64,000 nucleotides of DNA from Paenibacillus sp. (GTDB lineage: Bacteria > Bacillota > Bacilli > Paenibacillales > YIM-B00363). A program made the translations under genes and the position numbers. Position 1 is the first letter of the stretch. Each line of letters begins with the position of its first letter. The stretch covers positions 62,001 to 126,000 of the forward strand of contig NZ_DASQNA010000013.1 in the NCBI RefSeq assembly GCF_035645195.1. Reading direction: 5' to 3'. The notes under the pieces are model-generated. The model saw nothing but the letters and a program-made list of their open reading frames with translations. It did no database searches and had not been told where the DNA came from. Below are positions 1 through 64,000 of the stretch, one piece after another.

Positions 1-728
1 CTTATCGCCCGGCCGGGCGCGGGCGTCTCCCCGCCGTCCCCGGCCGCTCCGAGCGCCTGCCCCAGCGCCGTCTCCGCGCGCTCGAGCGCCGCCAGCAGCC
101 CGGCGGCCGCCTGCTTCGTCGCCGCGCTCGTCTGCGGCGCGGCGAGCGCCTCGCGCGCTCCGCTCTCGAGCGCGCGCAGCAACTCCGTGGCCGGCGGTCC
201 CGACATCGCCGCATGCAGCGCGCGCACCGTCTCCGCCGTCGCGGGCAATCCGCGCTTTACCGCCGTCGCCGCTGCGCGCAGCAGCGCTTCCGCGTCGCCG
301 GACGGCGCCAGCGCTTCGACCGCCGCGGCGACGGAAGCCGCCGTCGCGCGGGACAACGGCGCGCCCTCTTCGTGCAGGACGCGCACGACGGCGCGATGCA
401 GCGGCGTGTCTTTCAACCCGAAGCTTTTCAGCACCGCTTCGAACGATTCCGCGCCGACGTCGGAAGCCGCTTGGGCGAGCGGCCTCATCGACACGACGTT
501 CGCCGGAGAATCCGGCTGCACCTGCAACAGCGTCCACTGCCCCGGCGCGACGGGCGTCTCCAGCTTCGCGCGAACGGTCGTCCCGCCGACCTGCAGCAGC
601 GCCTCGTTCTCCGCGAACAGTTCCAGCACGACGGCGCGCACGACTTGTCCGGGACGCAGCTCCGCCGTCTTCGTTTCCGCCGGCGACGCCTCGCCGAGCA
701 CCGCCCGCATCAATCGTCCGACATCCAT
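1..728 (-). CDS. YlqG/FliK-like protein, N-terminal part (runs off the window)
   Basis: The frame opens at an ATG (MDVGRLMRAV) after GAGAGGGG and stays open to the left edge, so about 242 residues are visible and the C-terminus is missing. After a short N-terminus comes a beta-rich stretch (GQVVRAVVLELF, LLQVGGTTVRAKL, GQWTLLQVQ) of the kind seen in FliK-like hook-length proteins. An Ala/Glu/Leu-rich, probably helical segment follows. It lies downstream of rnhB, where B. subtilis has ylqG. Family membership is inferred from this position and look. Without the C-terminus, neither a flagellar role nor any other role can be decided. Confidence 0.6.
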   Translation of the reverse strand, partial: MDVGRLMRAVLGEASPAETKTAELRPGQVVRAVVLELFAENEALLQVGGTTVRAKLETPVAPGQWTLLQVQPDSPANVVSMRPLAQAASDVGAESFEAVLKSFGLKDTPLHRAVVRVLHEEGAPLSRATAASVAAAVEALAPSGDAEALLRAAATAVKRGLPATAETVRALHAAMSGPPATELLRALESGAREALAAPQTSAATKQAAAGLLAALERAETALGQALGAAGDGGETPAPGRAI

Positions 729-803
729 CGCCGTTTCCCCTCTCAACCATCCGATTACTTACTTACTATATCGTCGGAACGGCGCCGGAACGTTACGGGT
801 ATC

Positions 804-1421
804 CTAAAACAATTCCAGTTGCGTCAGCCGCTCCGCCATGACCTTGCCCAAGAACGATTGCCGGTGCAGCGGACTCGGTCCGAATTCGATCAACCGTTCG
901 CGATGAAACTTCGTGGCGTACCCTTTGTGCGCCGCGATGCCGTATTCGGGATACATCGCGTCCCATTCCAAACAGAGCCGATCCCGCGTCACCTTCGCCA
1001 CGATCGAAGCCGCCGCGATCGACAGCGACAGCGCGTCGCCGTGAATGATCGCCGTCTGCGGAATCGGCAGGTCGACCGACTCCGCATCCACGAGCAAATG
1101 CTCCGGCGCCGTCCCCAACGCTTCCACCGCGCGCTTCATCGCGAGCCGGGACGCTTGCCGGATGTTGATGCGGTCGATCGTCTCCGCGTCGACGCGCCCG
1201 ACGCCGATCGCGATCGCCTGCGATTCGATCGCCGGCAGCAGCGCCTCTCGCTGCTTTTCGCTAAGCTTCTTGGAGTCGTCGACTCCGTCCAAGCGGCAGC
1301 CGCGCGGCAGCACGACCGCGGCCGCGACCACGTCGCCGAACAAGCAGCCCCGGCCGACCTCGTCCACCCCGGCGACCGCCGCGACGCCCTGCGCCCAAAG
1401 CTCGTTTTCGTATGTAAGCAT
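804..1421 (-). CDS. rnhB: Ribonuclease HII
   Basis: A 205-residue RNase HII that cleaves the RNA strand of RNA-DNA hybrids and nicks at ribonucleotides misincorporated in DNA. The N-terminus carries the signature AGVDEVGRGCLFGDVV, with acidic residues D20 and E21. A further acidic position is seen in LLVDAESVDLPIP, and KVTRDRLCLEWD follows. Length is normal for short RnhB proteins. It sits upstream of the ylqG-like gene and downstream of rbgA, the B. subtilis order. A terminator lies between rbgA and this gene, so rnhB is probably transcribed partly on its own. Confidence 0.95.
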   Translation of the reverse strand: MLTYENELWAQGVAAVAGVDEVGRGCLFGDVVAAAVVLPRGCRLDGVDDSKKLSEKQREALLPAIESQAIAIGVGRVDAETIDRINIRQASRLAMKRAVEALGTAPEHLLVDAESVDLPIPQTAIIHGDALSLSIAAASIVAKVTRDRLCLEWDAMYPEYGIAAHKGYATKFHRERLIEFGPSPLHRQSFLGKVMAERLTQLELF

Positions 1422-1468
1422 CCTTTACTCCCCCAAAAACCTACGCTGCATTAGGAAAATTGTACACG

Positions 1469-1500
1469 AAAAAAAGCCCCCCGTCTCCGTTGGGGCTTTT
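1469..1500 (-). terminator. Intrinsic terminator after rbgA
   Basis: Read on the minus strand, a GCCCC/GGGGC stem flanked by A4 and a run of T residues lies between the rbgA stop and the rnhB start. A-tract, stem and T-tract make it a good Rho-independent terminator. Confidence 0.85.
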
Positions 1501-1520
1501 CCATCTTTGCCCATATGCCG

Positions 1521-2393
1521 TTATGGCGCATCCGCCGGCAGTTCCAACGAGATGCGCCCGAGCTTCCCGGTACGCAAATCGTGCAAAAACACATCCGACG
1601 CCTTCGACAAATTGATTTTGCCGCCGCTCATAATCGCGCCGCGCCGTTTGCCGATCGCTTCCAACAGCCCTACGACTTCGTGAGGATTGTCGAGATCCTC
1701 GGGCAGTTCGTCAATGCCGTATCGTTCCTGAAAAACGGAAGGATAATGCGTGCATAAGTATTTTGCCAGGAAGAACGCAACATCTTCCGAATGCAAAATT
1801 TCATCTCGAATCGCACCCGTCGCGGCCAAACGGAAGCCGACCTGAGGATCCTCGAACTTCGGCCACAAAATGCCCGGCGTATCGAGCAAATCCATCTCTT
1901 TCCCGACCTTGATCCACTGCTGCCCTTTGGTGACTCCGGGGCGATCCCCCGTCGCGGCGACATGGCGTCCGGCCAATCGATTGATCAGCGTCGATTTGCC
2001 CACGTTCGGAATGCCGACGATCAGCGTCCGAATCGGCCTCGGCTCCATGCCCTTTTTCCGCCAGGCTTCGAATTTCGGAGCCATCAATTCTTTGGCCCTC
2101 GGCAAAATGTCCCTTACGTTCGTCCCCGCGTTCGCGTCGATCGGCAGCACTTTAATATGATCCGCCGCCAGCTTCTCCACCCAGCGCTCCGTCGCCGCCG
2201 GATCCGCCAAGTCGCTCTTATTGAGCAGCACGAGCCGCGGTTTTCCGCCAAGAATTTCCCCGATCATCGGGTTGCGGCTCGAATCCGGCAACCGAGCGTC
2301 CAACAGCTCGATCGCGAGGTCGATCAGTTTCAACTTTTCTTCGATCTGTCTTCTCGCCCGGGTCATATGCCCCGGAAACCATTGAATCGTCAT
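1521..2393 (-). CDS. rbgA: Ribosome biogenesis GTPase RbgA (YlqF)
   Basis: A 290-residue circularly permuted GTPase needed for late assembly of the 50S subunit in Bacillus. The G4 motif NKSD (58-61) comes before the P-loop GIPNVGKS (127-134), and the G3 motif DTPG is at 171-174. That order defines the YlqF/YawG family. The N-terminal [13 protein letters not shown] is also typical. The C-terminal helical domain, which binds the ribosome in the family, is present. It lies downstream of lepB and rplS on the same strand, in a ribosome and export neighbourhood. Confidence 0.96.
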
Positions 2394-2443
2394 TGCGCTG
2401 CCCTGCCTTATCGAAGTAGCGGCGGCCGAAGACCGCCGTACGG

Positions 2444-3022
2444 TTAGTCATGCCCGATGATTCGAATGCTCCCCAACGGCCAAATGACGACATCCGCCCT
2501 GCCGACGATTTGCTCGTACGGGATAAAGCCGATATCCCGGCTGTCGTGCGAGTTGGGGCGGTTGTCCCCCATGACGAATACATGCCCTTCCGGCACCGTT
2601 TGCGGAGGATAATCCTTGTTGTTGTAGGTTCCCCCCGATGCCGCGGCCGTATCCACCGGTTCTTGAATATACGGCTCCGACAGCTGCTCCCCGTTGATCA
2701 ACACCGTGTCGCCGCGAACCTCCACCGTCTCCCCGGGAAGGGCGATGACTCTCTTGATGTAATCCGCGCCGAACCCCGAATGAAACACGACGACTTCGCC
2801 GCGTTCGGGCTGCCGGATATCGTACATTATTTTGTTTACGATAATCCGTTCCGCGGTATGAAAACTCGGCTGCATCGAAGGGCCGTCGACAATGTACGGC
2901 GAGAACAAAAACATGCGGATGACGACGACGAGCACGCCTGCGACGACGAGCGCCTTCGCCCAATCCACCGCTTCTTTGCGCCAATTCGCAGCGTCCGGAC
3001 GTCCGTTCGAGGACTCCTCCAT
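2444..3022 (-). CDS. lepB: Type I signal peptidase
   Basis: A 192-residue membrane signal peptidase that removes Sec signal peptides from exported proteins. One N-terminal membrane segment spans about residues 24-40. The catalytic dyad is S49 (DGPSMQPSF) and K90 ([11 protein letters not shown]). The C-terminal box E is [11 protein letters not shown]. The start is the ATG at 3022, because the frame extends 55 codons further upstream without family similarity and would run through the rplS terminator. The single membrane anchor and short length fit the Gram-positive SipS type. The gene lies between rplS and rbgA. Confidence 0.95.
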
Positions 3023-3078
3023 AGTTCCGTATCCTCCCAGCAAGCCACGTGATCGTAACTTTTTTATGTAGTATAAAG

Positions 3079-3113
3079 AAAAAAGGACTTGGTGATGTAT
3101 CACGCCAAGCCCC
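3079..3113 (-). terminator. Intrinsic terminator after rplS
   Basis: On the minus strand a long stem (GGGCTTGGCGTGAT pairing with ATCACCAAGTCC, around a short loop) is followed by six T residues. It lies just after the rplS stop and before lepB. Confidence 0.85.
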
Positions 3114-3122
3114 CTGTACTGA

Positions 3123-3467
3123 TTATCGAATCTCTTTAATTCTAGCCGCTTTACCGCGCAGGTTGCGCAGGTAGTAAAGCTTCGCACGGCGTACTTTGCC
3201 TCGACGAAGAACTTCGATCTTGTCGACGCGCGGGCTGTGCAGCGGGAACGTACGCTCGACGCCTACGCCGTAAGAAATTTTACGAACCGTATACGTCTCG
3301 CTGATGCCGCCGCCGCGACGCTTGATCACGACGCCTTCGAAGATCTGGATCCGCTCGCGCGAACCCTCTTTTACCTTAACGTGCACGCGAAGCGTGTCGC
3401 CGGGACGAAAGCTCGGAAGATCGCTGCGCAGTTGCTCGCGAGTGATTTCTTGAATCAAGTTGCTCAT
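3123..3467 (-). CDS. rplS: 50S ribosomal protein L19
   Basis: A 114-residue L19, a protein at the 30S-50S interface. Typical blocks are seen: [36 protein letters not shown] and an Arg-rich C-terminus with [16 protein letters not shown]. The start at 3467 is set by a consensus AGGAGG just upstream and matches the family N-terminus MSNLIQEIT. It has its own promoter and an mRNA leader downstream of trmD, and its own terminator, so it can be expressed separately from the trmD operon. Confidence 0.98.
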
Positions 3468-3559
3468 GGTATTACCTCCTTCCGCCATAGGCGTTCGTAT
3501 CGCTCCCGGAATGTACAAGCATTCCGCTCCTTGCCAATAGAGGACCGCCCGATATCCAA

Positions 3560-3621
3560 TTCAAGGCGACAGCCTTGAAACACACAACTAAGATCATATC
3601 ACATCGCCCAGAAGATGACAA
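3560..3621 (-). promoter_or_regulatory. rplS promoter and leader hairpin
   Basis: On the minus strand a sigma-A promoter reads TTGTCA (3616-3621), 17-bp spacer, TATGAT (3593-3598). Just downstream an exact 8-bp stem, TTCAAGGC/GCCTTGAA with loop TGTC (3560-3579), lies in the rplS leader. Firmicute rplS genes often have an autoregulatory L19 leader RNA; assignment to that class is inference from position and structure. Confidence 0.7.
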
Positions 3622-3627
3622 GGGAAA

Positions 3628-4395
3628 CTATTGGCGCTCCGAGCGTTCCGCTTCCCAACGCCGGATCAGCGCCCGTTCCTTGTCGGAAAGCTCGGCCGCG
3701 TCCAGCAGGTCGGGCCTCCGGGACCAGGTGCGATAAAGCGATTGCTCCCTGCGCCACTGCTCGACGTTGGCGTGATGGCCCGAGAGCAGTACGTCCGGCA
3801 CCTTCCAGCCCCTGTACTCCGCAGGCCGCGTGTAATGGGGGTATTCGAGCAATCCGGTGCTGAAGCTGTCCGTCACGGAAGATTGCTCGTTGCCGAGCGC
3901 TCCGGGCAGCAGGCGGACGACGCTGTCGACGACGACGCAAGCGGCGAGCTCGCCGCCCGTCAGCACGAAATCGCCGATCGAAATTTCGTCCGTCACCAAA
4001 TGCTCCCGAATCCGCTCGTCATACCCTTCATAATGGCCGCACACCAGAATCAGATGTTCTTCCTTCGCGAATTGTTCGGCCTTCTTCTGGGTATATCTTT
4101 CCCCCTGCGGACACATGAGCACGACTCTCGGCGGGCGCCCTGCCTGCGCCCCTTCCTTTCCCGATTCGGATACGACGTGCTCCACCGCATTGAAAATCGG
4201 CTCCGGCTTCAGCACCATCCCGCCGCCGCCCCCATACGGATAATCGTCGACCGTTTGATGCTTATTTTCGGAAAACTCTCGAAAATTGACCGCGCGAAGC
4301 GAAACGATACCCTTCTCCTGCGCTTTCCCGAGAATGCTCGCATGGAAGACCCCGTGGAACATTTCGGGAAACAACGTAAGCACGTCGATTCTCAT
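3628..4395 (-). CDS. trmD: tRNA (guanine-N1)-methyltransferase
   Basis: A 255-residue SPOUT methyltransferase that makes m1G37 in tRNAs reading codons starting with C, which guards against frameshifting. The N-terminus [13 protein letters not shown] and the glycine stretch [15 protein letters not shown] are diagnostic. The trefoil-knot AdoMet segment is seen as [13 protein letters not shown] followed by [14 protein letters not shown]. The ATG at 4395 overlaps the rimM stop by four bases (ATGA), which indicates translational coupling. The upstream extension of the frame is not family-like and was discarded. Confidence 0.97.
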
Positions 4396-4913
4396 TCGAG
4401 CAGCCCTTCCATCAACCGGATCGTAACGACCTTCTCCTGTATGTTCACGTCGATTACCACATCGGCGATGTAAGGTAAATACGCCATCTTGCCGTTCTTC
4501 TGCTTTACGACCCATACGTCGTTCGCGCCAGGCCGAAGAATGTCCGTGATGACGCCGACGGACTCTCCTTCTTCGGTTTTCACTTCGCAGCCGATGATAT
4601 CGTGAAAATAATATTCGTCGCGCTGCAGCCTCGCGCGTTGGTCCGACGGCACCTTAAGGCTCCAGCCTTTGTAAGGCTCGACCAAATTGATGTTGTCGAA
4701 CTCTTTAAGCTTCACGATATAGACCGTTTTTTGGGGCCGGGCGTTAACGATCGTTACGGTTATCGATTTCGATTCGTCCGGCGCGACGAGCAGCAGCTCG
4801 TTACCGTTACGAAAACGCTCTTCCGGGAAATCCGTCTCCGGCCATACCTTCACTTCGCCTCGGATGCCGTGCGTGTTCACGACTTTGCCGACGGTTAACA
4901 GTTTCGGTTTCAT
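4392..4913 (-). CDS. rimM: 16S rRNA processing protein RimM
   Basis: A 173-residue RimM, which helps maturation of the 30S head and binds S19. The N-terminal RimM domain starts [24 protein letters not shown]. The C-terminal PRC-barrel domain contains [11 protein letters not shown] and [13 protein letters not shown] chose the ATG at 4913, with GAGGA upstream, over a TTG further upstream that lacks a ribosome site and lies in the intergenic palindrome. The gene is coupled to trmD by an ATGA overlap. Confidence 0.95.
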
Positions 4914-4952
4914 CTCGTCCTCGCTTTCTCCAAGACTCACTTGGATAGGCAA

Positions 4953-4983
4953 GAGGGCTAGGACCGTACGGTCCTAACCCTCT
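4953..4983. repeat. Long perfect palindrome between khpA and rimM
   Basis: TAGGACCGTACGGTCCTA (4959-4976) is a perfect 18-bp palindrome. It is extended by GAGGG/CCCTC arms with one mismatched pair, giving an almost loopless stem of about 15 bp per arm. No T-run follows on either strand, so it is not a classical terminator. It lies in the untranslated gap between two cotranscribed genes. Confidence 0.75.
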
Positions 4984-4998
4984 CATTGCGGTTTGCGG

Positions 4999-5229
4999 TT
5001 ATGATGCGATTTCTACGGCGATTCGTTTTCCGCTTTTGGCGGACGCGGACGTCACGACAAGGCGCACCGCCTTAATAATTCGGCCGCCTTTGCCGATGAC
5101 CTTCCCGACGTCATCCGGATGAACCGATAGTTCATACAGGATCGAATCGTCGTCTTCCTTGACATCCACATGCACGTCGTCCGGATGGTCGACCAACCCT
5201 CTGACGAGTGTTCGTACCAATGCTTCCAT
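4999..5229 (-). CDS. khpA: KH-domain RNA-binding protein KhpA (YlqC)
   Basis: A 76-residue single KH domain protein. The RNA-binding loop is GKVIGKGGRIIKAVR, carrying the GxxG signature as GKGG. In Streptococcus and Bacillus the homologue works with KhpB/EloR in RNA binding and control of cell elongation. The start ATG at 5229 follows GGAGGTGCGAG. It sits between rpsP and rimM, the conserved Firmicute position. Confidence 0.93.
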   Translation of the reverse strand: MEALVRTLVRGLVDHPDDVHVDVKEDDDSILYELSVHPDDVGKVIGKGGRIIKAVRLVVTSASAKSGKRIAVEIAS

Positions 5230-5252
5230 CTCGCACCTCCGTGCCGCCGCGA

Positions 5253-5525
5253 TTACTTCTGCAGCTTGGACTCGTGGAACTTCGTCATGATGCCCGCTTT
5301 GCTGAACAAGTTGCGAACCGTGTCGGACGCTTGCGCGCCGTTTTGGAGCCACTTGAGTGCTTTCTCTTCGTCAAGAGATACGGCCTCGGAGGAAGCAAGC
5401 GGGTTGTAAGTGCCGATTTCCTCGATGAACCGTCCGTCGCGCGGGGAGCGCGAGTCGGATACCACCACGCGATAGAAAGGAGCTTTGTGAGCGCCCATAC
5501 GCTTTAAACGGATACGTACTGCCAT
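5253..5525 (-). CDS. rpsP: 30S ribosomal protein S16
   Basis: A 90-residue S16 with the standard N-terminus [32 protein letters not shown], here given for orientation in two parts: [11 protein letters not shown] and [12 protein letters not shown]. The segment [11 protein letters not shown] is diagnostic. An AAGGAGGTGACAG ribosome site precedes the ATG. It follows ffh with a short gap and leads rpsP-khpA-rimM-trmD. Confidence 0.98.
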
Positions 5526-5561
5526 GAAACTGTCACCTCCTTCAAAGGATGAACTTTGTAT

Positions 5562-6947
5562 TTAAAACGGGAACCGGCCGCCGCCGAATCCTTTGCCTTT
5601 CATCATGCTCTTCATGTTTTTCAGCTGCTTCGCGCCTTTGCCGCCCATCATGCCCGAGAACTGCTTCATCATCTTCTTCATATCCTCGAACTGCTTCAGC
5701 AGTCGATTAACGTCGGCCACGGTCGTGCCGCTGCCGGCCGCGATCCGCTTGCGGCGCTTCGCGTCGATGGCGACGAGGCCTTGCTTTTCCGCCTTCGTCA
5801 TGGACAGGACGATCGCTTCCGTCCGAGCCATCTGCTTCGGATCGATCTTCGCGTTCTGCAGCTGCTTCATATTGCCGACGCCGGGAAGCATTTCGAGCAG
5901 GTTTTCGATCGGCCCGAGCTTTTTCACCTGCTGCATTTGCTCGAGGAAATCTTCGAACGTAAACTCCGCTTTGCGGAATTTCCGTTCCATTTCCTTCGCC
6001 TTGTCCTCGTCGATGTTGGCCTGCGCCTTCTCGATCAAGGACAGCATGTCGCCCATGCCCAAAATGCGCGATGCCATCCGCTCCGGATGGAACGGCTCGA
6101 GCGCGTCGAGCTTTTCCCCCATAGCCGCGAACTTGATCGGCTTGCCGGTGACCGCCTTGACCGACAGCGCCGCGCCGCCGCGCGTATCGCCGTCGAGCTT
6201 CGTCAGCACGACGCCCGTCAGTTCGAGCTGCGAGTTGAAATGCTCGGCCACGTTTACCGCGTCCTGACCCGTCATCGCGTCGACGACGAGCAAAATTTCG
6301 TCCGGTTTCGTCTCTTCGCGGATGTCATGAAGCTCTTTCATCAATGCTTCGTCGATGTGAAGCCGCCCCGCGGTATCGATAATGACGTAATCGTTATGAT
6401 GCTCTTTCGCATGCGCCATAGCCGCCTTCGCGATGTCGACCGGATTCGCCTGGTCTCCCAAGGAGAAGACAGGCACCTTCACCTGCTCGCCGAGCACCTG
6501 CAGCTGCTTGATCGCGGCCGGACGGTAAATGTCCGCGGCCACGAGCAGCGGCCGGTGATTTTGCTGCAACAGCAGCTTCGCCAGCTTGCCCGTCGTCGTC
6601 GTTTTACCGGCACCCTGCAGGCCGACCATCATAATGACCGTAGGCGGGCGATTCGACTTCGCCAATTTCGCGTTCGTCCCGCCCATCAGATCCGTCAACT
6701 CTTTGTTCACGATGTTGACGACCGTCATCGCAGGGTTGAAACCTTTTTCGAGCACCTGACCGACAGCCTGCTCTCTCACTCTGCCGATGAAATCCTTCAC
6801 GACCTTGAAGTTGACGTCCGCTTCCAGCAAGGCAAGCCGCACCTCGCGCAGCGCTTCGTTCACGTCGTCTTCGGTTAATTTCCCTTTACCTCTTAGCTTG
6901 CTGAATACGCTTTGCAATCGGCTGGACAATCCTTCGAACGGCGCCAT
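5562..6947 (-). CDS. ffh: Signal recognition particle protein Ffh
   Basis: A 461-residue SRP54-type GTPase that binds signal sequences on nascent chains together with SRP RNA and docks to FtsY. The N domain (1-88) precedes the G domain with P-loop GLQGAGKTTTTGKL (109-122), DTAGR and TKLDGDTRGG. The C-terminal M domain is Met-rich and ends in GGGRFPF. It follows ylxM with 17 bp between them, as in most Firmicutes. Confidence 0.98.
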   Translation of the reverse strand: MAPFEGLSSRLQSVFSKLRGKGKLTEDDVNEALREVRLALLEADVNFKVVKDFIGRVREQAVGQVLEKGFNPAMTVVNIVNKELTDLMGGTNAKLAKSNRPPTVIMMVGLQGAGKTTTTGKLAKLLLQQNHRPLLVAADIYRPAAIKQLQVLGEQVKVPVFSLGDQANPVDIAKAAMAHAKEHHNDYVIIDTAGRLHIDEALMKELHDIREETKPDEILLVVDAMTGQDAVNVAEHFNSQLELTGVVLTKLDGDTRGGAALSVKAVTGKPIKFAAMGEKLDALEPFHPERMASRILGMGDMLSLIEKAQANIDEDKAKEMERKFRKAEFTFEDFLEQMQQVKKLGPIENLLEMLPGVGNMKQLQNAKIDPKQMARTEAIVLSMTKAEKQGLVAIDAKRRKRIAAGSGTTVADVNRLLKQFEDMKKMMKQFSGMMGGKGAKQLKNMKSMMKGKGFGGGRFPF

Positions 6948-6964
6948 CGGCTTCGCCTCCTTTC

Positions 6965-7324
6965 TTACCCTCCGGACACGATGTCCTGCAATACCCCGCG
7001 GATACGATCCGATTCGGACGAATCGACCAAGCGTTCAAGCTCCTTCGCTAGCCGTTCCGCGGCTTGTTGCCGGCGTTCGTGCTTCGCGAGCAGCTGAAGC
7101 TTGTCCTCGTATTCCTCCAACATCGTCTCCGCGCGCTTTATATGTTCGTATATCGCTTGCCGCGAAACCGCGAACTGCTCCGCGATTTCGCCCAACGAAT
7201 AATCCTCGTGAAAATAATACGATAAAAACGTACGCTGTTTCTCCGTAAGCAACGGTTCGTAGAAATCGAACAGCATATTGATTCGGTTCGTCTTTGCCAG
7301 CGCATCGCGATCCTTATCCGTCAT
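6965..7324 (-). CDS. ylxM: Putative DNA-binding protein YlxM (UPF0122)
   Basis: A 119-residue helix-turn-helix protein with a sigma-70 region-4-like core (SYYFHEDYSLGEIAEQFAVS followed by RQAIYEHIKRAE). YlxM in streptococci stimulates SRP GTPase activity and is nearly always adjacent to ffh, as here. The ATG at 7324 follows GGAGG. It is the first gene of the ylxM-ffh transcript and has a consensus promoter just upstream. Confidence 0.93.
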   Translation of the reverse strand: MTDKDRDALAKTNRINMLFDFYEPLLTEKQRTFLSYYFHEDYSLGEIAEQFAVSRQAIYEHIKRAETMLEEYEDKLQLLAKHERRQQAAERLAKELERLVDSSESDRIRGVLQDIVSGG

Positions 7325-7383
7325 CCGCTCGCCTCCGCTCCGAATCGAGTGTCAAGGCTGCAGTCTTTACAGCAACATAGGTT

Positions 7384-7412
7384 AGTGTACTCGATAGCCT
7401 TCCTCGTGTCAA
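7384..7412 (-). promoter_or_regulatory. Promoter of ylxM-ffh
   Basis: Minus-strand TTGACA (7407-7412), 17-bp spacer, TACACT (7384-7389), about 60 bp upstream of the ylxM start. A second TTGACA lies nearer the gene but has no convincing -10. Confidence 0.65.
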
Positions 7413-7475
7413 GGTTAAATCCTTGATAGCGATCCAGCACATATGATACTGTGTTGGCATGGGAGGAGAGATACT

Positions 7476-8114
7476 ATGCGACTGGAACTCGTTTCCATAA
7501 ACGTCGGGAAACCGACCGTCATCCGATACGGCGGGAGAGAAATCGTATCCGCCATCATAAAACATCCCGTCAACAGCCGCGTCGCGCTCGCATCCGAGCC
7601 TTTGCAGGGAGACGAGCAAGCGGATCGAGTGCACCACGGCGGGGCGGACAAAGCGATCTGCGCTTATTTCATCGATCATTATCCGCATTGGGAGAAAACG
7701 TTCGGCAAACCGCTGCACCCCGGCGCTTTCGGCGAAAACTTCACTTTAAGAGGCGCTAACGAAAACGACATCCGCATCGGAGACGTTTTCCGGCTTGGAG
7801 AGGCGAAACTGCAAGTAACCCAACCGCGCGTTCCCTGCTATAAATTAGCCGCTCGCCACGAACGATCTTCCCTCGAAGCCGAAGTTTTGGATACGGGGTA
7901 TACGGGATTTTATTTCGCAATAATCGCCCCGGGAAGCGCGGCGGCCGGCGATCGGCTTGTGCTCGAAACCCCGCACCCTGCCGGCGTCACGGTCACCGAA
8001 GCGAATCGTATCATGCATAAAGACAAGACCGACGCGGCAGGGCTGAAAAGATTGCTCGGCGTAGAGGCGCTGGCCGAAAGCTGGCGGCAACAATTGTCCA
8101 AACGACTGCTGTAA
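7476..8114 (+). CDS. MOSC domain protein, YiiM type
   Basis: A 212-residue protein of the MOSC superfamily (molybdenum cofactor sulfurase C-terminal domain). Blocks seen include HHGGADKAICAYF, HPGAFGENFTLRG, IGDVFRLGEAKLQVTQPRVPCYKLA and, near the C-terminus, a YiiM-type three-helix tail (ANRIMHKDKTDAAGLKRLL). The cysteine in RVPCYKLA matches the conserved family cysteine. YiiM of E. coli works in molybdenum-cofactor-dependent reduction of N-hydroxylated compounds; the same role here is inference. The ATG at 7476 follows GGGAGGAGAG. A weak promoter (TTGATA 7423-7428, TACTGT 7447-7452) diverges from that of ylxM. Confidence 0.88.
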   Translation: MRLELVSINVGKPTVIRYGGREIVSAIIKHPVNSRVALASEPLQGDEQADRVHHGGADKAICAYFIDHYPHWEKTFGKPLHPGAFGENFTLRGANENDIRIGDVFRLGEAKLQVTQPRVPCYKLAARHERSSLEAEVLDTGYTGFYFAIIAPGSAAAGDRLVLETPHPAGVTVTEANRIMHKDKTDAAGLKRLLGVEALAESWRQQLSKRLL

Positions 8115-8130
8115 CGCGGAAGTATCGAAC

Positions 8131-8167
8131 GGAGAGCGTCAAGCTGCTAACTTTCGCTCTCCTTTTT
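8131..8167 (+). terminator. Intrinsic terminator after the MOSC gene
   Basis: GGAGAGCG pairs with CGCTCTCC around an 18-base loop and is followed by six T residues on the plus strand. Confidence 0.85.
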
Positions 8168-8168
8168 T

Positions 8169-8331
8169 GCCCCTAGGATAACCGCACCGCCTTCTGATCG
8201 CACCGTTCCCGCTTCGTTTATTTATTCCGGTACTATACAGGTCTCGTACTGTCCGGGAAGCCGTCCTGTTCGCCCCCCAGCACTCGCCGATCCGCTCGCC
8301 CCCGGCACACTCCCATTCAAAATTCTCTACT
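8169..8331. other. Non-coding stretch left of the repeat array
   Basis: I see no gene, terminator or clear promoter here. Composition becomes AT-richer than the flanking core genes, marking the left side of the transposase island. No convincing terminal inverted repeat or target duplication could be picked out by eye. Confidence 0.5.
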
Positions 8332-8351
8332 CGCTATCCCCTTCGCTCAGG
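8332..8351 (+). repeat. 20-bp island motif, copy 1 (forward)
   Basis: CGCTATCCCCTTCGCTCAGG. This is the first of five copies of CGCTATCCCCNNNGCTCAGG around the transposase-like gene, in forward orientation. Confidence 0.85.
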
Positions 8352-8397
8352 TTATCCCTTGCTATGGGTCCTCGCAACTTACTCTTACCTCTATACA

Positions 8398-8417
8398 CGC
8401 TATCCCCGCTGCTCAGG
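8398..8417 (+). repeat. 20-bp island motif, copy 2 (forward)
   Basis: CGCTATCCCCGCTGCTCAGG. It is identical to copy 1 except for the three central bases and lies 66 bp downstream in the same orientation. Confidence 0.85.
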
Positions 8418-8514
8418 ATACGGATTACCGGAATTTTCATTCTGATTCGTAATCATTATTCCCAATATTCGACATGCTCCCGCAATCCGACGTCACCTTT
8501 CACCATCCTCGTTT

Positions 8515-8534
8515 CGCTATCCCTTTAACTCAGA
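8515..8534 (+). repeat. 20-bp island motif, copy 3 (forward, degenerate)
   Basis: CGCTATCCCTTTAACTCAGA. It differs from the consensus at three positions outside the variable centre. It ends 40 bp before the -35 element of the transposase-like gene. Confidence 0.7.
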
Positions 8535-8573
8535 ACTATTCGCCATGAAAACAATGAATATCGGAAAAGTTTA

Positions 8574-8602
8574 TTGATCCAGAACATGTGTTCTGATATC
8601 AT
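8574..8602 (+). promoter_or_regulatory. Promoter with LexA (SOS) box in the spacer
   Basis: A plus-strand promoter reads TTGATC (8574-8579), 17-bp spacer, TATCAT (8597-8602). Inside the spacer lies GAACATGTGTTC (8582-8593), a perfect match to the Gram-positive LexA half-sites GAAC-N4-GTTC. LexA bound there would block RNA polymerase. This is a sequence match, not proof of binding. Confidence 0.65.
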
Positions 8603-8638
8603 ATGGGTAGGAACACTGGTTCGGTTGGAGTGGTTTTT

Positions 8639-9469
8639 ATGGAGGATATTATTTCGTTCTTCTTCCGTCGGAAATGGCCCAACGGTTTTCGCTGCCCGCG
8701 GTGTTTCCACACCCAGGCTTATTCGGTGAACACCCGCCGGCTCCCTCTATTCGAATGCAAAGCCTGCAGCCACCAAACGTCGCTGACTGCCGGTACCATA
8801 TTGGAAGGAACCCGTACTCCGCTTCACAAATGGGCCGAAGCAATGCGTCTCGTCTCCTGCGATCGGAGCATCAATGCCGTTCAACTTGCCTCTCAAATTC
8901 AGGTAACTTATAAAACGGCTTGGGCCATGCTGATGAAAATTCGCAAGGCACTTTCCGCCGAGGAATCGCAAACTCCACTCCAAGGACGCGTATCCTGCAG
9001 CGTCGCCTTCTACGGTCGAAGAAATTGCCACTACATCCGCCATCCTCAGGAGCATGCCGTTCTAGTCGCAATGGGAACAACCGATACAGATAGCCGATCC
9101 ATGATTAAATTTCAATACATCACGCCTAATGACATGATTGGGAAACGACTGCGGCCCTACGCAATGTTTCAATTCGCACAGCAGCATACGAAAAGCTGTA
9201 CGGAGTTTCGCATGTTAAACCGCATACAATATTATCGAAGCTTCGTTCTGCCTGTCGTTTTCGAGAAAGTCAAAACATGGATTAACAAAACGTTCCGCGG
9301 TATCGGGCCGAAATACCTCCAATACTATTTGGACGAGCACTGCTTCCGTCAAAATAAAGCTTCCCATGGCGCAAACATATTCGACTCTCTAGCCATGGTG
9401 TGTTTACGTACGCCCAAATCGCCGCTGCTTCCTACATTACAGAATGCAGGGCTATTTCTAGCGTCGTAA
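8639..9469 (+). CDS. Degenerate IS1595-like transposase, possibly domesticated
   Basis: A 276-residue protein with the IS1595/ISXO2 layout. A zinc ribbon has C19, C22, C40 and C43 (FRCPRCFH and FECKACSHQ). The family block SLTAGTILEGTRTPLHKW follows, then a helix-turn-helix (about 75-100) and the C-terminal family signature FRGIGPKYLQYYLDEHCFR. The catalytic core is eroded. Where active members read V-x-VDE-x-[FY]-x-GG, this reads VSCSVAFYGRR (118-128), without the Asp and Glu, and the segment that should hold the second Asp is short and unrecognisable. The ORF is nevertheless intact with a good ribosome site (GGAG 8627-8630; ATG 8639). DNA binding is plausible and transposition unlikely. Codon use is AT-richer than its neighbours, which suggests transfer. 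Confidence 0.8.
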   Translation: MEDIISFFFRRKWPNGFRCPRCFHTQAYSVNTRRLPLFECKACSHQTSLTAGTILEGTRTPLHKWAEAMRLVSCDRSINAVQLASQIQVTYKTAWAMLMKIRKALSAEESQTPLQGRVSCSVAFYGRRNCHYIRHPQEHAVLVAMGTTDTDSRSMIKFQYITPNDMIGKRLRPYAMFQFAQQHTKSCTEFRMLNRIQYYRSFVLPVVFEKVKTWINKTFRGIGPKYLQYYLDEHCFRQNKASHGANIFDSLAMVCLRTPKSPLLPTLQNAGLFLAS

Positions 9470-9532
9470 GCTGTAAGATCGGTAGAACCTCTGTTTCAGA
9501 AAATGGCTGTGAGACAACCACACTCTTTTCAA

Positions 9533-9552
9533 CCTGAGCGACGGGGATAGCG
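9533..9552 (-). repeat. 20-bp island motif, copy 4 (inverted)
   Basis: Read on the minus strand it is CGCTATCCCCGTCGCTCAGG, matching copies 1 and 2 at all 17 fixed positions. Its orientation is opposite to the copies left of the gene. Confidence 0.85.
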
Positions 9553-9677
9553 GTGACATGATGCGGTTTCGAACCGTACGGAAGCGGCAGCCGAATGTTC
9601 GTTATCCGAATTCTCCGGCAGTCCTCCCCGCATAGGCAACAGCTTGCTGAGCGCTTATACGTACCGTACCTTCCTGT

Positions 9678-9697
9678 CCTGAGCAGAGGGGATAGCG
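9678..9697 (-). repeat. 20-bp island motif, copy 5 (inverted)
   Basis: Read on the minus strand it is CGCTATCCCCTCTGCTCAGG, again matching at all 17 fixed positions. It lies 145 bp from copy 4 and close to the ftsY terminator. Confidence 0.85.
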
Positions 9698-9715
9698 TGA
9701 AGAGAGAGGCGGAAA

Positions 9716-9757
9716 AGAGAAAACAAGCCCGCCGCCGAACACTCGGCAACAGGCTTG
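9716..9757 (-). terminator. Intrinsic terminator after ftsY
   Basis: On the minus strand AAGCCTGTTGCCGA pairs with TCGGCGGCGGGCTT (G-U pairs included) around a GTGT loop, followed by a T-rich tract. It closes the long fapR-to-ftsY gene set. Confidence 0.85.
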
Positions 9758-9782
9758 CGCGCAAACGATTTGAGAGAAGCAG

Positions 9783-10799
9783 TTACGTACGAGGGGACTC
9801 CGACGATTCCGATTCAGCGTCGGGTCCGCCGATGCCTTGAAACAGGGCATGGACGAATTGCTGCGCGTCGAACGGCAGCAGGTCGTCGATTTTTTCGCCG
9901 AGGCCGACGAGCTTCACCGGGAGTTCCATCGCCTGGCGGATCGCGATAACGATGCCGCCTTTCGCCGTGCCGTCGAGCTTCGTCAGCACGAGTCCCGTGA
10001 CGCCGGTTTTTTCGCCGAACAGCTTTGCCTGTTGAAGGGCGTTTTGCCCCGTCGTGGCATCCAGCACGAGCAGCACTTCATGCGGCGCCTCTGGTACTTC
10101 TCTGCGGATGACGCGGAAAATCTTGTTCAGCTCTTCCATCAGATTCACTTTATTTTGCAAACGTCCCGCGGTATCGCAAATGAGGACGTCGACGTTACGC
10201 TGCTTCGCCGCATGCACCGCGTCGAAAATGACGGCGGCCGGGTCGGAGCCCTGCCCTTGCCGAATGACGTCGACGCCGGCCCGCTCGCCCCACACCTCGA
10301 GCTGCTCGATCGCCGCGGCGCGGAACGTATCGCCCGCCGCGAGCAGCACCGATTTGCCCTCTTTCTTCAAACGGTGGGCCAGCTTGCCGATCGTCGTCGT
10401 TTTGCCGACGCCGTTGACCCCGACGATCAGATAAATCGTCAATCCTTCCGCCGCGGTCTTCAGCTGCTCCGGAGCTTCTTCGTCGCCGCCCAGCAGCTCG
10501 ACGAGCTTCTCGGACAAAACCGGGCGCAGTTCCGCGGGGTCCTCGATTTTCCGTTTGCGCACCTCGGTCCGAAGCTCATCGATCAAATTCATGACGGTGT
10601 TGACGCCTACATCAGCGCCGATGAGAATTTCTTCGAGTTCCTCATAGAACGCTTCGTCGATCTTTTTGCGGCGGGAGAACAGATCTTCCACCTTGCCGAC
10701 GAACGCGTTGCGCGTTTTGGACAAGCCTTCTTTGAATTTATTCGTTACTTCTTCCGCTTTGGAAGCGATATTTTCTCGAAGCCGTTTGAAAAAACTCAC
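9783..10799 (-). CDS. ftsY: Signal recognition particle receptor FtsY
   Basis: A 338-residue SRP receptor GTPase that pairs with Ffh to deliver ribosomes to the Sec translocon. The N domain (about 1-110) is followed by the G domain with VGVNGVGKTTTIGKLAHRL, the insertion-box region GDTFRAAA, DTAGRLQNK and TKLDGTAKGG. The long acidic A domain of E. coli is absent, as is usual in Firmicutes; the N-terminus is a short basic amphipathic segment (MSFFKRLRENI). It follows smc by 17 bp, as in B. subtilis (smc-ftsY). Confidence 0.98.
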   Translation of the reverse strand: MSFFKRLRENIASKAEEVTNKFKEGLSKTRNAFVGKVEDLFSRRKKIDEAFYEELEEILIGADVGVNTVMNLIDELRTEVRKRKIEDPAELRPVLSEKLVELLGGDEEAPEQLKTAAEGLTIYLIVGVNGVGKTTTIGKLAHRLKKEGKSVLLAAGDTFRAAAIEQLEVWGERAGVDVIRQGQGSDPAAVIFDAVHAAKQRNVDVLICDTAGRLQNKVNLMEELNKIFRVIRREVPEAPHEVLLVLDATTGQNALQQAKLFGEKTGVTGLVLTKLDGTAKGGIVIAIRQAMELPVKLVGLGEKIDDLLPFDAQQFVHALFQGIGGPDAESESSESPRT

Positions 10800-10816
10800 T
10801 TTATCTCTCCCGCTCC

Positions 10817-13800
10817 TTACGCCGTCATCGGCTCTTCATCTTGATCGAGTCGTACCGACACCAGCTTCGACACGCCGCCTTCCTCCATCGTCACGCCGTA
10901 CAGCACGTCCGCTTCTTCCATGGTGCCTTTGCGATGAGTGACGACGATGAACTGCGTTTGCATCGAAAATTCCCTCAAATATTGCGCGAATCGCGCGACG
11001 TTCGCTTCGTCGAGCGCCGCTTCGACTTCGTCGAGCACGCAGAACGGCACCGGCTTTATTCGTAAAATCGCGAACAGCAGCGCGATGGCCGTCAGCGCCC
11101 GCTCGCCGCCGGAGAGAAGCTGAAGGTTTTGAAGCTTCTTCCCAGGGGGTTGCGCGACGATGTCGATGCCGGTCTCGAGCAAATTGTTCGGTTCCGACAA
11201 GACGAGATCTGCGCGTCCCCCGCCGAAAAGGCGAGCGAACACGTCCGAAAATTGCTCGCGGATCGCTTGGAACGATTGCAGGAACCTCTTCGACATTTCT
11301 TCGTCGATTTCGCGGATAACGCCGTACAGTGCCGTCTTCGCCTCGATCAAATCGTTCTTTTGCCCCGTGAGGAATTCGTACCGTTCGGATACGCGGGCAT
11401 ACTCTTCGATCGCGCCGAGATTGACTTCGCCGAGCGCCGAAATCGCCCGCTTCAAATCGCGCACCTCGTCTTGGGCGGCCGGAACGTCCTCCGGAATTTC
11501 GTAGCGTTCTTTCGCGAGCTCGTAGCTCAATTCGTAATCTTCGGCCAGCTTCCGAAGCAGGTTGTCGAGCTCGACGTCCAACCGGTTGACCTTGATATCG
11601 GTTTGACGCGTCTGCTCCTCTAATGCACGGAGCCGGTTGCGCTCCTCGCGCGTAACGTTCTCTTCGCGCTCCAACGCCGCCGTTTTCTCCGCGCGTTCCG
11701 CACGCGCGTACTCGAGACGCTCCGCGCAGCGCTCTTTGCGAATGCGAAACTCGTTCGCCTGCTCGGTGCGCGTGCTCGCTTCCCGCTCGAGTCCCGCCAA
11801 TTCCTCGACGAGCCGGGCTTCCGCCGCCTGCGCCGCGGCCCTCTCCTCTTCCAAAGCGTCGGAATCCGCCCGAATGCGCGACAGCTGTGCGGCGATCGCC
11901 TGCTTGTCCTGCGCGACGGCCGCCGCTTGGACCTTCCATTCCGTCAGCTGCTGCTGCGTTTCTTCCTTCGCGGATTGGACCGCCTTCCGGTGAAGCTCCG
12001 CTTCGCGAATCATGTTCGTCAGCTCCGCCTCCTCGGCGGCAAGACGTTCGATCCGGGCGGCGAGCTCGACGCGGCGGTCGGCCTCGTTCTGCGCTTCCTC
12101 TGATAACGTCTCCGCATCGGATACAAGCAGCTCGACATGCGCTTTCGCGTTCCGCAGCTCCGATTCGATTCGGTTCAGCTCGGATCTCGCTTCCGTCTCC
12201 TCGCCCCGCCGCTTCTCGCCTGCATCCCGGCACAGCTCCAGCTGCTTCTGTGTGGACGCGAGTTCTGCGCGGACGGCGTCGACCGATTCGCGAAGCCTTG
12301 CGATCTGCTTCTCGGAGGTTTCGATTTCCTTCGTAAGTTCTTCGATTTGGCGGGTTCGGCCGAGCAGCGATACGTTCTTCTTCTGTAAGCTTCCGCCCGT
12401 CATCGAACCTCCCGCATTGACGACATCGCCTTCCAGCGTCACGACCCGGTAACGGTATTGCAGCCGGGAGGCGATCCGGTTCGCCTGCTCGAGACTTTCC
12501 GCGATGACGACATTGCCGAGCAAGCTGCGCACGATGCCCGAATACGTCGGATCGAAGCCGACCAAATCGGAAGCGACGCCGACGAAGCCGTCGGCGGTCG
12601 CCGCGGATCGGCGCTCCATGTCCGGTATCGAACGCGGCTTGATGACGTCGAGCGGCAGGAACGTCGCCCTGCCGAGCTGCCGCGATTTGAGGTATTGGAT
12701 CGCTTCGCGGGCACGCGCTTCGTTATCGACGACGATGTGCTGCAGCGCGGCGCCGAGCGCCGTTTCGACAGCCAGCTCGTACTCGCCGGGAACACGGATG
12801 ATTTCCGCGACGGCGCCGCGGATGCCGGGCAGCGAGCCTTTCTGCTTCGCTTTCAGCACTTCTCTGACGCCGAGCGCGAAGCCGTCGTAATCGTCCTGGA
12901 GATCCTGAATCGTCTGTTTCCGGGAAACGAGGCCGTCGACCTTTTGTTCCCATTTCCGCACGGTCGATTGCGCTTCCTCCAGCAGCCCCTGCTTCTCGTG
13001 AATGAGCTGGCTGAGCTCCATGTAACGGTTCCGTTCGGCTTCGATCTGCGCCTTCAACTGCTCTAGGCGGGATTGCCAGTCGGCGCGGGCCGACTCGAGC
13101 TCTTGGACGCGGGCTTCCGCCTTGGTTCGCTCCTCGGTAAGTCGCGCCGCGCGGCGATCGTGCTGCTCGGCTTGCGCCTCGACGTATTTAAGCTCGTTGC
13201 GGGCGGACGCCAGCTCGTTCAGCTTGTCCAGCAACTCCGCCTTCAGGCGTTCCTCCGTCTCGCCGAGGAGGCCGCCCGCTTCCGCGAGCAGCCGATCCTC
13301 TTCGACCCGAATGCGGCGGTTCAATTCGTTCAATTGCTGCGTCAGCGCCGCAAGACGGCTCTCGAGCTCCGCCGATTCGACGCCCCTCTCCTCCAGCTTA
13401 CGGGAGATCGTGCGAATCGTTTCGCGCTGCGCCTCGGCGTTTTCCTCGGCGTGCTTGCGGCGCTCCTTCAGCACCTCCCCGGCGCTGATCGACTTCTCGA
13501 GCTCCTCGCTCGTATGGAGCAGCTCCGCTTGTAGCGCTTCCAGCGATTCCTCCAGCTTCCGCAAGGCGAGGCGCTGCTCTTCGAGTTCCGCGTCGTGCGC
13601 GGAAACGACGGAAGCCACCTTTAATTCTTCGTCGCGAAGACGATTCAACGTTTCCGACGCCTCCGCCCACGAGCGGTGCAATTCCCCAATGTTATAAACA
13701 TACAGGGAAACTTCTTTCGATTTCAGCAATTCCTTTAACCGCTTGAACTCGGTCGCTTTCTGGGATTGCTTTTTCAAAGGCTCCAGCTGGTCCTCCAGCT

Positions 13801-14389
13801 CCGAGGCCAAATCGTTAATGCGAACCAAATTCGCCTCGGTTTCCTCGAGGCGCTTCGTCGCTTCTTTTTTTCTGGATTTGTATTTCACGATGCCTGACGC
13901 TTCTTCGAATATGCCGCGTCGATCCTCGGACCTCGTGCTGAGAATTTCTTCGATTCGGCCTTGGCCGATAATCGAATATGCTTCCTTCCCGATGCCCGTG
14001 TCCATGAACAGCTCGGTAATATCCTTCAAACGGCAGGCTTGGTTGTTGATGAAGTATTCGCTGTCGCCGTTGCGGTGCAGCCTGCGGGTGACCGTCACTT
14101 CGCTAAAATCGAGCGGCAGCGAATTGTCGGTATTGTCGAGCGTAAGCGACACTTCGCTGAAGTTAACCGCTTTGCGCGAATCGCTGCCGGCGAAAATGAT
14201 GTCCTGCATATTGCCGCCGCGCAAGCTCTTCGCGCTTTGCTCCCCAAGCACCCACCGAATGGAGTCCGATATATTGCTTTTGCCGCTGCCGTTCGGCCCG
14301 ACGACCGCCGTAATGCCGGAAACGAATTCCAGCTCCGTCCGGTCGGCGAACGACTTGAAACCGGCGAGTTCGAGTCTTTTAAGGAACAA
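10817..14389 (-). CDS. smc: Chromosome segregation ATPase SMC
   Basis: A 1190-residue SMC, the core of bacterial condensin with ScpA and ScpB. The N-terminal ATPase lobe has Walker A GPNGSGKSNISDSIRWVLGE (31-50). Two long coiled coils flank a hinge at about residues 500-680. The C-terminal lobe has the ABC signature LLSGGERALTAIALLFAIL and Walker B FCVLDEVEAALDEAN. Length is standard. It lies between rnc and ftsY, the common Bacillales order. Confidence 0.98.
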   Translation of the reverse strand: MFLKRLELAGFKSFADRTELEFVSGITAVVGPNGSGKSNISDSIRWVLGEQSAKSLRGGNMQDIIFAGSDSRKAVNFSEVSLTLDNTDNSLPLDFSEVTVTRRLHRNGDSEYFINNQACRLKDITELFMDTGIGKEAYSIIGQGRIEEILSTRSEDRRGIFEEASGIVKYKSRKKEATKRLEETEANLVRINDLASELEDQLEPLKKQSQKATEFKRLKELLKSKEVSLYVYNIGELHRSWAEASETLNRLRDEELKVASVVSAHDAELEEQRLALRKLEESLEALQAELLHTSEELEKSISAGEVLKERRKHAEENAEAQRETIRTISRKLEERGVESAELESRLAALTQQLNELNRRIRVEEDRLLAEAGGLLGETEERLKAELLDKLNELASARNELKYVEAQAEQHDRRAARLTEERTKAEARVQELESARADWQSRLEQLKAQIEAERNRYMELSQLIHEKQGLLEEAQSTVRKWEQKVDGLVSRKQTIQDLQDDYDGFALGVREVLKAKQKGSLPGIRGAVAEIIRVPGEYELAVETALGAALQHIVVDNEARAREAIQYLKSRQLGRATFLPLDVIKPRSIPDMERRSAATADGFVGVASDLVGFDPTYSGIVRSLLGNVVIAESLEQANRIASRLQYRYRVVTLEGDVVNAGGSMTGGSLQKKNVSLLGRTRQIEELTKEIETSEKQIARLRESVDAVRAELASTQKQLELCRDAGEKRRGEETEARSELNRIESELRNAKAHVELLVSDAETLSEEAQNEADRRVELAARIERLAAEEAELTNMIREAELHRKAVQSAKEETQQQLTEWKVQAAAVAQDKQAIAAQLSRIRADSDALEEERAAAQAAEARLVEELAGLEREASTRTEQANEFRIRKERCAERLEYARAERAEKTAALEREENVTREERNRLRALEEQTRQTDIKVNRLDVELDNLLRKLAEDYELSYELAKERYEIPEDVPAAQDEVRDLKRAISALGEVNLGAIEEYARVSERYEFLTGQKNDLIEAKTALYGVIREIDEEMSKRFLQSFQAIREQFSDVFARLFGGGRADLVLSEPNNLLETGIDIVAQPPGKKLQNLQLLSGGERALTAIALLFAILRIKPVPFCVLDEVEAALDEANVARFAQYLREFSMQTQFIVVTHRKGTMEEADVLYGVTMEEGGVSKLVSVRLDQDEEPMTA

Positions 14390-14461
14390 GTGAATTCACC
14401 CCAGCCTATTGTAGCACATTCCGTTCGTTCCCGCGCCGGGCAATCGTCGTCGCGCGCTTCG

Positions 14462-15148
14462 CTACTTGCCGTCCGACAGCTTCCGCAGCGCTTCGGCGGA
14501 GGCTTCCTGCTCGGCTTCCTTCTTCGTTCGGCCGACGCCTCTGCCGTACGGCTCGCCTTGGATCCGGACCTCGACCACAAATTCGCGGTCCTTCGCTTTC
14601 CCCCGTTCCTCGACGACGGCGAGCTCGATCGCGCCGAGCGATTGCTGGTGCGCTTTCTCGTACAGGCGCGATTTGGCGTCGATGACGCCGCGCGCGATGT
14701 ACGCCTCGATTTCCGGGAACATCGTGCGGGACAAAAATTCGATGACCTGATCCCACCCCGCGTCCAAGTAAATCGCGCCGACGAACGCTTCGAACACGTC
14801 CGCGAGCAAGGACGGCCGCTCCCTGCCGCCGGACAAATCTTCGCCCCTGCCCAAAAGCAAATAGTCTCCGAGCGAAAGCGACTTGGCCAGTTTGCTGAGC
14901 GCCTGCTCCCGGACGATCGCCGCGCGGACGAAGGTCAGCTTGCCCTCCGGCCAGTCCGGGTACACGCGGAACAAATGTTGTGACGTCGCGAGCTGCAGAA
15001 CCGCGTCGCCGAGAAACTCGAGCCGTTCGTTATGCACCGCGTCCTTATGTTCGTTCACGTATGAAGAATGGGTAAACGCTTCGCGTAGAAGCGAAGCGTC
15101 TCGGAAATGGATATTCAACTGCTGCTGAAGGCGTTCGAAATCGTTCAT
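14462..15148 (-). CDS. rnc: Ribonuclease III
   Basis: A 228-residue double-strand-specific endoribonuclease for rRNA precursors and structured mRNAs. The catalytic helix is NERLEFLGDAVLQLATS, with E44 and D48 as metal ligands. A second acidic cluster is in LADVFEAFVGAIYLD. A C-terminal dsRNA-binding domain (about 157-226) ends with GVGRTKKEAEQEASAEALRK. It follows fabF with only a few bases between the genes. Confidence 0.97.
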   Translation of the reverse strand: MNDFERLQQQLNIHFRDASLLREAFTHSSYVNEHKDAVHNERLEFLGDAVLQLATSQHLFRVYPDWPEGKLTFVRAAIVREQALSKLAKSLSLGDYLLLGRGEDLSGGRERPSLLADVFEAFVGAIYLDAGWDQVIEFLSRTMFPEIEAYIARGVIDAKSRLYEKAHQQSLGAIELAVVEERGKAKDREFVVEVRIQGEPYGRGVGRTKKEAEQEASAEALRKLSDGK

Positions 15149-15157
15149 GCTACCCGC

Positions 15158-16396
15158 CTAAGCTTCAAATTTCTTGAGGATGATCGTCGCGTTGTGACCG
15201 CCGAATCCGAAGGAGTTCGAGAGCGCCACGCGCGCGTTCGTTTCGCGCGGCACGTTCGGCACGTAGTCGAGATCGCACTCCGGATCTTGATCTTCAAGGT
15301 TGATCGTCGGCGGAAGCTTGCCGCGCGACAGCGCCAGCGCGCAAATGACGGCTTCGACGCCGCCGGCCGCGCCGAGCAAGTGGCCCGTCATGGACTTGGT
15401 GGACGAAACGGCCAGTTTGTAGGCGTGGTCGCCGAACGTCGCTTTGATCGCCGTCGTTTCGGAAATGTCGCCGACCGGCGTCGACGTCCCGTGCGCGTTA
15501 ATGTAGTCGACTTCCTCCGGGGAGATGCCCGCGTCCGCCAGCGCTTTGCGCATGCAGCGCGCGGCGCCGTTCGGATCCGGATCGGTCATATGGTGCGCGT
15601 CGCCGCTCATGCCGTAGCCGATCACTTCGCCGTAAATGCGCGCGCCGCGCTTCGTCGCGTGCTCGAGCGTCTCCAGAATGAGCACGCCCGCGCCTTCGCC
15701 CATGACGAAGCCATCGCGGCCGACGTCGAACGGACGGCTCGCGCGCTCCGGTTCGTCGTTGCGCGTCGACATCGCCCGCATCGAGCAGAAGCCCGCGAGG
15801 CCCGTCGGGCGAATCGTCGCTTCCGCGCCGCCGCAAATCATGACGTCCGCTTCGCCGTTCTGCAGGAGTCGGAACGAATCGCCGATCGTATGCGTGCCCG
15901 TCGCGCAGGCCGTCACGGTCGTCGAGTTCGGACCTTTCGCCCCCGTCATGATCGACACTTGCCCGGAGGCCATGTTCGCGATCATCATCGGGATAAAGAA
16001 CGGGGATACCCGTTTCGGGCCTTTCTCGAGCAGCGTGCGGTACTGATCCTCGAACGTGCCGAGACCGCCGATGCCGGAACCAATATAGACGCCAACGCGT
16101 TCAGGATCCGCATCTTCGGTCACGGACAATTTCGCGTCCTCCAGCGCCAGCTTCGCCGCCGCGGCGGCGAACTGCACGTATCGATCCATGCGGCGGGCTT
16201 CCTTGCGATCGATGTACGCCTCCGGATCCCAGTCTTTGATTTCGGCCGCGATGCGCGTCGGGTACTCGCTCACGTCGAACGACTCGATTGCCGAGACGCC
16301 CGATTTGCCGGACATCAAATGATCCCAAAACGTATCCAAATCTCTGCCGAGCGACGTAATGGCGCTCATGCCCGTAATGACGACTCGATGTTTCAT
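15158..16396 (-). CDS. fabF: 3-oxoacyl-ACP synthase II (KAS II)
   Basis: A 412-residue condensing enzyme that elongates acyl-ACP with malonyl-ACP. The active-site cysteine is C164 in [14 protein letters not shown]. Histidines are in [11 protein letters not shown] and [11 protein letters not shown]. The start at 16396 ([10 protein letters not shown]) is preceded by AGGTGG. It is the last fab gene of the cluster and follows acpP after a 134-bp gap that holds a hairpin. FabF controls fatty acid chain length and temperature response in Bacillus relatives. Confidence 0.98.
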
Positions 16397-16482
16397 GCCA
16401 GACCACCTCAACGTTCCGTAATTGATAATTTATATATTAAAACGCTATTTCGTCTAGCTCAAAGCGCTCATTAGATGTGGAG

Positions 16483-16511
16483 AAGTCCCGCTTCGCCAAG
16501 AAACGGGACTT
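16483..16511. repeat. Inverted repeat between acpP and fabF
   Basis: AAGTCCCG and CGGGACTT form an 8-bp stem, extendable by GAAGC/GTTTC pairing with one mismatch. No T-run follows on the minus strand. It could be an mRNA-processing or 3'-protecting hairpin for acpP. Confidence 0.7.
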
Positions 16512-16530
16512 GCGTAAGGTTTGACTCGAA

Positions 16531-16764
16531 TTACTTATGAGCTTGTATGTAATTCACTACTTCGCCTACCGTAGTGATTTTCTCCGCATCTTCGTCGGAG
16601 ATTTCCATATCGAACTCATCTTCCAATTCCATTACCAATTCGACGACGTCAAGCGAGTCGGCGCCCAAGTCCTCCTTGAAAGATGCTTCAAGTGTAACTT
16701 CAGCCTCATCTACGCCAAGGCGGTCGACGATAATTTTCTTTACGCGATCTAATACGTCGGACAT
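16531..16764 (-). CDS. acpP: Acyl carrier protein
   Basis: A 77-residue acidic carrier protein. Phosphopantetheine attaches at S37 in the motif [10 protein letters not shown]. Start ATG at 16764 ([10 protein letters not shown]) follows AGGAGGTGAACCGG, a near-ideal ribosome site that fits high expression. It lies between fabG and fabF. Confidence 0.99.
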
Positions 16765-16826
16765 CCGGTTCACCTCCTCTTTGGTATTATACGAAACGGG
16801 AACGCAAAAAGCCATATTTGAAAACG

Positions 16827-17567
16827 TTACATGTACATTCCGCCGTCGACGTGGACGGTTTGACCCGTCATATAAGACGCTTCGTCGGACGCCAGGAACC
16901 GGACGACCTTAGCGACCTGCTCCGGATTGCCCAGCGTGCCGAGCGGAATTTGCTTCAGCATCGACTCCTTCAATTCAGGAGAGAGCTTCTCCGTCATGTC
17001 CGTGTCGATGAAGCCCGGCGCGACGCAATTGACCGTAATGCCGCGCGACGCGAGCTCGCGGGCCGCCGACTTCGTGAGGCCGATGACGCCGGCTTTCGCC
17101 GCGACGTAGTTCGCCTGCCCCGGGTTGCCGAGCGCGCCGACGACGGACGAAATATTGACGATGCGGCCCGAGCGCTGCTTCATCATCGGTCGCGTAACCG
17201 CCTTGATGCAGTTAAACACGCCTTTCAGATTCGTGGCGATGACCTCGTCAAACTCTTCTTCCTTCATCCGCATCAACAAGTTGTCGCGCGTGATGCCGGC
17301 GTTGTTGACGAGAATGTCGACTTTGGCGAACGCCTCGATCGCGGCCGACACCATCGCCTCGACGTCCGCGGACGACGCAACGTTCCCTCGAACCGCGATC
17401 GCCTTCCTGCCCAACGCTTCGACCGCCGCGACGACTTCTCGCGCGGCCGCTTCGTTGCCGGCGTAATTGACGACGACGTCGGCGCCGCTCGCCGCCAGCT
17501 CGAGCGCGATCGCTCGGCCGATGCCGCGGGACGCTCCGGTCACGATCGCCGCTTTCCCTTCCAACAT
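16827..17567 (-). CDS. fabG: 3-oxoacyl-ACP reductase
   Basis: A 246-residue short-chain dehydrogenase that reduces 3-ketoacyl-ACP with NADPH. The nucleotide fold is [12 protein letters not shown] (10-21), followed by NNAG at 88-91. The catalytic residues are S140/S141, Y154 and K158 (YVAAK). The C-terminus [13 protein letters not shown] is family-typical. The ATG at 17567 follows AGGAGG with a 7-base gap. It is part of the FapR-regulated set. Confidence 0.98.
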
Positions 17568-17586
17568 CGCAATTCCTCCTTTCAAT

Positions 17587-18528
17587 TTAGCGTAGCGCCT
17601 GCACGGCGGCTGCCGCCGCCTCCGCGCCGTTCACCGTCACGATGCGCACGGTTTTGTCGATTTTCTTGATCAAGCCGCTGAGCACCGAGCCGGGGCCGAA
17701 TTCGACGAACGTATCGACGCCGAGCGCGATCAAGCGCTGCACGCTGTCTTCCCAGAGGACCGGCGCGCAAACCTGCTGCACGAGCAGGCGGCGGATGTCG
17801 TCGGGCGACGAGACGGGTTCGGCCGTCACGTTGGCGACGACGGGTACCGCGGGAGCCGCGATGTGAACCGTTGCGAGCAGATCTTCCAACCTCGCCGCAG
17901 CCGGCTGCATGAGACTGGAGTGGAACGGTCCGCTCACCTCGAGCGGCACGACGCGCTTCGCTCCCGCCTCCTTGCCGCGGGCGACGACCGCGTCGACGCC
18001 TTCCTTCGATCCGGAGACGACGATTTGTCCGGGGCAGTTGACGTTCGCGAGCTCGACCCGCCCGACTTCGCCCGTCACCGCTTCGCACAGCGCGCGCAGC
18101 GCGTCCCGTTCGGCGCCGAGCACCGCCGCCATCGCGCCGAGGCCTCCGGGCACAGCCTCTTCCATATAACGCCCGCGCATATGTACGAACCGCGCGGCTT
18201 CCGCCGGCGTCAGCGCGCCCGCCGCCGCCAGCGCCGTCCATTCGCCGAGGCTGTGCCCGGCGACGTAATCCGGCGTCAGGTCCGCGCCGCCCGCCGCCCG
18301 GAACGCCTCTAAGTACGCGAGGCTCGTCGTCAGCAGCGCCGGCTGCGTGTTCGCCGTCGATTTCAACGCTTCCTCCGGTCCTTCGAACGCGATCGTCGAC
18401 AGCGAATAGCCTACTGCCGCATCGGCGTCGTCGTACAGCTTTTTGACCTCGGGGATGTGCAGCGCGTCTTTCCCCATGCCGACGATCTGCGCGCCTTGGC
18501 CGGGGAAGACGAATGCCGTCTTGCTCAT
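17587..18528 (-). CDS. fabD: Malonyl-CoA:ACP transacylase
   Basis: A 313-residue acyltransferase that loads malonate on ACP. The nucleophile is S93 in [10 protein letters not shown], and the N-terminal [14 protein letters not shown] is diagnostic. The catalytic histidine is in [10 protein letters not shown] good ribosome site precedes the ATG. It lies between fabH and fabG; the fab order with fabH inserted after plsX differs from B. subtilis, where fabHA is elsewhere. Confidence 0.98.
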
Positions 18529-18590
18529 CGTTCACCCTCCCATGAAAACCGCTAATTTACGTTTTAAGTGCAGGAATTTTATCTATTGCG

Positions 18591-19583
18591 TTACCAGGTC
18601 AGCACCGCGCCGCCCCACGTGAGGCCGCCGCCGAAGCCGACGAGCACGACCGTATCGCCCTGCTTGACGCGACCTTCCTGGACCGCCTCCGACAGCGCGA
18701 TCGGGATCGTCGCGGCCGAAATGTTGCCGTACCGATGCACGTTGATCATCACTTCGTTCTCGGTCAGCTCCAGCTTTTCCATCGCCGCATGGATAATGCG
18801 GATATTCGCTTGGTGCGGAACCAGCAAGTTGATGTCGCTCTTCGACTTGCCGGCCTTCGCGAGCACGCTCTCGGTCAGATTTTCCATAATGCGGACCGCG
18901 AATTTGAACACTTCTCGGCCGTTCTGCCAAATATGGTGCGTGACGCCTTCCGGCAAGCAATCCGCCGTCGGGTACCGCGAACCGCCGACGCAGCCGCCAC
19001 GCAGGAGCGGTCCGCCCGCACCGTCGGCGCCGAGCTCGAACGCTTCGAATCCGCGCCCCTGCTCCGTCGGGCCGAGCACGACCGCGCCCGCGCCGTCGCC
19101 GAACAGGATGCACGTATTCCGATCCGTGTAGTCGGTCACGCGGGAGAGTACCTCCGCGCCGACGACGAGCACGTAGTCGTACATGCCGGAGGCCACGAAG
19201 TTCGCCCCGTTCGCGAGACCGTATACGAAGCCCGAGCAGGCTGCGGCCAAATCGAATGCGGCCGCCTGTCTCGCGCCGAGCTTATCCTGCAGAATGCACG
19301 CCGTCGACGGACACATCACGTCCGGCGTCATTGTAGCGACGATGATAAGGCCGAGCTGGTCGGCGGTAATGCCTGCGCTCTGCAGCGCCGCAACGGACGC
19401 CTCGTAAGCCAAATCGGAGGAGGCTTGATGCTCGGCCGCGATGCGCCGCTCCTTGATCCCCGTCCGCGTGACGATCCACTCGTCGTTCGTTTCTACCATC
19501 GATTCCAGCTCTTGGTTCGTCAAAATGCGTTCAGGCACGTAATGCCCCGTGCCCAAAATGCCGACCGGTCTGCCGATCATCAT
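18591..19583 (-). CDS. fabH: 3-oxoacyl-ACP synthase III (KAS III)
   Basis: A 330-residue initiating condensing enzyme that joins an acyl-CoA primer to malonyl-ACP. Branched primers are usual in Bacillales. The catalytic cysteine is C116 in DLAAACSGFVYGL. Histidine and asparagine residues are in VPHQANIRII and near the C-terminus (GFGGGLTWG). Two adjacent ATGs exist; the second lies at a better distance from GAGG, so the true protein may be one residue shorter. It follows plsX by 4 bp. Confidence 0.97.
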   Translation of the reverse strand: MMIGRPVGILGTGHYVPERILTNQELESMVETNDEWIVTRTGIKERRIAAEHQASSDLAYEASVAALQSAGITADQLGLIIVATMTPDVMCPSTACILQDKLGARQAAAFDLAAACSGFVYGLANGANFVASGMYDYVLVVGAEVLSRVTDYTDRNTCILFGDGAGAVVLGPTEQGRGFEAFELGADGAGGPLLRGGCVGGSRYPTADCLPEGVTHHIWQNGREVFKFAVRIMENLTESVLAKAGKSKSDINLLVPHQANIRIIHAAMEKLELTENEVMINVHRYGNISAATIPIALSEAVQEGRVKQGDTVVLVGFGGGLTWGGAVLTW

Positions 19584-19587
19584 GACC

Positions 19588-20589
19588 TCATTCCCCTTTC
19601 CCTAGCTCCGAAGCGATCGTGCCGACAACGTCCGACCGAAGGGCCGATACCGTTTGGCGCACCGCGTTCTTGATCGCCCGCGCATCGCTCGATCCGTGGC
19701 TCTTCATGACGACGCCCGTAAGTCCGAGCATCGGAGCCGCTCCGACTTCCCTGTAGTCCATCTTGTCCCGGAACTTCCGCAGTCCCGGGCGCAGCACGGC
19801 CGCAGCCAGCTTAGACAGCGTCGTCCGCGTAAACTCTTGCTTCAAGGCGCCGAACAGCGTCTGCGCGGTGCCTTCCAACGATTTGAGCATCACGTTGCCG
19901 ACGAAGCCGTCGCAGACGAGCACGTCGCAGACGCCGTTCAAAATGTCCCTCGCCTCGACGTTGCCGACGAACCGAATCGGCGCCGCTTCGAGCAGCGGGT
20001 ACGCCGCCTTCGTCACTTCGTTGCCTTTCCCCGGCTCCGTGCCGACGTTCAGCAGCCCGACGCGCGGCTCCTTGATGCCATGCACCTTGCTGCGATAAAC
20101 GCTGCCCATGACGGCGTATTGCGCCAGCTGCTCCGCGGTCGCGTCCATGTTGGCGCCGAGGTCGAGCGCCAGCACGCCGACGCCGTCCATCGTCGGAATC
20201 ATCGGCGCGAGCGCCGGGCGCTCGATGCCTTTGAGGCGGCCGACGACGAGCAAGCCCGCAGTCATCAGCGCGCCCGTATTGCCGGCCGAGATGAGCGCGT
20301 CCGCTTCGCCGCCCTTCACCATCGACGCCGCGACGACCATCGAGGCGTCCTTCTTGCGGCGGACGGCGCGAACCGGCTCCTCGTCGGCCGCGATGACCTC
20401 GGAGGCGTGGCGGATTTCGACGTTGGACAGCGACGCGGCGCCGCTTGCGGCGAGCAGCTCGCGAATGCGCGCTTCGTCTCCGACCAAAATGATTCGGGCG
20501 TCGGCGAACTCCTTCGCCGCTTCCGCGGCGCCCGCGACGATGCCTTCGGGAGCGTTGTCTCCCCCGAACGCGTCAATGGCGATTCGCAT
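19588..20589 (-). CDS. plsX: Phosphate acyltransferase PlsX
   Basis: A 333-residue peripheral membrane enzyme that converts acyl-ACP to acyl-phosphate for PlsY, the first step of phospholipid synthesis. The N-terminus [20 protein letters not shown] and the blocks [32 protein letters not shown] and [12 protein letters not shown] are diagnostic. It overlaps the fapR stop by 17 bp, which suggests translational coupling. It belongs to the FapR regulon. Confidence 0.98.
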
Positions 20590-21187
20590 CGTTCGAAACT
20601 CCTCTCGCTTCGGCCGTTTTCCCCGACCGATAAATCACAAAATGTCCTTGAAACACGAGATCGTCCCCGACGTAGGTGAACACTTCGACCTTCGCCTTCC
20701 CCTTGTCCCCGGGGGCCGATTTCACGTACCCTTTGGCCACGCACCGCTCGCCGAGCCGAACCGGCCGCAGGTAGCGGATGTCCGCCGACGCCGTCAGCGC
20801 GACTTCGTCGTTGATAAGCGCGACGGCCAGCGAATTCGCCTGCGCGAAGATGTGGTGCCCGCGCGCGATGCCGGTTCGGGAAAACACATGCTCCTCGCCG
20901 ACTTCCAGGATCGAGATGCCCGATTTGTCTAATTGCAAATCGATGACGTCCCCGATCACTTCGTCCATCGGCAGCGAGCGGACGACCGATTGCGAAACGG
21001 CGGCCATCTGTTTTATTCTTTCCCGAACTTCGGGAATGCCAAGCTCCATTCGGTCGAGCCGAATCGTCTGGATGCTGACGCCGAATTCGGCGGCCAGTTC
21101 CTCGTCCGTGACGAACGGATTATTCTGTATGGTCGCCGCCAGTCGCTCCTGGCGCGCCGGTTTCGGCAAACGTTGGATGGCGGACAC
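20573..21187 (-). CDS. fapR: Fatty acid and phospholipid synthesis repressor FapR
   Basis: A 204-residue regulator with an N-terminal DeoR-like helix-turn-helix ([42 protein letters not shown]) and a C-terminal hot-dog domain that binds malonyl-CoA. In Bacillus, malonyl-CoA releases FapR from DNA and derepresses fab/pls genes. A matching operator lies at its own promoter, so autoregulation and control of plsX-fab are expected. Overlap with plsX is 17 bp. Confidence 0.97.
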
Positions 21188-21218
21188 CTCCGCTTCGCGG
21201 AATAGTAACGTCGTTAAG

Positions 21219-21271
21219 AATTAGTACCAGGTCTTAGTACTAGTATATATTACTTAACCAAAAAGATGCAA
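21219..21271 (-). promoter_or_regulatory. fapR promoter and FapR operator
   Basis: The minus strand carries TTGCAT (21266-21271), an 18-bp spacer and TATACT (21242-21247). Immediately downstream, overlapping the transcription start, are TTAGTACCAGG and TTAGTACTAG half-sites (21219-21243, plus-strand reading). They match the known FapR operator core TTAGTACC-TGGTACTAA with a small insertion. Confidence 0.85.
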
Positions 21272-21303
21272 CAAAAAAAGCATTCCGCCGAAACGGAATG
21301 CTT
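21272..21303 (-). terminator. Intrinsic terminator after rpmF
   Basis: AGCATTCCG pairs with CGGAATGCT and is followed on the minus strand by seven T residues. It separates the DUF177-rpmF transcript from fapR. Confidence 0.9.
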
Positions 21304-21321
21304 CCTTTATGTGTTGTGTCA

Positions 21322-21498
21322 TCAGCCTTGCTTCACGATGTCGCGGGATTTGTACGTTCCGCAAACTCTGCATACGTGATGGGCCAACTTCAGCTCGCCG
21401 CAGTGGTCGCACTTCACCATGCCCGGAACTTCCAACTTGAAATGAGTCCGGCGCTTGTTCTTGCGCATTTTCGACGTTTTTGCAAATGGTACTGCCAT
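21322..21498 (-). CDS. rpmF: 50S ribosomal protein L32
   Basis: A 58-residue L32 ([19 protein letters not shown] start). It has the zinc-binding type with two CxxC pairs: C30xxC33 (KCDHCGEL) and C43xxC46 (VCRVCGTY). This is the zinc (C+) paralogue form. AAGGAGGTGGGAAC precedes the ATG. It follows the DUF177 gene, the near-universal yceD-rpmF pair. Confidence 0.98.
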
Positions 21499-21545
21499 GT
21501 TCCCACCTCCTTGCAAGAGTGCTCGTGAAACTACACCGTAATGTT

Positions 21546-22043
21546 TTACGAAAAAAAGTCTTTGAGACCGGCGAGACGCGGATCGATCCGCTCTTGTACG
21601 CAATCGCAAGTCTCGGCGTTCCGGTCTTTGCCGCACACGGGACACAGCCCCTTGCACGCGTCGCCGCAAACCGCCGCCATCGGCAGCTGGACGACGAACG
21701 CTTCGCGCAGATAAGGCGTCAAATCGACGACCTCGTCCGGGACATGATGAATGTCCTCGTCGCGCTCGGCGATGCCGCGCTGCATCGTGAACATCTCCGT
21801 TACCGAAAATTCCGCTTTCTCCGTCACTTTGCGAAGGCACTTGGAGCACACCAATTCCAGTTCGGCCGTTAATGTGCCTGTGACGATCGCCGTGCCGGAA
21901 TCGGACCGCGCGGTCAAGTTCGCCTCGATCGGACCAGCCATACGAATGTCGTTGCGTCCGGTGACGGGATCCTCCATCACGAGACTTCCGCGAAGCTCGA
22001 TGGGTGCGCCTCTCGCTGCCAACTCGCGCAAATTGATATTCAC
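21546..22043 (-). CDS. ylbN: DUF177 (YceD/YlbN) protein
   Basis: A 165-residue DUF177 protein. It has [13 protein letters not shown] in the middle and a Cys-rich C-terminal part ([19 protein letters not shown]), which suggests a bound metal. The family is linked to 23S rRNA precursor accumulation in plants and bacteria and is almost always next to rpmF. The gene order ylbM-ylbN of B. subtilis is interrupted here by about 7 kb. A strong promoter lies just upstream. Confidence 0.9.
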
Positions 22044-22071
22044 GAAGCATCACCTCAAACACACAAAGATT

Positions 22072-22101
22072 ATTATATCCAGTAACTTCGCCCTTTGTCA
22101 A
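22072..22101 (-). promoter_or_regulatory. Promoter of ylbN-rpmF
   Basis: Minus-strand TTGACA (22096-22101), 18-bp spacer, TATAAT (22072-22077): both hexamers are perfect consensus. It nearly abuts the stop of the upstream stalk-domain gene. Confidence 0.85.
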
Positions 22102-22104
22102 TCC

Positions 22105-23307
22105 TCAATGCGGAATCGATAATATTTCCGTTCTGCCTTCAATCGTCGAGTACAATTTCCACTGCCCGTTCGTCAATCTGCGCAGCGTATGAATCGTCTC
22201 CGTGCGCCGATCCGCGAGCTTCGGACCCGCCGACTTGCGCATCGTCTGCACCGTATGCACGTACATCTCGTCCTGGGAACGCTCGAGTACCGTCAACGAT
22301 TCCAACTCGTGAACCAAATCGTATGCGCCGAACATCCATGGAAGCGTCGCCTCCGTCGCCTTGCGCATCGGGGAATCCGCGTGGACGATCTTCAACGCGG
22401 CGTTCACGTCTTCTTGATTTAAGGCTTCCATATATGCAGCGATCGTATTCCGGGCGACCGTTTCTTCCTCGGGCGCCGACGCCTCGCCGGGCGGCGTTCC
22501 GAACGGCGACGTCCACTCCCGCGACAGCAAGGCCGCGTCGTACAAACGCCACGCGCCGTCGGTTCCTTGGCGCATCGTCACCTTCATGTCGACCCGATTG
22601 TCGACATAGAACGCCCCTGCCGTCTTCGCGTTCGCCTCCGTGACGCGCAGCGTCGCGACGCCGCCGTGCACCGATTCGACGACGAGCGACTCGAGCGTCG
22701 TCCGCACGTCGCGGCGGGCGTACGCGTCCGCGAGCGTCGTGCGGAGCGAGGCGCGAAGCGGCGACGCCGCATGCACGAGGCGCAGCACCGCGGCGGCGTC
22801 TTCCCGGTTCGCGGCCGCGAGATACGCCTCGTAGGCGGCCTTAACGCCCGCTTGCTGCTCTTCCGCCGACGGGCCGCTCGCGATGCGGATGCTGCGCTCC
22901 GCGCCGTCCCACGCAACCGAAGCGCCTGCCGTCTCGCTGACGAACCGAAGCGGCACGAACGTGCGGCCCCCGACGATCGCCGGCGCCGCCAGCAGCGGCT
23001 TCGCCGTGCCGTCGACTGTCGCCGACGCCGCGCCGACCGTCAGCGTCAACGTCTTGCCGCCGCCGCGGCCTGTCACCGTCTTCGTCGCCGCGTCCCACGA
23101 CACTTCCATCCCGAGCCGCTCGAACAGCGCCCGGAACGGTACGAACGTCGTGCCGGCGGCGATGTACGCCGGCGCGTCCGCAACGAGCTCTTCCCCGTTA
23201 AACCAAATTCGGATCGGCTTCTCCTCCGCCGTCGCCGCGCCCGGCAATCCCGTCGTCAACAGCAGAGCGAACGCGGCGGCCAGCTTCGTCCAACGCGATG
23301 TCTTCAT
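22105..23307 (-). CDS. Exported protein with stalk (copper amine oxidase N) domain and two NTF2-like repeats
   Basis: A 400-residue secreted protein. A Sec signal peptide (MKTSRWTKLAAAFALLLTTG, cleavage near GAATA-EEK) precedes a stalk domain of the copper amine oxidase N-terminal type: IRIWFNGEELVADAP, TFVPFRALFERLGMEVSWDA, RTFVPLRFVSETAGASVAWD. Two related segments of about 110 residues follow (AYEAYLAAANREDAAAVLRLVHA and AYMEALNQEDVNAALKIVHADS). They look like tandem NTF2/SnoaL-like modules. Such proteins are common surface proteins in Paenibacillus; no enzyme activity is evident. The start follows GGTGAATAACG. Confidence 0.85.
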   Translation of the reverse strand: MKTSRWTKLAAAFALLLTTGLPGAATAEEKPIRIWFNGEELVADAPAYIAAGTTFVPFRALFERLGMEVSWDAATKTVTGRGGGKTLTLTVGAASATVDGTAKPLLAAPAIVGGRTFVPLRFVSETAGASVAWDGAERSIRIASGPSAEEQQAGVKAAYEAYLAAANREDAAAVLRLVHAASPLRASLRTTLADAYARRDVRTTLESLVVESVHGGVATLRVTEANAKTAGAFYVDNRVDMKVTMRQGTDGAWRLYDAALLSREWTSPFGTPPGEASAPEEETVARNTIAAYMEALNQEDVNAALKIVHADSPMRKATEATLPWMFGAYDLVHELESLTVLERSQDEMYVHTVQTMRKSAGPKLADRRTETIHTLRRLTNGQWKLYSTIEGRTEILSIPH

Positions 23308-23505
23308 CGTTATTCACCATACTCCTGCTCTCTGCAAATCTTTCTTGGTCAAATCTCTCATCGACAAATCTCGCAACGACATTGTTACATTGTAGCAAAA
23401 TGAGAGGACGGAAACTAGCGCGGAAAAGTTGCAGACGTCGTTTGTCGTCTACAAAAACAGCAGGATGAAGACTATATATTGAGGTTCTTACGAACGATAA
23501 AACGA

Positions 23506-23531
23506 CAAAAACCGCCTTGAACAGGCGGCTT
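23506..23531 (-). terminator. Intrinsic terminator after arsC
   Basis: On the minus strand GCCGCC/GGCGG with loop TGTTCAA is followed by TTTTTG. It ends the arsenic operon. Confidence 0.8.
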
Positions 23532-23562
23532 CTGTGCTGCTTTCTCTTGAGCGACCTCGATT

Positions 23563-23985
23563 TTACTTGCCTTCCTTAACGAACTGTTCGATTCTCTGCT
23601 TGATGGAGTCGCGAACCTCACGGAACTTCGTCATGATTTCTTCTTCTGTACCCGTCGCTTTCGCCGGATCCTCAAAACCCCAGTGCCAGCGCTCCGCCTT
23701 ATCGTTTCTAACGACAGGGCAATGATCGTTCGCATGTCCGCAAAGCGTAATGATGTAATCCGCTTTTTTGAGCGTCTCTTCGTCGATCACGTCGGAAGTG
23801 TGGGTAGAGATGTCTACGCCAGCTTCCTTCATGACCTGAACCGCTCTCGGGTTTAAACCATGCGCTTCCAAGCCCGCGCTCTTCACTTCGTACTTGTCGC
23901 TCCCGAGCGCTTTCAAGAACCCGTCCGCGATTTGACTCCGACACGAATTGCCCGTACAGAGAAAGTACACTAATTTTTTATCCAT
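23563..23985 (-). CDS. arsC: Arsenate reductase, thioredoxin-coupled
   Basis: A 140-residue arsenate reductase of the low-molecular-weight phosphatase fold. The P-loop is C10TGNSC15RS, and the second redox pair is C82 and C89 in [10 protein letters not shown]. All four cysteines of the pI258/Bacillus type are present, so arsenate is reduced to arsenite and the enzyme recycled by thioredoxin. It lies downstream of arsB in the same direction. A second, fused ArsC domain is encoded at the head of the operon. Confidence 0.96.
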
Positions 23986-24018
23986 GTTCTTATCCTCCCG
24001 AATGTGTTGGTTTGAAAT

Positions 24019-25311
24019 TTATGATAAAAGGGTTAGCCACGAATAAAGTCCGACAAGGGTAATGAACAGGGTCGGCACCGTCAGAATAATTCCGACTTTA
24101 AAGTAATAGCCCCAAGTAATGTTTACGCCTTTGCGGGAAAGGACGTGCAGCCATAAGAGCGTGGCGAGGGAACCGATCGGCGTTATTTTGGGCCCTAAAT
24201 CAGAACCGATGACGTTGGCGTACACGAGAGATTCTCGGATAACGCCGGACGTGCCGGCAGCGTCGATGGCGAGCGCGTTAATCATGACCGTCGGCATGTT
24301 ATTCATGATCGAGGAAAGAATCGCCGCCAAGAAGCCCATCCCGACCGTCGAAACGAATAAGCCTTGTTCGGCCAACGTCCGAATCAGACTGCCCAGCATA
24401 TCCGTAAGTCCAACGTTCCGAAGGCCGTAAACGACGACATACATCCCAATGGAGAAAATGACGACAGCCCATGGAGCCCCTTTAATGATCTTCATTGTTT
24501 CGACGGCTTTGCTCCGCCGGGCGACGATAATGAAAAATATGGCCACCGCCCCCGCAACGATGGAAACAGGGATATGTACGAAGCCACTGATCAGGTAGGC
24601 GACTAAAAGAACGCCGAGAATCACCCAAGACCAAATGAACAGACCGCGATCTTTGATCGCTTCATTCGGTTTTTTGAGCTGATCGACATCGTAATTTTCC
24701 GGAATGTCCTTCCGGAAGAACAAGTAAAGCACCGCCAAACTGGCCCCGAGGGAGAACAAGCTCGGCACGATCATTCGGCCGGCATACTCTACGAACGTGA
24801 TGCCGAAGTAATCCGCGGAAACGATATTGACAAGGTTGCTAACGATGAAAGGAAGCGACGTAGTGTCCGCAATAAATCCGCTTGCCATTACGAACGGCAA
24901 AATCATTTTATCGGGAAAACGCAGCGCCCGAACCATCGCCAGGACGATCGGAGTTAAGATCAGCGCCGCGCCGTCGTTCGCGAACAGGGCCGCTACGGCC
25001 GCGCCGAGCAGGATGACGTATACGAACATGCGCTTGCCGTTCCCTCCGGCCAAACGAGCCATATGGAGGGCAGACCACTCGAAAAATCCGATGTCGTCGA
25101 GAATGAGCGAGATGAGAATGATGGCGACGAACGCTAACGTCGCATTCCATACGATTCCGGTAACGGTGACGACATCCCCGAGGCTTACGACTTGAAACAA
25201 GAGCGCCAGGATCGCCCCGGCGGAGGCGGACCACCCGATGTTCAGACCTTTCGGCTGCCAAATGACGAATGTTAACGTGACAAGAAAAATAATCGATGCG
25301 ATGAAAATCAT
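24019..25311 (-). CDS. arsB: Arsenite efflux permease ArsB
   Basis: A 430-residue membrane protein of the ArsB/NhaD ion-transporter superfamily with about 11-12 hydrophobic segments. Conserved stretches include [35 protein letters not shown] and [14 protein letters not shown]. It exports arsenite (or antimonite) across the membrane. The ATG at 25311 follows TTGGAGG at good spacing; a TTG four codons upstream was rejected. It is flanked by the regulator-reductase fusion and arsC. Confidence 0.95.
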
Positions 25312-25323
25312 GACGGCCTCCAA

Positions 25324-26079
25324 TTAATTGCAGGAAGTAGTATTGGTCAATCGGCGCAGCTTATCTTTTGCCGACGGCAAGGTAGCGATGACGGGTTCGA
25401 AATGAGGCTTATCGTTGATGTTTAATGAGTAATACACCCACTGCCCCCGCTTCGATTCGTTTAACAATCCGGCGTCCTTGAGCTTTCTTAGGTGCTGACT
25501 GATATTGGGCTGACTGGTTTGCAAAATTTCCACCAGCTCGCAAACGCAAAGCTCCTGTTCCTTCAGCAGCGAAACGATCGTTAAGCGATTTTTGTCGCCG
25601 AGGAGCTTAAAAAATTCGGCAAATTCCTCCGTGCCGGCAGACGGCGCTGCCGCGCCGTGGACGGCTTGCAATACGTTTAAATTCGAAAGCAGTTCGAAGA
25701 CCTTTTGCTTTATGGCGTCCCTCGCTTTCCGAACTTCCGCAATATCGCCGCTCGGGAGCGGATCGGGAATATCCCATTGGTAATTCTGAATTCCGAACGG
25801 AACGACAGGGCAGCGCTCCTTGATTTGCTCGCACAGTTTTACGACAACGCTTGCGTTCATGAAGATGTTCATGTCGATCGGTTTCGAAGCGTGCGTCGCG
25901 ATGTCGATGCCGTCTTCGCGCATGACCTCGACGGTCAATGGATGGATTTCTCCGGCTTCGATTCCTGCGCTATGAACGATGACATTCGATCCGCCATAGT
26001 ATTTCGCATAGGCTTCGGCGATTTGACTTCGGCACCGGTTTTGCATGCATAGGAAGTAAATGCGGTACGGCTTATGCAT
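25324..26079 (-). CDS. ArsC-ArsR fusion: arsenate reductase domain plus arsenite repressor
   Basis: A 251-residue fusion. Residues 1-135 form a low-molecular-weight phosphatase/ArsC domain with C11 and C16 ([10 protein letters not shown]) and C83 and C90 ([10 protein letters not shown]), the same four-cysteine pattern as the separate ArsC. Residues 150-240 form an ArsR winged helix with the metalloid site ELCVCEL (C178, C180) and the recognition helix [19 protein letters not shown]. The extreme C-terminus carries another cysteine (C250). It is the first gene of the operon, so the ArsR part probably represses the operon. Retention of all reductase cysteines suggests the N-domain may be active rather than structural. 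Confidence 0.93.
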
Positions 26080-26117
26080 CGGTCAAGTCCTCCTAAATAT
26101 TCGCTCATTATCATATA

Positions 26118-26143
26118 ATTAATTACTTATTTTTAAAAGTCAA
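26118..26143 (-). promoter_or_regulatory. Promoter of the arsenic operon
   Basis: Minus-strand TTGACT (26138-26143), with an AT-rich spacer of 17 bp and a -10 close to AATTAT. The spacer region has dyad-like TAATTAATTA sequence that could be an ArsR operator. The -10 is not a strong match. Confidence 0.5.
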
Positions 26144-26161
26144 TATAAAGTTCATCGATCT

Positions 26162-26220
26162 TTGGTCATTTACAAAAACAACTCAATATCGTTGATCATT
26201 TACAAAACAAATAAAAATCG
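26162..26220 (+). repeat. Tandem 30-bp imperfect direct repeat upstream of phoX
   Basis: Two head-to-tail units start at 26162 and 26192, each beginning TTGRTCATTTACAAAA and ending ATCG. They lie between the divergent ars and phoX transcripts, so they may be part of a promoter control region. Confidence 0.75.
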
Positions 26221-26237
26221 TTAACACGGAGAAAACA
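26199..26237 (+). promoter_or_regulatory. Candidate Pho box upstream of phoX
   Basis: Four hexamers lie at exact 11-bp intervals: TTTACA (26199), AATAAA (26210), TTAACA (26221) and AAAACA (26232). Two match the PhoP consensus TT(A/C/T)A(C/T)A perfectly and two partly. The downstream gene encodes a phosphatase, which makes phosphate control plausible; this is inference. Confidence 0.5.
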
Positions 26238-26289
26238 TTCGCCCCATAAGCTTGTCCTCGAAGTCATTATTCTCATGGGAGTGAGATTT

Positions 26290-27960
26290 TTGGACAAAAA
26301 GATGGATCGACGCACGTTCTTGTCTTACCTCGGCACGGGCGCAGCCGCGCTGGCCGCAGCTTCCGCCGGACTCGGCGTTCTCGAGGGCAAAGCTTCCGCG
26401 GCCTCCCGCACCGCAGACCACATGTTCGGCTTCAAGACGAACAAAGTCAGCGGCTACTTCAAGCCGATTTCCCCGTCCAGCGAAGACAAGCTGATTCTTC
26501 CCGAGGGCTACCGTTACGACGTCGTCGCGGCGTTCGACGACGTGATCAACAAAGCCGGCGAGAAGTTCGGCCAAGGCGCCGATTATAACGCATATATTCC
26601 GATCGAAGGCTCTACGCGCGGCCTCTTGGTGACGAACCACGAGTATACGAACATTTTCGCGCTCGGCCCGATCGCCGAAAGCGGCAAAACGAAAGCGCAA
26701 AAAGAAAAGGATCTCTACTATCAAGGCATGTCCGTCATCGAAGTGTACCAAGACGAAAACGGCGTGTGGAAGATGGACACGTCGTCAAAGTACGCCCGCC
26801 GCATCAACGGCTTCACGCCGTTCGACATTACCGGTCCGGCGAAGGGCATCCCGGCGCTGAACAACGCGTCGAAGGCGCAAGGCACGTTCGCGAACTGCTC
26901 CGGCGGCGTCACGCTGTGGAACACGGTGCTGTCCTGCGAAGAAAACTTCAGCGACACGGCCGAAGAGAACGACCTGCCGCAAACGCACTACGGCTGGGTC
27001 GTCGAGATCGATCCGTTCGACGCGAAGTTCTTGAAAAAGCACACGGCTCTCGGCCGCTTCAACCATGAAAACACGGCGATGGGTCTTGCCAAAGACAACC
27101 GCGTCGTCGTATACATGGGCGACGACAAGCGCGACGCTTGCGTGTATAAATTCATTTCCTCGGGCAAATACGACCCGGCCAAAGGCCGCGCCAACTCCGC
27201 GCTGCTCGAGAACGGCACGCTGTACGTCGCCAACTTCAAAAAAGGCGAATGGGTGCCGGTCACGTACGAAGCGCTCTCCAAGGCGCTTGCGAACGAAAGC
27301 TTCAAGGCGCCGACGGGCGTAAAAGGCACGCGCGAAGAGCTGCTCGCGAAGTTCAAGAGCCAAGGCGACGTCGTCACGAACTGCCATGAGGCGGCGCTCA
27401 TCTTGGGCGGCACGCCGACGGACCGTCCGGAGGACATCGAAATTTCGCCGTTCGACAACACGGTGTTCATCTGCCACACGAACAACGACGCGCACGGCAA
27501 CATTCACGGCCACATTACGCGCATTTTCGAAAACGGCGACGACCTCGGCGCCCTCGGCTTCGACTTCGAAATTTTCGCCGCGGGCGGCCGTCAATCCGGC
27601 TTCTCGTCCCCGGACAACTTGGCGTTCGACTCCAACGGCAACCTGTGGGTCGTCACGGACATTTCGACGTCGAGCCATAACAAGGGCGTATACAAATCGT
27701 TCATGAACAACGGCTTGTTCGTGATCCCGACGTCCGGCCCGAACATGGGCGTAGCGATGCAGTTCGCGTCCGGTCCGAGAGACAGCGAAATGACGGGGCC
27801 GTTCTTCACGCCGGACGAGCGCACGCTGTTCCTCTCCGTGCAGCACCCGGGCGAAATGACGACGGACCTCAGCAAGCCGACGAGCCTCTGGCCGAACCGC
27901 CCGGGCGATACGAAAGCGCGCTGCGGCGTCGTTGCGATCAGCGGCTTCAAGCTGGGCTAA
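26290..27960 (+). CDS. phoX: PhoX-type alkaline phosphatase with Tat signal
   Basis: A 556-residue protein of the PhoX (DUF839) family, secreted metal-dependent phosphatases. The N-terminus has a twin-arginine signal: DRRTFLSYLG (RR at 7-8), then a mild hydrophobic stretch and Ala-rich cleavage region near ASAAS. Family blocks are TRGLLVTNHEYTN, ANCSGGVTLWNTVLSCEENF and FNHENTAMG. I chose the TTG at 26290, because GGGAGTGAG lies at the right distance; the ATG at 26275 has no ribosome site and would add five residues. tatA and tatC follow directly, a strong hint that this protein is their substrate, like PhoD with TatAd/TatCd in B. subtilis. Confidence 0.92.
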   Translation: MDKKMDRRTFLSYLGTGAAALAAASAGLGVLEGKASAASRTADHMFGFKTNKVSGYFKPISPSSEDKLILPEGYRYDVVAAFDDVINKAGEKFGQGADYNAYIPIEGSTRGLLVTNHEYTNIFALGPIAESGKTKAQKEKDLYYQGMSVIEVYQDENGVWKMDTSSKYARRINGFTPFDITGPAKGIPALNNASKAQGTFANCSGGVTLWNTVLSCEENFSDTAEENDLPQTHYGWVVEIDPFDAKFLKKHTALGRFNHENTAMGLAKDNRVVVYMGDDKRDACVYKFISSGKYDPAKGRANSALLENGTLYVANFKKGEWVPVTYEALSKALANESFKAPTGVKGTREELLAKFKSQGDVVTNCHEAALILGGTPTDRPEDIEISPFDNTVFICHTNNDAHGNIHGHITRIFENGDDLGALGFDFEIFAAGGRQSGFSSPDNLAFDSNGNLWVVTDISTSSHNKGVYKSFMNNGLFVIPTSGPNMGVAMQFASGPRDSEMTGPFFTPDERTLFLSVQHPGEMTTDLSKPTSLWPNRPGDTKARCGVVAISGFKLG

Positions 27961-28006
27961 TCGCGTCTTCGCACCATAAATTCTCGTACACTTTCTTTTG
28001 CGGATT

Positions 28007-28039
28007 TGCTATAATTTATCCTACACGCATCGTAGGATA
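28007..28039 (+). promoter_or_regulatory. Extended -10 promoter of tatA with an inverted repeat at the start site
   Basis: TGCTATAAT (28007-28015) is an extended -10; the -35 (TACACT) is poor. Immediately downstream, TATCCTA (28017-28023) and TAGGATA (28033-28039) form a perfect 7-bp inverted repeat over the expected start, a possible operator. Confidence 0.6.
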
Positions 28040-28045
28040 CACGCG

Positions 28046-28077
28046 GCGCGAAAAGCGGGTCTCCCCGTTTTTCGCGC
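28046..28077. repeat. Strong hairpin between phoX and tatA
   Basis: GCGCGAAAAGCGGG can pair with CCCCGTTTTTCGCGC, a 13-14 bp stem with a small loop. Only a broken T-tract follows (ATTTTATTC). It lies in the tatA leader and may attenuate read-through from phoX or from the internal promoter. Confidence 0.7.
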
Positions 28078-28107
28078 GCGATTTTATTCGGGGGAGTTGT
28101 CCACAAT

Positions 28108-28305
28108 ATGTCGTTAGCCAGCATCGGGATTCCCGGGCTTATCTTAATTCTTGTAATCGCGCTGATCATCTTCGGGCCGTCGAAGCTGCCCGAGCTCGGG
28201 CGCGCGTTCGGCCGGACGCTCAGCGAGTTCAAAAATTCGACGCGCGAACTCGTGTCGAATGATGAGAAAGACGAAGATAAATTGCTTGCGGAGAAAAAAT
28301 CCTAA
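28108..28305 (+). CDS. tatA: Twin-arginine translocase subunit TatA
   Basis: A 65-residue TatA. One membrane helix (about residues 5-21, [16 protein letters not shown]) is followed by the hinge [17 protein letters not shown] and an amphipathic helix, then a short charged tail. In Gram-positives a single TatA does the work of TatA and TatB. A GGGGGAG site lies upstream of the ATG. It is followed by tatC and preceded by the Tat substrate gene phoX. Confidence 0.96.
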
Positions 28306-28323
28306 TTCGTCTTGGGAGTCGTT

Positions 28324-29073
28324 ATGAGCGGACAAGAGATGCAAGAACCTCAAATGCAAGAAATGAACCTAACCGAACATCTTACCGAGCTGCGCAAGCG
28401 GATCATCATCACATTGGGCACCTTTCTGGCCGCCCTTTGTGGTGCTTTTGTTTATGTGGAACAAATCTATTTGTGGCTGACGCGCGACCTGGACGGGAAG
28501 CTCCAGGTGCTCGGGCCGACGGACGTGCTATGGGTATATTTCATGATCGCCGGCGTATTCGCGATCGCGGTGACGATCCCGGTCGCGGGCTTTCAGGTGT
28601 GGCGCTTCGTGGCGCCGGGGCTTCGTCCGATCGAACGAACGACCGCGCTCGGCTACATTCCGGCGCTCGCCGTGCTGTTCGTCGTCGGGCTCGCCTTCGG
28701 ATACTTCGTCATTTACCCGATGGTGCTTACGTTCCTGAACAGCTTGTCCGGCAATTTCGTGACGGCGTATACGGCGGAGAAATATTTCCGCTTCATGATC
28801 AATATGACGGTGCCGTTCGGCGTGCTGTTCGAGATGCCGGTCATCGTCATGTTCCTGACGTCGCTCGGCCTGCTGAATCCGAAACGGCTCGCCAAAGTGC
28901 GCAAGGTCGCGTATTTGCTGCTGACGATCGTCGCCGTGACGATTACGCCGCCGGATCTCGTCTCGGACATTCTCGTCATTATCCCGCTCTTCCTGCTGTA
29001 CGAAATCAGTATCGGGCTGTCGCGAGTCGTATATCGCAAACGCATCGAGAAGCTGGAAGCGGTCGGCGAATAA
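28324..29073 (+). CDS. tatC: Twin-arginine translocase subunit TatC
   Basis: A 249-residue TatC with six predicted membrane helices, the Tat receptor for the RR motif. The N-terminus has MNLTEHLTELRKRI, the cytosolic motif that contacts signal peptides. Other marks are FWRFVAPGL-like sequence (FQVWRFVAPGLRPIERT) and FEMPVIVMFL. GGGAGT precedes the ATG at 28324, which is preferred to an upstream TTG. It is cotranscribed with tatA. Confidence 0.97.
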   Translation: MSGQEMQEPQMQEMNLTEHLTELRKRIIITLGTFLAALCGAFVYVEQIYLWLTRDLDGKLQVLGPTDVLWVYFMIAGVFAIAVTIPVAGFQVWRFVAPGLRPIERTTALGYIPALAVLFVVGLAFGYFVIYPMVLTFLNSLSGNFVTAYTAEKYFRFMINMTVPFGVLFEMPVIVMFLTSLGLLNPKRLAKVRKVAYLLLTIVAVTITPPDLVSDILVIIPLFLLYEISIGLSRVVYRKRIEKLEAVGE

Positions 29074-29109
29074 CAGGGCGAGCGACGTAACGGGTGACGT
29101 ATAATGAAG

Positions 29110-29149
29110 AAAACCTCCCCTTCCCGTTCGCGGGCAAGGGGTGTTTTTG
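29110..29149 (+). terminator. Intrinsic terminator after tatC
   Basis: CCCCTTCCCG pairs with CGGGCAAGGGG around TTCG, flanked by AAAA and TTTTT. It separates tatC from tmcAL. Confidence 0.8.
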
Positions 29150-29168
29150 CACATGGAGGGATTGCGGA

Positions 29169-30437
29169 ATGGGTCGCGTCTTAGGGGTCATCGTGGAATA
29201 TAACCCGCTGCACAACGGGCATGCGTACCATTTGGCCGCATCGAAGGAGGCGGCCGGGGCGGAGGCGGTCGTCGCGGTCATGAGCGGCCATTGGCTGCAG
29301 CGCGGCGAGCCCGCCCTGATGAACAAATGGGCGCGGGCGGAGGCCGCTCTTCATGCGGGTGTCGACCTCGTGCTCGAGCTGCCGGTCGCCTACAGCGCGC
29401 AGCCGGCGGAATGGTTCGCGTACGGCGCCGTCGCCGCGCTGCACGCGACGGGCGTCGTCGACGCGTTCTGCTTCGGCAGCGAGAGCGGCGACATCGGCGC
29501 GCTGCGCGCGCTCGCGGCGAAGCTCGCCGCCGAGCCCGCGGAGTTCGCGGCGCTGCTCCGGGAGCGGCTCAAGACCGGAGCCCCCTACCCCGCCGCCTAC
29601 GCCGACGCCGCAGGCGCGCTGACGGGCTCGCCGGACGCCGCCGCGCTGCTCGCCGAGCCGAATAACTCGCTCGGCTTCCATTATTTGCTCGCGCTCGAGC
29701 GGCTCGGCGCCCGCATGACGCCGCTGACGATCCGCCGCGTGAAAGCGGGCTATCACGACGCGAATTTCGCGGACGCGTCGATCGCGAGCGCAACGGCGAT
29801 TCGCAAGCGGCTGCTTGCCGCAAGCGGCGACGCCGCCGAAGCGCTCGACGCCGTCGCCGCGTACGTGCCGGAGGCGACGCTGCGCATCCTGCGGCGCGAA
29901 TGGGAAGCCGGGCGCGCGCCGATGCATTGGGAGCGGTACCGCGCGCCGCTGTTTCACCGGCTGCTGACGCTGCCGGAATCGCGGCTCGCGGCGCTGCGCG
30001 ACGTCACGGAAGGGCTAGAGCGCCGCATCAAAAAAGCGCTCCCCGCCCTGCCGCCGGACGCATCCGTGGAGGCGCTCCTCGACGCGCTCAAGACGAAGCG
30101 GTATACGCGCACGAAGCTGCAGCGCATGCTGACCGCGGTCTACTTGGACCACGCCAAGGAGGCGCTCGGCGCCGAGTCGCTGCAAGCCGGTCCGCCGGCG
30201 CTGCGCGCGCTCGGCTTTACCGACGCCGGGCAGGCGCTGCTCGCGCGGATGAAGCGCACGGCGTCCGTGCCCGTCGTCACCCGCATCGGCCGCGACGCGC
30301 ACCCGCTGCTCGCGCTCGACGCGGCGGCGACCGCGGCGTACGCGCTCGGCTATGCGACGGCCGGGCCGGACGATTGGTTCGCCGACTATTACAAGCCGCC
30401 CGTTCGCGTCTCCTTCTCCGGCAGCGACGCCAAATAA
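29169..30437 (+). CDS. tmcAL: tRNA(Met) cytidine acetate ligase TmcAL (YlbM)
   Basis: A 422-residue nucleotidyltransferase-fold enzyme that makes N4-acetylcytidine at the wobble base of elongator tRNA-Met from acetate and ATP. The N-terminus GVIVEYNPLHNGHAYHL holds the HxGH-type motif HNGH. SGHWLQRGEPALMNKWARAE and SNSLGF-like sequence (EPNNSLGFHYLLALERL) are diagnostic. The ATG at 29169 follows GGAGG. It is the ylbM position of the ylb cluster. Its last 49 bases overlap the convergent ylbL. Confidence 0.94.
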   Translation: MGRVLGVIVEYNPLHNGHAYHLAASKEAAGAEAVVAVMSGHWLQRGEPALMNKWARAEAALHAGVDLVLELPVAYSAQPAEWFAYGAVAALHATGVVDAFCFGSESGDIGALRALAAKLAAEPAEFAALLRERLKTGAPYPAAYADAAGALTGSPDAAALLAEPNNSLGFHYLLALERLGARMTPLTIRRVKAGYHDANFADASIASATAIRKRLLAASGDAAEALDAVAAYVPEATLRILRREWEAGRAPMHWERYRAPLFHRLLTLPESRLAALRDVTEGLERRIKKALPALPPDASVEALLDALKTKRYTRTKLQRMLTAVYLDHAKEALGAESLQAGPPALRALGFTDAGQALLARMKRTASVPVVTRIGRDAHPLLALDAAATAAYALGYATAGPDDWFADYYKPPVRVSFSGSDAK

Positions 30438-31447
30438 TCGAGCGCCTCCCGCAGCGAAGCGACCGGCACGATCCGCATGTTGGTTCCGAGCTCGGCCGCT
30501 TTCGCGCGCGCCGCATCCGCGTTGTCCGCCGGGACGAAAAACAATTCCGCCCCTTTGCGCGACGCTCCCGTCACTTTGTGGCCGACGCCGCCGATGCGGC
30601 CGACCGTCCCGTCGGGCGAAATTTCCCCCGTGCCGGCGATGACGTACCCTTTCGTCCCGTCCCCTTCCGTAAACCGATCGTAAATTTCCAACGCGAACAT
30701 CAACCCTGCCGACGGTCCTCCGATCGAGCCGGGCTTCACCGTCACGCGGTACGCCGGATCGACGCTCGCGACGGTCTGGAGCATGCCGTACGTAATGCCG
30801 AGTCCCGGCCGCGGCGGATCCGCGTTCGGGATCGGGCGCAGCGTCAGCCGCTCGGACCGTTCGTCGCTTCCGCGGCGGAACGTTACCATGGCGTCGTCGC
30901 CGGCCGCTTTGCCCGAGAGCGCCGCCTTGACGTCGTCCTCCGCCGCAAGCGCTTTCCCGTCGATGGCGAGCAGCACGTCGCCCGGACGTAGCGCGCCGTC
31001 GGCCGCCGAGCCGTCCATCACCGTGAAGACGGAGATCCCTAGGCTTCGCGGCTCGTACGGGATCCCCAGCTCGCGGTACGCCGCCTCGATCGCGTTCGCG
31101 TGAGACGCCCGCATTTGGAGCCGCTGCCTCGCGACGTAATCGGTCCGGCTCGCCCCGCGCGTCACCGTCTGCTTGTCGAGCAGCTCCGCGTCCGGATCGA
31201 GCCGCGCCCATGCGTACGCGAACACGTTCGCGTACATCCAGCGCACGGTCGTGAGCATGTAGGCGCCGTCGGTTTCGTCCGCTTCGGGCGCTGCCGGCGT
31301 CTCGACCATCGGCCGCGTCGACGCGACCGGCCCCGGCTGATACACGATATATGGCACCGGGACGGCGAACCACAGCAGGAGCGCCGCGGCGAGACCGAGG
31401 AACGCCGGCCACGCCGTCCGAAGAAACATTCGTACATTCGGATTCAT
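30389..31447 (-). CDS. ylbL: PDZ-domain Lon-like membrane protease YlbL/SepM
   Basis: A 352-residue membrane-anchored protease. One N-terminal helix spans about 14-33, followed by an extracytoplasmic region with a PDZ domain (about 138-210, GALRPGDVLLAIDGKAL). A C-terminal Lon-type domain has the dyad S246 (GGPSAGLMFALEIYD) and K291 (GVGHKVTGA). In B. subtilis YlbL/CtpA-type proteases clear the DNA-damage checkpoint protein YneA; SepM processes a competence peptide in streptococci. It is divergent from ylbJ and convergent with tmcAL. Confidence 0.93.
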   Translation of the reverse strand: MNPNVRMFLRTAWPAFLGLAAALLLWFAVPVPYIVYQPGPVASTRPMVETPAAPEADETDGAYMLTTVRWMYANVFAYAWARLDPDAELLDKQTVTRGASRTDYVARQRLQMRASHANAIEAAYRELGIPYEPRSLGISVFTVMDGSAADGALRPGDVLLAIDGKALAAEDDVKAALSGKAAGDDAMVTFRRGSDERSERLTLRPIPNADPPRPGLGITYGMLQTVASVDPAYRVTVKPGSIGGPSAGLMFALEIYDRFTEGDGTKGYVIAGTGEISPDGTVGRIGGVGHKVTGASRKGAELFFVPADNADAARAKAAELGTNMRIVPVASLREALDYLASLPEKETRTGGL

Positions 31448-31539
31448 CGCCGCACTCCTTTCGGGATGGGGCTTGGTCTTTTTCGGACACGCGTTGCGTA
31501 AGATGGTATCAGGAACGAGGAATGTCCGGGGGAGTGGGA

Positions 31540-32805
31540 ATGATAGAACGAAGCGAAACCGTCCGCCGGGCGCAGACCGGGCTGCTGGCGGCCGCCGCCG
31601 TCGTGTTGGTCGGCATGATCGTCGCTTATCCCGGCGAAGCGTTCGCCGCTTCGATGTCCGGGCTTACCGTCTGGTGGGAGATCGTCTTTCCGGCGCTGCT
31701 CCCTTTCTTTATGCTGTCCGAGCTGCTGCTCGGCTTCGGCGTCGTGCACGCGCTCGGCGTCCTGCTCGAGCCGCTCATGCGCGTGCTGTTCCGCGTGCCC
31801 GGCGTCGGCGGCTGGGCGCTCGCCGCGGGCTTCGCCGCCGGCTTTCCCGGCGGCGCGAAGGCGGCCGCCGACTTGCGCCGCGACGGCCTCGTAAGCCGCG
31901 CCGAAGGCGAGCGGCTGCTCGCCGTGTCGCATATCGCGAGCCCGATCTTCCTCACGGTCGTCGTCGCCGTCGGCTTCCTCGGCCGTCCGGAGCTCGGGCT
32001 GCCGCTGACGGCGGTCCATCTCGTCTCCGCGCTCGTCACCGGCCTCATCGTCTGCCGCCTCCCGTCGCGGGACGCGGCGGAGCCGGCGGCAGAGCCGCCC
32101 GCGGACGACCGCGGCGGACGGCCGGGGACGGGGCCGCTGCTCGCCATGGCCGAAGCGCGCCGCCGGGACGGCCGCCCGCTCGGCCGGCTGCTCGGCGACG
32201 CCGTCGCCTCCGCCGTCCAATCGCTGCTCGTCATCGGCGGCCTCATGATCGTCTTCTCGGTGCTGCTGCGCCTGCTCGGCCTGCTCGGCGTCGCCGACGC
32301 GATCCGAAGCGTCGCGCAGCTCGCCCTGACGCCGTTCGGCCTGCCGGGCGCGCTCGCGGACGCATCCGCCGCCGCCCTGCTCGAGGTGCACCTCGGCGCC
32401 TATACGGTCGCGCAGGCGGGCGGCGCTTCGGTCTGGGCCGCTGCGCTGCTCGCCGCCGTCGTCGGCTGGGGCGGCCTGTCGGCGCACGCGCAGGTGAAAA
32501 GCCTCGTCGGCGGCACTGACCTGCGCTACGCTCCGTTCCTGCGCGCGCGGCTCGTGCATGCGGCCGTCTCCGTCCTCGTCGCGTTCGCGCTGTGGGAGCC
32601 GCTGCTCCGCTGGTTCGGCGGCGTCTCGCCGACGTTCGCGGCCGCGCCGGGCGCCGGAGTGGCTGCCGCGGGGCTCGGCGCGCACGGCCTGTGGCCTCAC
32701 ATGCCGGCCATGGCGCAGGCGCTCGCCGCCTTCGCGCTCGCCGCCGCCGTCCTATCCAGCGTCGCCGCCGCGCTCCGCGGAGCCGCCCGCCTCCGCCGCC
32801 GCTAG
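31540..32805 (+). CDS. ylbJ: Sporulation integral membrane protein YlbJ
   Basis: A 421-residue polytopic protein of the nucleoside-recognition (Gate) domain family, required for spore cortex formation in B. subtilis. Blocks include [39 protein letters not shown] and [19 protein letters not shown], with about eight membrane helices. A very Ala/Gly/Arg-rich hydrophilic loop lies at about 180-215. The ATG at 31540 follows GGGGGAG; an in-frame ATG at 31522 is less well placed. Its stop overlaps the convergent coaD stop by four bases. Confidence 0.9.
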
Positions 32806-33311
32806 GCGAACTTCGCCCGGAGCGCTTTCTCGACGGCCGGCGGCACCAAATCGGCGACGGGGCCCTGGAACTTCGCGATTTCTTTCACGATGCTCGAGCT
32901 GAGGAATGAGTAATCCGGGCTCGTCATCATGAAGAACGTCTCCACGTCCGGGCTCAGCTTATGGTTCGCCGTGGCGAGCTGCAGCTCGTACTCGAAATCG
33001 GATACCGCCCGAAGGCCGCGCACGATGACGTGCGCGTTCTTTTTCGCCATATAATTGATCAGCAAATCCCGGAAGCCGTCGATCTCCACGTTCGGCAGAT
33101 CGGCGGTCACGTCCCGCAGCAGTCCCATCCGCTCGTCGAGCGTGAACAGCGGGTTCTTGGACGTGTTGTTCAGCACCGCGACGATCAACCGGTCGAACTG
33201 CTTCGCGGCCCTGCGGATAATGTCGAGGTGACCGTTCGTAACCGGGTCGAAGCTGCCGGGGTATACCGCCACCTTCATCGGACTGTCTTGTTGGGTCGTG
33301 CCGCCGTTCAT
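32802..33311 (-). CDS. coaD: Phosphopantetheine adenylyltransferase
   Basis: A 169-residue enzyme of coenzyme A synthesis (4'-phosphopantetheine to dephospho-CoA). The core is [19 protein letters not shown] with the HxGH motif (NGH), and [11 protein letters not shown] is at the C-terminus. I kept the ATG at 33311, since AAGGAG lies eight bases upstream. A start at 33278 ([10 protein letters not shown]) fits the family length better but has no clear ribosome site. It overlaps the rsmD stop by four bases (ylbH-ylbI order of Bacillus). Confidence 0.96.
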
Positions 33312-33874
33312 GGCTCCATCTCCTTCGCAAAGCTGAATATGCTGAGGGCGGTGTCTCCGTAATCCGACCTGCGCCGCAGCGCGAAGCCGCCGAACCGCTC
33401 CGGATACGCGTGCGACGCTTCGTGCTCGACGACCGCCGTCGCTCCGTCGCGGAGCAGCCCCTGCTTCTCCATAAACTCCAAATATTCATGCGCGTTCTTC
33501 ATCCGATACGGCGGATCGAGAAACACGAGATCGAACGCGCGACCCCGCTTCGCCAGCGCCCTCAGCGCCTGCATCGCGTCGTTGCGGTACACCTCCGCCG
33601 CCGCGTCCACCTTCGCCGCCGCGACGTTCGCCTGCACCGTCTCGACCGCCTTCCGATCGCTGTCGACGAACACCGCGCGCTCCATGCCGCGGCTGAGCGC
33701 CTCGATGCCGAGGCCGCCCGTGCCCGCGAACAAATCGAGCGCCTCGCCGCCGTCGAAGTACGGGCCGATCATGCTGAACAGCGCTTCCTTCACTTTGTCC
33801 GTCGTCGGACGCGTGCCGGTGCCGGGCACCGGCTTCAGCGAGCGCCCTTTCGCGCTCCCCGAGATGACTCTCAT
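33308..33874 (-). CDS. rsmD: 16S rRNA (guanine966-N2)-methyltransferase
   Basis: A 188-residue AdoMet-dependent methyltransferase. The N-terminus [18 protein letters not shown] is diagnostic. The AdoMet loop is [18 protein letters not shown] and the catalytic motif is DPPY ([10 protein letters not shown]). It methylates G966 of 16S rRNA late in 30S assembly. It is ylbH of the ylb cluster, coupled to coaD, with the csfG-like RNA gene divergent upstream. Confidence 0.96.
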
Positions 33875-33968
33875 GCTGCTTTGACCTCCATCGCGCCGCT
33901 TATCGCAACCGTCGCTTTACCGTTATCGTACCACACGGACGTTTTCTTGAAAAATGTTCCGTCCCCAT

Positions 33969-33997
33969 GTATAAACTTTCCCCAAATGGCAATGCTA
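33969..33997 (+). promoter_or_regulatory. Forespore-type (sigma G/F) promoter of the csfG-like RNA
   Basis: GTATA (33969-33973), 17-bp spacer, AATGCTA (33991-33997) matches the sigma-G consensus well. The same bases read as GGCAATGCTA also resemble a sigma-F -10. A possible sigma-A promoter (TTGAAA, 17 bp, TATAAA) lies just upstream. Confidence 0.6.
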
Positions 33998-34002
33998 GAG
34001 CT

Positions 34003-34152
34003 AACGACATCACGGATGTCGTAGACAACCGCGGAGAAGACTTACGTTTCCCCATAAGCTCTTCGTCCGGTTTCTCCTCTCCCATGAGGGGGCTGCGAAA
34101 GCAGCCTCCGAGCTATTGATGCGCAGAGCCTTATCGCTCTGCGTTTTTTTTT
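34003..34152 (+). ncRNA. csfG: Candidate small RNA CsfG
   Basis: A plus-strand transcript of about 150 nt can be drawn from a sigma-G/F-type promoter to a strong terminator, with no ORF inside. It contains an 8-bp hairpin (ACGACATC/GATGTCGT, near 34003-34022), a longer imperfect hairpin with a C-rich loop (GTTTCCCCA), a pyrimidine-rich linker (TTTCTCCTCTCCC), a GGCTGC-GAAA-GCAGCC hairpin (34091-34106), and the terminator stem. In B. subtilis the forespore sRNA CsfG lies in the ylbG-ylbH gap and is controlled by sigma F and G. Here it is next to rsmD (ylbH). Identity is inferred from position and promoter type, not from an alignment. Confidence 0.65.
34120..34152 (+). terminator. Intrinsic terminator of the csfG-like RNA
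   Basis: GCGCAGAG pairs with CTCTGCG around CCTTATCG and is followed by nine T residues. No plus-strand protein gene precedes it, which supports an RNA gene. Confidence 0.9.
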
Positions 34153-34163
34153 GCGCCAAACGC

Positions 34164-34188
34164 GAAAAAAAGCAGCCGTCGGCTGCTC
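34164..34188 (-). terminator. Intrinsic terminator after the kinase-STAS gene
   Basis: On the minus strand AGCAGCCG/CGGCTGCT forms a compact hairpin followed by seven T residues, directly after the stop of the kinase gene. Confidence 0.9.
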
Positions 34189-34192
34189 TTCG

Positions 34193-35782
34193 TTATGTAG
34201 TAGTGGACTCCTTCTCGGCGGCGGCATTCAACACCGGCTTCAACAGATGGTCCAAGAGCGCCTGCTGCAGCGTTCCCTTCATGACCGCCCGCTCTTGAAA
34301 GGAGAGACCGAGGCGGATCATCACTTTGACGATTTCCGGCCGCAGCCCCGTAATGATAACCTTGCAGCCCATCATGCCGACCCCGTCGATGACGCTGATC
34401 AATTGCCGGATGACTTCGGGCTCCATTTCCACGACGCCGGACAGGTCGATGACGAGCGTCTCGATCCGGTCGGTACCGATTTGCGTGATGACGACGTCTT
34501 CGATCGTAGCGGAACGGAACGAGTCGATCGGACCGATCAAAGGCAGGATGGACATCGTCGGCGTCAGCGGAATGATCGGCACCGACAAATCTTCCACCAT
34601 CTCCCGCTGGGCGCGGATCAGGTCGTCCTTGTACTGCGAATAGCTGATGAACAAATGATTCGAGAACATGTCCATCAGGTCGTTGATTCGCTTCTCCAGT
34701 CCGTAGAAGCCTTCCAAATCGAACGTCAGCTTGTTCGCCTTATCGAAATTGTACAAGAAATCCCACATGACGCGCCGCACCGTTTGGATCCACTCGAGCT
34801 TGAACGCGAGCGTCAGCGAATGCTTCGCCCAAGCGACGCCCTCCATCTTCGCGAACGAAATGACTTCGTGTTCCCGGCCTTCGACGATATACAGCACCAG
34901 CTTGTGCGCGTTTTCGAGCAAATTGATGTTTCCGACCCGCAAAATTTCGTCGATTTTATCCCGGACGTTGACGGCTTCCTGCAGCAATCTTTCTTCGAAG
35001 GCACCGCGGTTCATGATAAAGAAATCTTTGAGGTTGTCTGTGTTCGTGTCGATCATTTTCAGAAGTACCACCTCTCTGCGTTTGCTGCCCGTTCCCCTCG
35101 GGAAGCGGATCGAAAATCTCGTCCCTTGCTGCTCTTCGCTCTCCACCTCGATGACGCCGTTGTTCTGATAGACGACCGAAAACACGAGCGTAAGCCCCAT
35201 GCCGGTGCCGGCTTCCTTCGTCGTGAAAAAGGGCGTGCCGAGCAGCCCCAGTTTTTCTTTCGGAATGCCGACTCCGTCGTCCTGCACGAATACGGTGACC
35301 GCATCCTCCGAAACCGTCTGGCCGATCGTGATCGTCCCTTCGTTCGGGATCGCTTCGAAAGCGTTCTTCATCAAATTGAAAAACGCTCGTTTCAGTTGAT
35401 TGCGCTTGCCGTAAATGTACGTCCCAGGCTTTTCGAATTGCTTTACGAGCTCGACGCGGTAAAATTGGTCCTGGAATAACTGGGTCAACATTTCCAGTTC
35501 CGCCGCCAAATCGATCGAGACGAACGGTTCGTCGTCCAAATCCGGTTTAGATACCTGCAGCAAATTTTGCAGAATAACGATCGCGTTATTCAACTCGGTC
35601 TCGGCGATATCGATGTACTTCGGCTCGTTTCGCTCCTTGAGCAGCTGCAGAAACCCTTTGACGGCCGTCAACGGATTTCGAACCTCGTGCGCGATGCCTG
35701 CGGCGATTTGACCCACGGAAGCCAGTTGACTTAGGTGAATATCGCTTTTTGGGCGGCCTTGCGGTTTCTCGGTTCCTGGCAT
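34193..35782 (-). CDS. Histidine kinase fused to an RsbR/STAS-type module
   Basis: A 529-residue cytosolic protein with no membrane segment. Residues 17-80 form a HisKA domain with H32 in GIAHEVRNPLTAVKGFLQLL. Residues 120-228 form an HATPase domain: N box FFNLMKNAFEA, G1 DDGVGIP, F box TPFFTTKEAGTG and G2 GTGMGL. From M243 on, a helical segment (about 245-390) resembles the N-terminal part of RsbR-type proteins. A STAS domain follows (about 395-515, VIDLSGVVEMEPEVIRQLI and ITGLRPEIVKVMIRLG). Such modules usually occur in separate proteins. AGGTGG lies before M243 (ATG at 35056), so the STAS part might also be made alone. The ATG at 35782 follows GGAGGAA. Confidence 0.88.
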   Translation of the reverse strand: MPGTEKPQGRPKSDIHLSQLASVGQIAAGIAHEVRNPLTAVKGFLQLLKERNEPKYIDIAETELNNAIVILQNLLQVSKPDLDDEPFVSIDLAAELEMLTQLFQDQFYRVELVKQFEKPGTYIYGKRNQLKRAFFNLMKNAFEAIPNEGTITIGQTVSEDAVTVFVQDDGVGIPKEKLGLLGTPFFTTKEAGTGMGLTLVFSVVYQNNGVIEVESEEQQGTRFSIRFPRGTGSKRREVVLLKMIDTNTDNLKDFFIMNRGAFEERLLQEAVNVRDKIDEILRVGNINLLENAHKLVLYIVEGREHEVISFAKMEGVAWAKHSLTLAFKLEWIQTVRRVMWDFLYNFDKANKLTFDLEGFYGLEKRINDLMDMFSNHLFISYSQYKDDLIRAQREMVEDLSVPIIPLTPTMSILPLIGPIDSFRSATIEDVVITQIGTDRIETLVIDLSGVVEMEPEVIRQLISVIDGVGMMGCKVIITGLRPEIVKVMIRLGLSFQERAVMKGTLQQALLDHLLKPVLNAAAEKESTTT

Positions 35783-35895
35783 CGTTGATTCCTCCGGTTG
35801 GTTCTGCGAATCCGAATCTCCTGAACGCGAGCGTTACGCGCGCATGTTCGCGATTCGCATATGTACGGCTCGTCCGTTCGCGCTTTGCGTATCCT

Positions 35896-35901
35896 ATTAT
35901 A
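35896..35901 (-). promoter_or_regulatory. -10 element upstream of the kinase-STAS gene
   Basis: A minus-strand TATAAT lies about 115 bp upstream of the start; the -35 at 17 bp (TAGAAC) is weak. The leader between it and the gene shows no clear structure. Confidence 0.4.
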
Positions 35902-36046
35902 ACGGGAAATTCCTATAAGTTCTATCCCCCGTGGATGATTTATACAAACTTCAGACGATTGTCTCCGCTCGCCGCGCGATAATTTCCTTATTTCGGGGGA
36001 CACTATTGCCGCTAGCCGACAATCGGACGGAAGGAGGGATTCGGGC

Positions 36047-36172
36047 ATGAACGAGCGCGAAGCGGAAGCCGAATTGGAGCAGGCGAACGAAACGGCGCCG
36101 GAGGCGCAGCCGGAAACGGCGGCGGAGGAAGAAGCCGAAACGGTGCACGTCGAGTGGGCGGGATTCATTTGA
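36047..36172 (+). CDS. Small acidic protein of unknown function
   Basis: A 41-codon ORF, MNEREAEAELEQANETAPEA in its first half and ending in VHVEWAGFI. It is preceded by AAGGAGGGATTCGGGC, a very good ribosome site. About a third of residues are Glu, with one Trp and a hydrophobic end. It lies 76 bp upstream of the diguanylate cyclase and probably shares its mRNA. I do not recognise a family. The ribosome site and start are convincing; function is unknown. Confidence 0.6.
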   Translation: MNEREAEAELEQANETAPEAQPETAAEEEAETVHVEWAGFI

Positions 36173-36248
36173 CGCGATCCGCGCCGGACCTCCCCGATTC
36201 CGTCGGCGGCGGACGCATCCGGCGGATCGGGTTCGGGAGGGAGCGCGC

Positions 36249-37820
36249 ATGAAGCAAGCACGGTTCCGCGGGTTGAAGCTGCATCATTTGGTCATCGCCC
36301 TCGTGGCGGTCTCCGTCCTGCTGACGTTCGCCGTCATCGCGGGCGTCGGGTTTTCGGCCGGGAGGGCGTTGTGGACCGCCGATACGCTGGACGCGCAGCG
36401 GCTTAACGCGGCGCAATTGGCGGGAGCGACCGACGAGTTGTTCGCGTCGTTGAAATCCGGCTTGAAAACGGTCGCGGAACATGCCGCCGGCGAGACGGAC
36501 ACACAGCACCTGCACTTATTTCTTGATATCGTACGAGAGGGAAGCGGCTTCAATGTCGCGTTCATCGCCGACGAAAACGGGTTCGTCCTGGATGCGTCCC
36601 CGCGGAATCTCGGACTGGTCGGCCGCAAGCTGACGACGGTCGGCGCTCTTGAGGCGCTCCGAGAACGCAAGGCGCTCGTTTCCGAGCCGTATCTTGGCGT
36701 ATTGAATCGCTTAATCGTGCTGATCTCCCATCCGATCTTCGACGCGCAAGGCCGGTACCTCGGGTTTGCGGGCGGCACGATTTCGCTGCACGAACCGAAT
36801 TTGGTCAGGGCGCTGATCGGAACGAATCCGTTCAACGAGGCGGGAAGGCACGTGTACGTCCTTTCTTCCGCCGGCAACGTCATTTATCATCCGGACGACG
36901 CTCTCGTCGGGAAGAACGCGGCGGCGTTCGCCGACCTGCGGGACGTATTCGCGGCGGGAAGCGAGCAGGAACGAATCGCCGTCTCGCTGCGCCACGGCAT
37001 GCTCGCCGGCGTCGGATCGGTGCCGGAAACCGATTGGCTCGTCGTCTCCCAAACGCCGCAGCGAACGGTATCGCGCGCCATTCGCCGCATCGTCACGCGC
37101 ATTTTGCTGTCCGCGCTGCCGCTCGCGGCGCTGATCGTCGCGCTGATTTACGTGCTGGTCCGGTTTATTTCTTCCCCGCTGTACAAGCTGGCCCGGTATG
37201 CGGAGCGGCTGTCGGAAGAGCCCGGGGCGGCGCCGGCGGCCGAGCTTCCCGCCATTCACGATTGGAACTACGAGGCGAACCGGCTGTTCGATACGCTGGC
37301 GAAAGCGTCCTTCCAAATCCGGCATCGGTTCGATGCGCTGTCGGCGGAAGCGACGACGGATCAACTAACAGGACTATACAATCGACGCATGATGGATCGC
37401 CTGCTGCACGAATGGGAACGCCAGCGGCTGCCGTTCTGCTTGCTGGCGATCGACGCCGACCATTTCAAACAAGTGAACGACCAGTACGGGCACCAGGCGG
37501 GGGACGAGGTGCTGCAATTTATCGCCCGTCTCGCGTCGCGGACGGTTCGGGGGCAGGACGTCGTCTGCCGATACGGCGGCGAAGAGTTCGTCGTGCTCGC
37601 CCCCGGCGCCGACCCGGATACGGCCCGCGCGCTCGCGGAACGGCTGAGAAGCCGTATCGGGGAAACCGCCAGCCCGATCGGCCGGCGGGTCACGGTGTCG
37701 ATCGGCGGCGCCGCGTTCCCGCTTCACGGAGACACCGCCGAAGAGGTGATCCGCCGCGCCGACGAAGCGTTATATCGGGCGAAGGCGGAGGGGCGGAACC
37801 GCGCGATCGTTCACGACTGA
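36249..37820 (+). CDS. Membrane diguanylate cyclase with dCache sensor
   Basis: A 523-residue signalling protein. A first membrane helix (about 14-36) and a second (about 284-304) enclose a large extracytoplasmic dCache-type sensor (DENGFVLDASPRNLGLVGRK, VYVLSSAGNVIYHPDDALVG). A HAMP-like linker leads to a GGDEF domain from about residue 360 (DQLTGLYNRR). The active site reads GGEEF, which is functional in the family, so synthesis of c-di-GMP from GTP is expected. No RxxD inhibitory site was clearly seen. GGGAGG precedes the ATG. Its stop overlaps the convergent ABC-F gene by 10 bp. Confidence 0.93.
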   Translation: MKQARFRGLKLHHLVIALVAVSVLLTFAVIAGVGFSAGRALWTADTLDAQRLNAAQLAGATDELFASLKSGLKTVAEHAAGETDTQHLHLFLDIVREGSGFNVAFIADENGFVLDASPRNLGLVGRKLTTVGALEALRERKALVSEPYLGVLNRLIVLISHPIFDAQGRYLGFAGGTISLHEPNLVRALIGTNPFNEAGRHVYVLSSAGNVIYHPDDALVGKNAAAFADLRDVFAAGSEQERIAVSLRHGMLAGVGSVPETDWLVVSQTPQRTVSRAIRRIVTRILLSALPLAALIVALIYVLVRFISSPLYKLARYAERLSEEPGAAPAAELPAIHDWNYEANRLFDTLAKASFQIRHRFDALSAEATTDQLTGLYNRRMMDRLLHEWERQRLPFCLLAIDADHFKQVNDQYGHQAGDEVLQFIARLASRTVRGQDVVCRYGGEEFVVLAPGADPDTARALAERLRSRIGETASPIGRRVTVSIGGAAFPLHGDTAEEVIRRADEALYRAKAEGRNRAIVHD

Positions 37821-39685
37821 CGCAAGGCCTCAATTTCCTCGAGGACGCGGGTCAGCTCCCGCAGCCTCTCCCGTCCCTCGTCGTCCAGCTCCGTCTTCGC
37901 CATCAGCGCGGCGCGTTCCAGCTCCGCCCGGCGGTACGCGTCCTCCCGCTCGCGCTCTTCCGCCGACGCCGGCGGCCCGTCCGGGCGGCGTTCGTATTCC
38001 GCGTACGGCATGTCGTATACGCGCCAGCTGCCGTCCCCGGGCAGCGAGACGACGCGGTTCGCGACCGCCCGCAGAAAATACCGGTCGTGCGACGCCGCGA
38101 TCAGCGCCCCGGGGTAAGCCGCCAGCGCTTCCTCCATTCGTTCGCGCGCGTCGACGTCGAGATAGTTCGTCGGTTCGTCCAGCACGAGCAGGTTGGCGCC
38201 GCTGAAATACAGCTGCAGGAACGCCGCGCGGCACCGCTCGCCCATGCTCAGCTCCCCGATGCGCCGGAACGCGTCGTCCCGCGAGAACAGGAAGCAGCCC
38301 AGAATCGTTCTCGCGAACGTCTGCGTCATGTCCGGCACGCGCAGCAGGCTGTCGAGCAGCGTCTCGTTCGGGTCGAGGCCCTCGAGCCGCTGCGAGAAAT
38401 AGCCGACGCGCAGTTCCGGGTGCCGGCGGACGGACCCGCCCGCCGGCGTCAGCTCGCCGGCGAGAAGCCGCAGCAGCGTCGTCTTGCCCGCGCCGTTCGC
38501 GCCGACGACGGCGATTTTGTCGCCGCGCCCGACGGCGAGGCGCCCTTCCCGGACGATCGGCGCCGACTCCCCCTCGTAGCCGAACGCGACGCCCTCCGCC
38601 TCGATCAGCGTCTTCGCCTCGAACGTTCCTTCGCGGAACGCGACGCGCAGCTGCTCCGCCTCCCGCGGCTTCTCGACCCGCTCTTTCTCGAGCCGCTCGA
38701 GCTCCTTCTCCTTCGCGTGGTACCTCGCCGTATGCTTGTTGGCTCTGGCGGCGTAGTACGGCTTCGTGATGCCTTCCGCCTTCGCCGCGTCCCGGCTCGC
38801 CTGCAAATACCACTGCTGATACATCCGGATCGACTCCAGGATGTTCTCCCGCTCCCGCTCCTGCTTGCGGTAAGCGGCGATTTGCGTTCGCCGCTCGAGC
38901 TCCTTCTGCTCCCGGTACGCCGCGTAGTTGCCCTTATACGACTTCGCGCCGTCCGGACCCAGCTCGACGATGCGGTCGACGACGGCGTCGAGGAACGTCC
39001 GGTCGTGCGACACGACGACGACGGCACCGGGATACGCGCGCAGCCACGACTGCAGCCAAACCACCGTATCGGCGTCGAGATGATTCGTCGGCTCATCGAG
39101 GAAGAGCGCCTTCGGCCGGCGGACGAGCAGGCGGGCGAGCGCGGCGCGCGTCCGTTCCCCGCCGCTGAGCGCCGCGAGCGGCAGGCTCCACGTCCGCGGC
39201 GGAAGCCCCACCTGCGCGAGCGCCCGCTCGACCTCCGCCTCCCAGGCGTACCCGTTCCGCGCCGCGTACGCATCCAGCGCTTCGGCGTACCGCGCCGCGG
39301 CCGCCTCCAGCGCCGACGCGTCCGGCGCTTCCGCTTCGGACGCCTCCCGCAGCTCCCGCTCCCGGCGCAGCAGCTCCTCCCGCGCGGCCGCGAGGCCCGC
39401 GTCCGCGGCTCGCACGTAGTCGATCGTTACGGTCGACTCGCTCTCCTCCGGCCGCTCGGGCCGCTGCTCCAGCAGCCCCCACGCCTCCGCCGGCACGAAT
39501 CGCTGGACCGTGCCTTCGTTCGGCTCGACGTCGCCGCGCAGCACGCCGAGCAGCGTCGTCTTGCCGGCGCCGTTGCGCCCGAAGACTGCGAGCTTCTCCC
39601 CTTCGCGCACGTCCATCGTCACGCCGCGAAACACTCTCTGGCCGCCCCACTCTTTCGACACTCCGTTCGCTTTCACAATAAACAT
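37811..39685 (-). CDS. ABC-F family ATPase, possible antibiotic-resistance type
   Basis: A 624-residue protein with two ATP-binding cassettes and no membrane segment. Cassette 1 has Walker A GRNGAGKTTLL, signature LSGGERTRAALARLL and DEPTNHLD. Cassette 2 has GANGAGKTTLL, signature LSMGERCRAAFLQLY and DEPTNYLD. The linker of about 90 residues (RTQIAAYRKQERERENILES, then IRMYQQWYLQASRDAAK) is the ribosome-contacting region of ABC-F proteins. Such proteins act on the ribosome; several protect it from MLS or pleuromutilin drugs. The long structured leader upstream supports a resistance role, which remains inference. Start ATG at 39685 after GGGGAA. Confidence 0.9.
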   Translation of the reverse strand: MFIVKANGVSKEWGGQRVFRGVTMDVREGEKLAVFGRNGAGKTTLLGVLRGDVEPNEGTVQRFVPAEAWGLLEQRPERPEESESTVTIDYVRAADAGLAAAREELLRRERELREASEAEAPDASALEAAAARYAEALDAYAARNGYAWEAEVERALAQVGLPPRTWSLPLAALSGGERTRAALARLLVRRPKALFLDEPTNHLDADTVVWLQSWLRAYPGAVVVVSHDRTFLDAVVDRIVELGPDGAKSYKGNYAAYREQKELERRTQIAAYRKQERERENILESIRMYQQWYLQASRDAAKAEGITKPYYAARANKHTARYHAKEKELERLEKERVEKPREAEQLRVAFREGTFEAKTLIEAEGVAFGYEGESAPIVREGRLAVGRGDKIAVVGANGAGKTTLLRLLAGELTPAGGSVRRHPELRVGYFSQRLEGLDPNETLLDSLLRVPDMTQTFARTILGCFLFSRDDAFRRIGELSMGERCRAAFLQLYFSGANLLVLDEPTNYLDVDARERMEEALAAYPGALIAASHDRYFLRAVANRVVSLPGDGSWRVYDMPYAEYERRPDGPPASAEEREREDAYRRAELERAALMAKTELDDEGRERLRELTRVLEEIEALRQS

Positions 39686-40022
39686 ATAGAGATTCCCCAT
39701 TTCCGAATCGTTGTCCGCGCCCCCTCGGGGCCGCGGCGAAGATCCGGCAAACGCAACACGCGCCCGGAAGCAACGCTTCCGGGCGCGAGGAAATCAAAGG
39801 ATGACGTATGGGGGAACCGGACGACGTCTGAACGACGCCGACGAACGGCGAAAATACGCCGACAAAGAGTCCGCTCCCGCGCGCACACTGATCCCGCTTC
39901 CCCCGCCTTTCGGCAGAGCGTTTGCCGCATCTATTCGCGTCAAACCGTCAAGCGCATCGAATCAGTGTACCAGCTCCATCGGTCGTCGGAATCCTCCTTG
40001 CGTCATGTTCTGATGATCAATT
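39686..40022 (-). promoter_or_regulatory. Long structured 5' leader of the ABC-F gene, attenuator-like
   Basis: About 335 nt lie between the promoter and the start codon. A perfect AAGGAGG (39993-39999) is followed 13 bases later by a five-codon ORF MELVH (39962-39979). Further down, CGGCG/CGCCG segments near 39840-39865 can pair in alternative ways. A 13-bp perfect hairpin, CGCGCCCGGAAGC with GCTTCCGGGCGCG, lies around 39759-39787. This layout resembles drug-sensing attenuators of ABC-F and erm genes. No protein gene is supported within it. Confidence 0.55.
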
Positions 40023-40029
40023 CAATGGC

Positions 40030-40058
40030 ATCTTACCTTATTTTGGCTCCGAATGCAA
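40030..40058 (-). promoter_or_regulatory. Promoter of the ABC-F gene
   Basis: Minus-strand TTGCAT (40053-40058), 17-bp spacer, TAAGAT (40030-40035). Confidence 0.65.
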
Positions 40059-40061
40059 TCG

Positions 40062-40421
40062 TTATGCGCCCCCTGCCCGAAACGGCGCCACGTGCACGAT
40101 GTCGGCGAGCGGAATCCATACCGTCTCCCCCTCCGCCGTCAGCTTCACGTAGCGGCGAATCGGATCGATGCTCGCGACGACGCCGACCTTCGTCTCGTCG
40201 CCGTACGCCCCGAACGTCGTCACCGCCGCCGGCGCCCGGCTCTCGAGCGCCTCCGCGAGCGCCGCCGACAGCTCTTCGAGACGCTGCTCGTCGAGCTCCG
40301 GCCGCTGCCGCTCGGAGAGCCGCTCGCGGTGCGTGCGAATCGCCGATTTATGCTCCGGCAGCATCATGCGCGACGCCTCCCAGATGCCGTTGCCGCGCAG
40401 TTTTTTTCCTCGTATCGCCAT
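40062..40421 (-). CDS. YolD-like protein
   Basis: A 119-residue YolD-family protein. Conserved stretches are NGIWEASRMMLPEHKSAIR and, at the C-terminus, RRYVKLTAEGETVWIPLADI. YolD-like proteins are nearly always encoded next to UvrX/YqjW-type Y-family polymerases and probably assist or modulate them. The polymerase gene lies just upstream on the same strand, separated by 47 bp, so both should be induced together. A YolD domain is too small to carry catalysis, and no enzyme motif is seen. Confidence 0.88.
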   Translation of the reverse strand: MAIRGKKLRGNGIWEASRMMLPEHKSAIRTHRERLSERQRPELDEQRLEELSAALAEALESRAPAAVTTFGAYGDETKVGVVASIDPIRRYVKLTAEGETVWIPLADIVHVAPFRAGGA

Positions 40422-40468
40422 GATGAAAGCGCGCCTCCTTGCTTCCGTGTCCTACTCTGCGTCCGTCG

Positions 40469-41701
40469 TTATTTGTAATGTCCGCCGATTTTCGCGGACC
40501 GGCCGTACGCCTGCCCGGCAAGGCCCGCCGATACGGCGCGCACGAGCGCGGACGGGCCGTAGCGCGCCTTGATCGCGTCCGTCGTCCGCTCGAGCGCCCG
40601 GTACGTCTCCCGCTCGTCGTCGAACTCGAGCTGGTACGTGTCGTCGCGCGCGAGCCCGCCGAGCGCGATGCTGAGCTGCCGCACCGGCCGGCCGTTCCAA
40701 AACTTGTGGAACAGCTCCTTCGCCGCCCGGTACACGTGGTTCGTCGCTTGGGTCGGCACCGGCAGCGTCGTCTGGCGGGAGAAGCCGAACTCGAAGCCGG
40801 CTCCCGCGCAGCCGACCGACAGCACCCGCCCCATCACTCCGCGGAACCGGCACCGGCGGCATACCTCCTCGGCCAGCTCCAGCAGCACCGTCTCGATGTC
40901 GCGCGCCTCGCCGTAGTCCCGCGGCAGCGTCATCCCGTGGCCGATCGCCTGCTGCGCGCCCTCGTGCGTGCCCGGAGCGACCGGCGAATCGTCGATGCCG
41001 TGCGCCGTGCGCCACAGCACCTCGCCGTTGATACCCCAGCGGCGCTGCAGCGTCGCGAGCGGCGTCCGCGCCAAGTCGCCGATCGTATAGATGCCCATCC
41101 GGTTCAAATGGCGCATCATGCGGCTGCCGATGCCGAACATGCCTTGGACCGGCAGCTTCCACAGCTTCTCCTCGACCTCCGCGCGGCGCAGGACGTACAC
41201 GCCCGACTCGTTCTTCTTCGCGTACTGGTCGCACGCCATCTTCGCCAGCACTTTGTTGTCGCTGATGCCGATCCGCGCGTACACCCCCGTCCGCTCGAGA
41301 ATGTCCCGCTGCATGCGCCGCGCCGTCTCGACCGGATCGCCGTGCATGCGCAGTCCCCCCGTCAGCTCGCAGAACTGCTCGTCGATCGAGAACGGCTCGA
41401 CCGCGTCCGCGTACCGCTCCAGGATGCGCGTGATTTGCATCGAGACGTCGATGTACGTCTGCATCCGCGGGCGGACGACGATCAGATCGGCGCACTTGTT
41501 GAGCGCCTCCCCGAGCCGCTCCGCCGTCGTCACGCCGTACCGCTTCGCGACCGGGCAGGCGGCCAGCACGATGCCCGAGCGCAGCTTCGGATCGCCCGCG
41601 ACGACGACGGGCTTCCCCGCCGTCTCCGGCCGGCTCGCCTTCTCGACGCTGGCGTAGAAGCTCTGCATATCGGCCATCATGACGACGCGTCCTTCCTTCA
41701 T
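40469..41701 (-). CDS. Y-family DNA polymerase, UvrX/YqjW type
   Basis: A 410-residue translesion polymerase related to DinB/UmuC. The palm residues are D11 (MMADMQSFYASVEKA) and D107/E108 (EPFSIDEQF). The helix-hairpin-helix GMFGIGSRMMRHLNRMGIYT follows, and the little-finger domain occupies the C-terminal third. The ATG at 41701 has AAGGTG at six bases; the longer frame upstream includes the promoter and is not coding. SOS boxes at its promoter and the neighbouring yolD match the UvrX/YqjW pairs of Bacillus. It probably copies damaged DNA under SOS induction. Confidence 0.92.
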   Translation of the reverse strand: MKEGRVVMMADMQSFYASVEKASRPETAGKPVVVAGDPKLRSGIVLAACPVAKRYGVTTAERLGEALNKCADLIVVRPRMQTYIDVSMQITRILERYADAVEPFSIDEQFCELTGGLRMHGDPVETARRMQRDILERTGVYARIGISDNKVLAKMACDQYAKKNESGVYVLRRAEVEEKLWKLPVQGMFGIGSRMMRHLNRMGIYTIGDLARTPLATLQRRWGINGEVLWRTAHGIDDSPVAPGTHEGAQQAIGHGMTLPRDYGEARDIETVLLELAEEVCRRCRFRGVMGRVLSVGCAGAGFEFGFSRQTTLPVPTQATNHVYRAAKELFHKFWNGRPVRQLSIALGGLARDDTYQLEFDDERETYRALERTTDAIKARYGPSALVRAVSAGLAGQAYGRSAKIGGHYK

Positions 41702-41726
41702 GCCCATCACCTTCGCAAAAAAATAA

Positions 41727-41782
41727 GAATATATGTTCGGCAAGGATACCCCTATTATATACCGAACGTACATTCTTATCCA
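41727..41782 (-). promoter_or_regulatory. SOS-type promoter of the Y-polymerase gene with two LexA boxes
   Basis: The minus strand reads TGGATA (41777-41782), 17-bp spacer, TATAAT (41754-41759). GAATGTACGTTC (41764-41775) lies in the spacer, and GAACATATATTC (41727-41738) lies in the early leader. Each matches GAAC-N4-GTTC with one mismatch. Confidence 0.7.
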
Positions 41783-41795
41783 GAGGCCGAACCGC

Positions 41796-42086
41796 CTATC
41801 GGAACATATTCCATAATTTAAGCAAATGGATCGCGTTGTTCGGATCGATACGCTGGTCGACGACGAAGCGGACGATCCGTTCGACTTCGCCGTCCGTCGG
41901 CTTTTCGCCGAGCGCCTTGCAGGCAAGGCCGACGAGGCGCTTGACCGTCGCGCGGTTTTGCAGGTCGGTCTTGGAGACGTTCGCGAGCACCGTCTTCACC
42001 CGCTCCTTCGCCGCGCGATCTTTCATTTTCGCTTTGACGCGTTCCACCATGTCCGCGCTGATGCCGTATTTTTCGTATCCGGGCAC
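41796..42086 (-). CDS. Stage VI sporulation protein F-like
   Basis: A 96-residue mostly helical protein. The block VKTVLANVSKTDLQNRATVK, followed by RLVGLACKALGEKP and ending in RIVRFVVDQRIDPN-like sequence, resembles the SpoVIF family of sporulating Bacilli, where SpoVIF helps assemble the spore coat under sigma K. The GTG at 42086 lies eight bases after GGAGG, while the GTG at 42095 is too close to it. A perfect palindrome, CATATACGTATATG (42125-42138), lies upstream. Family assignment is by eye and moderately sure. Confidence 0.7.
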   Translation of the reverse strand: MPGYEKYGISADMVERVKAKMKDRAAKERVKTVLANVSKTDLQNRATVKRLVGLACKALGEKPTDGEVERIVRFVVDQRIDPNNAIHLLKLWNMFR

Positions 42087-42216
42087 GCCGCACACCTCCG
42101 TCCGGTTTCATTCGCGAGGCTCGCCATATACGTATATGTATGTAGGCCACGCGGCGAAACTGCCTGGCCGGCGAAAACGGACGACCCCCCGGCCGCCGCG
42201 GACCGCCTCCATAACG

Positions 42217-42246
42217 CAAAAAAAGCGGCCCCGCCAGGGACCGCCG
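42217..42246 (-). terminator. Intrinsic terminator after the cobalamin-binding-type gene
   Basis: On the minus strand GCGGTCCC/GGGGCCGC around TGGC is followed by seven T residues. Confidence 0.85.
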
Positions 42247-42257
42247 TAGTAAAGCCG

Positions 42258-43163
42258 TTACAACCGAACGAACGAGCCGCGCAGCCGCTCAGGCAACGGG
42301 AACCGCTTCGGGTGGAACAGCGCCGCCAGCAGCTCGACGCCGTCTACGAGGCTCGCGCCGGGCATCGTAAACAAGTTCGCGTCGGCGGCGTAGACGCGGC
42401 CGGCGGCGACGGCGCGCAGGCCGGACCAGCCCGGGCGGCCGGCGAGCGAGGCGCGCGCTTCCGCGGCCGCCTGCTCGAGCGTCAGGCCGCACGGCGCGAC
42501 GACGATCGCCTCGGGGTCGAGGGCGAGCGCGTCGTCCCAGGACAGCGCGCCGGAGCGGCCGCCGGGGACGGCGAGCCGGTCGACCCCGCCCGCCGCCGCG
42601 ATCTGATCCGGGATCCAGTGCCCGGCGCGGAACAGCGGGTCGATCCACTCGAGGAACAGCGCCTCGACCCGCGGGACGCCCTCCGTCGCGGCGGCGGCGG
42701 CCGCAAGGCGCGCGCGCAGCGAGGCGAGCAGCCGCTCGCCCGCTTCCGGCGCGCCGAGCTCACGCGCCACCGTGCCGATGCACGCGAGCACCTCCTCGAG
42801 CGTATGCGGCACGAGCGGCACGATGCGCGGCGGCGACGCCCAATCCGCCACCGCCGCCTCCGCCGTCGCCGTGCCGATCTGGCATACGCCGCACAAATGC
42901 TGCGTGAAAATGACGTCCGGAGCCGCTTCGCGCAGCAGCGGCTCGTCGATCCGATACAGCGTCTCCCCGGCGGCCGCCGCCGATCGCACCGCCTCGTCGA
43001 TCTCGCCGCTCGTCAGTGTCCGCCCCTCGAGGGCGGAACGGACGATCCGCGGCACCGCAGGCGGCGCGTCGCACTCGAACGTCGCCCCGACGAGCGACGC
43101 CTCCAGCCCGAGCGCCTTCACGATCTCCGTCGCCGCCGGCAAAAACGAACAAGCTCGCGCCAT
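42258..43163 (-). CDS. Cobalamin-binding (BtuF-like) protein without signal peptide
   Basis: A 301-residue class III substrate-binding fold protein. The start MARACSFLPAATEIVKALGL matches the N-terminal strand of BtuF/FhuD-type domains. The blocks PDVIFTQHLCGVCQ, FLEWIDPLFRAGHWIPDQIA and AAGGVDRLAVPG are typical of a cytosolic subgroup annotated as cobalamin-binding proteins. No lipobox or signal peptide is present and no ABC permease is nearby, so it is not an obvious transporter component. Its true ligand is unknown. Very GC-rich codon use is like its neighbours. Confidence 0.82.
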   Translation of the reverse strand: MARACSFLPAATEIVKALGLEASLVGATFECDAPPAVPRIVRSALEGRTLTSGEIDEAVRSAAAAGETLYRIDEPLLREAAPDVIFTQHLCGVCQIGTATAEAAVADWASPPRIVPLVPHTLEEVLACIGTVARELGAPEAGERLLASLRARLAAAAAATEGVPRVEALFLEWIDPLFRAGHWIPDQIAAAGGVDRLAVPGGRSGALSWDDALALDPEAIVVAPCGLTLEQAAAEARASLAGRPGWSGLRAVAAGRVYAADANLFTMPGASLVDGVELLAALFHPKRFPLPERLRGSFVRL

Positions 43164-43191
43164 GATTCTCTCCCCCTGCCAAGGACGGCCG

Positions 43192-45243
43192 TCAATCGAT
43201 CAGCTCGCCCTGCAAAATTTGCTCGCGGGCGAGAATCGCCCGCAGCTCCGCGTACGCGGCGCTCGTCCAGAACGTCTCGTCGCGGACGAGCTCGGCCGCG
43301 TCGTCGCGCGCCGCCTCGAGCGCCGCGAAGTCCAGCGACGGATCGGCGAGCTTGAACTCGGGAGCGCCGCTCTGCTTCGTGCCGAAGAAATCGCCGGGGC
43401 CGCGCAGCTCCAGGTCGCGGCGCGCGACCTCGAACCCGTCGTTCGTCTCGACCATGACGCTCATCCGCTCGCGGCCCGCCTCCGACTTCGGATCGGCGAC
43501 GAGCACGCAGTAAGACTGATGCGCCCCGCGCCCGACCCGCCCGCGCAGCTGATGCAGCTGCGAGAGGCCGAACCGTTCCGCGTCGTACACGACCATCACC
43601 GTCGCGTTCGGCACGTCGACGCCGACCTCGACGACCGTCGTCGCCACGAGCACGGCGACGTCGCCTGCGCCGAACCGGCCCATGACGTCGTCCTTCTCCG
43701 CCGGCGTCATCCGGCCGTGCAGCAGACCGACGCTGGAGGGCCCGAACACCGCCTGCAGCTGCGCGTACATGTCGAGCGCGTTCTGGTAGTCGAGCTTGTC
43801 CGACTCCTCGATGAGCGGGCAGACGACGTACGCCTGACGCCCGGCGGCCGTCTCCCGGCGGATAAGCTCCAGCACCTTGTCCATCGCGGACGGCTTCACC
43901 CACGACGTGCGGATCGGCAGCCGCCCTTTCGGCAGCTCGCGCAGCGTCGACACGTCCATGTCCCCGAACGCCGTAATCGCGAGCGTGCGCGGGATCGGCG
44001 TCGCCGTCATCGTCAGCACGTCGGGATGCAGCCCCTTGCGCCGCAGCACGCTGCGCTGCGCGACGCCGAACCGGTGCTGCTCGTCGGTGACGACGAGGCC
44101 GAGCGCGCGGAAATAAACGTCGTCCTGGATGAGCGCGTGCGTGCCGACGACGACGTCGATCATGCCGCTCTGCAGCCCGGCCAGCACGCCGCGCCGCTCC
44201 GAACCGCGCAGCGAGCCGATGAGCAGCGCCACCTCGACGCCGAACGGCTCGAACAGCTTCCGCAGCGATCTAGCGTGCTGCTCCGCCAAAATTTCCGTCG
44301 GCACCATCAGCGCCCCCTGCAGCCCGCCCTTCACGCAGGCGAACAGCGCGACGGCCGCCACGACCGTCTTGCCGGCGCCGACGTCGCCCTGCAGCAGCCG
44401 GTTCATGCTGTGCGGCGCCTCGAGGTCGTTCAGCACCTCGGCGATCACCTTCTTCTGCGAGTCGGTCAGCTCGAACGGCAGCGCCCGCACGAAGCGGCGC
44501 ACCTCCTCGCGGTCGAACCGATGCGCGACGCCCTCCTTGCGGCGGTTCGCCCAGGCGCGGTACGCTTGAATTTTCAATTGGAACAGAAACAATTCCTCGT
44601 ATACGAGCCGGCGCCGCGCGTCCGCGCCCGGCACGTCGCCGCCCGGCTGATGGATGCCCCGCAGCGCGTCCCGCCGGGGCAGCAGCCGATATTTGCGGAC
44701 GAGCGCCGGCGGCAGCAGCTCGCCGACTTTGTCGCCGAACTGATCAAGCGCCGCATGAATCGTCTTGCGCATCCACGGCTGCGTAATTTCGCCGCCCACC
44801 GCATACACCGGCAGGACGGAGCCCGCCTTCTGTACGCGGGACGACGCGAACTCGGTGTTCGACACCGTCAGCTGCTTGCGGGCGCGGTCCCATTTGCCGG
44901 TCAGCGTCGCCTCCCCGCCGTACGGAAGCCGCTCCTTCAAGAAATGCTGATTAAACCATACCGCCGTGAACGAGACGGTGCCGGACGCCGCCTTGCACAC
45001 CATCCGCGTCCGCTTGCCGAACCGCTGCACGTTCGGCTCGCTGAGGACGATCGCCGACACGGTCACCTTCTCTCCGTCCTGCGCCTCCTCGAGCGGGCGG
45101 ATGCGGAAATCCTCGTAGCGGATCGGGAACAGCTCGAGCAGATCGCCGACGGAAAAAATCCCGAAGGAGGCAAGCTCGCGGGCCTTGGCTTCGCCAACGC
45201 CGCGCACCTGCTCCACCGGGATCGAAAACAGCTCTGTGCTCAT
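43192..45243 (-). CDS. recG: ATP-dependent DNA helicase RecG
   Basis: A 683-residue branched-DNA helicase that regresses stalled forks and processes recombination junctions. The N-terminal wedge (OB-type) domain includes LLELFPIRYEDF. The helicase core has Walker A LLQGDVGAGKTVVAA, the motif DEQH (VVTDEQHRFGV), TATPIPRTL and QLRGRVGRG. The C-terminal TRG-like region contains GPGDFFGTKQSG. It overlaps the degV stop by four bases. In B. subtilis recG precedes fapR; here about 20 kb separates them. Confidence 0.98.
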   Translation of the reverse strand: MSTELFSIPVEQVRGVGEAKARELASFGIFSVGDLLELFPIRYEDFRIRPLEEAQDGEKVTVSAIVLSEPNVQRFGKRTRMVCKAASGTVSFTAVWFNQHFLKERLPYGGEATLTGKWDRARKQLTVSNTEFASSRVQKAGSVLPVYAVGGEITQPWMRKTIHAALDQFGDKVGELLPPALVRKYRLLPRRDALRGIHQPGGDVPGADARRRLVYEELFLFQLKIQAYRAWANRRKEGVAHRFDREEVRRFVRALPFELTDSQKKVIAEVLNDLEAPHSMNRLLQGDVGAGKTVVAAVALFACVKGGLQGALMVPTEILAEQHARSLRKLFEPFGVEVALLIGSLRGSERRGVLAGLQSGMIDVVVGTHALIQDDVYFRALGLVVTDEQHRFGVAQRSVLRRKGLHPDVLTMTATPIPRTLAITAFGDMDVSTLRELPKGRLPIRTSWVKPSAMDKVLELIRRETAAGRQAYVVCPLIEESDKLDYQNALDMYAQLQAVFGPSSVGLLHGRMTPAEKDDVMGRFGAGDVAVLVATTVVEVGVDVPNATVMVVYDAERFGLSQLHQLRGRVGRGAHQSYCVLVADPKSEAGRERMSVMVETNDGFEVARRDLELRGPGDFFGTKQSGAPEFKLADPSLDFAALEAARDDAAELVRDETFWTSAAYAELRAILAREQILQGELID

Positions 45244-46100
45244 GCTTTCACGGAGGTGACGAACACGCCGAGCGTGCCCGGGCCGACGTGCGTACCGATG
45301 ACGGGGCCAAGCTCGTAATACGCCGTGCGCCGCACCGCGAACGTGTCCTTCAATACGCCGGCGAATTCCTGCGCGCCCTCGAGCGCTTTCGCGTGGACGA
45401 ACGTCACGTCGACTTCGGAGCCGCCGAATTTCTCGCGCAGCAAATCGACGATACGGCCCATCGCCTTCCGGCTGCCGCGCACTTTATCGACCGGGAAAAT
45501 GACGCCTTCTTCGGCATCGATCGATAAAATCGGCTTGATGTTGAGCAGCGAGCCGAACAGGGCGGACGCGCGCCCGATGCGGCCGTTCTTATGCAAATAT
45601 TCCAGCGTGTCGACGAGGAAGTACAGCTGCGTCCGCTCCTTGATGTCCCGGATCAGCTCGAGGCACTCCTCGACGCCGGCGCCGTTCGCCGCCGCTTCGG
45701 CCGCCGCGATCGCCATCATGCCGAAGCCGAGCGAAGCGCTCTTGGAATCGACGAGATGGATGTTCGGTTCGCCCTCGAGCAGCGACTTCGCGAGAACGGC
45801 CGATTGATACGTGCCGCTGAAAGCCGAGGACAAATGGATCGAAATAATGGCGGTATCCGGCTCCTGCAGCAGCTTCTTGTACGTCTCTACGAAATCCGCC
45901 GGAGAAGGCTGGGACGTCGTCGGCATCTCCTTCGCCGCGGCGAGCTTGTCGAAAAAGTCCCGCGAGGAAAGCGTCACCGAATCCAAATACGTTTCGTTGC
46001 CGAAATGCACTTTGAGCGGCACCATTTCGATGCCGAGCCGCTCGCGGACGTCCGCGGGCAAATCCGCCGTGCTGTCCACTACGATGCGCACTTTCACCAT
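45240..46100 (-). CDS. DegV family fatty acid-binding protein, FakB-like
   Basis: A 286-residue DegV protein. Signature blocks are VRIVVDSTADLPADV, TTSQPSPADFVETY, IHLSSAFSGTYQSA and LEYLHKNGRIGRA, ending in GTHVGPGTLGVFV. DegV/FakB proteins hold a fatty acid for phosphorylation by FakA. It lies 28 bp after fakA on the same strand, so it is a likely partner in exogenous fatty acid use. The ATG at 46100 follows GAGGTGA. Confidence 0.94.
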   Translation of the reverse strand: MVKVRIVVDSTADLPADVRERLGIEMVPLKVHFGNETYLDSVTLSSRDFFDKLAAAKEMPTTSQPSPADFVETYKKLLQEPDTAIISIHLSSAFSGTYQSAVLAKSLLEGEPNIHLVDSKSASLGFGMMAIAAAEAAANGAGVEECLELIRDIKERTQLYFLVDTLEYLHKNGRIGRASALFGSLLNIKPILSIDAEEGVIFPVDKVRGSRKAMGRIVDLLREKFGGSEVDVTFVHAKALEGAQEFAGVLKDTFAVRRTAYYELGPVIGTHVGPGTLGVFVTSVKA

Positions 46101-46127
46101 AAAGGTCACCTCGAATCGAGAATTGGC

Positions 46128-47846
46128 CTACTCGGCCGAGAACAAATACGAATACACCGGCTGGCCCCCGGGAAGCAGCTCCACTTCGATGTCCGGATAT
46201 TCGGTTTCGAACAGCGTCCGCAGCTTGTCGGTGACGGCCTGCTCGGCCGAATCGCCGACGTAGACGGACAAGATTTCTTCCCCGTCCTGAACCATCGCGC
46301 GAATGAGCGTCGCGCACGTTTCGAACGGGTCGCGGCTCGAGACGACGATTTTGCCGTCCAAGATGCCGATGTAGTCGCCTTCCTGAATGTCGACCTCGTC
46401 GATCGTCGTATCGCGCACCGCGAACGTCACTTGCCCCGATTTGACGCGCTTCGCCGCCGCCAGCATCGCTTCCCCGTTCCGTTCGAACTCGGCGCCCTCT
46501 TGGAACGCGAGCACGGAGGCGATGCCCTGCTGGATCGTCTTCGTCGGCACGACGTAGACGGGCTTGTCGGCGAGCTCCTTCGCTTGGTTCGCCGCCATGA
46601 CGATGTTCGAGTTGTTCGGCAGCACGAACACGCGGTCCGCCGGCACGCTCGCGATGGCGTTCAGGATGTCTTCCGTGCTCGGGTTCATCGTCTGGCCCCC
46701 GGAGAGCACGTAATCGACGCCGAGGCTTTGGAAAATGTCGCTTAAGCCTTCGCCCGCGGCGACCGCGATCATGCCGAACGGCTTGCGCTCGGGCGCGGCG
46801 GCGGGCATGCCGACGATGTGGCCTTCCTCGTAATCCTGCGACAAAATGTGGCTGTGCTGCTCCCGCATGTTCTCGATCTTAATTCGGGTCAGCTCGCCGA
46901 ATTGCTGAGCGTACGTCATCACCTCGCCCGGCTGTTCGGCGTGGATATGAATCTTCACGAGCTCGTCGTCCGCGACGACGAGCAGGGAATCCCCCATCTC
47001 TTCCAGCTTGGCGCGGAACGCCGGCTCGTCGAAGACGAGGCCGGGCACCTTCCCGCCCGGGGCGAGCTGTACGATGAATTCCGTACAGTAGCCGTGCTCG
47101 ATCGATTCCGTCGCGATGTGCGCCTGCACGGGCGCGTGCGCTTCGGCCGAAGCGCGCGCCGCGGCGATCGCCTCCGGCGGAATGATCGAATAATCGGTTT
47201 TCGCCGCGGCTTCCGCATCGCCGGCGGCTTCGCCGGTGAGCGCCGCGAGGAACCCTTCGTACACGTAGACCAACCCTTGTCCGCCGGAATCGACGACGCC
47301 GACCTGCTTCAGCACCGGCAGCAAGTCCGGCGTCCGGGAGAGCGAGAGCTTCGCCGCTTCCAGCGTGTCGCGCATGACGGCTTCGAGATCCGCGTTGCGG
47401 CGGGCGCTCTGCACGGCCGCCTTCGCGGCATCCTTCGAAACCGTCAAAATCGTGCCTTCCACCGGGCGCACGACGGCGGCGTACGCCGTTTCGACCCCTT
47501 GCTGCAGCGCGGCCGCGAACTGCGAGGCGTCCGCCCGCTCGAGCGAAGCCACGCCCTTCGAGAAGCCCCGGAACAATTGCGACAAAATGACGCCGGAGTT
47601 GCCGCGCGCTCCCATAAGCAAGCCCTTCGACAACACCTCGGCGGCTTGGCCGATGTTCGGAGAAGTCCGCTTCTTGAGCTCCTCCGCCCCGGAGGTCAAG
47701 GTGAGATTCATGTTCGTGCCGGTGTCTCCGTCCGGAACGGGGAATACGTTCAGGGCGTTCACCTTCTGCACGTTCGACTGCAAACGTTCGGCCGCCGCCG
47801 ACACCATCGCGTGAAATGCCGCCCCGTCAATAAAGCGCTTACTCAA
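46128..47846 (-). CDS. fakA: Fatty acid kinase FakA (YloV, DhaL-type)
   Basis: A 572-residue kinase with an N-terminal DhaL domain. Conserved elements are NVFPVPDGDTGTNMNLTL (nucleotide and Mg binding), GARGNSGVILSQLFRGFSKG and VVDSGGQGLVYVYEGFLAAL. A middle domain and a C-terminal EDD-like domain follow. With a FakB-type DegV protein it phosphorylates fatty acids to acyl-phosphate, which can feed PlsX/PlsY. It follows yloU, the usual Firmicute pairing. Confidence 0.95.
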   Translation of the reverse strand: MSKRFIDGAAFHAMVSAAAERLQSNVQKVNALNVFPVPDGDTGTNMNLTLTSGAEELKKRTSPNIGQAAEVLSKGLLMGARGNSGVILSQLFRGFSKGVASLERADASQFAAALQQGVETAYAAVVRPVEGTILTVSKDAAKAAVQSARRNADLEAVMRDTLEAAKLSLSRTPDLLPVLKQVGVVDSGGQGLVYVYEGFLAALTGEAAGDAEAAAKTDYSIIPPEAIAAARASAEAHAPVQAHIATESIEHGYCTEFIVQLAPGGKVPGLVFDEPAFRAKLEEMGDSLLVVADDELVKIHIHAEQPGEVMTYAQQFGELTRIKIENMREQHSHILSQDYEEGHIVGMPAAAPERKPFGMIAVAAGEGLSDIFQSLGVDYVLSGGQTMNPSTEDILNAIASVPADRVFVLPNNSNIVMAANQAKELADKPVYVVPTKTIQQGIASVLAFQEGAEFERNGEAMLAAAKRVKSGQVTFAVRDTTIDEVDIQEGDYIGILDGKIVVSSRDPFETCATLIRAMVQDGEEILSVYVGDSAEQAVTDKLRTLFETEYPDIEVELLPGGQPVYSYLFSAE

Positions 47847-47863
47847 TTCGACATTCTCCTTCC

Positions 47864-48223
47864 TTATGTTGAAACGCGGACTCCCTGAACAAGGATATTG
47901 ACGAAGTGAACCTGAAGGCCCACGATATCGTTAAGCACGTACTTGACTTTCGATTGGATGTTGTGCGCCACTTCGGAAATTTTCGTGCCGTAGCTCACGA
48001 TAATATACAAATCGATATGCACGCTCTCGCCTTCCCGGCGCACGTCGACCCCTTTGCTCAGGTTGTCCCGGCGCAGCAGCTCGGCGATGCCGTCCTTCAA
48101 TTTGTTCTTGGAGGCCATGCCTACAAGTCCATAACATTCTAATGCCGCGGAGCCGGCGATCGTTGCGACGACTTCGTCGGTAACGTAGATTTTCCCTCTT
48201 TCCGTATCCAGCTGAATGGGCAT
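47864..48223 (-). CDS. yloU: Asp23/Gls24 family protein YloU
   Basis: A 119-residue Asp23/Gls24 envelope-stress family protein. It begins MPIQLDTERGKIYVTDEVVA and has the family core ECYGLVGMASKNKLKDG and YIIVSYGTKISEVAHNIQSK. It has no membrane helix; homologues are anchored near the membrane by small partners. It lies directly upstream of fakA, probably in one operon. GGAGAGG precedes the ATG. Confidence 0.93.
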   Translation of the reverse strand: MPIQLDTERGKIYVTDEVVATIAGSAALECYGLVGMASKNKLKDGIAELLRRDNLSKGVDVRREGESVHIDLYIIVSYGTKISEVAHNIQSKVKYVLNDIVGLQVHFVNILVQGVRVST

Positions 48224-48267
48224 GGAATCCTCTCCTTCGCGCTATGTAATATTATGGACTAAACCTC

Positions 48268-48296
48268 ATTGTACTATATAAGAGCGAAGAAATAAA
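48268..48296 (-). promoter_or_regulatory. Promoter of yloU-fakA
   Basis: Minus-strand TACAAT (48268-48273) with TTTATT at 17 bp. It diverges from the rpmB promoter. Confidence 0.5.
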
Positions 48297-48319
48297 TGCA
48301 ACAAGTCAACAGCTTTCAA

Positions 48320-48349
48320 TTGACGCCCAGAATGGTTCTATGATATATT
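48320..48349 (+). promoter_or_regulatory. Promoter of rpmB
   Basis: TTGACG (48320-48325), 18-bp spacer, TATATT (48344-48349), about 37 bp upstream of the rpmB start. Confidence 0.65.
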
Positions 48350-48385
48350 TATAACCATGTTTGCCACGGAAGGGTGGTGTCTGCA

Positions 48386-48574
48386 ATGTCCAGAGTATGC
48401 TTTATTTCCGGCAAGAAGCCGGGATCCGGCAACCACGTATCGCACGCGAACAACCGGAACCGCCGCTCGTGGGGCGTTAACGTTCAGAAGGTACGGATTC
48501 TCGTGAACGGTAAGCCGAAGCGCGTGTACGTGAGCACTCGCGTTTTGAAATCCGGGAAAGTAACCCGCGTCTAA
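48386..48574 (+). CDS. rpmB: 50S ribosomal protein L28
   Basis: A 62-residue L28 ([20 protein letters not shown]). It has a single Cys and lacks the CxxC pairs of the zinc form, so it is the zinc-independent type. The block [19 protein letters not shown] is diagnostic. AGGGTGG precedes the ATG at 48386. It is on the opposite strand to its neighbours, as in B. subtilis, with its own promoter and terminator. Confidence 0.98.
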
Positions 48575-48614
48575 TTTCAAACACGCCGTTATCGCGGCGG
48601 GGTTGCCGCTGTCA

Positions 48615-48648
48615 AGAGGAGGATGCTTCGCGCATCCTCCTCTTTTTC
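48615..48648 (+). terminator. Intrinsic terminator after rpmB
   Basis: AGAGGAGGATGC pairs with GCATCCTCCTCT around TTCGC, followed by TTTTT. Confidence 0.9.
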
Positions 48649-48693
48649 ATTGCCGCCGCCGCATCTACATTATGCATTCTCCCCCGGAAAAGG

Positions 48694-48719
48694 ACAAAAA
48701 GCACCTGAACGGTGCTTTC
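48694..48719 (-). terminator. Intrinsic terminator after spoVM
   Basis: On the minus strand AAAGCACC/GGTGCTTT around GTTCA is followed by a T-run. Confidence 0.85.
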
Positions 48720-48750
48720 TTCATCTCCCCCGCCTTAGGTTCGGGACGCG

Positions 48751-48831
48751 TTAGTTTTTGTTAAAAGCGTTTAACAAAGTCTTCACGAACCCGCCTAAGA
48801 ATTTAGGTAGTTTGATTGTATAAAACTTCAT
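48751..48831 (-). CDS. spoVM: Stage V sporulation protein M
   Basis: A 26-residue peptide beginning MKFYTIKLPKFLGGFVKTLL, with a C-terminus NAFNKN. It is a clear match to B. subtilis SpoVM, the amphipathic peptide that recognises the convex forespore membrane, recruits SpoIVA and inhibits FtsH. The conserved P9 is present in KLPKF. GAGGAGG lies upstream of the ATG. It is too short for usual gene-finding thresholds. It lies between rpe and rpmB, the conserved place. No clear sigma-E promoter was picked out. Confidence 0.95.
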   Translation of the reverse strand: MKFYTIKLPKFLGGFVKTLLNAFNKN

Positions 48832-48971
48832 CTCTACCCCTCCTCGCAAAGTATCCCGCTCCATTCCCGTCCGTTCCCACTGCCAGCCCTTATAGCCCTA
48901 TTGTATTCAGGGATTCCGGAAATGTGCCTACTTTCGCGAATCGGGGACGAAAAAATGTTCCAAGCCGGACG

Positions 48972-49631
48972 CTACCGCGCCGCCGCACGCAGCTCCGCCA
49001 TCGCCTTCGCCCGATCGCGGACGCCGAACACGGAGCTGCCCGCGACGAGCACCGATGCGCCCGCTTCCGTAACGAGGCGCGCCGTGTCCGGAACGATGCC
49101 GCCGTCCACCTCGATGGCGACGCTGCCTTCGAGATTCGCTTCGCGAATCCACTCGCGCAGCTGCGCGATTTTCGTCAGCGTCGAAGGTATGAATTTTTGG
49201 CCGCCGAAGCCCGGGTTGACCGTCATGACGAGCACGAGATCGATGTCGCCGAGCACCGGCTTCACCCATTCCGCCGGCGTTCCCGGATTGATCGCGACGC
49301 CGGCCTTCACGCCTCGCGCTTTGATCGACTGGATCGTTCGATGAAGATGAACGCACGCCTCCGCGTGCACCGTCACGCCGTCCGCGCCGGCGTCCACGAA
49401 CGCGTCTACGTACGCCTCCGGCTTTTCGATCATGAGATGCACGTCCATGAACAGCGACGTGCGGGGGCGCAGCGCCTCGACGACGAGCGGCCCGAACGTA
49501 ATGTTCGGCACGAATTTCCCGTCCATCACGTCGAGATGGAGCCAGTCGGCGCCGCCGACCTCGATATCGCGCACTTCCTCCGCGAGCGTCGCGAAATTCG
49601 CGGCCAACAACGATGGTGCGATAATCGCCAT
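48972..49631 (-). CDS. rpe: Ribulose-phosphate 3-epimerase
   Basis: A 219-residue TIM-barrel enzyme of the pentose phosphate pathway interconverting ribulose-5-P and xylulose-5-P. It starts MAIIAPSLLAANFATL and has WLHLDVMDGKFVPNITFG (metal histidine and Asp), DVHLMIEKPE, MTVNPGFGGQKFIP and VAIEVDGGI. Active-site residues are all in place. It follows rsgA by one base. Confidence 0.97.
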   Translation of the reverse strand: MAIIAPSLLAANFATLAEEVRDIEVGGADWLHLDVMDGKFVPNITFGPLVVEALRPRTSLFMDVHLMIEKPEAYVDAFVDAGADGVTVHAEACVHLHRTIQSIKARGVKAGVAINPGTPAEWVKPVLGDIDLVLVMTVNPGFGGQKFIPSTLTKIAQLREWIREANLEGSVAIEVDGGIVPDTARLVTEAGASVLVAGSSVFGVRDRAKAMAELRAAAR

Positions 49632-49632
49632 A

Positions 49633-50550
49633 TTAGTACCTCCGTTTTCTCTCCCGTACTTCCGTCGCGAACGCCGCGTAATGGTCGTACCGCTCCGCGT
49701 CCGCTTCCCCGTTCTCGACCGCCTGCCGCACGCGGCAGCCCGGCTCCTTCAGATGAAGGCAGCCGCGGAATTTGCACCCTTCGGCGAGGCGGACGAATTC
49801 CGGGAACGCCGCGGCCACATCTTCGGGCCCGATCTCCTCCGGAAATTCCAGCGACGAAAAGCCCGGCGTATCCGCGAGAAGACCGCTCTCCCCGACGCGG
49901 AACAGCTCGACGTGCCGCGTCGTATGCTTGCCTCGACCGAGCTTCTCGCTGATTTCGTTCGTCTCGAGCGACAGCCCCGGCGCGAGCCGGTTGAGCAGCG
50001 ACGACTTCCCGACCCCGGACTGTCCGGCGACGACGGCGATGCGGCCCTGCAGCGCGACCCGCAGCTCGTCCGCTCCCGTCCCGGCCCGCGCGCTCGTGAA
50101 AAACACGCGGTAGCCGATCGCTTCGTACGTCTTCCGCAGCTCCTCGATGCGCCCGCGCAGCGCCGCGGCGTCCTCCCCGGCGCCGTCGAGCAGATCGGCC
50201 TTCGTCAGGCACAGGATCGACTCCAGACCGGCCAATTCGGCGAGCACCAGAAATTTATCGAGCAGCGTCCTGTTCAGCTCGGGCCGCGCTACGGCGAACA
50301 CGATCAGCGCCGTGTCGCAGTTGGCGATCGGCGGCCGGACGAGCTCCGTCGAGCGCGGCATCAGTTCGATGACCGTGCCTTCGCCGGAGCCGTCGTCCTT
50401 CGCCTCGAACCGCACCCGGTCCCCGACGAGCGGCGATACGCCTTGTTTTTTGAACAGCCCGCGGGCCCGGCAGGCGACGACGTCGCCGCCGCCCTCCGGC
50501 TGCACGTAATAAAATCCGCTCAACGCTTTGACAATCAACCCGTCCTGCAT
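49633..50550 (-). CDS. rsgA: Small ribosomal subunit GTPase RsgA
   Basis: A 305-residue circularly permuted GTPase for late 30S assembly. An N-terminal OB domain is followed by the G4 motif TKAD (116-119), P-loop GQSGVGKS (176-183) and DTPG (227-230). A C-terminal zinc knuckle is visible in EGCKFRGCLHLKEPGCRV. It sits between prkC and rpe, the conserved position. Confidence 0.97.
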   Translation of the reverse strand: MQDGLIVKALSGFYYVQPEGGGDVVACRARGLFKKQGVSPLVGDRVRFEAKDDGSGEGTVIELMPRSTELVRPPIANCDTALIVFAVARPELNRTLLDKFLVLAELAGLESILCLTKADLLDGAGEDAAALRGRIEELRKTYEAIGYRVFFTSARAGTGADELRVALQGRIAVVAGQSGVGKSSLLNRLAPGLSLETNEISEKLGRGKHTTRHVELFRVGESGLLADTPGFSSLEFPEEIGPEDVAAAFPEFVRLAEGCKFRGCLHLKEPGCRVRQAVENGEADAERYDHYAAFATEVRERKRRY

Positions 50551-50599
50551 GCGTTCCGTTCGGCCTCCTGATTCGTTGCGTTCCTGTACCTTCCCTCGA

Positions 50600-52747
50600 C
50601 TACAATCCGTCTACCGCCTGCTCTTCCCCGTCCGCCTCGCCTTGCGGTTCGGACGAATCGCCGTCCGCGGGCACCGCCGGCTCTTCCTCGGCCGGCGGCT
50701 CCGGCTCTTCCGACGACCGCGCCGGCGCCGACGCCGATCCGCCGCTGTCCGACGCCTGCGCGTACGTCCACGTATACTGCTCGACTTTGCCGTCGTCCTG
50801 GAACACTTCGATGACGGCGTTCTTGCTCGGGCTCGTCACGACGTCGAACGTGAACGATTGGTCGGACGTCACCGTCTGGTTGACCGCTTCGACGCGGTCG
50901 CCCATCGCGTCGGTGACGACGATCCGAATCGCGCTCGAGCCCCCTTGCTCTTTCGGTCCGATCATGACCGTATATCTCGTGACGCGCGCTTCGTTCGGCA
51001 GCCCGTCGCTGACGTAAATTTGGATCCCTTCGCCCGGCGGCTTGACGCCTTCCCCGGGCTGATACGGAAATTGGTTAAACACGCGGCCTTTCTCGAAGTA
51101 CGCTTTTTCGCGGATGACGTTCGCCTGCTTCAGTTCCAGCCCTGCCTTCTGCAGCAGCGCCTCCGCCTCCGCGACCGTCCGGCCGACCAAGTCCGGCATC
51201 GCGACGTCTTCGGGCCCTCGGCTCACGACGATCCGGATCGGCGTCTCCAGCGGATCGACCTGCTGCGCCGCCTGCGGGAACTGCTCGACGACGCTGCCAG
51301 CCTTCTTGGGGCTGTGCTCCCGGGCGATCGTCACGTTCTCCTTCGCCACGCCGGCTTCGGTCAGCGCCGCCAGCGCCTCCTCTTCCGTCATATCCGCGAG
51401 GTCCGGCATTTGGAGCAGCTCGATGCCTTTGCTGACGTACAGCCGAATCGGCGTTCCGGGCTTGACCTCTTCTTCTTTCTCCGTCTGCGAAATGACGTAA
51501 TCGGCCGGCGTTTCGCGGCTGAATTCGAAGATCGGCTCCTCGACGACGAGCCCCGCCGCTTCGAGCTGGGCTTTCGCCATGTCGAGCCGGAGCCCCTCGA
51601 CGTTCGGCACGACGACGGTCGGAATGACGAAAATTTCCTGCACCTTCTTCACCCCGTACCACGCGCCGCCGAGCAGCACGAGCAGCACGCCGAACCAAAT
51701 GAGCGGCTTCACCCACGGATTACCTCCGCGCGCTTTCTCGTCCTCGTCCTCGTAATTGCCGTCCCGCCAAACCGGGGCGCCGTCCGCCCCTCCCGGCGAA
51801 CCGTCCTTATCCTGCGCGTTCGATGCCGGACTCGGCACCATGTCGGGGCGAATAGCCGGCACGACCCGCGTCGCCTCCTCGTCCGGCTCGAAATCGCTCG
51901 CGTACGTCCACTTCTTCTCGTCGCGGCGTTCCGGGGACAGGCAGGTTTCTAAGTCTCTCAGCATTTCGCCGGCGGACGCATACCGCTCCTCCGGACGTTT
52001 GCGCAGCGATTTTAGGATGACGTTCTCGACGCTCTGCGGAATCATCGGATTGACGACCCGCGGCTCTTCGACGGGCTCCTGCAGATGCTTCAAGGCGACG
52101 CTGATCGGGCTTTCCCCGATGAACGGGAGCCGGGCGGTCAGCATTTGGTAAAGAACGATGCCAAGCGAATATAAATCCGATTTTTCCCCCGCCGAGACGC
52201 CTTTCGCGTGCTCGGGCGAAAAATAATGCACCGAGCCGATAACCGAGCCCGTCTGCGTAATGGTCGACGTCGTGATCGCCCGGGCGATGCCGAAGTCGGT
52301 CACCTTGACGCGGCCGTTCTTGCCGATCAAAATGTTGTGCGGTTTAATGTCGCGATGAATGATGCCGTTCGCGTGCGCATGCTCCAGCGCGTCGCAAATT
52401 TGCGTGGCGATATGTACCGCTTCCGCCGGCTGCAGCGGCGCCTGCGCTTTGATGATATCGTTCAAATTCGATCCTTCGATATACTCCATGACGATGAAAT
52501 GCGTATCCCCGTCCTGCCCGACGTCGTAAATGCTGACGACGTTCGGATGCGACAACGAAGCGGCCGATTGGGCCTCCCTGCGGAAGCGACGGATGAACTC
52601 TTCGTCATGTACGTATTGCTGTCTCAGTACTTTTACGGCCACATGCCGGTGCAGCAGCGTATCTTTCGCTTTGTAAACCAGCGCCATGCCGCCGCCCCCG
52701 ACGCGTTCGATCAGCTCGTAACGTCCCGATAAGGTTGTTCCGTTCAC
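50600..52747 (-). CDS. prkC: Serine/threonine protein kinase PrkC with PASTA domains
   Basis: A 715-residue membrane kinase. The cytosolic kinase domain (10-270) has GGGGMA, K39, HRDIKPHNIL with D133 and DFG at 151-153. A juxtamembrane region and one membrane helix (about 346-366) lead to three extracellular PASTA repeats (about 378-590), which bind muropeptides or peptidoglycan in the family. A further extracellular domain of about 100 residues and an acidic Ser/Glu/Pro-rich tail follow. It signals growth and spore germination in B. subtilis. It is paired with the phosphatase prpC upstream. Confidence 0.97.
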   Translation of the reverse strand: MNGTTLSGRYELIERVGGGGMALVYKAKDTLLHRHVAVKVLRQQYVHDEEFIRRFRREAQSAASLSHPNVVSIYDVGQDGDTHFIVMEYIEGSNLNDIIKAQAPLQPAEAVHIATQICDALEHAHANGIIHRDIKPHNILIGKNGRVKVTDFGIARAITTSTITQTGSVIGSVHYFSPEHAKGVSAGEKSDLYSLGIVLYQMLTARLPFIGESPISVALKHLQEPVEEPRVVNPMIPQSVENVILKSLRKRPEERYASAGEMLRDLETCLSPERRDEKKWTYASDFEPDEEATRVVPAIRPDMVPSPASNAQDKDGSPGGADGAPVWRDGNYEDEDEKARGGNPWVKPLIWFGVLLVLLGGAWYGVKKVQEIFVIPTVVVPNVEGLRLDMAKAQLEAAGLVVEEPIFEFSRETPADYVISQTEKEEEVKPGTPIRLYVSKGIELLQMPDLADMTEEEALAALTEAGVAKENVTIAREHSPKKAGSVVEQFPQAAQQVDPLETPIRIVVSRGPEDVAMPDLVGRTVAEAEALLQKAGLELKQANVIREKAYFEKGRVFNQFPYQPGEGVKPPGEGIQIYVSDGLPNEARVTRYTVMIGPKEQGGSSAIRIVVTDAMGDRVEAVNQTVTSDQSFTFDVVTSPSKNAVIEVFQDDGKVEQYTWTYAQASDSGGSASAPARSSEEPEPPAEEEPAVPADGDSSEPQGEADGEEQAVDGL

Positions 52748-52774
52748 CCGAGGCTCCCCCCTTTCCGTTCGGCT

Positions 52775-53512
52775 CTATGGTACATTAGCGATCAGCACCA
52801 CCGTAATATTGTCGTCCCCGCCGGCGTTCAATGCGTATTCCACGAGCCGGTCCACCTTCTCGCCGAGCGTCCCCTCGCCGCGAACCGTTCGCGTCAGCTC
52901 TTCCTCGGGCACGAGATTTGAGAGGCCGTCGCTGCACAGCAGCAGCATGTCGCCCGGCTTCCACTGCACGTACGACAGGTCGACGTCCACGTCGGCCTCG
53001 GTGCCGAGCGCCCTAGTGATGACGTTCCGCCGCGGATGCACCGCCGCCTCGTCCGGGGTCAACTGGCCGGTTTTGACCAATTCGTTGACGAGCGTATGGT
53101 CTTCGGTGATTTGCGCAAACTGCTCATGATTAATGTAATAGGCCCGCGAATCGCCGATGTGCCCGATCAGCACCCGGGATTCGTTCGCAAGCGCCACCGT
53201 CACCGTCGTCCCCATCCCCCGGTAATGCTCCTTGCCCGACGCGACCTCGAACACCTTCGCGTTCGCCTCGCGGATCGCTTCGACGAGCCGCGCTTCGCGC
53301 TCCGCCTCGTCCGGTTCGCCTTCGATGCGGCTTAACGCCTCCTCGACGAGCTCGATCGTAATTTGGCTCGCCGTGTCCCCGGCTTGATGCCCGCCCATGC
53401 CGTCGGCGACGATGGCGAGCGTGCAGCCCGCCACCCCGTCTCTTACGACGACCCGATCCTCGTTCACGGCGCGGACGCGGCCCACGTCGGATTTATATGC
53501 AGCTTTCAGCAT
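52775..53512 (-). CDS. prpC: PP2C-type phosphatase PrpC (Stp)
   Basis: A 245-residue serine/threonine phosphatase. Metal-binding motifs are VNEDRVVVRDG, IVADGMGGHQAGD, IGHIGDSRAYYI and CSDGLSNLV. It reverses PrkC phosphorylation. The ATG at 53512 follows GAGGTGA; a longer frame upstream belongs to the rlmN region. The start lies at the rlmN stop, so the two genes are probably coupled. Gene order rlmN-prpC-prkC-rsgA is the standard one. Confidence 0.96.
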   Translation of the reverse strand: MLKAAYKSDVGRVRAVNEDRVVVRDGVAGCTLAIVADGMGGHQAGDTASQITIELVEEALSRIEGEPDEAEREARLVEAIREANAKVFEVASGKEHYRGMGTTVTVALANESRVLIGHIGDSRAYYINHEQFAQITEDHTLVNELVKTGQLTPDEAAVHPRRNVITRALGTEADVDVDLSYVQWKPGDMLLLCSDGLSNLVPEEELTRTVRGEGTLGEKVDRLVEYALNAGGDDNITVVLIANVP

Positions 53513-53517
53513 GTCAT

Positions 53518-54588
53518 TCACCTCGCGGTCGACTCCATATGTTTCGCGCGCAGCTGGCCGCAAGCCGCGGCGATGTCGTGGCCCTGCTCCCTGCGAATCG
53601 TCGTGTTCACTTGCTTCGATTCGAGGATGCGCTTGAAATCGAAAATGCGCTCCTTCGGCGTGCGCACGTAGTCGCGTTCCGGCACGTAGTTCACCGGAAT
53701 GAGGTTGACGTGGCACAGCATCCCTTTCAGCAGCGTGCCGAGCTCCTCGGCGTGCTCGGGCTGGTCGTTGACCCCGTTGATCAGCGCGTACTCGAACGTG
53801 ATGCGCCTTCCCGTTTTCTCGATATAATACCGGCAGGCGTCCATGACGTCCGCGAACGGGAAGCGCCGATTGACCGGCATCAGCTTCGAGCGGAGCGCGT
53901 CGTTCGGGGCGTGGATCGATATCGCCAGGTTGATCTGCGTGTTCCAATCCGCGAATTCGCGGATTTGCGGCACGATGCCGCTCGTCGACACGGTGATGTG
54001 GCGCTGGCCGATTTTCATTCCTTTGTCGTGCATCATGAGCGTCAGGAACGCTTTCGTAGCTTCATAGTTTTCGAAAGGCTCTCCGGAGCCCATGACGACG
54101 ATGGAGCTGATCCGCTCGTTCGTCGCGTCCAAGAGGCGCTGCGCGTAGACGACCTGCGCCACGATTTCGCCGGCGTACAGGTTGCGCTTAAGACCGCCGA
54201 GCGTCGACGCGCAGAACGTGCAGCCGATGCGGCAGCCGACCTGCGTCGTGACGCAAATGCTGATGCCGTAATTGTGGCGCATGACGACCGTCTCGATCGC
54301 GTGGTTGTCGTAGAGGCCGAACAAAAACTTGATCGTGCCGTCCTTCGATTCCAGCTTCGTGATTTCGTTCAGCGTCACGAATTGATAATGCTCCGCGAGC
54401 TTGTCGCGCAGCCCCTTCGACAAATTCGTCATCTCCTCGAAAGAGACGACCCGTTTGGCGTACAGCCATTCGAAAATTTGGCCGGCGCGGAACGCGGGCT
54501 CCCCTTGTTCCTTCAGCCAGTCCTGCAGCGCCTCCAAAGTCAGATCGTATATGAACGGCTTCTCCGGAAGCTGAATGTCTTTCTTCAT
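53518..54588 (-). CDS. rlmN: 23S rRNA/tRNA adenine C2-methyltransferase RlmN
   Basis: A 356-residue radical SAM enzyme that makes m2A2503 in 23S rRNA and m2A37 in some tRNAs. The iron-sulphur motif is CxxxCxxC in [28 protein letters not shown] is typical, and the C-terminal cysteine lies in the [13 protein letters not shown] segment. The conserved GEP motif reads SGEP, as expected. It is followed closely by prpC. Confidence 0.97.
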
Positions 54589-54701
54589 GCGTATGATCCC
54601 CGCCTTCTTAGGTCCCCCGGACTCGGAACGACATGCTCGTCCCGGACCGCCGAAACTCTTCTTTCTATTGTAAACGTTCGTCCGCTATTTTAACACAAGC
54701 T

Positions 54702-56192
54702 TCACGGCGCCGCATGGGGCGACCGAACGAGCCTCGCCATGAAAAAGCCGTCGGAGCCGAATTGCTCCGGCGTTACCCGCAGCATGCCGGGGCCGGCCGC
54801 GCACGCCTCCGCCACCTTCGGCGGAATGCCTGAGGGCAGCCGCGGATCCGGCGCGAATTCGGGATGCTCCGCGAGGAACGCGGCGATCTGCTCCTCGTTC
54901 TCCTTCGGCTCGAGCGTGCACGTGCTGTATACGAGCGCCCCGCCGGGCTTCACGAGCTTCGCGGCGGAGCGGAGAATCGCCTTCTGCGTCTCCGCGATGG
55001 CGTCGACGTCGCCCCTCGTCTTCGTCCATTTGATGTCCGGCTTGCGGCGGATGACGCCGAAGCCGGAGCACGGCGCGTCGAGCAGGACGCGGTCGAACGA
55101 GCCCGCCTCGAACCGCTCATGCAGCTTCGCGGCGTCGATGACGACCGTCTCGACGCTGCGAAGGCCGAGCCGTCGCGCCGCGGCGTCGATCAGCTCCCGC
55201 TTGTGCGGGTGGATGTCGCAGGCGATTATCTCGCCCTCGTCCTCCATCCGCTCCGCCAGGTGCGTCGATTTCCCGCCGGGCGCGGCGCAGCAGTCGAGCA
55301 CGCGCATGCCCGGCTCCGGGTCGACGAGCGCGGCGACGAGCATCGAGCTTTCGTCCTGCACGGTGCACAGGCCTTGCGCGTACGCGTCGCCGTGCGCCGC
55401 GTTGCCGCCGCTCGTCACGACGACGCCGTCGTAGCTGACCGCGGACGGCTCCGCCGCGACGCCGCTCGCCGCGAGCCGCTCGATCAGCTCGGCGCGGGTC
55501 AGCTTCAGCCGGTTGACGCGGACGCTCGCCTTCGGCGGCTCGTTGTTCGCGGCGGCGATTCTCCCGGCGCGCTCCGCGCCGAACGCGCGCACCCATTCCC
55601 GGATCAGCCATTCCGGGTGGGATTCCTCGAACGCGATGCGCGCCGCGTCATCGAGACCGGCCGGCGCCGCAGGCCGCCCCGGATTCGCGGCGAGCTTCCG
55701 CAGCACCGCGTTCACGAGGCCGGAGACGCCGGCATGGCCGCGCCGCCTCGCGATCGACACCGCTTCGCTGACGGCGGCGTGCGCCGGCACCCTATCGAGG
55801 TACAGCAGCTGGTAGGCGCTGAGCCGCAGCAGGCTGCGCACCCACGGCTGGAGCTTCGATACGCCTTTGGCGAGATGCGCCCCCAGCACCGCGTCGATCG
55901 TCTGCAGCCGCTGGATCGTGCCGTACACGAGCTCCGTCGCGAGGCCCGCCTCCCGCGGCTCGGGCTTATGGCGCGTCAGGGCGGCGTTCAACGCTAGGTT
56001 GCTGTACGCGCCCTCCTGCTCGACGGCCGTCAGCGCTTCGAGCGCGATCTCCCGCGCGCCGAGCGGCTTCTTCGGCGGCCGCTGCCCCGGCTTGCCCGCG
56101 GGCTTGCCTCCGGGCTTGTTCGCAGCCGACTGATTCGGAGCGGACTTCTTCGGAGCGGGCTTCTTCGGCGGCTTTGGCGTCGGTCCGCTCAT
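54702..56192 (-). CDS. rsmB: 16S rRNA (cytosine967-C5)-methyltransferase RsmB
   Basis: A 496-residue enzyme with an N-terminal NusB-like RNA-binding domain (about 48-180) and a Rossmann methyltransferase domain. Motifs are LDCCAAPGGKSTHLAE, LDAPCSGFG and the catalytic cysteine region VYSTCTLEPKENEEQI. The first 45 residues are an unusual Lys/Pro-rich tail (PPKKPAPKKSAP, GKPAGKPGQRPPKKP) that is probably disordered and basic. The ATG overlaps the fmt stop by four bases. Confidence 0.95.
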   Translation of the reverse strand: MSGPTPKPPKKPAPKKSAPNQSAANKPGGKPAGKPGQRPPKKPLGAREIALEALTAVEQEGAYSNLALNAALTRHKPEPREAGLATELVYGTIQRLQTIDAVLGAHLAKGVSKLQPWVRSLLRLSAYQLLYLDRVPAHAAVSEAVSIARRRGHAGVSGLVNAVLRKLAANPGRPAAPAGLDDAARIAFEESHPEWLIREWVRAFGAERAGRIAAANNEPPKASVRVNRLKLTRAELIERLAASGVAAEPSAVSYDGVVVTSGGNAAHGDAYAQGLCTVQDESSMLVAALVDPEPGMRVLDCCAAPGGKSTHLAERMEDEGEIIACDIHPHKRELIDAAARRLGLRSVETVVIDAAKLHERFEAGSFDRVLLDAPCSGFGVIRRKPDIKWTKTRGDVDAIAETQKAILRSAAKLVKPGGALVYSTCTLEPKENEEQIAAFLAEHPEFAPDPRLPSGIPPKVAEACAAGPGMLRVTPEQFGSDGFFMARLVRSPHAAP

Positions 56193-57157
56193 CGCGTCTC
56201 CTCCGCCGCCGCGCCGAGCGCGTCGCCTTTCTTCATTTGGCCGCCCTTCACGAATTCGGCGACGGGCAGCGCCTTCTTGCCGGCCGGCTGCACCTCGGTC
56301 GCGACGAACACGCCGTCGCCGGTCGCGACGGCGAGGCCTTCCGGTCCGATATCAAGCACGGTGCCCGGCGCCGCGGAGACGGCCCGTCCCGGCTCCGGCC
56401 GCTTCGCCTTCCATATTTTGAACACGTCGCCGTTCCAGAACGTGAACGCTCCCGGTCTCGGAGACAGACCGCGCAGCTGGTTGTAGATGTCCGCCGCGCT
56501 CCGCGACCAATCGATCCGCTCGTCGTCGCGCGTAAGGTTCGGCGAATACGTCGCTTCCGCCTCGTTCTGCGGCGTGCGCGGCGCCGTCCCGTCCAAAATA
56601 GACGGCACCGTCTCGAGCAGCAGCTTCGCCCCGACCTCGCTCAGCCGCTCGAACACGACGCCGGCGTCGTCGTCCGGGCCGATGGCGAGCTCCGCCTTCG
56701 CGATCATATCGCCGGTGTCTAACCCCTCGGCCATGTACATGATCGTCACGCCGGTGACCGATTCGCCGTTCATGATCGCCCGCTGGATCGGCGCGCCGCC
56801 GCGATATTTCGGCAGCAGCGAGCCGTGGACGTTAATGCAGCCGTATTTCGGCAGCTCGAGCACCGATTTCGGCAAAATTTGTCCGTACGCCGCCGTCACG
56901 ATGAGATCCGGCTCATACGCCGCAAGCGCCGCGACCGCATCGCTCGCGCGCAGCTTCGGCGGCTGCAGCACCGGCAGCCCGAGCCGCAGCGCCTCCTCCT
57001 TCACGGGCGTCGGCGTGAGCGTCTTCTTGCGGCCGGTCGGGCGGTCCGGCTGCGTCACGACGGCCGTCACCCGGTAGCCGGCGTCCATCAACGCACGAAG
57101 GGACGGCACGGCAAAGTCCGGCGTCCCCATGAATACGATATTCGGTTCGTTCCTCAT
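56189..57157 (-). CDS. fmt: Methionyl-tRNA formyltransferase
   Basis: A 322-residue enzyme that formylates initiator Met-tRNA with 10-formyl-THF. [17 protein letters not shown] is the N-terminal signature. The catalytic region is [20 protein letters not shown] followed by [18 protein letters not shown]. It is four-base coupled to both def upstream and rsmB downstream, forming def-fmt-rsmB. Confidence 0.98.
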
Positions 57158-57642
57158 ACGACGTCTTCATCCTCTTCGTCGCGGCTCGGCTCATAGACGC
57201 GGTCGGCGATGTCGATGAACAGGATGCCGTTCAAATGATCGATTTCGTGCTGGAACGCCCTGGCCAGGAAGCCCGATACGTCCATGACGACTTCTTGCCC
57301 GTTGCGGTCGAGCCCTTTGACCTTCAGCTTCTCCTTGCGGCGGACGTCGCCCTGCAGCCCGGGGATGCTCAGGCACCCCTCCGGCCCGAATTGCTCCCCG
57401 CTCGATTCCAAGATTTCCGGATTGACCATCTCGATCAAGCCGTGCTCGTCGCCGACGTCGATGACGATGACGCGCTTCGAGATGCCGATCTGCGGCGCGG
57501 CGAGCCCGACGCCCGGGGCGTCGTACATCGTCTCCGCCATATCGGTGAGCAGTTTTTGAATGTTCGGCGTAATTTTCGGCACCGGCTTCGCCACTTCCCG
57601 AAGCACCGGGTCCGGATGTTTGACGATCAAGCGAATCGCCAT
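57154..57642 (-). CDS. def: Peptide deformylase
   Basis: A 162-residue metallo-deformylase that removes N-formyl groups from new proteins. The three motifs are [18 protein letters not shown] and [13 protein letters not shown], giving the Cys and two His ligands. The EGCLS form with this short length is type 1. It leads def-fmt-rsmB and follows priA after a gap holding a small hairpin at 57675-57691. Confidence 0.97.
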
Positions 57643-57674
57643 TGTCGGTAGCCCCTTTCGTTATCGAACGACCC

Positions 57675-57691
57675 CCTCCCTTCGCGGGAGG
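57675..57691. repeat. Small hairpin between priA and def
   Basis: CCTCCC and GGGAGG form a 6-bp stem with a five-base loop. No T-run follows, so it is not a good terminator. Confidence 0.5.
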
Positions 57692-57712
57692 CGGGCAGAT
57701 TGGATATATCAT

Positions 57713-60187
57713 TTACATCAGCATTTGCGGATCCATATCGAGCTGAATGCTCAGCTTCGCCTTGCGGATGTCTTCGCCGAGCGCGTCCGCGGACGCGCGC
57801 AGCGCCTCCGCCACGCCGGCGTCTCCCCGATATTTTACCATGCATTGGAACCGATATCTATCTTTCAGTTTCGGGATCGGCGACGGCACGGGCCCGAGCA
57901 GCTCGGCGGCGAGGCCGTCCCCCCGGCGCTCGGCGAACCGCCGTTTCAGCTCGGTCGCGAACCGCTCGCTGCACGGCACGAGCCGCGAGATGTCCTCGTG
58001 CGACAGCGTCGCGAGCGCCAGGCGGCAGTACGGCGGGTAACCCAGCTCCCGGCGGGACAGCAGCTCGCGCCGGGCGAAGCCCCGGAAATCGTGCTTCGCC
58101 GCGAATTGGATGCTGTAATGCTCCGGCGTGTACGTCTGGACGACGACTTCGCCGGGCAGCTTGTGGCGGCCCGCGCGGCCGGCCACCTGGGTCAGCAGCT
58201 GGAACGTCCGCTCCGCCGCCCGGAAATCCGGAATGCGGAGCACCGTATCCGCGCTGATGACCCCGACGAGCGTCACGTCGGGAAAATCGAGCCCCTTCGC
58301 GACCATCTGCGTGCCCAGCAGCACGTCGGCTTGCTTATCGCGGAAGGCGGCGAGCAGCTTCTCGTGCGCCCCCTTCTGCGACGTCGTGTCGACGTCCATT
58401 CGGATGACGCGGATGCCCGGGAACAGCTTCGCGAGCTCCTCCTCGACGCGCTGCGTGCCTGCGCCGAAATGGCGGATATGCTCGCTTTGGCAGCTCGGGC
58501 ACTGCGACGCTTCGCGCTCTGTGTAGCCGCAGTAGTGGCAGCGCGAGTGCCGGCTCGTCCGATGGTACGTCAGCGTAATGTCGCAGTGCGGACACTGCGC
58601 CGTATAACCGCATGAGCGGCACATGACGAACGTCGCGTAGCCGCGCCGGTTGAGCAGCAGCACCGTCTGCTCGCCGCGCTCGAGCCGCTCGCCGATCGCC
58701 TCTCGCAGCCGGTTGCTGAACATCGCCCGGTTGCCGTCGCGCAGCTCCTGCCGCATGTCGACGATCGTGACCTCGGGCAGCGGGCGTCCTTCGACGCGCT
58801 CCGTCATTTCGAGCAGCGTGAAAACGCCGCGGTGCGCGTCGAGGTACGTCTCGAGCGACGGCGTCGCCGAGCCGAGCACGACGGCGGCGCCGTGCTGCGC
58901 CCCGCGCTCGAGCGCGACGTCGCGGGCGTGATATTTCGGCGACTCTTCTTGTTTATAGGAAGATTCATGCTCTTCGTCGATAATGATAAGACCAATGTTC
59001 GTGAACGGCGCGAAAATCGCGGACCGGGCGCCGATCGCGATTTTCACCTGGCGGCGGGCGATTTTGCGCCATTCGTCGTACCGCTCGCCATGCGAGAGGC
59101 GGCTGTGCATGACGGCCACCTCGTCGCCGAACCGGCCCTTGAACGCGTTCACCGTTTGGGGCGTGAGCGAAATTTCGGGCACGAGCAGGATCGCTTCGCG
59201 CCCCGCGTCGAGGCACGCCTGCATCGCCTGCAGGTACACCTCGGTTTTGCCGCTGCCGGTCACCCCGTGCAGCAGGAACGGCGCGTAGGCGCGGCTGCGA
59301 ATCGCTTCCTTCACCGGCGCGAGCGCGGCGGCCTGCGCCTCCGTCAGCGGCAGCGGCTGCGACGCGGCGAAGCGGCGGTTCGCGTACGGGTCGCGCGCCA
59401 CCTCGCGCTCTTCGACGGCGACAAGCCCCTTCGCCTCGAGCGCCTTGACGGCGGACGGGCCGATGCCTTCGCGGGCGAGCTCCGCGAGCGCTTCGCCGTC
59501 GAAGCCGCCCGCGATGCCGCCCGCCTCCTCCGCCGACGCCATCCGCTCGAGCAGCTCCGCCTGCTTCGGCGCGCGCCGCCGGAGCGATTCGGCCGCTTCG
59601 CGCAGCGCTTCCGCGCCGGCGGCCGGCCGGACGAACAGCTGCGTCTTCGCGCCGAGCCGGTCCTTCACCTGCTTCGATTCGGTCAAGAGGCCGAGCCCGA
59701 TCGCCAGATGCAGCTCTTCCGCCCGGTCGGCGAACGCCTGCATGAGCGCCTGCTCGGACACCGAGCCGCGCCGGGCGACGTATTCGAGCACGCCGCGCGC
59801 CGCCTCCGGCGTTCCCGGCGCGCCTGGCGGCACCGCCGCCTCGTACACCGTCTCCGTCTTCGTCTTGAGCGCGCTCGGCAGCAGCGCCGCGAGCGCCGTA
59901 TATTGCGGGCACACGTATTTGCGGCTGAGCCACGAAGCGAGCTCGAGCAGCTCCGCGGTCACGACCGGAGCCGCGTCCAGCACGCCCTTCAGCGGCTTCA
60001 GCTTGGCCGGATCCATGTCGGTCGTCTCCGCCACGCCGACGACGAACCCTTGCAGCACGCGCGGGCCGAACGGCACCCCGACGCGCACGCCGGGCTTCAC
60101 GAGCGGCCGAACGCGCTCCGGCACCAAATAATCGAACGGCCGGTCCGTGTCCCGGGCCGGCGCGTCGACGATCACTTTAGCGATCAT
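57713..60187 (-). CDS. priA: Primosomal protein N' (replication restart helicase PriA)
   Basis: An 824-residue DEAH-type helicase that restarts stalled replication forks. The N-terminal 3'-DNA-binding domain contains FDYLVPERVRPLVKPGVRV. Walker A is LHGVTGSGKTEVYLQAM and the DEEH box is LIIIDEEHESSYKQEE. A zinc-binding insertion has the paired motifs CRSCGYTAQCPHCD and CHYCGYTEREASQCPSC. It overlaps the coaBC stop by four bases. Confidence 0.98.
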   Translation of the reverse strand: MIAKVIVDAPARDTDRPFDYLVPERVRPLVKPGVRVGVPFGPRVLQGFVVGVAETTDMDPAKLKPLKGVLDAAPVVTAELLELASWLSRKYVCPQYTALAALLPSALKTKTETVYEAAVPPGAPGTPEAARGVLEYVARRGSVSEQALMQAFADRAEELHLAIGLGLLTESKQVKDRLGAKTQLFVRPAAGAEALREAAESLRRRAPKQAELLERMASAEEAGGIAGGFDGEALAELAREGIGPSAVKALEAKGLVAVEEREVARDPYANRRFAASQPLPLTEAQAAALAPVKEAIRSRAYAPFLLHGVTGSGKTEVYLQAMQACLDAGREAILLVPEISLTPQTVNAFKGRFGDEVAVMHSRLSHGERYDEWRKIARRQVKIAIGARSAIFAPFTNIGLIIIDEEHESSYKQEESPKYHARDVALERGAQHGAAVVLGSATPSLETYLDAHRGVFTLLEMTERVEGRPLPEVTIVDMRQELRDGNRAMFSNRLREAIGERLERGEQTVLLLNRRGYATFVMCRSCGYTAQCPHCDITLTYHRTSRHSRCHYCGYTEREASQCPSCQSEHIRHFGAGTQRVEEELAKLFPGIRVIRMDVDTTSQKGAHEKLLAAFRDKQADVLLGTQMVAKGLDFPDVTLVGVISADTVLRIPDFRAAERTFQLLTQVAGRAGRHKLPGEVVVQTYTPEHYSIQFAAKHDFRGFARRELLSRRELGYPPYCRLALATLSHEDISRLVPCSERFATELKRRFAERRGDGLAAELLGPVPSPIPKLKDRYRFQCMVKYRGDAGVAEALRASADALGEDIRKAKLSIQLDMDPQMLM

Positions 60188-61482
60188 GTAGAAGTCTCCC
60201 TTGCCTCGGACGCCGACGACGCTCCGGACGCCCCCGCAGACGCCCCTGTGGACGTCCCTGCGTTCGCCGCCGCGGCGCGCGCCGCGAACGCCTCGCGCCC
60301 GATCGTCAGCAGCCGATCGGCGACCGACCGCTTCGATTGCAGCGGCAGCTCCTCGACGAGCCCGTCCGCCGTAAAGACGGACACGGCGTTCGTATCGTGC
60401 CCGAAGCCGACGCCGGGCTGCGACACGTCATTCGCGACGATGAAGTCGGCGCGCTTCGAGGCCGCCTTCAGGACGGCGTATTGCGCCACATCGTGCGTCT
60501 CGGCCGCGAAGCCGATCAGCACTTGGTCCGGCCGCTTGCGCGCCCCGAGCTCCTTCAGGATGTCGGGCGTCCGTTCGAGCGTGAGCGTCATCTCGTCGGC
60601 GCTTTTCTTAAGTTTGCGGTCCGCTCGCGCGGCCGGACGGTAATCGGCGACCGCCGCCGCCTTCACGACGATGTCCGTCTCGGGAAAGCGCGCCAGCACG
60701 GCGTCGTACATGTCCTGCGCCGACTCCACGCGCACGAGCTCTACGCCGGCGGGCGGCTGGGCGTCGGCGCGCCCGGCGACGAGCGTCACCCTCGCGCCTC
60801 GCGCCCGCGCCGCCTCCGCGACGGCGAAGCCCATTTTGCCCGACGAATCGTTCGTTAAATACCGGACCGGATCGATCCGCTCCACGGTCGCGCCCGCCGT
60901 CACGAGCACGCGGACGCCGTCGAGATCGCGGGGCGCCGCGAGCAGCGCCGACAGCTTGTCCGCGATTTGCTCCGGCTCCGCCATCCGGCCTTTGCCCGTA
61001 TAGCCGCAAGCGAGAAACCCTTCGCCCGGCTCGACGAAATGGACCCCGCGCCCGCGCAGCGTCTCCATATGCTGCTGCACGATCGGGTTCGCGTACATAT
61101 GCACGTTCATCGCCGGCGCGATCAGCACCGGCGTCCGCCCGCGATGCGCGAGCAGCGTCGTCGACAGCATATCGTCGCCGAGGCCGAGCGCGAGCTTCGC
61201 GAGCGCGTTCGCCGTCGCCGGCGCGACGACGACGGCGTCGGCCCGGTCCGCGAGGTCGATATGCGAGATGACGGCCGCGTCCTCCTCGTCGAACGTGTCA
61301 ACAACCACGCGATGCCGCGTGATCGCTTGGAACGTCAGCGGCGCCACGAACTTCGTCGCCGACGCCGTCATGACGACGCGCACGTCCGCTCCCGCCTGCG
61401 TCAGCTTGCTCGCGACGGCCGCCGCCTTATACGCGGCGATGCCGCCGGTGACGCCGAGGATCACCGTTTTCCCCTGAAGCAT
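60184..61482 (-). CDS. coaBC: Bifunctional phosphopantothenoylcysteine synthetase/decarboxylase
   Basis: A 432-residue fusion for two steps of CoA synthesis. The N-terminal CoaC flavoprotein domain (about 1-185) has VTGGIAAYKAA, the active-site histidine in DVVVDTFDEEDAAVISHIDLA-like sequence and PAMNVHMYANP. The C-terminal CoaB domain contains VLVTAGATVERIDPVRYLTN. A Ser/Ala/Gly-rich tail (about 400-432) is unusual but low-complexity. The ATG at 61482 follows GGAGG. Confidence 0.97.
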   Translation of the reverse strand: MLQGKTVILGVTGGIAAYKAAAVASKLTQAGADVRVVMTASATKFVAPLTFQAITRHRVVVDTFDEEDAAVISHIDLADRADAVVVAPATANALAKLALGLGDDMLSTTLLAHRGRTPVLIAPAMNVHMYANPIVQQHMETLRGRGVHFVEPGEGFLACGYTGKGRMAEPEQIADKLSALLAAPRDLDGVRVLVTAGATVERIDPVRYLTNDSSGKMGFAVAEAARARGARVTLVAGRADAQPPAGVELVRVESAQDMYDAVLARFPETDIVVKAAAVADYRPAARADRKLKKSADEMTLTLERTPDILKELGARKRPDQVLIGFAAETHDVAQYAVLKAASKRADFIVANDVSQPGVGFGHDTNAVSVFTADGLVEELPLQSKRSVADRLLTIGREAFAARAAAANAGTSTGASAGASGASSASEARETST

Positions 61483-61518
61483 CCAGATCCCTCCTTCTTG
61501 CGAAAAAAATAACAACCA

Positions 61519-61749
61519 CTAGGGTTGTTGAGGGGAAGAAGCTTCCGCTTCTTTGGTCGTTTTTTCGTACGTGATCAGGTCGCCGTGAATTTCCTCCAGC
61601 GCGACGCCTACCTGCTTGTGGGCCCGCGGGTTGCGCAAATCGGACTTCGCACCTTCGCGCAGCGCTCTCGCGCGCTTCGACGCCGCGACGACGAGCAAAT
61701 ATTTGCTGCCGGCCTTTTCGACCAGCTTGTCGATCGATGGATATAACAT
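61519..61749 (-). CDS. rpoZ: DNA-directed RNA polymerase omega subunit
   Basis: A 76-residue omega subunit that helps assemble and stabilise RNA polymerase. It has YPSIDKLVEKAGSKYLLVVAASKRARAL, quoted here in parts as YPSIDKLV and KYLLVVAASKRARAL, followed by NPRAHKQVGVALEEI. It lies between gmk and coaBC, the conserved order. Confidence 0.96.
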   Translation of the reverse strand: MLYPSIDKLVEKAGSKYLLVVAASKRARALREGAKSDLRNPRAHKQVGVALEEIHGDLITYEKTTKEAEASSPQQP

Positions 61750-61756
61750 CCTTCTC

Positions 61757-62365
61757 CTACACCTCGTTCAGCCAATTTTGGATCGCCGGAAACACCCGTT
61801 CCCGCTTGCAGTGCTCCGCCGCGATAATGCATTGCACGCGGTTGCACGCCGTCTCGAGCACGTCGTTCACGACGGCGTAATCGTAGTGCTCCATCAATTT
61901 CAGTTCATCCGCCGCCGCGGCCATGCGGGACCGAATCGAGCTTTCGGTTTCGGTACCGCGTCCGACGATGCGGTTGCGCAGCTCCTCGAGCGACGGCGGC
62001 AGCACGAAGATGAAGATCGCGTCCGGAAACCGCTCTTTCACCTGCATCGCGCCCTGCACGTCGATTTCGAGAATGATGTCTTTGCCGTTGTCGATCGTCT
62101 GCTGCACGAACGACTTCGGCGTTCCGTAATAGTTGCCGACGTATTCCGCCCATTCGAGCAGTTCGCCGGCTTCGATCATCGAACGGAACTCTTCATGCGT
62201 TTTGAAAAAATAGTTGACGCCGTCGATCTCGCCCTCCCGCGGTTTCCGCGTCGTGGCCGAGACCGAATATACGAGCTCGGGAGACATCTTCCGCAGCAGG
62301 TTGCACAGCGTTCCCTTGCCTACGCCGGACGGGCCGGACAACACGAGCAGCAAACCTTTGGTCAT
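61757..62365 (-). CDS. gmk: Guanylate kinase
   Basis: A 202-residue kinase that phosphorylates GMP to GDP. The P-loop is [14 protein letters not shown]. The GMP-binding region is [20 protein letters not shown] start at 62365 gives the family length and has GAGGA seven bases upstream; an upstream GTG would add 20 residues and overlap remA. It lies between remA and rpoZ. Confidence 0.96.
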
Positions 62366-62421
62366 GAACCGTTCCTCGACTTTGGTTAGGGTGGTTTGGA
62401 CAGTAGGTATCGTCATGGCCG

Positions 62422-62682
62422 TCACTCGTCGTGATCCTCGTCTTTGTTGGAGAGCCGGTGCGCGACGGTTTCGGGCTGCACCGCGGACAAGATAACGTGA
62501 TCGCTGTCCGTGATGATGACGGCCCGCGTTCTGCGGCCGTACGTCGCGTCGATCAGCATATGCCGGTCCCGCGCCTCTTGGATGATGCGCTTGATCGGCG
62601 CCGATTCGGGACTCACGATAGAGATGATCCGATTCGCGGATACGATGTTGCCGAATCCGATGTTGATGAGTTTGATAGCCAT
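62422..62682 (-). CDS. remA: Extracellular matrix regulator RemA
   Basis: An 86-residue RemA (YlzA) protein: [20 protein letters not shown], then [21 protein letters not shown]. In B. subtilis it is a DNA-binding activator of matrix (eps, tapA) and osmoprotection genes, forming oligomeric rings. It lies between yicC and gmk, as in Bacillus. The C-terminus is acidic (NKDEDHDE). Confidence 0.95.
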
Positions 62683-62811
62683 GCTGGTTTCCCCCTAGCG
62701 CCTCTTAGTAGGCATTGTAACCCGCGCCGCTGTCCCCCATACGGCACCGCCGCCGGGCGAAAAGAGTCGATTTTATCTATATCGCGGTTTTCCTAAAAAA
62801 AGTAGTGCGAA

Positions 62812-63693
62812 TCACTCGATGTTTTGCGTTTGTTCCCGCAGCTTTTCGAGTTCGGCTTTCACTTCGACGACCAGGGCGGACACGCCCGCGTGGTTCGCTT
62901 TCGAACCGATCGTATTCGCTTCCCGGTTCATCTCTTGCAGGAGGAAGTCCAGCTTCCTGCCGACAGGCTCGTTCGCGTCGAGCAGCGCGGCGAACTGCTT
63001 CGCGTGGCTCGCAAGGCGCGTCAGCTCCTCGTCGATCGCGCTCCGCTCCGCGAAATACGCGACCTCCGCGGCGAGCCGCGCCTCGTCGACCGGCGCGTTC
63101 CCGCCGGTGAGCTGCTCGATCCGCTCGCGCAGACGCTCCCGTACTTCGGCGGCGACGTTCGGCGCGAGCTCGCGGATGCGCTCGACGCGCTCCTCGACGG
63201 CCGCGAGCTTCGCCCGCGCGTCCGCTTCGAGGAACCGTCCTTCGGCCTCGCGCATGGCGGCGAGCCGCTCCAACGCGCCCGCCGCGCAGGCGAGCAGCTC
63301 GTCGTCCGCGCTGTCCGGCAGTTCGTCCTCGCGGACGGAAAATACGCCGGGCGCCTTCAGCAGCTCCCACGCCGTGAGGCCGCTCTCCGCGAGGGCGAAC
63401 CGCTCCTTGAGCCGGTTCGCCGCGTCCGCGTACGCCGCCGCGAGCGCCCAATCGACTTCCGCCTGCCGGGGCGTCTCCCCGGTCCGATCGACCGCGACGG
63501 TCACGTCGACGCGCCCGCGGCCGATGCGTGATGCCGCGAGCTTGCGGAGCCTGTCCTCCAAGTGGTTCCATTCCCGCGGAAGCCGGCATACGACTTCCGC
63601 ATATCGATGGTTTACGGATTTCATCTCGACCGTAAACGTCAGTGGTCCAACGCTTCTGGAATCGCGTCCGTATCCGGTCATGCTTCGCAGCAC
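62812..63693 (-). CDS. yicC: YicC family endoribonuclease
   Basis: A 293-residue YicC/YloC protein. The N-terminal half begins MLRSMTGYGRDSRSVGPLTF and has EMKSVNHRYAEVVCRLPREW. The C-terminal DUF1732 part ends in KLDFLLQEMNREANTIGSKA and AELEKLREQTQNIE. YicC of E. coli is an endoribonuclease acting on sRNAs; the same role here is inference. It starts the yicC-remA-gmk-rpoZ-coaBC-priA series. Confidence 0.94.
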   Translation of the reverse strand: MLRSMTGYGRDSRSVGPLTFTVEMKSVNHRYAEVVCRLPREWNHLEDRLRKLAASRIGRGRVDVTVAVDRTGETPRQAEVDWALAAAYADAANRLKERFALAESGLTAWELLKAPGVFSVREDELPDSADDELLACAAGALERLAAMREAEGRFLEADARAKLAAVEERVERIRELAPNVAAEVRERLRERIEQLTGGNAPVDEARLAAEVAYFAERSAIDEELTRLASHAKQFAALLDANEPVGRKLDFLLQEMNREANTIGSKANHAGVSALVVEVKAELEKLREQTQNIE

Positions 63694-63719
63694 AGCCTCG
63701 CACGCTCCGTTTCTCTATA

Positions 63720-64000
63720 TTACTTCATTTCCCTAGTGGGTACAAGTGGAAAACGGGCCTGCGCCCGCTCCCGGACGTAACGGGTCAGCTCCACCGTCAT
63801 CTCGTACGCCATGAACGGGGTGATGAGATAAATGCCGTTGAATCGCTCCATGGCGACGTCGAGCAGCTCTTTCGAGATGTCGAGCGACACCCTGCGTCCC
63901 GCTTCGCCCTCGAGCCCCGCCATGCGGCGGCGCACGTCGTCGGACAGCGTGATGCCGGGCACCTCGTTGTGCAAATATTCGGCGTTGCGGCCGCTCGTGA
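63720..64000 (-). CDS. Methylenetetrahydrofolate reductase-type protein, C-terminal end
   Basis: About 93 residues are visible and the frame is open at the right edge. The segment TSGRNAEYLHNEVPGITLSD, followed by DVRRRMAGLEGEAG and ERFNGIYLITPFMAYEMTVE, matches the C-terminal part of MetF. In Bacillales this often belongs to a bifunctional homocysteine S-methyltransferase/5,10-methylene-THF reductase (YitJ type). Without the N-terminal part, fusion or single MetF cannot be told. It ends in a short Arg-rich tail and a stop at 63720. Confidence 0.85.
   Translation of the reverse strand, partial: TSGRNAEYLHNEVPGITLSDDVRRRMAGLEGEAGRRVSLDISKELLDVAMERFNGIYLITPFMAYEMTVELTRYVRERAQARFPLVPTREMK

Follow-up and report, generated by a model that had tools for sequence, protein, structure and literature searches.

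An IS1595-type protein without the catalytic triad, with LexA-type boxes and inverted end motifs, in Paenibacillus

The locus and its protein

The window, meaning the whole 64,000-nucleotide stretch of Paenibacillus sp. DNA that was analysed, carries an intact IS1595-type gene at 8639-9469 on the forward strand, with an open frame encoding 276 amino acids. Copies of a 20-bp motif flank the gene, and two LexA-type boxes lie at its promoter-like region. The features of the locus are:

8332-8351, + strand: end motif copy, upstream, 0 mismatches
8398-8417, + strand: end motif copy, upstream, 0 mismatches
8515-8534, + strand: end motif copy, upstream, degenerate, 3 mismatches
8582-8593, + strand: LexA-type box 1, GAACATGTGTTC, exact match, within the 17-bp spacer of the TTGATC/TATCAT pair
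8611-8622, + strand: LexA-type box 2, GAACACTGGTTC, exact match, 29 bp after box 1
8639-9469, + strand: DDE-less IS1595-type protein, 276 aa (frame, profile matches, alignment, model)
Window protein, residues 4-46: zinc ribbon (Pfam Zn_ribbon_IS1595)
Window protein, residues ~62-110: helical, HTH-like region (predicted structure)
Window protein: RNase H-like domain without catalytic triad, C-terminal signature KYLQYYLDEHCFR
9533-9552, - strand: end motif copy, downstream, inverted, 0 mismatches
9678-9697, - strand: end motif copy, downstream, inverted, 0 mismatches

The frame as listed runs from an ATG at 8603 to 9469 (+ strand). The ATG at 8639 is the likely start, since a promoter-like pair (TTGATC at 8574-8579 and TATCAT at 8597-8602, separated by 17 bp and read by eye) and the two LexA-type boxes lie around or just after 8603.

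The first-pass annotation had described a 276-codon frame free of stops and frameshifts, encoding a transposase that had kept its zinc ribbon and C-terminal family signature and lost its catalytic residues, and each of these points was borne out. The frame is open, and C19, C22, C40 and C43 of the zinc ribbon are all present and are invariant in a 29-sequence family alignment; the Pfam profile Zn_ribbon_IS1595 matches with an E-value of 3e-10. The C-terminal end is the only part to match Pfam DDE_Tnp_IS1595, with a score under the gathering threshold, while the NCBIfam IS1595 model (NF033547) gives 84.1 bits against a cut-off of 75. In alignment with the intact relative L027, which has an Asp-Asp-Asn triad, S121 stands in place of the first Asp, a gap in place of the second, and K210 in place of the Asn. 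The helix-turn-helix that had also been proposed stands as far as the predicted structure goes, with helices at residues 62-73, 80-87 and 91-110, although no HTH profile matched. PADLOC models yielded no match at an E-value of 0.01 for either the window protein or the intact relative L203.

The AlphaFold2 model of the window protein, built with 69 sequences, has a pLDDT of 92.2 and a pTM of 0.88. Among known structures, VIA-align ranked the Hermes and ISCth4 transposases first (Z-scores of 9.1 and 9.0), followed by retroviral integrases; Foldseek alone gave weak hits, with a best E-value of 7.5e-3. The assignment of this predicted domain to the RNase H-like fold may therefore be described as modest but consistent.

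The source genome (5.95 Mb) holds family sequences in eight places: four full genes, two N-terminal pieces and two C-terminal pieces. The three other full genes are 37-42% identical to the window protein. The pieces, L005-L008 on contigs 37, 43 and 14, are cut at contig ends, so that breaks in the assembly fall within family genes. Copies with an intact active site, of which many near-identical ones would have spoken against a domesticated protein, were not seen in this genome, the four pieces ending at contig ends. Matches to the window protein were found in 21 of 60 related genomes, the nearest relative being 52% identical. In the scan of named genomes, the best 80 of 477 confirmed loci were retained, and these belong to Paenibacillus, Cohnella, Ammoniphilus and a few unclassified genomes.

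Besides L027, 106 non-redundant relatives, mainly from Paenibacillus and Cohnella, were compared at the catalytic positions, and in 103 of them the two catalytic acids are not both present. Eight have Asp and four have Glu at the first position; at the second, 98 have a gap and six have Asp. L171, L190 and L203 are the only relatives that are acidic at both Asp positions and also carry the Asn. Loss of the triad is thus common to nearly the whole family, and a private defect of the window copy was ruled out. The zinc ribbon profile is found in 68 of the 69 members of the alignment A2, and DDE_Tnp_IS1595 in 47 of them (E-value 0.001). A tree was calculated from 68 rows, namely 56 selected from 107 family rows, six intact relatives and six outgroup sequences. 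The ten intact relatives in it form one group with a support of 100, and the 52 dead (catalysis-free) rows require two changes, a single origin also being possible.

Among the matches listed for 149 genomes of the order, the catalysis-free form occurs in 49 (E-value 1e-30) and an intact-type match, fragments included, in 12, which indicates that the lineage persisted beyond the loss of catalysis. More distant relatives (L209-L214) have no recognisable first catalytic motif, and most are short or divergent past the HTH; five of these six have a LexA-type box near their start.

LexA-type boxes and the end motif

Box 1 (GAACATGTGTTC) sits between the -35-like and -10-like hexamers of the window gene, which makes the gene a candidate member of the LexA regulon. 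A search for GAACRNRYGTTY and close variants, in 280-bp windows placed over the gene start, recovered a LexA-type box upstream of 77 of the 80 named genes (the best 80 of 477), as against 138 of 3095 control windows drawn from the same loci. Two or more boxes were present in 41 of these best 80, as against 25 of the 3095 controls, and the spacing from box to box in the family is mostly 26-30 bp. A Y-family DNA polymerase gene within the window (40469-41707, - strand; Pfam IMS, E-value 1.5e-42) served as a control for the pattern: its boxes at 41727 and 41764, each with one mismatch, precede the likely start (41707) by 20-70 bp. The lexA gene of the source genome has five box matches within ~170 bp upstream. 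The recA gene of that genome has no upstream box by the patterns used, which cautions against reading every such pattern as a full regulon.

The boxes extend to intact elements. L171, L190 and L203 all carry them, and at least one box is present in seven of seven loci with a complete frame among intact relatives having the motif DDAFFG, DDAYFG or DDFYIG (L233-L235, L237 and L252-L254). For 15 further IS1595 loci, several with incomplete frames, the outcome was mixed: six intact elements of another subgroup, with VEMDETYF or VEMDETNF (L238, L240, L241, L243, L246 and L249), have one clear box each, L251 has two, L250 has one weak box, and seven have none. To judge from the boxes in these six, LexA control may be common among the IS1595 elements of this order. 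No box was seen in L215 and L216, two cut-off intact pieces in one genome (G048) whose gene starts were not located. In L125, a more distant intact IS1595-group element (contig C32 of G022), the inverted repeat differs from the motif described below and includes a LexA-type palindrome, GAACATAAGTTC.

The 20-bp motifs that the first-pass annotation had noted nearby proved to be real. The window gene has five copies in its vicinity, three upstream on the + strand and two downstream on the - strand, where 0.18 would be expected by chance, and none of 100 shuffled sequences reached five. Across the family, the end motif reads TATCC-N5-GCTCAG, with inverted copies bracketing the genes. For a family-wide view, we assembled 102 loci, consisting of the 80 named loci (best of 477) minus five duplicates and three on short contigs, plus 30 from the numbered genomes; of the duplicates left out, one (L153) is not represented by a twin among the 102. 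Setting aside three intact loci leaves 99 dead ones, around which TCC-N6-YTCAG was searched within 1.2 kb. The motif had the expected orientation 232 of 245 times (119 + copies upstream and 113 - copies downstream) and was reversed in 13 (four and nine, respectively); these counts are not independent, owing to orthologous loci and tandem copies. Copies in the expected orientation lie on both sides of 57 of the 99 dead loci and on at least one side of 85, and are lacking in 14. As the search pattern was derived from these loci, the frequency of the motif is biased, but its orientation is not. Outside the pattern, the T and A that precede TCC are found in 89% and 83% of copies and the third C in 96%, and weaker conserved positions extend to -14.

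The origin of the motif can be read from L171, L190 and L203. These intact elements are 1006-1007 bp long, have the Asp-Asp-Asn triad, and end in terminal inverted repeats (TIRs) composed of TTTGATTATCC or TTTGATTCTCC, five variable positions and then GCTCAGG or ACTCAGG; in general form, TATCC (or TCTCC)-N5-(G/A)CTCAGG. Exact 8-bp target duplications flank L190 and L203, and L171 has none. Hence, the dead family carries as its motif the TIR of living relatives, and the inverted copies on both sides of the window gene are candidate TIRs. The intact, LexA-boxed elements thus share with the dead family a homologous protein, the TIR motif and the boxes, and differ from it in their retained catalytic Asp and, in L190 and L203, their target duplications. 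The lineage of the window gene is old, and it descends from, or shares an ancestor with, LexA-boxed insertion sequences of the IS1595 group. With its zinc ribbon and C-terminal signature, the window element is IS1595-derived by origin and fold; judged on the DDE motif and target duplication, it falls outside the IS1595 insertion sequences.

Throughout the source genome, 18 motif matches (two mismatches or fewer) fall into only three clusters: at the window gene, at a paralogue (contig 46, position 48202) whose downstream copies are repeated in tandem in units of 47 bp, and at a gene-less place, also on contig 46. Dispersed, genome-wide repeats of the REP type were rejected for this genome on this distribution, two of the three clusters lying beside family genes. 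The gene-less cluster (L061, 20304-21249 of contig 46) has + copies at 20304, 20386 and 20677 and, from 20799 onward, - copies repeated in tandem about a dozen times; the surrounding 8 kb is devoid of family genes.

Selection on the family and a proposed role

If the family consisted of decaying pseudogenes, dN/dS near 1 or frames full of stops would be expected. Among the best 80 of 477 named loci, a choice that favours open frames, 78 have no internal stop. We estimated dN/dS for 27 hand-chosen, overlapping pairs, which include L137 and L140 with one stop each. The ratio is 0.13-0.31 in the 22 pairs with dS of 0.07-0.89, and 0.08 and 0.09 in two pairs with dS above 2; the three further pairs are saturated. 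Low values are found both where one locus with shared flanks is followed through different species (L173, L179 and L192; 0.13-0.14) and between recent copies at different loci (L150 and L151; 0.21). The coding sequences of the family are under purifying selection, as measured in family pairs to which the window gene, with its nearest relative at 52%, does not belong, and open frames and ratios together disfavour a neutral pseudogene for the family. Rather than being a relic, the window gene probably encodes a functional DNA-binding protein.

Our tentative reading, to which we would give a probability of roughly 0.4, is that the gene encodes an SOS-induced, non-cutting protein that binds transposon ends, and that the effect under selection is the occupation of those ends. 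Upon DNA damage, LexA would be cleaved and the dead protein made. Through its zinc ribbon and HTH it would bind the end motifs that flank its own gene, and perhaps related ends elsewhere, and it may pair left and right ends as a transposase does, without cutting. Such occupation could repress the element's own promoter, which adjoins the left motifs, and could shield the ends from the intact, likewise LexA-boxed relatives, the dead protein acting as a non-cutting competitor. Among these proposed steps, end binding can be held with more confidence, and shielding with the least.

Were shielding effective, dead and intact forms might exclude each other. Such mutual exclusion was not found: among the matches listed, intact-type sequences occur in 3 of the 49 genomes with the dead form and in 9 of the 100 without it (Fisher p 0.75), and shielding is therefore without statistical support. 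For this comparison, intact meant at least 45% identity to L203 over a stretch including residues beyond 130; matches were sorted by hand, and fragments and one match with five stops (in G144) were counted. G073 and G048, which have more intact-type matches than the other genomes, show no dead form among the matches listed, an observation from two genomes only. Furthermore, the dead motif reaches to -14, past the ancestral terminus at -8, so that dead proteins may no longer recognise living ends, and as no intact copy was seen in the source genome, no competitor is known there at present.

Dispersal, rival readings and related systems

The first-pass annotation had regarded the gene as a candidate domesticated protein and had looked to orthologues at the same locus. 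None is there: the ffh-ftsY interval of four genus-mates (G001, G003, G004 and G005) holds no family member, nor does the 3.5 kb beyond the 3' end of ftsY in a fifth (G002), in a stretch without ffh. The fixed position expected of a domesticated gene thus fails at the window locus, and it holds at some other loci; L087, L101 and L102, for example, share both flanks in three genomes, and among 30 loci shared flanks were found in small groups only. The idea of domestication survives in part, in that catalysis is lost, the DNA-binding parts are kept and the family is under purifying selection; what we find is a dispersed, multi-copy element family and not a single tamed host gene.

This dispersal leads to the strongest alternative, namely that of a selfish, non-autonomous element whose protein would mark or pair the ends while catalysis comes from outside, be it from an intact LexA-boxed insertion sequence acting in trans, from another nuclease or from recombination; selection would then be for being copied. 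Units that are 85-91% identical do lie at different loci of one genome, in C. terricola (L150 and L151) and in P. sp. MSJ-34 (L177 and L178), and in three sets (L151 against L150; L177 and L178; L227 against L221 and L225) the shared sequence begins, for at least one copy, 21-39 bp outward of the leftmost end motif. Since the dead rows need one or two losses on the tree, dispersal probably continued after the triad was lost, and gene-less motif remnants were found as well. One locus of G002 (L297, on contig C307, at about locus positions 3000-3600), orthologous to L226 of G001, was expected to be an empty site, but it has kept end motifs of both orientations; it is an internal-deletion remnant from which the gene was lost.

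Against this selfish element stand the missing target duplications: at the outermost motifs of dead loci, seven or more shared nucleotides were found in 1 of 57, where shuffling gave a mean of 0.7. Right-hand homology ends irregularly among the copies compared, and clean boundaries were not found in the C. silvisoli copies L166 and L170, which share ~96 bp past the leftmost motif, or in the copies of P. oralis and P. macerans (L188, L194, L199-L201, L204 and L205), which have several hundred bases in common beyond the end motifs; these shared flanks possibly represent a host element carrying the copies. The low dN/dS at one locus across species (L173, L179 and L192) is likewise unexplained by copying alone. 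After the loss of catalysis the units probably went on to disperse, either by some means other than ordinary IS1595 insertion or by one whose marks were later erased. We consider a selfish element of this kind somewhat unlikely.

A second alternative is that of a host regulatory or chromosomal protein, whose sites near the gene ends would serve repair, nucleoid organisation or transcription after damage and not transposition. The LexA-type boxes, the multiplied motif copies and vertical retention at some loci would all suit such a protein, as would a biased placement. At the 101 loci with two neighbours, the latter taken as simple long open reading frames, the element gene opposes co-directional neighbours 51 times and follows them 11 times, and the right-hand neighbour is directed at its 3' side in 81. 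A related bias in the farther neighbours (213 to 69) indicates that whole regions are oriented. A host function is harder to reconcile with the patchy occurrence of the family, as no match at an E-value of 1e-30 is listed for 92 of the order's 149 genomes, and positive genomes have 1 to 15 each. Nor does it sit easily with the small groups in which flanks are shared among the 30 loci, or with the confinement of motif matches in the source genome to three clusters, and we regard it as rather unlikely.

A third reading, in which the protein still catalyses by way of a rearranged active site or a different one, is in line with units that seem to have dispersed after the loss of the triad and with the conservation of H183 in 74% of dead proteins. 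However, across residues 112-222 of 103 dead proteins, conservation of any acidic position does not exceed 53%, so that no replacement active site is visible, and target duplications were not found; we judge this reading to be very improbable. Finally, an ordinary insertion sequence drifting neutrally, while in keeping with the lost triad, the absence of the element at this locus in genus-mates and the gene-less or internally deleted remnants, is scarcely credible given dN/dS of 0.13-0.31 in 22 pairs, 78 of 80 frames (best 80 of 477) without a stop, invariant cysteines in a divergent family and conserved promoter boxes.

The flanks of the family genes have a further property, in that they are rich in tandem repeats. 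TRF arrays cover 6.9% of the nearest 1 kb upstream and 10.8% downstream, as compared with 0.2-0.6% at 1 to 4 kb, and an array of at least 50 bp lies within 1 kb at 64 of the 102 loci but in only 2 of 204 far windows. When noncoding DNA alone is counted, the figures are 17.1% near and 1.1% far, a difference of about sixteen-fold. The array units, 6 to 233 bp long, are unrelated between loci, and as they vary in length and sequence with the locus, the repeats seem to arise anew at these elements. A more inclusive picture would be that of a mobile element that spread and diversified within the Paenibacillaceae once its sole protein no longer had the catalytic residues, with an SOS-induced end-binder, multiplied TIR-derived sites, no target duplications and frequent birth of tandem repeats at its flanks; taken as a whole, we hold this to be doubtful.

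Genes of the window type score against IS1595 transposase models and are readily dismissed as relics. If end binding and shielding by the SOS-induced protein are true, the family would be a bacterial equivalent of those transposon repressors that derive from broken transposases, and a repressor switched on by the living element's own DNA-damage signal. If spreading is true, it raises the question of how a transposon can spread when it has no catalytic transposase. Both ideas are testable now that the end motif and promoter boxes are known and an intact relative whose ends match has been identified. Among the papers listed in literature searches, none dealt with LexA-controlled IS1595 elements or with the window family, although subscription papers and preprints lay outside the search and absence is thus unproven; nor did any of those listed contain the combination seen here, namely an IS1595-type protein without the triad, with LexA-type boxes and TIR-derived sites.

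The closest known systems each share a part of this combination. The IS1595 family, divided in the portions available of PMC8101967 and PMC12561309 into the groups IS1016, ISPna2, ISH4, IS1595, ISSod11, ISNwi and ISNha5, shares with the window family a single gene, an N-terminal zinc finger (lacking in the IS1016 group) and the C-terminal DDE_Tnp_IS1595 signature; the DDE motif and the usually 8-bp target duplications described there both fail in the window family. TnpA_REP/RAYT proteins, as presented in the accessible part of PMC8266576, are domesticated transposases and similarly combine a transposase-derived gene with short repeats. However, they are HuH enzymes that act on single-stranded REPs, whereas the window family is predicted to be RNase H-like and non-catalytic, with a TIR-derived motif; identity with a RAYT/REPtron was rejected, HuH being absent and IS1595 zinc ribbon and DDE profiles and an RNase H-like model being found instead. 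Merlin ORFs of Stentor and Symbiodinium (PMC8101967) are kept open with the DDE unconserved in several, and domestication was raised by the authors. These ORFs are eukaryotic, no conserved TIRs or target duplications were found around those of Stentor, and the portion of that report available makes no mention of LexA control. SOS control, for its part, is cited for IS10 in the accessible text of PMC13393415, which also describes a LexA box that overlaps the transposase promoter of ISCR1, ISCR2 and ISCR8, as the candidate box does in the window gene. The ISCR transposases are of another type, and their beta/gamma-proteobacterial box was bound by LexA in EMSA, whereas the boxes of the window are matches in sequence.
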